This document shows, piece by piece, positions 1 to 34,259 of a stretch of DNA of 34,259 bases. The translations under genes were made by a program, and so were the position numbers. Where the stretch lies: the NCBI GenBank assembly GCA_026391595.1, contig JAPLDY010000094.1, forward strand, positions 1-34,259. The letters are read 5' to 3'. Positions within the stretch are counted from its first letter, which is position 1; each line of letters begins with the position of its first letter. The notes under the pieces were generated by a model. That model was not told the DNA's origin. It made no database searches and was given only the letters and a program-made list of their open reading frames with translations. This DNA is from Bacteroidia bacterium (GTDB taxonomy: Bacteria; Bacteroidota; Bacteroidia; Bacteroidales; VadinHA17).

Positions 1-140
1 GGCGTTTAATAATTGTAATTTTACAACTGATTTACAAAACGAAAAGCTATATATATGGCTTATAATTAGGCTGTTATCTGATGTTCTGATTTTATCGGAC
101 AACAGAACGGTTTAATTCAGAGGGCCAAAATAAATTAGTT

Positions 141-407
141 ATGAACAGAAACAGATTCGTCTCGATCCTGGGTTGTCTGGTAATTTTTACCGTTCAGGCT
201 ATGGCTCAGGCTCCGTTCACTGACAGTGAGATGGGCTCTGAATTCATCAGGGGAATGGAGCTTTTCAACAAGGAAAAATATCCGGCTGCCATACGGTTTC
301 TGGATTCATATATTGAAAACAACAATAATTCTGACGTCATACTGCTCGCAGAGGCAAAATATTACAGATCAGTGGCAGCGCTTCATCTTTTCAATCCGGA
401 TGCGTAA
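141..407 (+). pseudogene. N-terminal fragment (signal peptide and first TPR) of an interrupted TPR repeat protein
   Basis: This 88-codon ORF begins with a clear Sec signal peptide (hydrophobic core VSILGCLVIFTVQAMAQ, likely cleavage after AMAQ). It then enters a TPR-like helix pair (EFIRGMELFNKEKYPAAIRFL). It stops at TAA (405-407) in the middle of a TPR sequence. The same reading frame continues without a frameshift: after NPDA, the stop, then YR and the ATG of the 915-aa ORF at 414. The natural reading is one gene of about 1006 residues, 141-3161, broken by a single nonsense codon, for example GAA to TAA. Seen: same frame and continuous TPR pattern. Inferred: that the stop is a recent mutation or a sequence error. 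Without this fragment the downstream ORF has no export signal. Confidence 0.75.
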
Positions 408-413
408 TACAGG

Positions 414-3161
414 ATGATAACCTTCATAAGGACACACCCTGAGAGCCACCGGATCAATGAAGCCTACCTGGCTCTTGGCGATTATTTTTATCAGAATAAA
501 AGCTACCGGAAGGCTGCACTTTACCTTGAGCAGGTTAGGAGGTGGGAATTATCGCAGGAAAAGCTTCCTGAATATTTCTTCCGTCTGGGTTATTCACTAA
601 TGATTAAAGGCGACAAGCCCAGAGCAATGCTCATGTTCTCGGAGATAAAGGACATAGACACAGAATACACCTCTCCGGCACTCTACTATTTTTCACATTT
701 AGCCTATGAGCAGAAAATGTACGAGACCGCAATGGATGGTTTTTCCCGTCTGAAGAATGATGAGACATTCGGAGGTGTTGTACCGTTTTATATTGTCCAG
801 ATACTTTATCTGAAGAAGGATTATGATCAGATACTGACCATGGCTCCGGAGCTTTTAAAATCTGCCGGACCGGTAAGAGCAGTGGAGATTTATCGCTTCA
901 TTGGTGATGCTTATTATAACAAAGGAAATTACACTGTAGCACTTCCTTACCTGGAAAAATTTGCATCAGGGACAAAGATCAGTGCAAGAGAAGATAAATA
1001 CCAGTTAGGCTACTGCTATTACAAAACCGGTGAAACTGATAAAGCGATAAAACTGCTTCGTGAAATCGGAGCCGGCAACGATGAACTCAGCCAGAATATA
1101 TGGTTCATACTGGGCGACTGCTATCTTCAAAAAGGGGATAAGAAACGTGCTCAGCTTGGATTCTCGGAAGCCTCAAAGCTCAATTTTGACAAAAATATTA
1201 CCGAGCAGGCTCTCTTCAGCTATGCAAAGCTGACATATGAAACTTCATATTCGCCCTTTGGAGAAGTTATAAATGCATTTCAGGATTACATTGAACGCTA
1301 CCCTGCTTCCGACAGGATCGACGAGGCTTACAACTACCTGATCAGCACATATATGCAAGTTAAGAACTATAAGGCTGCGCTTGCATCTCTCGATAAGATA
1401 CCAAATAAGAGCAGTAAACTCGAGGAGGCTTATCAGCGGGTGGCATTTTTCAGGGGGCTTGAACTGTTCAAGAACATGGAACTTGAACCTGCAATTGCAA
1501 TGTTCGAGAAATCTCTCAAATTTGAAAAGTACAACAGGCAGCTGAGGGCCCGGGCCGTTTACTGGAAAGGTGAGGCATCATATCGCCTGGGCAGATATGA
1601 AGATGCAAAGACTGATTATACTACATTCATCGGGATCCCCGGCTCATCGACACTTGGTGAGAACTCACTTTTAAGGTATAACCTGGGATATTCATTCTTC
1701 AATCTTAAGGATTATGCAAATGCAATCACCCATTTTAAAACTTTTGAATCAGAGGTTGCCAATGCGAGATCTGAGGTCATGGTTGATGCCAGGAACAGGA
1801 TAGCAGACTGTTTTTACATTACGATGAACTATCCCACTGCCATAACTTATTATGACAAGGTGATAGACTTCGGAAAGATTGATGCCGACTATGCTATGTT
1901 CCAGAAGGGTTTTTCACTCGGACTTATGAATGATGAGAGGGGCAAGGCTGATGTACTTTCATCACTGACAACCAGATATCCGTCTTCAGCTTATGTTCCA
2001 AATGCAATTTTCGAAAGAGGCAGGGCACATGTTGTCCTTGAAGATTATCAGAAGGGTGAAGCCGATTTCAACACTGTGATTACATCATTCCCGGAGAGTC
2101 CTTTTGTTCCTCGGGCAATGGTTCAGCTGGGCCTGCTATACTATAATACGGATCAGAACGACAAGGCAATAGCCCAGTATAAGAAAGTTGTTGAGAAATA
2201 CAAGTCGACACCGGAAGCCAGGGCAGCTCTTACAGGACTGAAGAACACCTATGTAGAGATTAATGACGTGGATTCCTATTTCGCATATATAAAAACACTC
2301 CAGGGGTATGGCGACGTTAACCTTGCCGAAAAGGACTCCCTGCTTTATGCGTCTGGTGAAAATCTGTATATCACTGGCAAATACCAGAGAGCTGCTGAAG
2401 CATTCAGGAGTTATATAAAAGAATTTCCCTCCGGAAGCTTCCTACAGAATTCACAGTTCTACCTTGCTGAATGCTACAGGAAAACCGGCAATGACGATGA
2501 AGCTCTCAAGTTGTTTGTAGCAGTAGCCGGATCACCGGTAAATCAGTTTACGGAACAGTCGCTGAACGCAGCTGCAGCTATTTATTATTCAAAGGAAGTT
2601 TATGTATCATCCCTGGAATATTATGAAAAGCTTGAGAAAGGTGCCTCCACATCCGAGTTTAAGATAACTGGGCTGAGAGGTGGGCTCCGGTCAGCATATC
2701 AGCTGGGCGATGCTCAAAAAACAATTGCAGCGGCAGATCAGATAACCGGAACTCCAAATGTACCGGAGGAGCTTTCACGGGAAGCAATATTTATGAGGGC
2801 AAAGGCAAATTACAGCCTGAACAATTTTGAAAGCGCCCTTACCGATTTCCAAAAAACTGCAAATGAAGTGACAAGCGCCGAAGGTGCAGAATCAAAATAC
2901 AGGGTGGCTGAGCTTCTTTTCAGGAAGGACCAGATAGACGAATCTGAAAAGCTGGTTACTGAATTCATCGACCAGAATTCCCCGCACCAGTACTGGATGG
3001 CAAGGATGTTCATCCTCCTTTCCGACATAAGCCTGAAAAAGGGAGATAAGCTGCAGGCACGAGTGACGCTTGAGAGCCTCAGGGATTATTATACTATTGA
3101 TAATGATGGTATACTGGATGAGGTAAAAGCAAAACTCGACGTCATCAATGCAGGCAATTAA
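414..3161 (+). CDS. Large tetratricopeptide-repeat protein (main body of the interrupted gene)
   Basis: This 915-aa ORF consists almost entirely of TPR and TPR-like helical repeats, such as EAYLALGDYFYQNKSYRKAALYLEQV, VEIYRFIGDAYYNKGNYTVALPYLEKF and QNSQFYLAECYRKTGNDDEALKLF. No catalytic domain is visible. TPR solenoids of this kind act as protein-protein scaffolds. With the upstream fragment the full protein would be exported and probably periplasmic. The ATG at 414 lies mid-repeat and is only the first ATG after the TAA, so it is probably not the native start. An outer-membrane beta-barrel gene follows 67 nt after its stop in the same direction, which suggests a shared envelope role (inference). 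The ORF has no further disruptions over 2.7 kb. Confidence 0.85.
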   Translation: MITFIRTHPESHRINEAYLALGDYFYQNKSYRKAALYLEQVRRWELSQEKLPEYFFRLGYSLMIKGDKPRAMLMFSEIKDIDTEYTSPALYYFSHLAYEQKMYETAMDGFSRLKNDETFGGVVPFYIVQILYLKKDYDQILTMAPELLKSAGPVRAVEIYRFIGDAYYNKGNYTVALPYLEKFASGTKISAREDKYQLGYCYYKTGETDKAIKLLREIGAGNDELSQNIWFILGDCYLQKGDKKRAQLGFSEASKLNFDKNITEQALFSYAKLTYETSYSPFGEVINAFQDYIERYPASDRIDEAYNYLISTYMQVKNYKAALASLDKIPNKSSKLEEAYQRVAFFRGLELFKNMELEPAIAMFEKSLKFEKYNRQLRARAVYWKGEASYRLGRYEDAKTDYTTFIGIPGSSTLGENSLLRYNLGYSFFNLKDYANAITHFKTFESEVANARSEVMVDARNRIADCFYITMNYPTAITYYDKVIDFGKIDADYAMFQKGFSLGLMNDERGKADVLSSLTTRYPSSAYVPNAIFERGRAHVVLEDYQKGEADFNTVITSFPESPFVPRAMVQLGLLYYNTDQNDKAIAQYKKVVEKYKSTPEARAALTGLKNTYVEINDVDSYFAYIKTLQGYGDVNLAEKDSLLYASGENLYITGKYQRAAEAFRSYIKEFPSGSFLQNSQFYLAECYRKTGNDDEALKLFVAVAGSPVNQFTEQSLNAAAAIYYSKEVYVSSLEYYEKLEKGASTSEFKITGLRGGLRSAYQLGDAQKTIAAADQITGTPNVPEELSREAIFMRAKANYSLNNFESALTDFQKTANEVTSAEGAESKYRVAELLFRKDQIDESEKLVTEFIDQNSPHQYWMARMFILLSDISLKKGDKLQARVTLESLRDYYTIDNDGILDEVKAKLDVINAGN

Positions 3162-3228
3162 AGAGATTACTGACTGATACCCGACATGCAAAAGGGAATT
3201 TTAGAAATTTTTGAGAAACAGAAGTGAA

Positions 3229-4932
3229 ATGAAAAAAATCCTGATAATATTGCCTCTGATATTCCTGACTTGCCTGGCTGGTTCAGCACAGACGGTTCAG
3301 CAGGATCTTGACAGGGAAGTGACTCTTTATAATCCGTATAAGCCCTCTGTACCGGACTTCAAAAAGAGGAGCTATCTGCCTGATATCAGCGATACTGCAA
3401 AGCTGAGGCCCGACTTTAAATATGATGTTTCGACCACGGCCTTTTCGCCGGAATATACCATCAGTCCTATTAAGCCTGCTGCTCTGCTTCCCGATCCTCT
3501 GCCAAAGCTGTACAAGAGTTACGTAAAGCTTGGATTTGGGAATTATATCACACCCATGGCTGAGATCAGTATCACCAATGAACGCTCAAAGAAAGGAGCA
3601 ATAGGTTTCTATGCAAGACATTTCTCCACAAACGGTCATATTCGCCTGCAGGAAGACCACGATAAAGTCTTTGCAGGATACATGGATAATGATCTTGCAT
3701 TATATGGAAAAAAATTCTTCCGCGAAAGCCTGCTTGAAGGATCGGTTGACTTTACCCAGAAGCTGAGGTATGCATATGGATATGATACCACTATTGTCCG
3801 TGATGAATCGGATAAAAAAGAGATCAGGATGGGGTATAATAACCTGAGCGCAGACATTTCACTCGCCTCATTGACTCTTGATTCTACGAGCTATTCATAT
3901 GATTTTGACCTTAATTATGATTATTTCTATCACACCAACAAGAAATCTCAGCATAACATTGGACTGACAGGAAGTATGGCTACAAAGTATGAAGGATTTT
4001 ATATTGGTTCAGGCCTTGAATTTCAGTATTTCATGCTTTCGGAGCAGCTTTGGGACAAGTCCAAGTATCTCGTGTCTCTTAGTCCTTTTGTTAAGAAGAG
4101 CACTCCTCAATGGAACTTCAAAGCCGGACTTCAGTTGCTCCTCGACAGGAATATGACTGAGAAGCCGAGATTCCATATTTACCCGGACGTAAACTTCGGA
4201 TTCAGCGTGGTACCCTCATATGTCAGGTTTTTCGCAGCTTTGGGTGGCAGACTTGAAAGGAACGAACCAAAAGTGATTATCGGGGAAAATCCATTCCTCA
4301 TCCGCAACGGAACCTTGTTTAAGCTGCCAAATACCAGTCATAATCTGATTATTTCGGCAGGGGTCAACGGAAATACCGGAATAGGCGGAAATTATGTTTT
4401 ATCGGCTTCATATTCATTAATTAACGATATGTTGTTCTATGCCAATATAGTGAATACAGCAGATTTTATATCACCTCAGATTGGTAACATGTTCATTCCC
4501 CTTACTGACGATGGCGAGCTACTGAAGATACATGGAGAGATAAGCGGGCTGATAAAGGACAAGATCATGTATAGAGGCGAAGCAAACTGGTACAATTATT
4601 CGCTTACCCAATATGATTATCCTTTTAACAAGCCGGACTGGGATGCGAGTGTCGGTATTAAGTACAATCTGAGAAACAAAATTATTACAGGAGTAGATGT
4701 TACGGCGCTTGGCAAGCGCAGATTTGCAGTAATGAACGAAGCCACGCTGTTCACATTTCCGGATTATGAACCTGTACATGTCAATATCAACCTGAACGCA
4801 GAGTACAGGTACTCCAAGATACTATCGCTCTGGATTAAAGCCAATAATATAGCCTTCAACAAGTACTATGAATATGCCTACTACCCAACGCAGAGGTTCA
4901 TCTTTATGGTAGGATTCAGCTATAGCTTATGA
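3229..4932 (+). CDS. Outer-membrane beta-barrel protein (TonB-dependent-receptor-type barrel, no plug seen)
   Basis: The protein has 567 residues from the ATG at 3229. The ORF track starts at a TTG (3211), but the ATG gives a standard signal peptide, MKKILIILPLIFLTCLAGSAQ. After a proline-rich N-terminal stretch come alternating amphipathic strands typical of an outer-membrane barrel, for example YVKLGFGNYITPMAEISI, YRGEANWYNYSLTQYDY and YRYSKILSLWIKANNIAFNKYYEYAYYP. The C-terminus, ending RFIFMVGFSYSL, resembles the last strand of TonB-dependent receptors. I see no plug domain or TonB box, and the length is short for a full receptor. It follows the TPR gene by 67 nt and is probably co-transcribed with it. 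The ligand is unknown. Confidence 0.75.
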   Translation: MKKILIILPLIFLTCLAGSAQTVQQDLDREVTLYNPYKPSVPDFKKRSYLPDISDTAKLRPDFKYDVSTTAFSPEYTISPIKPAALLPDPLPKLYKSYVKLGFGNYITPMAEISITNERSKKGAIGFYARHFSTNGHIRLQEDHDKVFAGYMDNDLALYGKKFFRESLLEGSVDFTQKLRYAYGYDTTIVRDESDKKEIRMGYNNLSADISLASLTLDSTSYSYDFDLNYDYFYHTNKKSQHNIGLTGSMATKYEGFYIGSGLEFQYFMLSEQLWDKSKYLVSLSPFVKKSTPQWNFKAGLQLLLDRNMTEKPRFHIYPDVNFGFSVVPSYVRFFAALGGRLERNEPKVIIGENPFLIRNGTLFKLPNTSHNLIISAGVNGNTGIGGNYVLSASYSLINDMLFYANIVNTADFISPQIGNMFIPLTDDGELLKIHGEISGLIKDKIMYRGEANWYNYSLTQYDYPFNKPDWDASVGIKYNLRNKIITGVDVTALGKRRFAVMNEATLFTFPDYEPVHVNINLNAEYRYSKILSLWIKANNIAFNKYYEYAYYPTQRFIFMVGFSYSL

Positions 4933-4937
4933 GAGAG

Positions 4938-4992
4938 TCTTGCAGGTCTTGCCAGTCTTGCAGGTCCTTTACGACTTGCACGACCTGCATGA
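4938..4992. repeat. Palindromic repeat downstream of the barrel gene
   Basis: The left arm tcttgcaggtcttgccagtc (4938-4957) pairs with the reverse complement of gacttgcacgacctgcatga (4973-4992) at 17 of 20 positions. The word TGCAGGTC occurs twice 18 bp apart (4941 and 4959) and once inverted (4982-4989). It begins 6 nt after the stop codon. It could fold in RNA and protect or end the upstream transcript, but no T-run follows. It looks like an intergenic palindromic repeat rather than a classical terminator. Confidence 0.6.
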
Positions 4993-5045
4993 CAAATCTT
5001 TCCCTGTTAATTTCTATATTAAATTGTGCATAAAAAATAACATAT

Positions 5046-5080
5046 TTTTAACAGAAAACCGTTTAAAATGTATATATTTG
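5046..5080 (+). promoter_or_regulatory. Candidate Bacteroidota promoter for gyrB
   Basis: A perfect -7 box TATATTTG (5073-5080, consensus TAnnTTTG) is preceded about 19-22 nt upstream by a TTTA-like -33 region. It would leave a leader of roughly 180 nt before the gyrB ATG. The 335 bp gap 4933-5267 holds the palindrome above, this box and an untranslated leader. I see no convincing small gene or known riboswitch in it; the 62-aa ORF at 4940 mostly translates the repeat. Confidence 0.4.
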
Positions 5081-5255
5081 CAGTATTATTTAATATTCAT
5101 ATTATCAATTGCTTATAACACAAAATGAGAGGTCTTTCCTGGTAGCTGTAGGCGGTGAAAAATATATTCTTGTCCTGATTCCCTTAAATCATTTTACTAA
5201 TCAGTTGGCGATGAGAAGAACAAAGCTCTCTTTTAGTGTTATTTGGATGTTATAA

Positions 5256-7238
<1,983 letters not shown>

Positions 7239-7240
7239 TT

Positions 7241-7276
7241 AACCACCTTCCTCCTGACTTGACATCAGGGGTGGTT
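7241..7276. terminator. Hairpin between convergent gyrB and DUF362 genes
   Basis: AACCACC (7241-7247) pairs perfectly with GGTGGTT (7270-7276), and an inner CCTGA/TCAGG pair lengthens the stem. It starts right after the gyrB stop and its last base overlaps the stop codon of the minus-strand gene. Its position suggests a bidirectional terminator. The flanking T-tracts are weak, so intrinsic termination is inferred mainly from structure and location. Confidence 0.55.
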
Positions 7277-8388
7277 TAGTCGCCAAAGACTTTTCGTCGT
7301 ACCTCAACTGCACTATATTGGCAAACCTCGGCGCAGCAGAAGCACCTGATGCATTTATTGTCAGTCAGAACGACCCACTTCTTCTTCTCGGGATGCATGG
7401 TTATCGCATTAACAGGGCATATTTTTATGCACTCCTGGCAACCTGTGCAGTTTATGTGTTTAAATACCGGTCTTTTTTCAAATCTCTTTATAAAATGCAG
7501 CCTGTGCTTTATGAATCTGGCAACTATATTTTCATTGACGGAAATTGGAATACGCTTGAAATCTTTCCTGATAAGAGTCTCAAGTTCCGGCCCGTCATAA
7601 ACTATATCGCTGCGATCCGTGAGCCATTGTCTTCTTGAAAGGGCAATCGCATTAGTGGGGATATCCATAGGGTCATAACCTGCTATTGTACTGGCAATAA
7701 TATCCATGGCCAAAGGATTCGAAGATCCAATCAGAACTTCCGTTGCAAAAGGAGTACCCTGCCCGGGACCATGGCCTTCCATGCCCATAATGCCGTCCAT
7801 TATGAAAAAATGTGGGGTTACTGCCTCATTCAGATCAACAAGGAAAACGGAAAACCTATCCCTGTCATTATGAAGCGCATGCTGCATCGCTTTGGAAAAC
7901 CCGGGTACAAGTCCAAGTGAATTCTTTATAGCCCCGGTGAAATAAACCAGCTCATGGTTCTTGAATTTTGGCAGGGAAATAATCAGATCGACTTCCCGGG
8001 TAACAGATGCTATCCTGATCTTCCCGTTTTTAAGTACTGCTTCTGCAGGATTCTTTAAAAAATCAACCCATTCAGCTCCTGTTCTCCTGCATACATCATA
8101 AATCCCTGATTTTTCGCATTTGAAGCCTGGCAGATGCATCGCAGGAGAATCGCCCACTAAAACAGTTGCACCTTTTGACTGAAGCAACCTTACCATCGCT
8201 TCGACCACCACAGGATGTGTGCTTATGCATTTGGCAGGGTTGCTGTCGATAAGTATGTTGGGCTTGACAAGGACCTTTTTGCCTGAAACATCCGGACCTT
8301 CACATGCAGTATATATTTCAGAAATTAAATCGTAGACTTTGATGGGATTATACTCGCCGCATCTCCTTACAGTGACTTTTGTATTCAT
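7276..8388 (-). CDS. DUF362 domain protein with C-terminal double 4Fe-4S ferredoxin domain
   Basis: The product is 370 aa from the ATG at 8388; the longer ORF starts at a TTG and is less likely. The N-terminal three quarters match the DUF362 fold, with GKKVLVKPNILIDSNP, PVVVEAMVRLL, LIISLPKFKNHELVYFTGAIKNSLGLVPG and MDGIMGMEGHGPGQGTP. The C-terminus carries two cysteine clusters, CTGCQECIKICP (about residue 314 on) and CIRCFCCAEVC (about 346 on), as in 2x[4Fe-4S] ferredoxins. The protein is probably a cytoplasmic redox protein. DUF362 proteins have no single agreed reaction, so no substrate is assigned. It lies 33 nt downstream of dacB on the same strand and may be the last gene of the rlmN-dacB transcript. 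Confidence 0.85.
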   Translation of the reverse strand: MNTKVTVRRCGEYNPIKVYDLISEIYTACEGPDVSGKKVLVKPNILIDSNPAKCISTHPVVVEAMVRLLQSKGATVLVGDSPAMHLPGFKCEKSGIYDVCRRTGAEWVDFLKNPAEAVLKNGKIRIASVTREVDLIISLPKFKNHELVYFTGAIKNSLGLVPGFSKAMQHALHNDRDRFSVFLVDLNEAVTPHFFIMDGIMGMEGHGPGQGTPFATEVLIGSSNPLAMDIIASTIAGYDPMDIPTNAIALSRRQWLTDRSDIVYDGPELETLIRKDFKRIPISVNENIVARFIKHRLHFIKRFEKRPVFKHINCTGCQECIKICPVNAITMHPEKKKWVVLTDNKCIRCFCCAEVCQYSAVEVRRKVFGD

Positions 8389-8421
8389 GTAAAATTTTAA
8401 AGAGCACAAAGAAAAGAATAA

Positions 8422-9861
8422 TTATTCAGATAGGATTGTCTCCTTTAAAATTTCCTCAATATGAGAAATTACTTTCTGCTGTGATCCTGAAAAATTATTA
8501 ACTATTATGCAGAAAATCAAATTTTTACCTGTTAAGGTTGTAAGATATCCTGCATAGCTTCTGACCCTGGTCATTGAACCGCTTTTTGCCCTCATGCGTG
8601 ATTCAAATACAGGATCGGTGAAATGATTCTTAAGGGTGCCCTCCTTGCCTGCTTCCGGAAGTGAAGAATAGAACTGATCAAAATACTTTCCCCTGCTCTT
8701 CATATAAAACAGAAGGGAGACCATTCCCTTCGCATTGACTGCGTTGAGAGGAGAGAGGCCGCTTCCGTCCTCAATGAAAAAGCCATCTGTGCTTATGCCC
8801 GAGAGATCAAGGAATTCATGAATGCAGCTGACGCCCGATTCGGTGGCCCCATTCTTCTTATAAACCTTCCCGATCTCTTTGACAAGATGCTCAGCATACA
8901 GATTGACACTCTCATGATTAAGCACCTCAATGATCTTTTCAAGCGGCGGAGAAGATGTCTCGGCAATTTCGCGGACCTCGGTTTTAAGAGGTCTTTGCAT
9001 CAGCCTGACAGTTGTCGGATAAGTCGCAACATCGATTCCTGCATCCTTGAATTTCTGATTCATCATTTTTGCCATAATTAACGGAGGATCCGCGATGGAT
9101 GCATTCAATACAAAATCATTGACATTGGATGGGATCGTCCCTGCCAGCCAGCCGTTAGTGCTGTAGGGCGCTGCAAAAACATAGCCCCTGTCGGCGGTAC
9201 CTGCAGCAACGAGCCAGTTGGAAAATTCAAACCTGCATTCGGCAGGAGAGATGCCTGTAATATAAAGCTGTGAACTGTCAGATGCAGTCTTAAAATGTAT
9301 TTCATAGGAGTTATCGAAGAGTGATAATCCATATGCACCGGCTCCATAATAATTACCAGCATCCTCCCAGAGCCATTTGGAAGGTACCGGCAGATAATCG
9401 TAGTAAGAATCGTCAGTTATGACTCCCCCCGTTATCCTTCTTATCCTGAGTTTCTTCAATTCATCAATCCACCTGTCAGCAAATCCGGCATAATGCTCCT
9501 CAAATTTTTTTGATCCAAGAGAGGGATCTCCACCGCCTTTTATAACAATATTACCGTCCAGCAATCCAAACAATTTGTGTATATTCCCGGTATAACCGAT
9601 TTCAGTTTTAAAAGTGTATTCAGGACCAAGCAGTTCGAGAGCTGCGGAAGTTGTGACCAGTTTCAATATTGAAGCGGGAACAAGGCTTTTATCTGCATTA
9701 TATTCGAATACGGTTTTTCCGCTGTCGGAATCTATTATACAGAAAGAGACAGCAGCATGTTCCATTACAGAATCTGCAAGGAGCGAATTCAGGGCCCTTT
9801 CCTGCGAAAACATCTGGAGAGGGATCCAGAATAACAGAATGCTGAATAATCTTCGGGTCAT
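8422..9861 (-). CDS. dacB: D-alanyl-D-alanine carboxypeptidase/endopeptidase (PBP4, peptidase S13)
   Basis: This is a periplasmic penicillin-binding protein that trims D-Ala or cuts peptidoglycan cross-links. The signal peptide is MTRRLFSILLFWIPLQMFSQ. All three active-site motifs of the S13 family are visible: SxxK as S64-I-L-K67 (PASILKL), SxN as S318-V-N320 (NHESVNLYAEHL), and KSG at about 426-428 (RAKSGSMTRVRSYAGYL). GGGDPSLGS and FIEDGSGLSPLN are further family landmarks. The 479-aa length is normal for PBP4. It starts 2 nt after the rlmN stop, so the two are very likely co-transcribed and possibly translationally coupled. Confidence 0.93.
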   Translation of the reverse strand: MTRRLFSILLFWIPLQMFSQERALNSLLADSVMEHAAVSFCIIDSDSGKTVFEYNADKSLVPASILKLVTTSAALELLGPEYTFKTEIGYTGNIHKLFGLLDGNIVIKGGGDPSLGSKKFEEHYAGFADRWIDELKKLRIRRITGGVITDDSYYDYLPVPSKWLWEDAGNYYGAGAYGLSLFDNSYEIHFKTASDSSQLYITGISPAECRFEFSNWLVAAGTADRGYVFAAPYSTNGWLAGTIPSNVNDFVLNASIADPPLIMAKMMNQKFKDAGIDVATYPTTVRLMQRPLKTEVREIAETSSPPLEKIIEVLNHESVNLYAEHLVKEIGKVYKKNGATESGVSCIHEFLDLSGISTDGFFIEDGSGLSPLNAVNAKGMVSLLFYMKSRGKYFDQFYSSLPEAGKEGTLKNHFTDPVFESRMRAKSGSMTRVRSYAGYLTTLTGKNLIFCIIVNNFSGSQQKVISHIEEILKETILSE

Positions 9862-9863
9862 TT

Positions 9864-10892
9864 CTATTTGCTTTTATTCTGTTCCATTGTTGAAAGCAAT
9901 CCGCAGGCTGCCTGTATATCTTCTCCCCTTGACGTTCTTACAGTGGATAGAATCCCTTTGGCATTAAGTGCTTCCTTGAATCTGATTGTCGCAGCCATAT
10001 CGGGGCTCTCGAATTCTGAACCCGGTATTTTGTGAAACCTTATGATGTTAATCCTGCATTTAATGCCGTTGAGTATCCGTGCCAGCTCTTTAATATGTGC
10101 AGGTGAATCATTTACTCCTTTAAAGAGTATATATTCAAAAGAGACTCTTCTCTGGCTGTTGAAGTTGAAATCACGGATTATATCAAGTATATCCCTGACT
10201 GAGTTTGTTCCCTGTATAGGCATCAACGCCCGTCTCTCCTCGTCAAATGGGGAGTGAAGACTTACAGCAATATGGCACCGGCTCTTATCGAGGAACTCCT
10301 TAATGCTGTTTTTCAGTCCTATGGTGCTGACCGTTATCCGCGTGGGGCTCCACCCATATCCCCATTCAGAAGTAAGGATCTCAAGGCTCTTAAGGAGCTC
10401 TGCAGTATTGTCGAGGGGTTCACCCATTCCCATGAATACCATATTTGTCAGCCTGCCGAATTCCGGCATGCTCCTGAACTGGTTCAATATCTCATTGCAT
10501 GAGAGATTCCCCTGGAATCCCTGTTTACCGGTCATGCAGAATACGCAACCCATCTTGCATCCGGCCTGGGATGAAACACATATTGTAGCCCTGTCGTCAT
10601 CAGGGATAAAGGCAGTTTCTATATATTTGTCATCCAGTACTTTATATAGATATTTCTTTGTGCCATCCTTGCTTTCGGCGACATTTACAGGTTCTGAGAG
10701 GCCAATTTCATAATCAACAGAAAGGACCTCCCTCATCTTCTTCGAGAGATTGGTCATCTCATCAATCGTGGATATCTCCTTTTTATAAAGCCAATCAGCA
10801 ATCTGTCTTGCAGCAAACCCGGGAAGCTTAACCCGTTTTGTCACTGCTATCAGTTCATTCAGTGTTTTCCCGTATAGTTTCTCTTTAACCAT
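9864..10892 (-). CDS. rlmN: 23S rRNA (adenine-2503-C2) methyltransferase, radical SAM
   Basis: RlmN methylates A2503 of 23S rRNA and A37 of some tRNAs. The radical-SAM cluster motif CxxxCxxC is present as CKMGCVFC (C112, C116, C119 counting from the ATG at 10892). It is followed by MGMGEPLDN, ITVSTIGL, HIAVSLHSP and the late catalytic cysteine in AACGLLS (about C329). The ORF track start at 10910 is a TTG; the ATG six codons later gives the usual start MVKEKLYGKTLNEL. The product is 342 aa, a normal family length. It heads a tight minus-strand group with dacB. The gap to dapF upstream is filled by a long palindromic repeat. Confidence 0.95.
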   Translation of the reverse strand: MVKEKLYGKTLNELIAVTKRVKLPGFAARQIADWLYKKEISTIDEMTNLSKKMREVLSVDYEIGLSEPVNVAESKDGTKKYLYKVLDDKYIETAFIPDDDRATICVSSQAGCKMGCVFCMTGKQGFQGNLSCNEILNQFRSMPEFGRLTNMVFMGMGEPLDNTAELLKSLEILTSEWGYGWSPTRITVSTIGLKNSIKEFLDKSRCHIAVSLHSPFDEERRALMPIQGTNSVRDILDIIRDFNFNSQRRVSFEYILFKGVNDSPAHIKELARILNGIKCRINIIRFHKIPGSEFESPDMAATIRFKEALNAKGILSTVRTSRGEDIQAACGLLSTMEQNKSK

Positions 10893-10937
10893 TGAAAAAG
10901 AACCTGACAATATTCAGAATTTGATTAACAGGATCAT

Positions 10938-11036
10938 AAGAACTTACACAGAGTGACACAGAGGACCACAGAGATACACAGAGGTCAGACTCTGTGGCAC
11001 TCTGTGGTTCTCCGGATCTCCTCTGTGAAAGTTCTT
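10938..11036. repeat. 99-bp palindrome built of 10-bp-phased CACAGAG repeats
   Basis: Four copies of CACAGAG begin at exactly 10-bp steps (10947, 10957, 10967, 10977). The inverted word CTCTGTG follows at 10990, 11000 and 11021, with a degenerate copy (ctccgga) at 11010. The outermost arms, aagaacttacacagag and ctctgtgaaagttctt, pair with one mismatch. The element fills the dapF-rlmN gap. In RNA it could form a long hairpin and act as attenuator or stabiliser between the two genes; in DNA the helical phasing would place the sites on one face. CACAGAG-type intergenic repeats are, from memory, frequent in environmental Bacteroidota genomes. Confidence 0.75.
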
Positions 11037-11047
11037 CATCTTTTTTA

Positions 11048-11824
11048 TTATAGATTAATAATACCGTCGAAGACAAAAGTAGCTGGTCCGGTAAGCCATA
11101 TATTGGTTACCTTTCCATCTGTCACCTTGAATTCCACTTTGAGATTACCACCCCTGGCCCTAACATTTACAGGAGCTGTGTCAAAATGTCCAGCCAGCAC
11201 TGAAGCAATGGCAGAAGCAGTTACACCTGTACCGCAGGCCAGTGTCTCTTCCTCGACGCCACGTTCGAAAGTTCTGAGATATAATCCATTATCATTTACT
11301 TCGACAAAGTTGACATTGGTTCCGCCAGGGGAGAATTTTGGAGACCACCTCAGTCTTTTTCCTTCTTCATTGACATCCATCCTGTCGATATCAATGGTAA
11401 ATACCACATAATGCGGTGATCCGGTATTTATAAAATAGCTGCCATCGATGATCTTATATTCATTCACGTCTGCCATCTGGAGGCGGACTATATCATCCAT
11501 TACTTCTGCCTCATGAATGCCATCGAAGGCAATGAATTTCTGATTATTGCCTGCTATATTCCATTTCCTTGCAAAATGGGCGGTGCATCTTCCTCCGTTT
11601 CCGCACATGGAACCGGGCTTTCCGTCGGAATTGAAATATTTCATCTCAAAGTCAGCCTTGTCATTACCGGAGATAAGGATAAGCCCGTCGGCTCCAATGC
11701 CAAAACGGCGGTCGCATAATCTGTTAATAAGATTTGAATCAGCGGGATTAAATGTACCCTTACGGTTGTCTATGATAATGAAATCATTACCCGCTCCCTG
11801 GTACTTGTTAAAAGTTACCTTCAT
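11048..11824 (-). CDS. dapF: Diaminopimelate epimerase
   Basis: DapF converts LL- to meso-diaminopimelate for lysine and peptidoglycan synthesis, in the cytoplasm and without a cofactor. Both catalytic cysteines are visible: C74 in GSMCGNGGRC and C197 in TLACGTGVTASAIAS. Other family landmarks are the N-terminal KYQGAGNDFIIIDN, FGIGADGLILI and FINTGSPHYV. The 258-aa length is slightly short but within the family range. The ATG at 11824 gives the standard N-terminus. The gene is flanked on both sides by palindromic repeats and is divergent from the DegP gene. It may be read into rlmN-dacB through the palindrome. Confidence 0.95.
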   Translation of the reverse strand: MKVTFNKYQGAGNDFIIIDNRKGTFNPADSNLINRLCDRRFGIGADGLILISGNDKADFEMKYFNSDGKPGSMCGNGGRCTAHFARKWNIAGNNQKFIAFDGIHEAEVMDDIVRLQMADVNEYKIIDGSYFINTGSPHYVVFTIDIDRMDVNEEGKRLRWSPKFSPGGTNVNFVEVNDNGLYLRTFERGVEEETLACGTGVTASAIASVLAGHFDTAPVNVRARGGNLKVEFKVTDGKVTNIWLTGPATFVFDGIINL

Positions 11825-11865
11825 CAGTGTTAAAGTGTTGTTAAATCATCATAATACATTGAAAG

Positions 11866-11884
11866 TCATGCAAAAAAAGCATGA
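11866..11884. promoter_or_regulatory. Small inverted repeat upstream of dapF
   Basis: TCATGC-AAAAAAA-GCATGA is a perfect 6-bp stem with a seven-A loop, about 40 bp upstream of the dapF start in the divergent dapF/degP region. It may be an operator or a 5' UTR hairpin of dapF. No perfect TAnnTTTG box was found on either strand of this intergenic region. Confidence 0.3.
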
Positions 11885-11965
11885 TCTTTGTAAACAAAAA
11901 TGTCTGAAAACGGTTGTAAAGATATGAAGATTTTGAAAGGCACATAAATTGATAAACCAAAGAAT

Positions 11966-12033
11966 CCCTCCTTAAGGGGGCTGGGGGGTGTAGAAAAGGA
12001 AAAACATCCCCCTGACCCATTCGAAGGGGGAGA
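11966..12033. repeat. Imperfect G/C-rich inverted repeat upstream of the DegP gene
   Basis: The left arm ccctccttaagggggctg runs into ggggggtg. It pairs imperfectly with the right arm catccccctgacc and cattcgaagggggag across a purine-rich spacer. The block is strongly G/C-tract-rich inside an AT-rich intergenic region, which suggests an inserted or mobile repeat unit. It ends about 30 bp before the degP ATG and could affect its mRNA leader. Function is unknown. Confidence 0.5.
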
Positions 12034-12062
12034 TAGAAATTAGTAACAAAAAATTTAAAAAA

Positions 12063-13517
12063 ATGAAAGGAAAGTATTTATTGGGCGGATTGTTTATGGC
12101 TCTCCTCGGAGCAGCAATAGCATTATTTGCTTATACAAAGATAATTGATAAACCTGCGGAGGCAGTAGTCAGAGACAGTTCCATGATTGGAACCCCTCAG
12201 GCAAAAGCCGTCCTGACATCATTTGAGATGCAGGAGGGACAGGTTGATTTTACGTATGCCGCAGAAAAGACTGTTCATGCAGTTGTTCATGTAACTACCA
12301 AGATGACTGTAACGCAGCCTTCAAATCCTTTTGAGTTCTTTTTTGGTGATAATTACAGCAACCGGCAAAGGGAAAGGGAGGTTGCAGGCTATGGTTCAGG
12401 AGTGATCATTTCTCCTGATGGATATATTATTACTAATAACCATGTCATTGAAGATGCTGAAAATATTGAAGTCAAGCTGAACGATAACCGTAGTTTCAAG
12501 GCGGAACTGGTAGGCCGTGACCCAAGTACAGATATTGCACTTCTTAAGATCAAAGCTGATAATCTTATTTGGCTCAAATACGGAGATTCAGATAATTTAA
12601 AGATAGGAGACTGGGTCCTTGCAGTTGGCAACCCTTTTAACCTTACTTCTACAGTTACTGCCGGCATCGTCAGTGCCAAAGGAAGAAATCTTCCGCTCAT
12701 TAATTCTGAATACAGTATAGAATCGTATATTCAGACTGATGCTGCGCTTAATCCAGGCAACAGCGGTGGCGCGCTTGTAGATACGAAAGGATCCCTTGTC
12801 GGGATTACTTCTGCACTAGTTTCACCGAACGGCTCATATGCAGGTTACTCCTTTGCCATTCCTGTCAGTATAGTAAGAAAGGTCGTTGAAGATATCAGGC
12901 AATTTGGTACTGTTCAGAGAGCTTTAATGGGGATTAAAATGACTGAGGTAACTCCTGAGGAGGCAGAAAAACAGAATCTTACGGAAGTTAAGGGTGCACT
13001 GATATCGGATGTAACTGAAGGAGGAGCAGCATCTGCAGCAAATCTTAAGGAAAAAGATATTATTACCAAGATTGACGAAGTTCTTATTGGTTCTCCGACA
13101 GATTTGCAGGAGCAGATAGGTAAACACCGTCCCGGTGACAAAATAACGGTAACCTATTTCAGAGGGGGAAAAGCCAATACAGCACAACTTACACTGAAGA
13201 ATATCGCAGGTAATACCAATGTTGTTACCAAGGGGATGGGTGTTGATGAAATATTCGGTGCAAGATTTGAGACATTAAGTTCTTCAGATAAACGATCGTT
13301 GAATCTGGATAACGGTGTAAAAATAATTGAAGTGAATGATGGCTGGTTTAAGGATCAGGGACTTAAAAAGGGTACTGTTATCCTTAATATTAATGGCAAA
13401 AAAGTCAATAGTGCTGAAGAGATCCGCAATGCAACAAATAGCAGCGAAAAGTCGGTGAAATCCATTGAAGGTATTGCCACAGACGGAAGGTACTTCAATT
13501 TTAAATTCGGGTACTAA
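12063..13517 (+). CDS. degP: DegP/HtrA-family (Do) periplasmic serine protease
   Basis: This is an envelope quality-control protease and chaperone. The N-terminus (KYLLGGLFMALLGAAIALFAYTKII) is a signal peptide or signal anchor. The trypsin-like domain has the full triad: H127 in ITNNHVIED, D157 in DPSTDIALLKI and S234 in NPGNSGGALVD. Two C-terminal PDZ domains follow. The first, from about residue 280, has LMGIKMTEVTPEEAE and AASAANLKEKDIITKID. The second, from about 390, has GVKIIEVNDGWFKDQGLKKGTVILNINGKKV. The 484-aa length fits. degP and degQ cannot be told apart here, so the symbol means family only. It stands alone between divergent dapF and a downstream hairpin before rpoD. Confidence 0.93.
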   Translation: MKGKYLLGGLFMALLGAAIALFAYTKIIDKPAEAVVRDSSMIGTPQAKAVLTSFEMQEGQVDFTYAAEKTVHAVVHVTTKMTVTQPSNPFEFFFGDNYSNRQREREVAGYGSGVIISPDGYIITNNHVIEDAENIEVKLNDNRSFKAELVGRDPSTDIALLKIKADNLIWLKYGDSDNLKIGDWVLAVGNPFNLTSTVTAGIVSAKGRNLPLINSEYSIESYIQTDAALNPGNSGGALVDTKGSLVGITSALVSPNGSYAGYSFAIPVSIVRKVVEDIRQFGTVQRALMGIKMTEVTPEEAEKQNLTEVKGALISDVTEGGAASAANLKEKDIITKIDEVLIGSPTDLQEQIGKHRPGDKITVTYFRGGKANTAQLTLKNIAGNTNVVTKGMGVDEIFGARFETLSSSDKRSLNLDNGVKIIEVNDGWFKDQGLKKGTVILNINGKKVNSAEEIRNATNSSEKSVKSIEGIATDGRYFNFKFGY

Positions 13518-13546
13518 TTGTTAATATATGTTAATATGTTGATAAT

Positions 13547-13571
13547 CAGGGGGGTTTAATTTATTCCCCTG
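13547..13571 (+). terminator. Putative terminator hairpin after the DegP gene
   Basis: CAGGGG and CCCCTG form a stem around the AT-rich loop ggtttaatttatt, about 30 nt after the degP stop and 25 nt before the rpoD -33 box. A clear T-run does not follow, so the terminator role is inferred from structure and position. Confidence 0.4.
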
Positions 13572-13595
13572 GTTATTCAACAATACTGATTTTCT

Positions 13596-13626
13596 TTTGT
13601 TATTACATATATTAGTATTATCTTTG
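13596..13626 (+). promoter_or_regulatory. Bacteroidota-type promoter of rpoD
   Basis: TTTG (13596-13599) lies 19 nt upstream of TATCTTTG (13619-13626), matching the Bacteroidota housekeeping sigma consensus of TTTG at -33 and TAnnTTTG at -7 with a spacer of about 19. Transcription would start near 13632, leaving a very short leader before the ATG at 13646. The sigma factor gene therefore seems to carry a promoter of the class its own product recognises. Confidence 0.75.
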
Positions 13627-13645
13627 CAAAAATTTTTCCAGGCGG

Positions 13646-14506
13646 ATGAGACAGCTAAAGATTACCAAATCCATTACAAACAGGGAGAGTGCTTCACTCG
13701 ACAAATACTTGCAGGAGATTGGTAAAGAGGAGTTGATTTCGGTTGAAGAGGAAGTTGAACTGGCTCAGAGGATCAAAAAAGGGGACAGGACTGCTCTCGA
13801 AAAACTCACAAAAGCAAACTTGCGTTTCGTTGTTTCTGTTGCTAAACAGTACCAGAATCAGGGATTAAGTCTTCCTGATCTTATCAATGAAGGTAACCTT
13901 GGACTTATAAAGGCTGCTGAGAAATTTGATGAGACAAGAGGATTCAAATTCATTTCATACGCCGTATGGTGGATACGTCAGTCAATCCTTCAGGCTCTTG
14001 CTGAGCAGTCGAGGATTGTAAGGCTCCCTCTTAACCAGGTAGGTTCACTGAACAAGATCAACAAGGCTTTTTCGAAGTTCGAGCAGGAGAATGAACGTAC
14101 TCCCTCACCCGAAGAGCTTGCTGAGGTTCTTGAGCTCCCGAAGGAGAAGGTAACAGATACGCTCAAGGTTTCCGGAAGACATGTATCGGTTGATGCTCCG
14201 TTCATTGAAGGAGAAGATAACAGCCTTCTTGATGTTCTTACAAACTCTGATTCACCTGTCGCCGACAAGCTCCTGATGGACGAGTCGCTGTCACGTGAGA
14301 TTTACAGGGCTCTTGCAACCCTTACAGAAAGGGAAAGAGATATTATCAGGTACTTCTTTGGCATAGGCTGCCAGGAGATGACACTTGAGGAGATAGGAGA
14401 GAAGTTTGGTCTAACGCGTGAAAGAGTTCGCCAGATAAAGGAGAAAGCTATCAGAAGGCTCAGACATACTTCACGAAGCCGTCTTCTGAAAGGATATTTA
14501 GGTTAA
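13646..14506 (+). CDS. rpoD: Primary RNA polymerase sigma factor (sigma-70 / RpoD, Bacteroidota type)
   Basis: This is the housekeeping sigma factor. The 286-aa protein lacks region 1.1, as usual for Bacteroidota. Region 1.2 contains [27 protein letters not shown]. Region 2 contains [61 protein letters not shown]. Region 3 contains [12 protein letters not shown]. Region 4 contains [16 protein letters not shown] and the helix-turn-helix [30 protein letters not shown] consensus promoter lies just upstream and a strong intrinsic terminator just downstream, so it is probably a single-gene transcript. Confidence 0.95.
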
Positions 14507-14529
14507 TAACATTAATGCTATAATTAGAA

Positions 14530-14557
14530 ATGAGCCCCGGGGAGAGGCTCATTTTTG
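14530..14557 (+). terminator. Rho-independent terminator of rpoD
   Basis: ATGAGCC (14530-14536) pairs perfectly with GGCTCAT (14546-14552), loop ccggggaga, followed by a T-run (ATTTTTG). It lies 24 nt after the rpoD stop. This is the clearest intrinsic terminator in the window. Confidence 0.85.
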
Positions 14558-14563
14558 TTAGAT

Positions 14564-14585
14564 GCCTGCGATAGATCTCGCAGGC
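14564..14585. repeat. Short perfect inverted repeat in the rpoD/LytTR intergenic region
   Basis: GCCTGCGA (14564-14571) and TCGCAGGC (14578-14585) form an 8-bp stem around a 6-nt loop, just after the rpoD terminator. The rest of the roughly 300 bp gap 14507-14808 between these convergent genes is AT-rich and shows no gene or further signal I can support. Confidence 0.45.
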
Positions 14586-14808
14586 CGGGGGAAAAACTCA
14601 ACAATATCTTAATCCTAATTCAGGAATTCTATTACCAAATCATTATCTGACAGTAAAAAAAGAAAATAATCATATCTTTTCTTTACAGAGTCAATATAAG
14701 AGCTATTTGAGCCAACAGAACACTGGTTTCAAATGACAGAAGCAGTTTTAATGCTTTACTGGTTTTTTTAAGACAGCGAATGAATTTAGACCGCTTTAAG
14801 AAATCAGA

Positions 14809-15552
14809 CTATTTTTTGTTGAACTTTCCGATAAATGCGTTTCTGAAGCTGTCTCCCAGTGAAGCTTTAAGGTTCTCTGAAAGAATTATTTCTCCCTGTC
14901 TCGTAAAACTCTGAATATGACTGAGATTCACCAAATAGGAGTGGTGGACCCTGATAATATTGTGTTCAACAAGAAGATCTTCATACTGCTTCAGGTTTTT
15001 GGAGCTGATAATCTTCCTGTCGCCTTCAAGATATAAATTGGTACAGTATCCGTCAGCTTTACACATAATTATTTCACTGATCTTCAACACCTCGAATCCC
15101 TTGATATTTGAGACCACAATTGTCGGTTGGAACGACATATTTTCGGAAAGGCTCTGGAGCAGCTCAGAAACTTTCTCATTGTCATAGCTCCATCTGTTCT
15201 CGTTTCTTATCTTGTCTACCGCAGCACTGAGCTCATCTATCTTTACCGGTTTAAGCAGGTAATCCGCCGCATTTACCCTGAAAGCTTTTATGGCATATTC
15301 AGAATAGGCAGTGACAAATATAACCCTGAAATTAATTTTACCGAACATCTTCAGGAGATCAAATCCCTTGCCATCGGGCATCTCAATATCGAGAAAGACG
15401 ACATCAGGATTATATTTCTGGATCACGCGGTGAGCTGATTTCACTGAAGATGCTGTAGCTACTACCTCAACATCATTGCAAAAATCCCTCAGGTAATTGC
15501 ACAGCACTTCCCTTGAAGGAGCTTCATCATCAACTACTACTGCTCTTATCAT
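14809..15552 (-). CDS. LytTR-family response regulator
   Basis: This is the 247-aa DNA-binding output of a two-component pair. The N-terminal receiver domain has the acidic pair in VVVDDEAPSREVL, the phospho-acceptor D55 in VVFLDIEMPDGKGFD, the switch Thr/Ser in VIFVTAYSEYAIKAF and Lys in ADYLLKPVK. The C-terminal LytTR domain (about 145-247) contains CKADGYCTNLYLEGDRKIISSKNLKQYEDLL and IRVHHSYLVNLSHIQSF, typical for LytR/AlgR regulators. Its first 23 bp overlap the end of the upstream kinase gene, indicating translational coupling and a dedicated partner. Target genes are not evident from sequence. Confidence 0.93.
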   Translation of the reverse strand: MIRAVVVDDEAPSREVLCNYLRDFCNDVEVVATASSVKSAHRVIQKYNPDVVFLDIEMPDGKGFDLLKMFGKINFRVIFVTAYSEYAIKAFRVNAADYLLKPVKIDELSAAVDKIRNENRWSYDNEKVSELLQSLSENMSFQPTIVVSNIKGFEVLKISEIIMCKADGYCTNLYLEGDRKIISSKNLKQYEDLLVEHNIIRVHHSYLVNLSHIQSFTRQGEIILSENLKASLGDSFRNAFIGKFNKK

Positions 15553-18500
15553 GCTGGTTGTGTTTATTTATTTTGACCGGTATATCTACTTCCACTCTGG
15601 TCCCTGTATCCTTCCTGTCAGTGTTGAGATCTGTAATCTCAAACTTATAATTTGTTCTTCTCAGTTTCCCTGTGATCTGCAATCGTTCTGTTATAATGTT
15701 AATGCCTTTAGGTTTGTGACTTCCGTCGGTCTCCCTGCTTTTCATGGAAGCAGTTCTTCCTATTCCGTCATCCTCGATTATGCACCTTAGTCCTTCATTA
15801 TCAGTGCGGACAAATTTAATGTTAATCATTCCCTTCCTTTTCTCAAGCGGTCTTACTCCGTGCCAGATGGCATTCTCAATAAAAGGTTGAACAATACCCG
15901 GACAAATCTCAGTGTCATTCATATTGTCAATCTCTGACGTTTCCAGATTATATTCAAATTTATCACCAAATCTGAGATGCTCTATCCGGAGATAATCCTT
16001 AAGGGATCTTATCTCATTTTCGAGAGGTATGAAGTCGGAACCCATGTTCGACAGAATCGATCGTATAAGTCTCGAAAAATCAGCGATATATCGGTTTGCT
16101 GATAACTTGTCGTTATTGGAAATGAAATAATTGATGGAATTCAGTGAGTTAAAGATAAAATGAGGGTTCATCTGGCTCCTTAGTGACTGGAGCTTAAGCT
16201 CATATTGTTTTGACCTCTCCCTTTGCTTTAACTGCTCTGTGTAAACTATTACTGAAAAAACAACTATCATTAATACTAACAGCGGCATCAGGATCCTGAA
16301 TATTCGTGTCTGATAGAAAGCAGGTTTTATCCTGATGACGATATCCCTTGATGCAGTCCAGTCGCCATTTTGATCTGCAGCCTCAATAATGAGATCATAC
16401 CAATCTGGTCTGAGGTTTGAATAATTAATATTCCGGTTTTGGGAACCTGTTTCAATCCATTTCTTGTTGACACCTGAAAGCTTGTACCTGTAATTTGTTC
16501 TGTCAGCGTTGATAAAGTCGGTTGAGGAAAAGGAAAGATGAAAATTATTCTCTCCCTTTGCCAGAATTATCGTATCGGTCTCATTTAATCCTTGCGGTAA
16601 ATTCCTTGTTTCACCTGATACCTCAAGATGCGTCAGCAGAAGTTTATTCTGAGTTGTTTCTTCTGATAATTGTATGCTATCGGGGTAGAACCTTATAAAT
16701 CCGCCCATTCCGCCGAAGAAAAATTCCCCGTCGTCTGCAATGAACTTAGCCCCTGAATTAAATTCTGAAATTGCAATTCCGTCAGTTTCATCAAATGCTC
16801 TGACATTTTCGGATTCCGGGTGTATCATGGATATGCCATCATTGGTTGAGACCCAGATATGACCTGATTTGTCCTTTAGCAGACTGTAGGTCGTATTATT
16901 CGATAATCCTTTCGAGGTAGTATAATATCTTGTGGCGCCGGTAACAGTATTGTACCTGCATACTCCCTTTCCCAGGAGGGCCAGCCAGAGATCTCCATCT
17001 TCGCCTTGTATTATATCTTCAACGTTGCATATTCCAGAAGCAATTTTAATTTCAGATCCTTCCCTGGTTAATGTGTTATATTTAAGTAATTTACTTTCAG
17101 ACATTCCGCCCCATATAATCCCTGATGTGTCGGCATAGAGCTTAAAGATACCATTTGCCTCAGGAGACTTCCAGAGGATCTCCGTTTTTCCGGTCCCGGG
17201 ATTGTATATTGAAAGGTTATTGGTTCCTATATAAACATTACCTTCACTGTTGACAGCAATTGCCCTGAAACTTCTGGCTTCCGCATGGTGCTTCACAAAG
17301 ATACCTGTACTATAATCATAGAACTGCAACAGATTCATGAGATAACCTATCCAGATCCCATCGTTTACCGGTATCATAGATCTTATATAAGCTGCCGAGT
17401 CAATAATTTTCTGCGAAATAAAATCTGTACCCGAAACTGAATTGCCTGCTCCAAACTGAAGTATATGATCATAACTTCTTATTCCTGTCCATATTTTTCT
17501 TTCCCTGTCCATTATCACGGAATAGACAGCAGGACTGGTAGAGTCGGAGGAGGTGATAAGCGTGTTTTTGAAAGATCCCGGGATGAAAGCAACTCTTGAA
17601 ACTCCGAGAGTCACGCCGCCTGATGTTGAATTCGAAAACCAGAAGGAATATTTCCTGTCAGGCAAAATGGCCGTCGGCCATTTTGCCTGATGGTCAGGAA
17701 TATATGTCAGTTTTTTATTAGCCTGATTATAAAAATATATACCGTCGTTTCTTTTTCCCCAATAGAAATAATCTCTGCCAGTGAATTCATTTTCAGGGAT
17801 TGTCTCCGTGTATTCTCTGAAAATGCCGCTTGCTTCATTGAGCTTGAAAAGGCCGTTGTTAGAGAAAAGCCATTTGTTGCCGCACAGCGATAAGTAAAAT
17901 GATCGCCATATTAGGGATTCGAAATAGGTTTTGGGTACATTGATGGTTTTTTCTACCTGATACTCTCTGAATAAATGGTATTCGTTTATTTCGCTTTTCC
18001 TGAATTCACTCACCAAGGTTCCGGCCATCCAGATTACGGAATCACCAGCCATTGTAAGCCAGGTCTTCGGATCTTTAATGATGTAAGGTTTATTGTCCTT
18101 CCCGGTCAGTTTTAACACTGTCAGCTCCTTCTTTACAGGATCCATTTTAATAATGCTGCTTAGACCGGTTATCAGAAGATTCCCTGACTGGTCTGTGGAA
18201 ATATTATTCACATAGCCAATATGTAAACCATCGATAGCCTTCATAGTTTGAAAATCATCAGTACCGCGGTTGTATTTCACCAGCTCTCTCGTATCGGTAA
18301 ATATCCAGAGATTATTAACCCCGTCAACCAACAGCTCAGATATAGAAAAAAATGGTATTGAAGTGGAATCATCCGGTTCATGAAAATAGTTCCTGAATGA
18401 ATGCCCGTCGAACCTGCTTAAACCGTCCCATGTACCCAGCCAAAGGAATCCTGAACTGTCCCTGGCAATGGCTCTGACATTATTATGCGGCAGTCCGTCG

Positions 18501-18616
18501 GCAGTAGTATATGACTTTATGGTGAAATTCTGGGAGTATATATTTACTATTGAAACCAGTAAGCCGGCAATCAGAAAATATAGTGACGGGAAAAAAGATT
18601 TACTTTTCCTGAACAT
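15530..18616 (-). CDS. Propeller sensor histidine kinase, LytS type (Reg_prop, Y_Y_Y, His_kinase)
   Basis: This 1028-aa membrane sensor begins with a hydrophobic export segment (residues about 9-28). Residues about 30-650 hold two-component-regulator propeller repeats, such as NNVRAIARDSSGFLWLGTWDGLSRFD, GHIWVSTNDGISMI and GDLWLALLGKGVCRYN. A Y_Y_Y domain follows (about 700-765, ending YDLIIEAADQNGDW), then one TM helix (about 772-792). A LytS-type kinase comes next with the His in SQMNPHFIFNSLNSINYF (H819) and the ATPase motifs ENAIWHGVRP and IEDDGIGR. Unlike hybrid HTCS proteins it has no fused receiver or HTH; the regulator is the overlapping LytTR gene. A perfect 15-bp inverted repeat sits within codons of about 308-320. 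The ligand is unknown. Confidence 0.93.
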   Translation of the reverse strand: MFRKSKSFFPSLYFLIAGLLVSIVNIYSQNFTIKSYTTADGLPHNNVRAIARDSSGFLWLGTWDGLSRFDGHSFRNYFHEPDDSTSIPFFSISELLVDGVNNLWIFTDTRELVKYNRGTDDFQTMKAIDGLHIGYVNNISTDQSGNLLITGLSSIIKMDPVKKELTVLKLTGKDNKPYIIKDPKTWLTMAGDSVIWMAGTLVSEFRKSEINEYHLFREYQVEKTINVPKTYFESLIWRSFYLSLCGNKWLFSNNGLFKLNEASGIFREYTETIPENEFTGRDYFYWGKRNDGIYFYNQANKKLTYIPDHQAKWPTAILPDRKYSFWFSNSTSGGVTLGVSRVAFIPGSFKNTLITSSDSTSPAVYSVIMDRERKIWTGIRSYDHILQFGAGNSVSGTDFISQKIIDSAAYIRSMIPVNDGIWIGYLMNLLQFYDYSTGIFVKHHAEARSFRAIAVNSEGNVYIGTNNLSIYNPGTGKTEILWKSPEANGIFKLYADTSGIIWGGMSESKLLKYNTLTREGSEIKIASGICNVEDIIQGEDGDLWLALLGKGVCRYNTVTGATRYYTTSKGLSNNTTYSLLKDKSGHIWVSTNDGISMIHPESENVRAFDETDGIAISEFNSGAKFIADDGEFFFGGMGGFIRFYPDSIQLSEETTQNKLLLTHLEVSGETRNLPQGLNETDTIILAKGENNFHLSFSSTDFINADRTNYRYKLSGVNKKWIETGSQNRNINYSNLRPDWYDLIIEAADQNGDWTASRDIVIRIKPAFYQTRIFRILMPLLVLMIVVFSVIVYTEQLKQRERSKQYELKLQSLRSQMNPHFIFNSLNSINYFISNNDKLSANRYIADFSRLIRSILSNMGSDFIPLENEIRSLKDYLRIEHLRFGDKFEYNLETSEIDNMNDTEICPGIVQPFIENAIWHGVRPLEKRKGMINIKFVRTDNEGLRCIIEDDGIGRTASMKSRETDGSHKPKGINIITERLQITGKLRRTNYKFEITDLNTDRKDTGTRVEVDIPVKINKHNQHDKSSSS
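17652..17700. repeat. Perfect 15-bp inverted repeat inside the sensor kinase coding region
   Basis: TCAGGCAAAATGGCC (17658-17672), loop GTC, then GGCCATTTTGCCTGA (17676-17690) is an exact inverted repeat. Outer TTCCTG (17652-17657) and CAGGAA (17695-17700) extend it past a 4-nt bulge. It lies wholly in the kinase ORF and encodes about PDHQAKWPTAILPDRK on the minus strand without breaking the frame. In mRNA it would form a very stable hairpin. Confidence 0.85.
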
Positions 18617-18649
18617 GGTACAACAGCCAAATTATTCACAAAAGAAAGC

Positions 18650-18657
18650 TATTTTTG
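18650..18657 (+). promoter_or_regulatory. Candidate -7 box for uvrB
   Basis: TATTTTTG matches TAnnTTTG and lies about 50 nt upstream of the uvrB ATG, in the 89-bp region between the divergent kinase gene and uvrB. No good TTTG -33 box is visible at the right distance, so confidence is limited. Confidence 0.4.
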
Positions 18658-18705
18658 AGATTATAAAAAAATATAGGATTAAAAAAGTCTATTCCTCTAT
18701 CCGCC

Positions 18706-20721
18706 ATGGATTTTAAACTGGTATCAGATTTCGTTCCGACCGGCGATCAGCCTGAAGCTATCGAACAGCTTGTTGACGGGCTTCAAAAGAATGTTCCTTT
18801 CCAGACCCTGCTTGGTGTTACAGGTTCGGGGAAGACATTTACGATCGCAAACGTCATTGAGAAGGTTAACAGGCCGGTTCTGGTACTAAGTCACAACAAG
18901 ACTCTGGCCGCACAACTCTATGGTGAATTCAGACAGTTTTTCCCTGAAAACTGCGTCGAATATTTCGTTTCATATTATGATTATTACCAGCCCGAAGCGT
19001 ATCTTCCCGTTTCCGATACCTATATTGAAAAGGATCTTTCAATAAATGAGGATCTTGAAAAACTGAGGCTCAGCGCTACTTCATCCCTTCTTTCCGGAAG
19101 GAAAGATGTCATAGTAGTATCTTCTGTATCATGTCTTTATGGCATAGGCAATCCTGATGATTTTCATTCCAGCACTGTTCAGGTCGTAAAAGGACAGAAC
19201 ATTGCAAGGAACTATTTTCTGAGGAAGCTGGTGGATAGTCTTTACTCCCGGAATGAGATGGAATTCAGACATGGCACCTTCAGGGTAAGGGGCGACACAG
19301 TAGATATATTCCCGGCTTATGCCGACATAGCTGTAAGAGTAATTTTCTTCGGAGATCAGATAGAAGAGATAAACACCTTCGATCCGGTCAGCGGGAACAG
19401 GCTGGAGGTTCTGAACGATTATGTCATCTATCCTGCGAATATTTTTGTAACCACCCGCGACAGGATAAATCAGGCAATAAGTTTCATACAGGATGATCTT
19501 GTTCGACAGGTGACTCATTTCAATGAGATCGGAAAAAAAGAAGAGGCAAAACGGCTTGAACAAAGAGTTTCCTATGATCTTGAGATGATCAAGGAACTTG
19601 GTTATTGCAGCGGGATCGAAAATTATTCCCGTTATTTTGACGGCCGGAAACCGGGGACAAGGCCTTTCTGCCTGCTCGATTACTTCCCGGATGATTTCAT
19701 TACCGTAATTGACGAGAGTCATGTAAGCATCCCACAAATCAGGGGAATGTCCGGAGGTGATCATTCACGCAAGCAGACTCTTGTGGAATTTGGATTCCGC
19801 CTTCCCGCAGCCCTCGACAACAGGCCGATGCGAATCGAAGAGTTCGAGTCACTTACCGGCCAGATAATATTCGTAAGCGCCACCCCGGCTGATTATGAGC
19901 TGGAGAAGAGCGAAGGAGTGTATGTCGATCAGGTGATACGTCCCACAGGTCTCCTGGACCCACCGATAGAGGTCAGGCCAAGTCTTAACCAGATCGATAA
20001 CCTTATGGATGAGATCAGGGAGAGGGCAAAGGCAGGAGAGAGAACACTTGTGACTACAATTACCAAGCGTATGGCAGAGGAGCTGACTACCTATCTGCTG
20101 AGATTTGATATAAGGTGCCGCTACATCCATTCGGACATTGATACAATAGAACGGATTGAGATAATGGAAGGATTGCGGATCGGTGCCTTTGATGTACTTG
20201 TAGGTGTCAACCTTCTGAGAGAAGGACTTGATCTGCCTGAGGTTTCACTGGTGGCTATACTCGATGCTGACAAGGAGGGGTTCCTTAGATCTTCAAGGGC
20301 GCTTACCCAGACAGCAGGAAGGGCTGCCCGCAACCTTAATGGCAAGGTTATAATGTATGCCGATACTGTTACCGGAAGCATGCAACTGACAATTAATGAG
20401 ACAAACAGGCGCCGCGAAAAGCAGCTGAAATACAATGAGGCTATGGGCATAACCCCTGCACAGATCGTCAGAAAGACAGGCTCAGCACTTACAGGGCTGA
20501 CCAGGAAAGGCGTTTCCGTAAAGGCATATTTTGAGCCTGAGCGTCCTGATATTGCTGCAGATCCTGTTATTAAGTATATGAACAGCGAAGCTCTTCAAAA
20601 GACAATTGAGAAAACCAGGAAAAGCATGGAAAAAGCCGCTTCAGAGCTTAATTTTGTCGAAGCGGCCAGGTTCAGGGATGAGATGGCTGATCTCCAGAAG
20701 CTGCTCAGAAGTAAAAGCTGA
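18706..20721 (+). CDS. uvrB: UvrABC excinuclease subunit B
   Basis: UvrB is the damage-verifying helicase-like subunit of nucleotide excision repair; it binds UvrA and UvrC. Walker A is GVTGSGKT (residues 37-44). The damage-probing beta-hairpin region is YFVSYYDYYQPEAYLP (from about 86). Walker B is the FITVIDESH stretch. Helicase motifs include FVSATPADYE, IHSDIDTIERIEI, GVNLLREGLDLPEVSLVAILDADKEGFLRS and QTAGRAARN. The C-terminal UVR domain (MEKAASELNFVEAARFRDEMADLQKLL) binds UvrC. The 671-aa length is typical. It is convergent with the methyltransferase gene, with 6 nt between stops. Confidence 0.97.
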   Translation: MDFKLVSDFVPTGDQPEAIEQLVDGLQKNVPFQTLLGVTGSGKTFTIANVIEKVNRPVLVLSHNKTLAAQLYGEFRQFFPENCVEYFVSYYDYYQPEAYLPVSDTYIEKDLSINEDLEKLRLSATSSLLSGRKDVIVVSSVSCLYGIGNPDDFHSSTVQVVKGQNIARNYFLRKLVDSLYSRNEMEFRHGTFRVRGDTVDIFPAYADIAVRVIFFGDQIEEINTFDPVSGNRLEVLNDYVIYPANIFVTTRDRINQAISFIQDDLVRQVTHFNEIGKKEEAKRLEQRVSYDLEMIKELGYCSGIENYSRYFDGRKPGTRPFCLLDYFPDDFITVIDESHVSIPQIRGMSGGDHSRKQTLVEFGFRLPAALDNRPMRIEEFESLTGQIIFVSATPADYELEKSEGVYVDQVIRPTGLLDPPIEVRPSLNQIDNLMDEIRERAKAGERTLVTTITKRMAEELTTYLLRFDIRCRYIHSDIDTIERIEIMEGLRIGAFDVLVGVNLLREGLDLPEVSLVAILDADKEGFLRSSRALTQTAGRAARNLNGKVIMYADTVTGSMQLTINETNRRREKQLKYNEAMGITPAQIVRKTGSALTGLTRKGVSVKAYFEPERPDIAADPVIKYMNSEALQKTIEKTRKSMEKAASELNFVEAARFRDEMADLQKLLRSKS

Positions 20722-20727
20722 TTAGTT

Positions 20728-21558
20728 TCAAGGTTTTGTTGCAGCCCAGTCGTTTTTGGATGAATAATTTGTGACTGTCCCGGTCATTCTTGCACCATCA
20801 ACCTTTCCTGTATACAAGTCTCCGCTTATTTTGAAGGTAATATCGTTGCCACTGAGACGTCCGTCTGCAATCGGGATTTCTTTTCCGTCTTTTAGATAGA
20901 TCCCATGTAGCATCTGGAATTCCTGTTTTATCAGGAGCTGATTACTGCCGAGCTGCCATGTGCCTTCAACTTTTGCCGGGACGATCCACATAAGAGCTGT
21001 ATTCCAGCTGTTCCAGTTCTCCTCAGTCGTCACTTCATAATCAGCCTCCCATTCACCCATTGTGAATGTATTTGAAACAACGCGTGTTCCGGGTTTTAGT
21101 TCAAGGATGCGGGGCCTGAGCTTAAGGTTGATCTCAGGGAGAAGAAACATGGTGATCACCGTTGCTTTGGAAAGGTCATACTCAAACAGATCTGTTTCAA
21201 TGAATTCTGTCCTGTCGGTTACTCCGTCATTCTTTGCATTTCTTTTCGACAGCGTAACCATATCAGGATTATACTCAATCCCGATGGCATGTGCACCTAA
21301 TTTTGCTGCGGCAATGACTGTCCGTCCATCACCCGAACCCAGGTCTATTACGTAATCATCGGCGGTGACTTTTGCTGTTTTGAGCATCAGATCAACAAGC
21401 TCCGATGGGGTTGGCACCCATACGACATCCTTACCCTGCTGTCCGACTTCGGGAACATATCCGGAATCTGGCTTCTTCTCCTGAGCTGCCAGCACAGCAT
21501 AAACTGAGACAAATAAAATCGTCAGGAACGTGCATCTTATAAGGTTAATTGATCTCAT
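20728..21558 (-). CDS. Exported class I SAM-dependent methyltransferase with C-terminal beta-rich domain
   Basis: This 276-aa protein has an apparent Sec signal peptide (RCTFLTILFVSVYAVLAAQ). The methyltransferase domain follows: VPTPSELVDLMLKTAKV, glycine-rich motif I VIDLGSGDGRT (about 70-80), acidic motif II IGIEYNPDMV, then TVITMFLLPEINLKLRPRI and GTRVVSNTFTMGEWEAD. This resembles the family of small lysine-methyltransferase-like proteins often found with leader peptides in bacteria (recognised from memory). Residues about 195-276 form a separate beta-rich tail (VEGTWQLGSNQLLIKQEF and later strands). The substrate is unknown. Use of SAM outside the cytoplasm would be unusual, so the leader could also be an anchor. 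It follows the flavoprotein gene by 57 nt on the same strand. Confidence 0.8.
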   Translation of the reverse strand: MRSINLIRCTFLTILFVSVYAVLAAQEKKPDSGYVPEVGQQGKDVVWVPTPSELVDLMLKTAKVTADDYVIDLGSGDGRTVIAAAKLGAHAIGIEYNPDMVTLSKRNAKNDGVTDRTEFIETDLFEYDLSKATVITMFLLPEINLKLRPRILELKPGTRVVSNTFTMGEWEADYEVTTEENWNSWNTALMWIVPAKVEGTWQLGSNQLLIKQEFQMLHGIYLKDGKEIPIADGRLSGNDITFKISGDLYTGKVDGARMTGTVTNYSSKNDWAATKP

Positions 21559-21615
21559 TCGGCAATTTGTTTATAATACGTTATAATGTCAGTCATTAAA
21601 ATTATTTATTTTTTT

Positions 21616-22731
21616 TCAATTTTTGATAAGTGTCATAACATGTTTTGCTATTGCAATGCATGATGTCAATCCCGGAGATTCCATCCCGATCAGATTTATG
21701 AATCCGGGATTTCCCCTCCCAGATTCTTCCATAATATAAAAATCCCTCACCGGTTCGCCCGGTTTTTGAGTTTTAGGTCTTATTCCTGCCATTTCAGGAG
21801 CTATGTCGTCAAGTTCCAGGAATGGAAGGAATTTTCTTGCTGATTTCCAGAATGCTTCCTGCTTCAGTGAGTTCACAGAATAATCATAAACATTTGATTC
21901 AAGGTAAGTTACGTCGGGACCCAGCTTAACGCCCCCACTCATGTCGATTGTAACATGAATTCCGATACCCTCCAGGTTGGTATGCGGAACCGGATAAACG
22001 AGGCGGTTGAGGAGCCTGTTCTTCGGGGGTAGAACTCTGAAGTATTCACCTTTACAGAAGCGTATAGAAAGTCTATCATCCTTCATACCAGCCATCTCTG
22101 CAATTTTGTCTGATGTAAGACCAGCAGCGTTGATCACTACACGTGTTGTAAAGATGTAAATGTTTTTATCCGCATCAAGGAGGGTTATCTCATAGCCTTC
22201 AATTATTTTCCTGATTCCTGTCACCTCGCTGCCATAGACGATCTGTCCGGCATTGTTGAGGGTATTAGTTTCGAACCGCTTCATCAGAGAGTGGGAATCA
22301 ATAATACCTGTCGTTGGTGAATAGAGAGCTTTGAGTGCAAAGATCTCCGGTTCAAGCTTTTTAATCCGGTCGCGGTCAATTATTTCAATATCGACCCCGT
22401 TACCGGCAGCATTGGTTTTTATCCCGTCAATTACAGCAATCTCTTTCTCATCAGTTGCAACAATAAGCTTTCCACAGTTGTTGAAGGGTATTTCATATTT
22501 TCTGCAATAATCATAAAGAAGGGTTTTACCCACGACACACAGTTTTGCTTTCAGACTTCCTTCAGGATAGTAAATACCTGCATGTATTACTTCGCTGTTG
22601 CGACTGCTTGTCTCTTGTCCGAAAGTCGTATGTTTTTCAATAACAAAGACATTTTTATTAACTTCCGATGCTTTTTCCGCTATTGCCAGACCAATTACTC
22701 CGGCTCCTATTATTGTTATTTCTGCATCCAT
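21616..22731 (-). CDS. lhgO: FAD-dependent oxidoreductase, L-2-hydroxyglutarate oxidase/dehydrogenase-like (DAO family)
   Basis: The product is 371 aa from the ATG at 22731 (MDAEITIIGAGVIGLAIAE), which places the FAD-binding GxGxxG at the N-terminus as expected. The track ORF starts 30 codons earlier at a TTG that would lie upstream of the likely promoter, so it is rejected. SSRNSEVIHAGIYYPEGSLKAKLCVVG is characteristic of L-2-hydroxyglutarate oxidases. VVINAAGLTSDKIAEMAG, PEMAGIRPKTQKPG and the C-terminal ESPGLTSCIAIAKHV complete the DAO fold. The expected reaction oxidises L-2-hydroxyglutarate to 2-oxoglutarate. Related DAO enzymes share this pattern, so the exact substrate is a family-level call. 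Its promoter is framed by a 15-bp inverted repeat. Confidence 0.85.
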   Translation of the reverse strand: MDAEITIIGAGVIGLAIAEKASEVNKNVFVIEKHTTFGQETSSRNSEVIHAGIYYPEGSLKAKLCVVGKTLLYDYCRKYEIPFNNCGKLIVATDEKEIAVIDGIKTNAAGNGVDIEIIDRDRIKKLEPEIFALKALYSPTTGIIDSHSLMKRFETNTLNNAGQIVYGSEVTGIRKIIEGYEITLLDADKNIYIFTTRVVINAAGLTSDKIAEMAGMKDDRLSIRFCKGEYFRVLPPKNRLLNRLVYPVPHTNLEGIGIHVTIDMSGGVKLGPDVTYLESNVYDYSVNSLKQEAFWKSARKFLPFLELDDIAPEMAGIRPKTQKPGEPVRDFYIMEESGRGNPGFINLIGMESPGLTSCIAIAKHVMTLIKN

Positions 22732-22735
22732 AAAA

Positions 22736-22783
22736 AAGCTTATTTCTGAATCTGGCTGTAAAACCTTATTCAAAAATAAGCTT
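22736..22783. promoter_or_regulatory. 15-bp inverted repeat (possible operator) at the flavoprotein promoter
   Basis: AAGCTTATTTCTGAA (22736-22750) and TTCAAAAATAAGCTT (22769-22783) are inverted repeats matching at 14 of 15 positions across an 18-bp spacer. The right arm contains the -7 box and the left arm ends just before the start codon. Because one arm overlaps the core promoter, a DNA-binding regulator site is more likely than an RNA hairpin. Confidence 0.6.
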
Positions 22784-22801
22784 AATACTTCATCCTGCAA
22801 T
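22771..22801 (-). promoter_or_regulatory. Promoter of the L-2-hydroxyglutarate-oxidase-like gene
   Basis: On the minus strand TATTTTTG (22778 to 22771) matches the -7 consensus TAnnTTTG. ATTG (22801 to 22798) sits 19 nt upstream as a near-consensus -33 box. Transcription would start near 22764, giving a leader of about 33 nt to the ATG at 22731. This supports the ATG over the upstream TTG. Confidence 0.6.
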
Positions 22802-22848
22802 AATCTTGACGATGACTGCAAATGATTTTACCAATAACTAATAACTGC

Positions 22849-23052
22849 TTACTTCTTATTGCACTCGCACCTGTTTACGACAATGAATAATGCAATTGTA
22901 ATGAGAAAGAAGCTGTTACCCATGTTGAAATAATTCACCACGTGATTAATAGGAAGTATGTCCTTTCCTGTCAGGCCCGAAATTGTTCCCAGTACTATCA
23001 ATATGATTCCTATACCTCCTGAAACCCATCCGATCCAGTTCAATGCTTTCAT
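22849..23052 (-). CDS. Small two-helix membrane protein
   Basis: This 67-aa protein has two predicted membrane helices, WIGWVSGGIGIILIVLGTISGL (about 5-26) and FFLITIALFIVVNR (about 48-61), joined by a short loop (TGKDILPINHVVNYFNMGN). A short cytoplasmic-looking tail CECNKK ends it. The composition and ATG start look like a real small gene rather than a shadow; the overlapping plus-strand ORF has no such pattern. It lies 117 nt upstream of the flavoprotein gene on the same strand, but that gene has its own promoter. No function is known to me. Confidence 0.7.
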   Translation of the reverse strand: MKALNWIGWVSGGIGIILIVLGTISGLTGKDILPINHVVNYFNMGNSFFLITIALFIVVNRCECNKK

Positions 23053-23196
23053 GACATTAGTTTTTGTTAATAAATCATTTCCATCATTAATTCAAAGGTA
23101 CAAAATAGGAGAATATGAGTCAAGGCAAAATGATGTCATCTCAAAGACTATAATGGTTGAAAAAAATTATCTTTAAACTTAATTTGCTTCATAGAA

Positions 23197-25317
23197 ATGA
23201 TAAGATCCCTGATTCAAATTCTTTTACCGGTTTTATTCTCACTGATATCCTGCTCCGGAGAACGGGCCCCTATAGACAGGTTCGCCATAGTTTCACGACA
23301 CGATATACATAATTCAGTGATTGACAGCCTTAGTTCCCTGTCTGTAGGAAATGGCGAATTTGCATTTACGGTTGATGTTACCGGATTGCAGTCATTTCCT
23401 GAATTTTATGAAAAGGGTATACCACTGGGTACTATGTCTGAATGGGGATGGCATACAGGATTGAATCCTGAAAATTACACTCTGTCAGATGTTTACAGGA
23501 GTTATGACGTTCACGGCAGACAGGTAGATTATGTGTATCAGTTCCGCCCTGCTGATGGGGCCAGGAAGGCCGGGGCCACAGAATGGCTGAGGGCTAATCC
23601 TCACAAATTCAATCTGGGTATGATCGGTTTGCAGCTGATGAGGAAGGACGGTACCCTTGCCGGTATAGGCGATGTAAAGGATAACATGCAATCGCTATAT
23701 TTATCGACAGGTACAATAGAAAGCAGATATTCCATTGACGGTACGCCTGTAAGTGTCCTTACAGTCTGCCAGCCTGATCAGGATGTTGTCTCTGCCAGGA
23801 TAGAATCAAGGATGATAAGTGAAGGCAGGCTGAAATTAAGTATTTCTTTTCCCGCTGCCGTTGGTCGTTGGTCAGGTTATGATTACAATTCTCCTGAGAA
23901 ACATGTTACCAGGATGGTCCGGACAAATCCTGAAGCGACCCTGTTTGAGAGAATCCAGGATAATGATAAGTATTATGTCGAGGTGCTGCATAAGAATTGT
24001 ATTATGAAAGAATCGGCCCGGCATCATTATTATCTGGAACCAGCTTCTGCAGATTCGGTTATTGAGTTTTCATGCAGGTTCTCCGAAGTGCCGTACGACA
24101 GTGGGCCTGACGCTTTTGATGTAGTTCATGAAGCCAGCCGGAAGGGATGGGAAGCCTTCTGGTTGAGTGGTGGAACAGTTGATTTCTCAGAGTGTACAGA
24201 TCCGCGTGCCTTTGAGCTTGAAAGACGTGTGGTTCTGTCACAGTACTTAACCAGGATCCAGTGCAGCGGATCTCTTCCTCCAGCAGAAACAGGGCTTACA
24301 TATAACAGCTGGTTTGGCAAGTTCCACCTTGAGATGCACTGGTGGCATGCAGCTCACTTTGCATTGTGGAACCGTGAAGAGATCCTCGAAAAACAGATGA
24401 AATATTATTCTGATATCATTGGGAATGCCCGCCAGACTGCCCGTCATCAGGGTTATAAAGGAGTGAGATGGCCAAAAATGACTGATCCTGAGGGCAGGGA
24501 AAGCCCGAGTAATGTTGGAACTTATCTTATCTGGCAGCAGCCCCATCCTATATTTTTTGCCGAGCTGCTTTATGAGAACGCCGAAAATAAAAATAAGATA
24601 CTTGAAAAGTACCGGGAAATTGTTTTCGAAACGGCCGATTTCATGGCATCCTATGCCTGGTTCGACAGTGAGAATGACAGATATGTCCTCGGACCCGTTC
24701 TCATACCGGCACAGGAGAGCCTTAACAAGGAGACAACAATAAATCCGGTCTTTGAAACCGTTTATTGGTACTGGGGTCTGAAAACAGCTGTAGAATGGAA
24801 GAAAAGGTTGCGGGAGACACCTGATCCTCTTTGGGTTGATATTGTGAAGAAAATCTCTAAGCTGCCTGTTCAGGATGGCCTGTATCTATGTTCTGAAGAC
24901 ACAAAGGATTCATATCAGAATCCCAGGTATATGAGCGATCATCCTATAGTTTCAGGTATCAGCGGAGTACTGCCGGGTACAAAACTGGTTGATAATAAAA
25001 TACTTGGTAATTCACTTGATACAATAATGAAAAAATGGAACTGGCAAACGACCTGGGGATGGGATTTTCCGATGCTGGCTATGTCTGCAGCTGCAATAGG
25101 AAGGCAAGAGCAGGCGATTGATTTCTTAATGATGGATGCTCCGAAAAACCGCTATCTTGTCAATGGCCACAATTACCAGGATGCCAGACTGGCATTATAT
25201 TTGCCGGGTAATGGAGGGCTGCTTGCTGCAGTTGCAAAGATGTGCGTGCAGGATCAGTTTCCCCATAACGGGAAATGGAATATCAGGTGGGAGAACCTGA
25301 ATAATTATGTAAAATAA
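23197..25317 (+). CDS. Lipoprotein with six-hairpin (alpha/alpha)6 glycosidase fold, GH65/GH95-like
   Basis: This 706-aa lipoprotein has the leader MIRSLIQILLPVLFSLISCSGE with a lipobox (LISC, lipidated C19), so it is anchored in the outer membrane or periplasm. A beta-sandwich-like N-terminal half (SPLSVGNGEF-like stretch SLSVGNGEFAFTVDVTGLQ, then GIPLGTMSEWGWHT) precedes an alpha-helical half. The latter has TYNSWFGKFHLEMHWWHAAHFALWNR, VRWPKMTDPEGRESPSNVGTYLIWQQPHPIFFAELLY and NWQTTWGWDFPMLAMSAAAIG, as in six-hairpin glycosidases related to GH65 and GH95. The acid/base residue is not assigned. It heads a plus-strand run with the next exported unknown gene, 22 nt downstream. Exact family and substrate are uncertain. 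Confidence 0.7.
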   Translation: MIRSLIQILLPVLFSLISCSGERAPIDRFAIVSRHDIHNSVIDSLSSLSVGNGEFAFTVDVTGLQSFPEFYEKGIPLGTMSEWGWHTGLNPENYTLSDVYRSYDVHGRQVDYVYQFRPADGARKAGATEWLRANPHKFNLGMIGLQLMRKDGTLAGIGDVKDNMQSLYLSTGTIESRYSIDGTPVSVLTVCQPDQDVVSARIESRMISEGRLKLSISFPAAVGRWSGYDYNSPEKHVTRMVRTNPEATLFERIQDNDKYYVEVLHKNCIMKESARHHYYLEPASADSVIEFSCRFSEVPYDSGPDAFDVVHEASRKGWEAFWLSGGTVDFSECTDPRAFELERRVVLSQYLTRIQCSGSLPPAETGLTYNSWFGKFHLEMHWWHAAHFALWNREEILEKQMKYYSDIIGNARQTARHQGYKGVRWPKMTDPEGRESPSNVGTYLIWQQPHPIFFAELLYENAENKNKILEKYREIVFETADFMASYAWFDSENDRYVLGPVLIPAQESLNKETTINPVFETVYWYWGLKTAVEWKKRLRETPDPLWVDIVKKISKLPVQDGLYLCSEDTKDSYQNPRYMSDHPIVSGISGVLPGTKLVDNKILGNSLDTIMKKWNWQTTWGWDFPMLAMSAAAIGRQEQAIDFLMMDAPKNRYLVNGHNYQDARLALYLPGNGGLLAAVAKMCVQDQFPHNGKWNIRWENLNNYVK

Positions 25318-25339
25318 TAAGCTCAAAATATAAATATAT

Positions 25340-26014
25340 ATGAAAAAAGAAATTTTGAACAAACTCTTCGCAGTATCAGCTGCTTTTCTTCTTTCAGGAT
25401 TACCATGTTTCCTCCAGGGCCAGTCAACCAGCAAAGGAGAGATGCCGCAGTACCTGTTCAGTGAATTTACCAAATGCGATGTTGTCATGAAGGGAGGGCA
25501 GGTTAATACACCCGTGATGAATTATAATATTGTTACCGAAAAAATGGTCTTTCTGAGCAATGACAAATATTATGATATGACTAATCCGGATGCTGCGGAT
25601 ACCGTTATGTTGAACGGATGCAAGTTTATCCCTGTCGGCAAGGCATTTTATGAGGTTCTTGTTAAACAGCCAATTGCATTGTTCATTCAGCATAAGGGCA
25701 ACCTTTTAATGGCCGGCAAACCTGTTGGATATGGTGGCACATCCCAGGTCTCTTCGTCCAATTATATATCAAGCCTTGAACTCTCCGGACTTCAGACCAA
25801 TCTTGCATTGCCGAAAGATTATATCGTCAATCCGGCCCCGGTTTACTGGATCCGCGCAGGGGACAAATGGTCGGATTTTACAACTGAGAAACAGTTCCTC
25901 GCTCTGTTTCCTGACAAGGCAGCCCTTTTAAAAAGCTTCATAAAAGAGAATCGTATCAAAATTGACAAGCCGGAAAATGTCGTCAGGCTCGTGAAATATT
26001 ATGCTTCTTTATAG
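25340..26014 (+). CDS. Exported protein of unknown function
   Basis: This 224-aa protein has a signal peptide (LFAVSAAFLLSGLPCFLQGQS). The mature part is beta-rich and starts with QYLFSEFTKCDVVMKGGQVNTPVMNYNIVTEKMVFLS. It has charged, aromatic-rich segments and a C-terminal helical stretch (KQFLALFPDKAALLKSFIKENRIKIDKPENVVRLVKYY). I do not recognise a named domain. The start ATG lies 22 nt after the GH65-like lipoprotein stop, so they are likely co-transcribed. A periplasmic or surface role is inferred from the leader only. Confidence 0.75.
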   Translation: MKKEILNKLFAVSAAFLLSGLPCFLQGQSTSKGEMPQYLFSEFTKCDVVMKGGQVNTPVMNYNIVTEKMVFLSNDKYYDMTNPDAADTVMLNGCKFIPVGKAFYEVLVKQPIALFIQHKGNLLMAGKPVGYGGTSQVSSSNYISSLELSGLQTNLALPKDYIVNPAPVYWIRAGDKWSDFTTEKQFLALFPDKAALLKSFIKENRIKIDKPENVVRLVKYYASL

Positions 26015-26060
26015 GCAGTCTGATATATTGAAAACGGTACCCCGGAAAGCAGAATATTTT

Positions 26061-26068
26061 TATATTTG
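26061..26068 (+). promoter_or_regulatory. Candidate -7 box upstream of the deaminase-like gene
   Basis: TATATTTG matches TAnnTTTG, 79 nt before the ATG at 26147. No TTTG -33 box at proper spacing is visible (an ATTG lies too far away). The rest of the 132-bp gap is featureless. Confidence 0.35.
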
Positions 26069-26146
26069 GGCCTAGGTTTTCGGAATTATTATTAACTTTA
26101 ACCTATTGCTATAAGAAATCGAGGGGTCTGTCTAAAGTAACCGGGT

Positions 26147-26872
26147 ATGAAAAAAGCTCTTGCTCTTATTTTTCTGGTCATACTTACCGCTTCAGCTTAT
26201 CCACAGCAGGTGAATACGGCTTCCCCCGATGTGGACATGTCTTATTTTGTCACCCATACGCGCGATGAGCTGATCAGAAAGCTTGTCGACCTTCCGCTGG
26301 GGATACAATCCACAGACCCCATTGATGTGATCCTTCAGAAAATAGAAACTTACCTTATTGCTTTTGTTCCGCAACCTGAATATGCTGATGATGAATATGC
26401 AAAAGCTGCCAATATGCAGGCGCTCAGGAGTTTAAAGCAGGGTGGCTACGGGATTGGTTCAGTTCTTGTTGATATGGATGGGAAAATCATTTATGCCGCG
26501 CATAATTCGCAAATTCAGAAAGACAGATCTGATCTTCACGCAGAGATGACTCTTATGACAAAATTTGAGGAGAGCCATAAATCACATAAATACATGAATA
26601 TGTATGTATATAAGCCCGGACTTACAGTATTCAGCTCAGCCGAACCATGTCCCATGTGCTTTATAAGGATCAGTACGGCAGGATGCGATACAAAATATTG
26701 TACCCCGGGACCTGAGGACGGAATGGTTACCAGGATAAGCTGCCTGCCTTCCTCCTGGCAGGAAATGGCCAGAAAGCAAAAGGTCGAGATGGGCGATTGC
26801 TCTCCAATAATGCAGAAGCTTTCGCACCTGCTTTTCTATTCATTCCTTCTCGACGACAGGGGTCCGAAATAG
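26147..26872 (+). CDS. Exported cytidine/deoxycytidylate-deaminase-like protein
   Basis: This 241-aa protein has a signal peptide (KKALALIFLVILTASAYPQQ). The zinc-dependent deaminase core is complete: H131-A-E133 in DLHAEMTLM and C168-x-x-C171 in SSAEPCPMCFIRI, with GIGSVLVDMDGKIIYAAHNSQ as the preceding beta-hairpin. It belongs to the CDA/CMP-dCMP deaminase superfamily; the closest enzymatic subgroup (cytidine, guanine or tRNA adenosine) cannot be decided from motifs. About 80 N-terminal residues precede the core. Export is unusual for this superfamily and would mean action on extracytoplasmic nucleosides or another substrate. It stands alone between the unknown exported gene and the TPR kinase. 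Confidence 0.85.
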   Translation: MKKALALIFLVILTASAYPQQVNTASPDVDMSYFVTHTRDELIRKLVDLPLGIQSTDPIDVILQKIETYLIAFVPQPEYADDEYAKAANMQALRSLKQGGYGIGSVLVDMDGKIIYAAHNSQIQKDRSDLHAEMTLMTKFEESHKSHKYMNMYVYKPGLTVFSSAEPCPMCFIRISTAGCDTKYCTPGPEDGMVTRISCLPSSWQEMARKQKVEMGDCSPIMQKLSHLLFYSFLLDDRGPK

Positions 26873-27009
26873 GTTAAATATTATCTGTAAGCTGTCATCC
26901 GTCAATTCAAAACAGCAATCCGTAAAACAAAACAGGTATTTACAATCAGGAACACTTAAATTTAATACGTTAACAACCTGATCTGTTTAATTTAGGTCAA
27001 AATGTTTCC

Positions 27010-27017
27010 TAATTTTG
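27010..27017 (+). promoter_or_regulatory. Candidate -7 box for the TPR sensor kinase operon
   Basis: TAATTTTG matches TAnnTTTG and lies 26 nt upstream of the kinase ATG. A TTTA at 26986-26989 stands in for the -33 box at 20 nt spacing. The gap 26873-27043 shows nothing else I can support. Confidence 0.5.
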
Positions 27018-27043
27018 TATTATGCTTAATACCTGAAGATTAA

Positions 27044-28978
27044 ATGAAGAGGATAATTAAGTTGTTTGCGGTATTTCTGTGCCTCTCCGCGACAGCAGCG
27101 GCAGGAACAATCAGACTTGGAACGGGGAATAGGATCCCGGGAATAGCCAGCTTTCCCGGTAAAACAGCCGATACCGCCTGGGTCAATTATTATGTCAGAA
27201 AGGGATTTTCACATCTGACCAAAAAATCCTACGATCTTGAGAAGGTTTTAGCATATATTGATACGGCTTGCCTGGTATGTGAAAAGGAGGAATTTGACTT
27301 TCCTTCTTCACTGCATCTTCTGAGGGCTGAATATTTTTATGAAACTGGAGATTTCAGCAGGTCTGAAACAGAGGCCTCATTAGCAGTCAAAAAAGCTGAA
27401 AATGAAATGAAATATCTCCTCCAGGCAAGATCATTGATCTTTCTCGGGAGATATTACCTGAGGACAGGCTTCTACCAGGCAAGCATTGATCAGTATAACA
27501 AGAGCATAGCGCTTGCTGATGAAAAAGATCTGAAAGGCATTAAGCCAAGAAGTTATGCCGGGCAGGCTGAGGTATTTTTGACTGTCAGCGATTATAAGGC
27601 ATACATGACAAACCTGAGAAAGATGGTTGAAGTTTCCCTTGCTGAAAATGACACGCTTGATGCAGAAGAAGGTCTCCTGCGGCTGGGAACTATACTTACA
27701 GAAGACCAAAGAGATTTCCGAAAGGCAGATTCCACCCTTAAGGAGTGTATCAGGCTGGCGCTTATCAAGAAAGATACATATTATGCAGCTTATGCGATGG
27801 CAAACACAGGATGGAATTTCTACCGTCAAAAGATGCCGGACTCCGCAATTATTTATTACCAAAAATCTCTGAACTACAGTTCGGGAAGATCTGCTAATGC
27901 CCTTGGGAATCTTGGTACAATATACCGTGATCTTGGAGATTATAACAGAGCTCTGAAATTCTATACAAAATCGCTTGACATAGCGAATGAAAGCAGGGAC
28001 TGGTATTCACTTTCATGGGTTTATAAGGATATGAGTGACCTTTACCTTACCAGGGAGGATACCTCAGGTGCTTTTAAATCCTATGTCCTTTATAAACAGT
28101 TCAATGATTCGGTGTTGTCAAAGAAGAGCACCCTGGGATTGGCTGAAGCCAGGATCAGGTATGATGCAGATGCACATAATAAAGAGATCGACCTGCTGGA
28201 ACTAAGATTGAAGAATAACAGTATTCTTAATACAGGATACACTATAGTGGTTGTTTCCCTTATTGTGATAGGACTTCTGATATTCAGAAGCAGGAGGCTG
28301 AATGAGAAGAGACGGATTAGCGAAATGAATCACAAGATATCGGAGATGACGCAGGCTAACCTGAGGCAGCAGATGAATCCTCATTTCATATTTAACACCC
28401 TCAACTCGATACAATATTATATGTATCAGAACGATAAGGTGGCTACAAACAATTATCTCACAAAGTTCTCGAGCCTAATGCGCAAAGTGCTTGATAACTC
28501 TCAGAGTACGTCTGTTCCTCTCCGCGATGAACTCGATGCATTGAATCTCTATCTTGAGCTTGAATGTTTGAGATTTAAGGATAAATTTGAATTTAAGATA
28601 ACTGTTGATGATGAGATAGATCCTCTGATGTACAAGGTGCCCACAATGCTCATTCAGCCTTATGTCGAAAACTCAATCTGTCATGGGCTCATACCTATGG
28701 AAGGTAAGGGGTTTGTAAATATTAACCTTAAACTGACTGAAGCGTGTATTGTCTGTACTATTGAAGACAACGGCATAGGCCGTGAAGCAGCTACTGAACT
28801 GAGAAAGAAGAAAGAGAAGAACCATAATTCACTTGGAACCCAGATCGCCACCTCAAGGCTTGAACTGGTGAACAGCCTGTACGGCACCAGCCTGAAGACG
28901 GTCTATACCGATCTTAAAAATGAAAAGGGAGAAGCTGACGGCACACGTGTTGAGATCCATATACCTATTCTGACATGA
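27044..28978 (+). CDS. TPR-domain sensor histidine kinase, LytS type
   Basis: This 644-aa protein has a signal peptide (LFAVFLCLSATAAAG), a periplasmic TPR region (about 50-360) and a TM helix (TGYTIVVVSLIVIGLLIF, about 397-414). Typical repeats are ARSLIFLGRYYLRTGFYQASIDQYNKSIAL and ANALGNLGTIYRDLGDYNRALKFYTKSLDIA. A LytS-type kinase follows with H447 in RQQMNPHFIFNTLNSIQYYM and the ATPase motifs ENSICHGLIPMEG and IEDNGIGREA. A coiled linker (RRLNEKRRISEMNHKISEMTQ) joins TM and kinase. The stop overlaps the regulator start by 4 bp (ATGA), so the pair is translationally coupled. The signal may be a protein or peptide bound by the TPRs (inference). Confidence 0.93.
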   Translation: MKRIIKLFAVFLCLSATAAAGTIRLGTGNRIPGIASFPGKTADTAWVNYYVRKGFSHLTKKSYDLEKVLAYIDTACLVCEKEEFDFPSSLHLLRAEYFYETGDFSRSETEASLAVKKAENEMKYLLQARSLIFLGRYYLRTGFYQASIDQYNKSIALADEKDLKGIKPRSYAGQAEVFLTVSDYKAYMTNLRKMVEVSLAENDTLDAEEGLLRLGTILTEDQRDFRKADSTLKECIRLALIKKDTYYAAYAMANTGWNFYRQKMPDSAIIYYQKSLNYSSGRSANALGNLGTIYRDLGDYNRALKFYTKSLDIANESRDWYSLSWVYKDMSDLYLTREDTSGAFKSYVLYKQFNDSVLSKKSTLGLAEARIRYDADAHNKEIDLLELRLKNNSILNTGYTIVVVSLIVIGLLIFRSRRLNEKRRISEMNHKISEMTQANLRQQMNPHFIFNTLNSIQYYMYQNDKVATNNYLTKFSSLMRKVLDNSQSTSVPLRDELDALNLYLELECLRFKDKFEFKITVDDEIDPLMYKVPTMLIQPYVENSICHGLIPMEGKGFVNINLKLTEACIVCTIEDNGIGREAATELRKKKEKNHNSLGTQIATSRLELVNSLYGTSLKTVYTDLKNEKGEADGTRVEIHIPILT

Positions 28979-29739
28979 TAAAGAAGCTGAAGACTGTTAT
29001 TGTAGATGACGAACCAAATGCAGTTGATTTCATTTATTCAGTGATCGGGGATCACTGCCCTGAACTTGAAGTAGTCGGTAAAGCATATAATGTTACTGAA
29101 GGTGTAAAAAAGATTGAAGAGGAAAAACCCGACCTGGTATTTCTCGATGTCGAAATGCCCAATGGCACCGGCTTCGACCTGCTGGCACATTTTCCGGAAA
29201 AGGAATTTGATGTGGTATTCATTACCGCGTTCAATCACTATGCAATAAAGGCAATAAAGTTCAGTGCGATTGATTATATCCTGAAGCCGCTTAATATTAC
29301 TGAGTTTATAGAAGCAGTAAAGAAAGTTCTCCTGAAACGCTCCAATTCTTCATTCCAGGGTAACGATAATTTCAAGGTTCTTATGGAAAACCTGAAGTCG
29401 CCCATCCCCTCAAGGCTGGCCATCCCAACCGCTGACGGAATGGAATACCTTAATCCAAAAGAGATAATAAGGATAGAAGCAGACAGGAGCTATTCATGGT
29501 TTTTCCTTACAGGTAACCGCAAGATACTTGTTTCAAAGAACCTCAAGGAATTCCAGGACCTGCTGAGTGACCGATATTTTTTCCGGGCGCACAATTCACA
29601 CCTTATAAACCTGAAATATGTACGTAAGTTTGTTCGCAAGGAGGGAGGTTATATTGAGATGCAGGATGGTGAACAGATCCCCATATCCAGAAACAAGAAA
29701 GATCTCTTCCTGGTTCACATGTCAAGATTCAAAGGATGA
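28975..29739 (+). CDS. LytTR-family response regulator
   Basis: This 254-aa partner of the TPR kinase overlaps its stop codon through ATGA. The receiver domain has VIVDDEPNAVDFI, phospho-acceptor D58 in LVFLDVEMPNGTGFD, VVFITAFNHYAIKAI and DYILKPLN. The LytTR DNA-binding domain (about 145-250) has IIRIEADRSYSWFFLTGNRKILVSKNLKEFQDLL and FFRAHNSHLINLKYVRKFV. It is a paralogue of the regulator at 14809-15552. Candidate targets are the neighbouring glycosidase and exported-protein genes, but no repeated operator was recognised. Confidence 0.93.
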   Translation: MIKKLKTVIVDDEPNAVDFIYSVIGDHCPELEVVGKAYNVTEGVKKIEEEKPDLVFLDVEMPNGTGFDLLAHFPEKEFDVVFITAFNHYAIKAIKFSAIDYILKPLNITEFIEAVKKVLLKRSNSSFQGNDNFKVLMENLKSPIPSRLAIPTADGMEYLNPKEIIRIEADRSYSWFFLTGNRKILVSKNLKEFQDLLSDRYFFRAHNSHLINLKYVRKFVRKEGGYIEMQDGEQIPISRNKKDLFLVHMSRFKG

Positions 29740-29745
29740 TGGCAC

Positions 29746-29773
29746 AAAAAAGAGGAGCCGTTGCCGGCCCCTC
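29746..29773 (-). terminator. Intrinsic terminator for the minus-strand secreted protein gene
   Basis: On the minus strand GAGGGGCCG and CGGCTCCTC form a stem (8 of 9 pairs) around a GCAA loop, followed by a TTTTTT run. It lies about 40 nt beyond the stop of the 29815-30300 gene and just after the stop of the convergent regulator gene, where the hairpin may also serve without a T-run. Confidence 0.65.
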
Positions 29774-29814
29774 GTTAACTAAACCCAATCTTTTTCAATT
29801 GCCTTTCAGATACA

Positions 29815-30300
29815 CTACCTTGTTGCTGTCATGCTGGTATTGGTATTAAGCAGGAAAGGGAAATAAGCTGCAATAAGCTTGGTAGCTTCAATAACCGGCT
29901 GCTGACCCGGACCAAGGACTTTCTGATGAAAATATTCTACCCTGTTAAGGTTCTCATCTGTTGTCTTGTGCCCATCGTTCTCAAAAGCTTTATCAAGTCT
30001 TTCTACTCCGAAATATACCTTATTACATACATACTGTACGGAGAGCTTATCGGAGAGAACGACATATTTCCTGCATTTGCGGTCCTTGCACACAATTATA
30101 GTCACCTCCATAGGCGTGTTTTCATAGCTGATCGTAAAAGCCTGACATTCATCCCCCTTCATTGAGACTGGATTGTCGACTGTTTCGATCTTGTAGTTTC
30201 CAAGTGCTGAAAAGGTCTGACCTTTTGCAACGACTTTCTTTCCGAATGTGACAGTGCAGATGGCTGCTAAAAGTACTGTCATTAAAATCATTTTTTTCAT
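29815..30300 (-). CDS. Small secreted protein of unknown function
   Basis: This 161-aa protein has a signal peptide (MKKMILMTVLLAAICTVTFGKK). The mature part is beta-rich near the N-terminus (TFSALGNYKIETVDNPVSM, AFTISYENTPMEVTIIVCKDRKCRKYVVLS) with four cysteines, and more helical and polar later (RLDKAFENDGHKTTDENLNRVEYFHQKV). I do not recognise a domain. Its own terminator follows. It lies between the LytTR regulator (convergent) and GH92 (same strand, upstream with a 179-bp gap), so it is probably a single-gene transcript. The gap holds no gene that I can support. Confidence 0.75.
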   Translation of the reverse strand: MKKMILMTVLLAAICTVTFGKKVVAKGQTFSALGNYKIETVDNPVSMKGDECQAFTISYENTPMEVTIIVCKDRKCRKYVVLSDKLSVQYVCNKVYFGVERLDKAFENDGHKTTDENLNRVEYFHQKVLGPGQQPVIEATKLIAAYFPFLLNTNTSMTATR

Positions 30301-30479
30301 GGCTCAAAGAATTTAATTTGTTAACTTTAAAAACGCTTTTTACTGTCCTTATTTTTTAAGATCAATTTCAATCTTTATCCCGAAATTATGCTATTAGTAT
30401 AATGCAGGAAACGGCTAAATCACAATTGGTTGGTTTGGATTGACGGATAGCAGGAAAATAGCCGGAAACCGTATCAGGA

Positions 30480-32618
30480 TTATTGATTGCTCATCCCGAA
30501 TTCCAGCGTTCCGCCTTCCATGAGGTCGGCATGTGAGATCTTAAATTCGGTCAAAGTCTTTTCATTCAGCCTGACCCATTTTAGATACCTGTTTTCTTCA
30601 GATGCATCGGGGGCAAGGATCTTAAGTTTCTTATTATTGGGGAGCTGGATAGTTATTGATTTATAGGAAGACCCATGAAGGAAGTAATAATCCTGACCGG
30701 CAACCGGGAAGAATCCGCATCGCGCAAAAAAGTAAAGAGATCCCATGGCTCCCTGATCATCATCACCCGGCAGTGAGGTTTTGGTATATTTGGGTACAAG
30801 CTGCATCCTCAGGTACTTTGCACAAAGATCCGGCCTGTTGATGAGCGGATGACAGAACCACCACAGTGTCATGAAGGAAGGCTCGTTGCCAAAATCAATA
30901 TAATTATTATCGAGAGCATGAACGAGTCGCTTTGTAAATGTCTCCGGACCGCCCATATATTCTATCATGCCGGGAATATCATGAGGGATGAAGTATGAAT
31001 AGATCCAGCAGGTGCCTTCGTAAAAATGTTTGTTGTAACCTGTTTTCGGATCTATATTGTCGAAGGTTCCGTCACTTTTTTTACCCATAATAAACCCCTT
31101 GAAACCATCGCTTTCAGCTGACACGTTCCAGATATTTTTCCAGCTGGCGGATCGTGCAGAATACTTTTGATAATCGGCTGTTTTACCCAGTCCTTTTGCC
31201 AGTGTGGCAGCACAGAAGTCATCATATGAGAACGCCAGGGTTCCTGAACCAGAGTACATCCTGTTGGAATAAAAGTGCTTCTCTCCAGGGTAATGGTACC
31301 CGTTGATTATATAATTCGGAGTCCTCATGCTGTCGGCATTGTATTTCAGTATCTTATAGGCTTCGTTCCAGTCAACTCCGGGTATCCCTTTTACATATGC
31401 GTCGGCAATTATCTTGTCAACAGTGTTGCCACCCTGACCAACAGGGCTTTCAAGTCCATTTATAAATGCTTCTGCAACATATTTGTCATGCTTATATCTG
31501 GCTATGAATGAATTGATATTTTCTGAAACCATTTCCTGATCCAGGATACACATTAGCGGGAATACCGTCTTCCATGAATCCCACATTGTATAATGATCAT
31601 CCCAGAAAGCCTCTTCAGTATTCCAGGCATTATTCCCGGTCCTGTTCCTGGGTTGTACAAAGCTATGAAACAGGTTAGTATAGAAAATAGTTTTTTCCTT
31701 TTCGGAAGCCTCGATTTTCACTTTTCCCAGTTTGGTGTTCCATGCTTTGCGTGCTTCATTTTTAAGCTTATCGAATTCCCATCCGGGGATCTCCTGTTTC
31801 AGAAGCATTTCTGCATGAGACTCACTCCTGAACGAGACAGCAATCTTGACATAAACGGGTTCATTGGCCCGGGTGCTGAATTTATAGAAAGCACCCATTC
31901 TCGAATTAATGCTTTTTTCAGCATTACTCCCGTCATTTATCTTTTCATTGATCCACGTTCCAAAACCATCAGGCTTTTTGCTGAGTACGGCATAGAAGTA
32001 CATTTTCCAGCGTGTATTGTTTGATGGCCAGTTGCCTTTGAAGGTTCCTCCGCCGGAAATGGCATTTTTTTCTTTCAGGATGTTTACATATCCGTCTTCC
32101 AGGCCGATTGCTCCTTTCAATTTTCTTGCCACATCTATGGTTACAGACGCATTAATTGTTTCGGGATAGGTAAATCTGTACAGGGCTGCATTAGCGGATG
32201 GCACCACTTCGCAGAGAATATTGCTTTTTAAAAGTTTTACCTTATAATAATAGCATCTGGCAACTTCCTCGTCCTTTTCTGATGCATAATTCTCTTCATT
32301 AATCTCCAGCCCGATCTGTGGAGCAATCAGAAAATTGCCATAGGAGCTTAGTCCTCCGGTACCCTGCGCATGAAGCTGCGCAAATCCGATTATCTTCTCT
32401 CCTCCCTTATAACCTCCGTTGTTGGGGTTAAGGGTATTTGGACTGGGGTAAACAGAAGAATGCGGAAGACAGGGTCCGGCCATGCAGGAACCTTGTCCAG
32501 CTGCACCGATCATAGGATTGACATAGTCTGCCGGCGTCATCGTTTTTTGACCTGATGCAAAAGGTGAGAAGTTTAATAAAAGGGTCAAACTTATAAAATG
32601 CAGCGCGTGTTTATACAT
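30480..32618 (-). CDS. GH92-family glycosidase (alpha-mannosidase-like), exported
   Basis: This 712-aa protein has a signal peptide (ALHFISLTLLLNFSPFASGQ). GH92 landmarks are visible: N-terminal DYVNPMIGAAGQGSCMAGPCLPHSSVYPSPNT, middle HYTMWDSWKTVFPLMCILD, C-terminal GNEPS (E579) and PGDDDQGAMGSLYFFARCGFFPVAG (D619-D621). In characterised members the Glu of GNEPS and the Asp cluster serve in calcium-dependent inverting catalysis. Some usual GH92 stretches are changed (GFAQLHAQGTGG where many members have a GFSHTHLSG-like motif), so this is a divergent subgroup and the linkage specificity is open. It is divergent from the GH43 gene and shares a 111-bp intergenic region with it. Confidence 0.88.
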   Translation of the reverse strand: MYKHALHFISLTLLLNFSPFASGQKTMTPADYVNPMIGAAGQGSCMAGPCLPHSSVYPSPNTLNPNNGGYKGGEKIIGFAQLHAQGTGGLSSYGNFLIAPQIGLEINEENYASEKDEEVARCYYYKVKLLKSNILCEVVPSANAALYRFTYPETINASVTIDVARKLKGAIGLEDGYVNILKEKNAISGGGTFKGNWPSNNTRWKMYFYAVLSKKPDGFGTWINEKINDGSNAEKSINSRMGAFYKFSTRANEPVYVKIAVSFRSESHAEMLLKQEIPGWEFDKLKNEARKAWNTKLGKVKIEASEKEKTIFYTNLFHSFVQPRNRTGNNAWNTEEAFWDDHYTMWDSWKTVFPLMCILDQEMVSENINSFIARYKHDKYVAEAFINGLESPVGQGGNTVDKIIADAYVKGIPGVDWNEAYKILKYNADSMRTPNYIINGYHYPGEKHFYSNRMYSGSGTLAFSYDDFCAATLAKGLGKTADYQKYSARSASWKNIWNVSAESDGFKGFIMGKKSDGTFDNIDPKTGYNKHFYEGTCWIYSYFIPHDIPGMIEYMGGPETFTKRLVHALDNNYIDFGNEPSFMTLWWFCHPLINRPDLCAKYLRMQLVPKYTKTSLPGDDDQGAMGSLYFFARCGFFPVAGQDYYFLHGSSYKSITIQLPNNKKLKILAPDASEENRYLKWVRLNEKTLTEFKISHADLMEGGTLEFGMSNQ

Positions 32619-32634
32619 AAAGGAAAATCCAGAA

Positions 32635-32665
32635 TTGATTTATGAAATGCTTTAAATTATCTTTG
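32635..32665 (+). promoter_or_regulatory. Promoter of the GH43 gene pair
   Basis: TATCTTTG (32658-32665) matches the -7 consensus. TTG at 32635-32637 lies 20 nt upstream as a partial -33 box. It is about 65 nt before the GH43 ATG, in the divergent GH92/GH43 region. No matching minus-strand box was found for GH92. Confidence 0.55.
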
Positions 32666-32729
32666 TTAAAATGTCCAATGCTCTGACGATATAAAGTTAT
32701 CTATTATTGTATTTATTCAACTTAGAAAT

Positions 32730-33770
32730 ATGGCAATCATTTTTAAAATAAGAACTAGCCGAAACCGGTTGTTAATACTTCCGATACTATGCTTTGCTGT
32801 TTTGAATTATACAGAAGCTCAGACCTCCCCCCGGCAGCCGGCGAAACTGGATACATTCAGGCCGGGAGAGGTATGGCCAGATGTTGACGGAAATCATATT
32901 CAGGCACATGGCGGCGGAATTATCAAAATCAGGAAAACATACTACTGGTATGGAGAGCAGCGGGGGAAAGATCTCGATCCGCAGTACCGGTATGTAAGCT
33001 GTTATTCATCCAAAGACCTTTTAAACTGGAAGTTCATGGGTAATGTGGTCAAAATGCTCCCTCCTGACTCACTGACAGGAAGATGGGTTCTTGAACGCCC
33101 CAAGGTTTTTTATAATGCCACAACAAAGAAGTATGTGATGTACTTTCATATAGACGACCGACAGTACAAAGTTGCACAGGTGGGGATAGCTGTATCAGAC
33201 AAGCCCGACGGCGAATTCAGTTATGTAAAAAGATTTCGTCCTCTGGGTCAGGAAAGCAGGGATATCGGTCAGTTCATTGATGATGACGGTACCCCGTATC
33301 TTGTATTTGAAGACCGTCCCAATGGTTTCCATATCGCTGGTTTATCGGATGATTATATGGATGTTGTAAAGGATATGACCCTGGTGAAAGCTCATATGGA
33401 AGGAGGAGCGATTGTCAATTATGAGGGTTTGTACTATTCTATCGGTTCGGGGCTTACAGGATGGAAGCCAAATCCCAATAAATATTCGACAGCTCCTACA
33501 CTTGAAGGTCCCTGGACAGAATTTAAGGACATTGCTCCGCCAGAAGCAAATACTTACGGGTCACAGTCGACAATGCTTATCAAGGTCGTTGGTACAAAGA
33601 AGACGACAGTGATCTACATGGGAGATATGTGGAAACCATCAACGCAGTGGGATTCCCGTTACTTGTGGATGCCTCTCGAATTTATTGATGGCAAACTGCG
33701 GCTGCCTCAGCCACGACCATGGAAACTGAATATTAAAACCGGTGAGGTGACTTTTCCTGATGAAAAATAA
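32730..33770 (+). CDS. GH43-type five-bladed beta-propeller glycosidase
   Basis: This 346-aa protein has an N-terminal export segment (NRLLILPILCFAVLNYTEAQ). The start RPGEVWPDVDGNHIQAHGGGIIKIRKTYYWYGE is characteristic of the GH43 subfamilies that include exo-beta-1,3-galactanase (GH43_24) and GH43_34. YRYVSCYSSKDLLNWKFMG, RWVLERPKVFYN, DIGQFIDDDGTPYLVFED, HMEGGAIVNYEGLYY and YGSQSTMLIKV mark later blades. The Glu in MEGGA is the likely general acid. The subfamily cannot be fixed by eye, so galactan, arabinan and xylan side chains are all possible substrates. The next GH43 gene starts 67 nt downstream and is probably in the same operon. Confidence 0.87.
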   Translation: MAIIFKIRTSRNRLLILPILCFAVLNYTEAQTSPRQPAKLDTFRPGEVWPDVDGNHIQAHGGGIIKIRKTYYWYGEQRGKDLDPQYRYVSCYSSKDLLNWKFMGNVVKMLPPDSLTGRWVLERPKVFYNATTKKYVMYFHIDDRQYKVAQVGIAVSDKPDGEFSYVKRFRPLGQESRDIGQFIDDDGTPYLVFEDRPNGFHIAGLSDDYMDVVKDMTLVKAHMEGGAIVNYEGLYYSIGSGLTGWKPNPNKYSTAPTLEGPWTEFKDIAPPEANTYGSQSTMLIKVVGTKKTTVIYMGDMWKPSTQWDSRYLWMPLEFIDGKLRLPQPRPWKLNIKTGEVTFPDEK

Positions 33771-33837
33771 TTTGTAACAGCCATCAAGACACAACCCATA
33801 TGCCAGAGTTATGAGCCAGGCTATAAAATAATTAAAA

Positions 33838-34259
33838 ATGAAATTCAAATTTTTATCTCAGCTATCGCTTCTTCTTTTAATAAGCAATCATTTCCTGAGT
33901 TCCCAGACACCGTATGTTTCCAAAGTATGGATACCTGACAATGGTGATGGCACCTACAAAAATCCCATCATCAATGCCGATTATTCTGATCCGGATGCAA
34001 TAAGGGTTGGCGATGATTATTACCTGACTGCCTCCAGTTTTACCTGCGCTCCCGCCTTACCTGTTCTTCATTCAAAAGACCTTGTAAACTGGACGATCAT
34101 AGGACATGCTCTTGATAGGCAGGTGCCTCCCGATGTATTTGATAAGACACAGCAGGGCAAGGGGGTATGGGCTCCGGCAATCCGCTTTCATAACGGTGAA
34201 TTTTATATTTTTTACCCTGATCCGGATTATGGAATTTATATGGTTAAAACAAAAGATCC
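33838..34259 (+). CDS. GH43 glycosidase (xylosidase/arabinofuranosidase-like), truncated by window end
   Basis: This ORF is open to the right edge, so only the first 140 codons are seen and it is absent from the ORF track. From the ATG at 33838 it encodes a signal peptide (FKFLSQLSLLLLISNHFLSSQ). Then comes a classic GH43 first blade, YKNPIINADYSDPDAIRVGDDYYLTASSF, in which the Asp of ADYSDPD is the expected catalytic base. LPVLHSKDLVNWTIIGHAL and GVWAPAIRFHNGEFYIFYPDPDYGIYMVKTKD follow. This pattern fits beta-xylosidase/arabinofuranosidase-like GH43 (GH43_12-like, from memory). It follows the other GH43 gene by 67 nt. The rest of the protein is outside the window. Confidence 0.9.
   Translation, partial: MKFKFLSQLSLLLLISNHFLSSQTPYVSKVWIPDNGDGTYKNPIINADYSDPDAIRVGDDYYLTASSFTCAPALPVLHSKDLVNWTIIGHALDRQVPPDVFDKTQQGKGVWAPAIRFHNGEFYIFYPDPDYGIYMVKTKD

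Follow-up and report, generated by a model that had tools for sequence, protein, structure and literature searches.

A CACAGAG palindrome between dapF and rlmN is probably a gene-less copy of a GxxExxY nuclease-repeat element

The 99-bp palindrome that separates dapF from rlmN in a Bacteroidia bacterium is probably a gene-less, non-autonomous copy of an element in which inverted arrays of a 7-bp site surround a GxxExxY gene, whose product, a predicted nuclease, would maintain or spread the arrays. The palindrome lies in a 34,259-nucleotide stretch of contig JAPLDY010000094.1 (the window, meaning that whole stretch). Its parts, read directly from the sequence, are listed in Table 1, together with related features of the host genome. 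The repeat had been described in an earlier note on the same DNA; the link to GxxExxY is new here and absent from that note.

Table 1 Features of the palindrome, its setting, and related loci of the host genome. Positions without a contig name are those of the window.
Feature	Position	Strand	Description
Palindrome	10938..11036		99 bp in total
Outer tag, left arm	10938..10945	+	AAGAACTT
Left arm	10947..10983	+	CACAGAG x4 at 10947, 10957, 10967, 10977; exact 10-bp steps
Centre	10984..10989	.	6 nt, GTCAGA
Right arm	10990..11027	-	CTCTGTG at 10990, 11000, 11021; degenerate CTCCGGA at 11010
Outer tag, right arm	11029..11036	-	AAGTTCTT
dapF	11048..11824	-	TIGR00652; upstream in transcription
rlmN	9864..10910	-	TIGR00048; downstream gene
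Gene-bearing copy	C104:21670-22135		GxxExxY gene fills the centre position between the arms
GxxExxY gene	C104:21718-22068		
CGCAAAG family contigs (genome G000)	C99, C127, C129, C133, C175, C221, C250, C260, C261		

The architecture given in the earlier note is correct. The left arm carries four CACAGAG units in strict 10-bp register, the mirrored CTCTGTG arm with one degenerate copy completes the near-palindrome, and the two flanking genes are codirectional. The left-arm spacers are TGA, GAC, and ATA. In the right arm, one step is 11 bp, alongside the degenerate unit. The palindrome ends 11 bp from the stop codon of dapF.

The same note called the repeat common, and genome-wide counts bear this out. 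A count of the CACAGAG pair CACAGAGNNNCACAGAG in the 3.64-Mb host genome gives 74, against 0 for the reversed control, indicating that the repeat is not due to chance. The 74 pairs fall into about 30 clusters, a count based on stretches around exact pattern matches, which undercounts degenerate copies elsewhere. The tag followed by a unit, AAGAACTTNCACAGAG, is present in 21 copies. Within arms, 83 steps between units are 10 bp and 7 are 11 bp (calls at 2 and 8 are overlapping one-mismatch matches), so the spacing of the other copies is not random. Heptamer positions carry 1.4-2.0 bits each across the host-genome copies, and spacer positions about 0.4. Layouts differ: 8 of the 30 clusters are of the window type with the tags outside, 16 are inside-out with the tags central, and 6 are single-armed, two of them formed by the arms that flank a GxxExxY gene. 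Among the clusters with callable flanking genes, 28 are intergenic; one further cluster is at a contig edge and one is within a called open frame. They usually lie a few to some tens of bp past a stop codon, and the orientations of their flanking genes resemble those of all gaps in the same stretches, with no concentration between convergent genes. Inspection of the element sequences by eye revealed no target-site duplication, and divergence among the congeners is too great for empty sites to be placed to the base.

Several further features of the family were observed. In the inside-out elements (for example, C7:5372-5470, C72:3435-3540, and C104:16100-16202), the central AAGAACTT tags face each other, separated by an A/T-rich spacer that varies, with the arrays directed away from the centre. 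At C20:9505-9628 and C20:17063-17182, and on C26, C61, C116, C147, C154, and C187, a small palindromic insert, CCCGATAGCTATCGGGA or CCTGAACGAAGTGAAGG-like, separates array units, as if a second small repeat had entered the spacer. The genome also contains a second dispersed array family, made of CGCAAAG pairs (17 matches, mostly with 9-bp steps).

The host genome contains two GxxExxY genes, and both are enclosed by arrays. The gene on C104 is flanked by arms of the window type, including a degenerate TCCGGAG unit in the right arm. The window arms match these arms, tag and degenerate unit included, and thus recur as the terminal inverted repeats of a gene-bearing element. Given the shared arms, the palindrome appears to be the C104 element minus its gene. 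The degenerate unit (TCCGGAG/ATCCGGAG) is also present in many gene-less copies. The second gene, on C256, is enclosed by arrays of the sister words CACTAAG, CACAAAG, and CACCAAG.

The C104 protein is a clear member of TIGR04256/PF13366 (PDDEXK_3), scoring 152.7 bits against the curated TIGR04256 cut-off of 35, with an E-value of 4.8e-43 in a separate search. Residues G24, E27, and Y30 of the GxxExxY motif are invariant. Across 24 diverse members of the family, E27, Y30, D67, E77, K79, and Q91 are invariant and Y95 nearly so, an E...D...ExK plus QxxxY arrangement that we take to be the RecB/Cas4-type nuclease pattern. The AlphaFold model has a pLDDT of 95. Foldseek matches it best to LHK-Exo, lambda exonuclease, and the Cas4 protein SSO0001, every one with E above 0.001 and with sequence identity of only 12-15%; the Pfam Cas4 match is weak (E 0.011), and a search of the PDB found no sequence relative. 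On this model, GxxExxY is a minimal PD-(D/E)XK nuclease with a fold related to those of Cas4 and lambda exonuclease, and is predicted to cut. It shares the conserved E...D...ExK and QxxxY residues with that branch, but is only about 123 residues long. In the open-access full text, we found no function and no repeat partner for GxxExxY, PDDEXK_3, or PF13366, the papers naming GxxExxY contained an annotation entry only, and no published explanation of the palindrome was found under its repeat words, in line with the remark in the earlier note that such repeats are functionally unexplained.

The pairing of arrays with GxxExxY genes extends beyond this genome. Among 396 genomes of the phylum Bacteroidota, 186 have GxxExxY and 50 have CACAGAG pairs; the gene is present in 48 of the 50 genomes with such pairs vs 138 of the 346 others (p = 3e-15). 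We surveyed the flanks of 97 GxxExxY loci, a sample of the copies in each of 66 Bacteroidota genomes, for a pair of CRCNNAK motifs within 180 bp. A pair is present upstream at 61/97 loci, downstream in the inverse orientation at 61/97, and on at least one side at 72/97, while only 1.0-1.5% of distant windows in the same stretches score. The enrichment is 61/97 vs 40/3828 windows (p = 4e-81), with an orientation bias. The remaining 25 of the 97 genes have no pair by the strict motif, with visible variants at some. A wider set of 175 loci takes in 76 named loci spread over many phyla; array units are found at 162 of the 175 and at least three units at 148. The arrangement recurs in about ten other phyla, with examples in Planctomycetota, Alpha- and Betaproteobacteria, Chloroflexota, Acidobacteria, Verrucomicrobiota, Cyanobacteria, and Nitrospinota. 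The arms and the GxxExxY gene form one unit. One contig with the arrangement is labelled Methanothrix.

The step between units differs from locus to locus, with a mode of 10 at 38 loci, 9 at 33, and 8 at 25. The proposal that the sites lie on one face of the DNA therefore fits the host genome, where nearly all steps are 10 bp, but not GxxExxY loci elsewhere, and we reject helical phasing as a general property.

Each GxxExxY gene has its own heptamer. The mean distance between the 5' and 3' heptamers of the same gene is 0.58, compared with 1.59 between genes in one genome and 1.58 across genomes (permutation p about 0.001); the two arms of a gene match each other and do not match those of its paralogues within the genome. 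In 15 of the 17 genomes with several sampled genes, the words differ from gene to gene. The words also track the protein tree, requiring 67 changes vs a mean of 90 with shuffled labels, and the match persists if shuffling is confined to each genome (p = 0.04). The correspondence between heptamer class and genome-wide count is modest (p 0.04, 0.008, and 0.008). At one conserved site occupied by GxxExxY in L128, L129, L133, L134, L142, L140, and L197 (phylum-sample genus g10, probably Flavobacterium), the array heptamers drift among CACAGAG, CACAAAG, and CGCAAAG.

Heptamer base 5 (G or A) covaries with the adjacent core residues 3 and 4 at the N-terminus of GxxExxY, residue 3 corresponding to T7 of the C104 protein. 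When residue 3 is T, base 5 is G in 65 of 66 cases; when it is S or A, base 5 is A in 52 and G in 24. The best tree, from which the covarying columns were left out, has 29 independent pairs: at residue 3, 19.5 are concordant and 0 discordant (nominal p 1.9e-6), and at residue 4, 16.0 and 0.1 (3e-5), with the next column at only 0.002. The scan covered about 116 columns and four heptamer positions, with residue classes chosen from the same data. When only well-supported branches are used, 6-7 pairs remain (median p 0.125). The covariation is convincing on the best tree, subject to the few well-supported pairs. We infer that the nuclease binds the heptamers, and the covariation supports a direct reading of the DNA by the protein.

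Copy number and gene content vary within the genus. The number of AAGAACTTNCACAGAG copies in 31 congeners ranges from 0 to 84. The four genomes with the closest C104 orthologue (76-100% identity) have 21, 9, 19, and 84 tagged repeats, vs a median of 2 in the other 27 (p = 0.0013); genomes keeping the closest orthologue carry more repeats. The gene site and its neighbours are the same in all four, and 13 of the 31 congeners have no detected relative of the C104-type gene. At the orthologous site, G407, G409, and G397 have a more diverged GxxExxY gene with other words, G415 has a decayed gene, G396, G403, G413, G439, and G440, among others, have arrays without the gene, and G402, G404, G405, G406, G408, G411, G419, and G438 have no array. 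Gene-bearing, arms-only, and empty states therefore coexist at one orthologous site.

From these data, we propose the following mechanism. A complete element would consist of the GxxExxY gene with an array of its 7-bp site (CACAGAG in this case) on each side, the two arrays in inverse orientation. The nuclease would bind its heptamers and cut or nick at the inverted arrays, or at the hairpin they form. Cutting would lead, at low frequency, to array palindromes being copied or moved to further intergenic positions, in the way that RAYT acts on REPINs. The copy just past the dapF stop codon would be tolerated and otherwise inert. We infer mobility, cutting, and copying by GxxExxY from comparative analysis, and three observations count against spread by the nuclease. 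G372, a class relative with a 99%-complete genome, has 14 CACAGAG pairs, several of them palindromic, and no GxxExxY match. The CGCAAAG family has no matching gene in the host assembly, where neither of the two GxxExxY genes has its heptamer. The inside-out layout of about half the copies is unaccounted for by the model.

A homing model would reverse the relation between gene and repeat: the arrays pre-exist, GxxExxY is a free-standing homing-type nuclease that cuts array palindromes, repair then copies its gene into the gap, and the gene would parasitise the repeats instead of mobilising them. The position of the gene exactly between its own presumed recognition sites, the occurrence of one orthologous site both as arms alone and as gene plus arms, and the match of each gene to its own heptamer all speak for this model. 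However, the host genome has about 28 gene-less clusters vs one gene-bearing CACAGAG copy, leaving the cognate sites unfilled; the gene is fixed at one orthologous site in four species; and repeats are commoner where the close orthologue is present. We therefore regard homing as rather unlikely.

GxxExxY could instead be a domesticated site-specific nuclease that acts at dispersed arrays in recombination, repair, or chromosome organisation, with the repeats kept because they are useful. The ratio dN/dS at conserved sites is mostly 0.02-0.10, with a highest value of 0.13, which indicates strong purifying selection, and the gene is inherited at fixed sites. Relatives are found in 8 of 72,556 plasmids, whereas a set of 50,697 phage records has none. 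Selection, long vertical persistence, and near absence from plasmids and phages agree with a host function, but the spread of copy numbers within the genus, and the congeners that lack any relative of the gene, are patchy for an essential role, and a host function seems unlikely.

The note had also suggested that the RNA would fold into a long hairpin. An RNA-level element between dapF and rlmN could serve as a transcription terminator, an attenuator, or an mRNA 3'-end stabiliser. The fold itself is strong: in the dapF-to-rlmN direction, the predicted energy is -57.1 kcal/mol vs -28.2 for shuffles (z = -7.8), and the location of most copies shortly past stop codons suits such a device. However, facing 3-nt spacers are no more complementary than chance (0.24 vs 0.31 shuffled, p 0.85, from 11 spacer pairs only), with no covariation across the stem; flanking orientations follow the intergenic background; and an Rfam search gave no family at threshold, with sub-threshold microRNA matches only. 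The junction itself varies among congeners: G405 has a related, shortened copy, G407 and G398 have different palindromes, and G404 has none. In several congeners (L158 and L159, in G414 and G411), an unrelated TGAGGTGTGAGGCG-type tandem repeat is found there instead, so the junction tolerates different repeats. On the small sample of spacer pairs, we reject RNA covariation. Nearly invariant heptamers with non-complementary spacers fit inverted arrays of protein sites better than a selected RNA helix, and the strong fold looks like a by-product of such arrays. The data thus do not support helical phase and the RNA hairpin as selected features, and an RNA-level device is very unlikely. Hardly credible is an inert, decayed repeat that resembles GxxExxY flanks through past insertion near such genes: the shortened copy in G405 fits decay, but heptamers stay nearly invariant while spacers vary freely, and copy number tracks the gene.

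The nuclease-repeat reading resembles a known system. In REPIN-RAYT systems, the repeats have an end tag and the RAYT gene is flanked by the same repeats. RAYT genes are inherited vertically in single copy, are absent from plasmids, and are accompanied by more REPINs where present (PMC8049555). Likewise, the palindromes here are dispersed, intergenic, and end-tagged; GxxExxY is flanked by its own palindromic repeats, with the same heptamer on both sides; and the gene is low in copy, vertical, and rare on plasmids, with repeats commoner where it is present. Since the gene keeps its place, has its own repeats on both sides, and is accompanied by more gene-less copies where it persists, we propose that a PD-(D/E)XK nuclease is the core of a REPIN-RAYT-like system. 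The differences are that RAYT is a Y1/HUH transposase (PF01797); that the arrays here consist of diverse 7-bp units at 8-10 bp steps, whereas a REPIN is a single hairpin with a GTAG-type tag; and that one genome may carry several GxxExxY paralogues with different heptamers. A RAYT/Y1 transposase as the partner is rejected, the host Y1_Tnp genes having no heptamer arrays around them. As in MITEs, short gene-less, non-autonomous copies with inverted ends are related to a longer gene-bearing copy; unlike in MITEs, that copy encodes a PD-(D/E)XK protein and not a DDE transposase, its ends are tandem heptamer arrays, and it is fixed at one site in four species.

Whether these properties define a bacteria-wide class is, in our judgement, an evenly balanced question. 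In such a class, residues where the first helix begins would let each GxxExxY nuclease recognise a 7-bp word of its own, and the enzyme would spread or maintain inverted arrays of that word, independently of RAYT/REPIN and transposon/MITE pairs and with unrelated chemistry. If so, a nuclease family that is large, uncharacterised, and found in almost half of the sampled Bacteroidota genomes would gain a partner and a testable substrate, and abundant intergenic palindromes of many phyla would be explained. The residue-base covariation predicts the base preferred by each GxxExxY enzyme, and a nuclease of this small size whose 7-bp code can be read would be of interest for both genome evolution and protein-DNA recognition.
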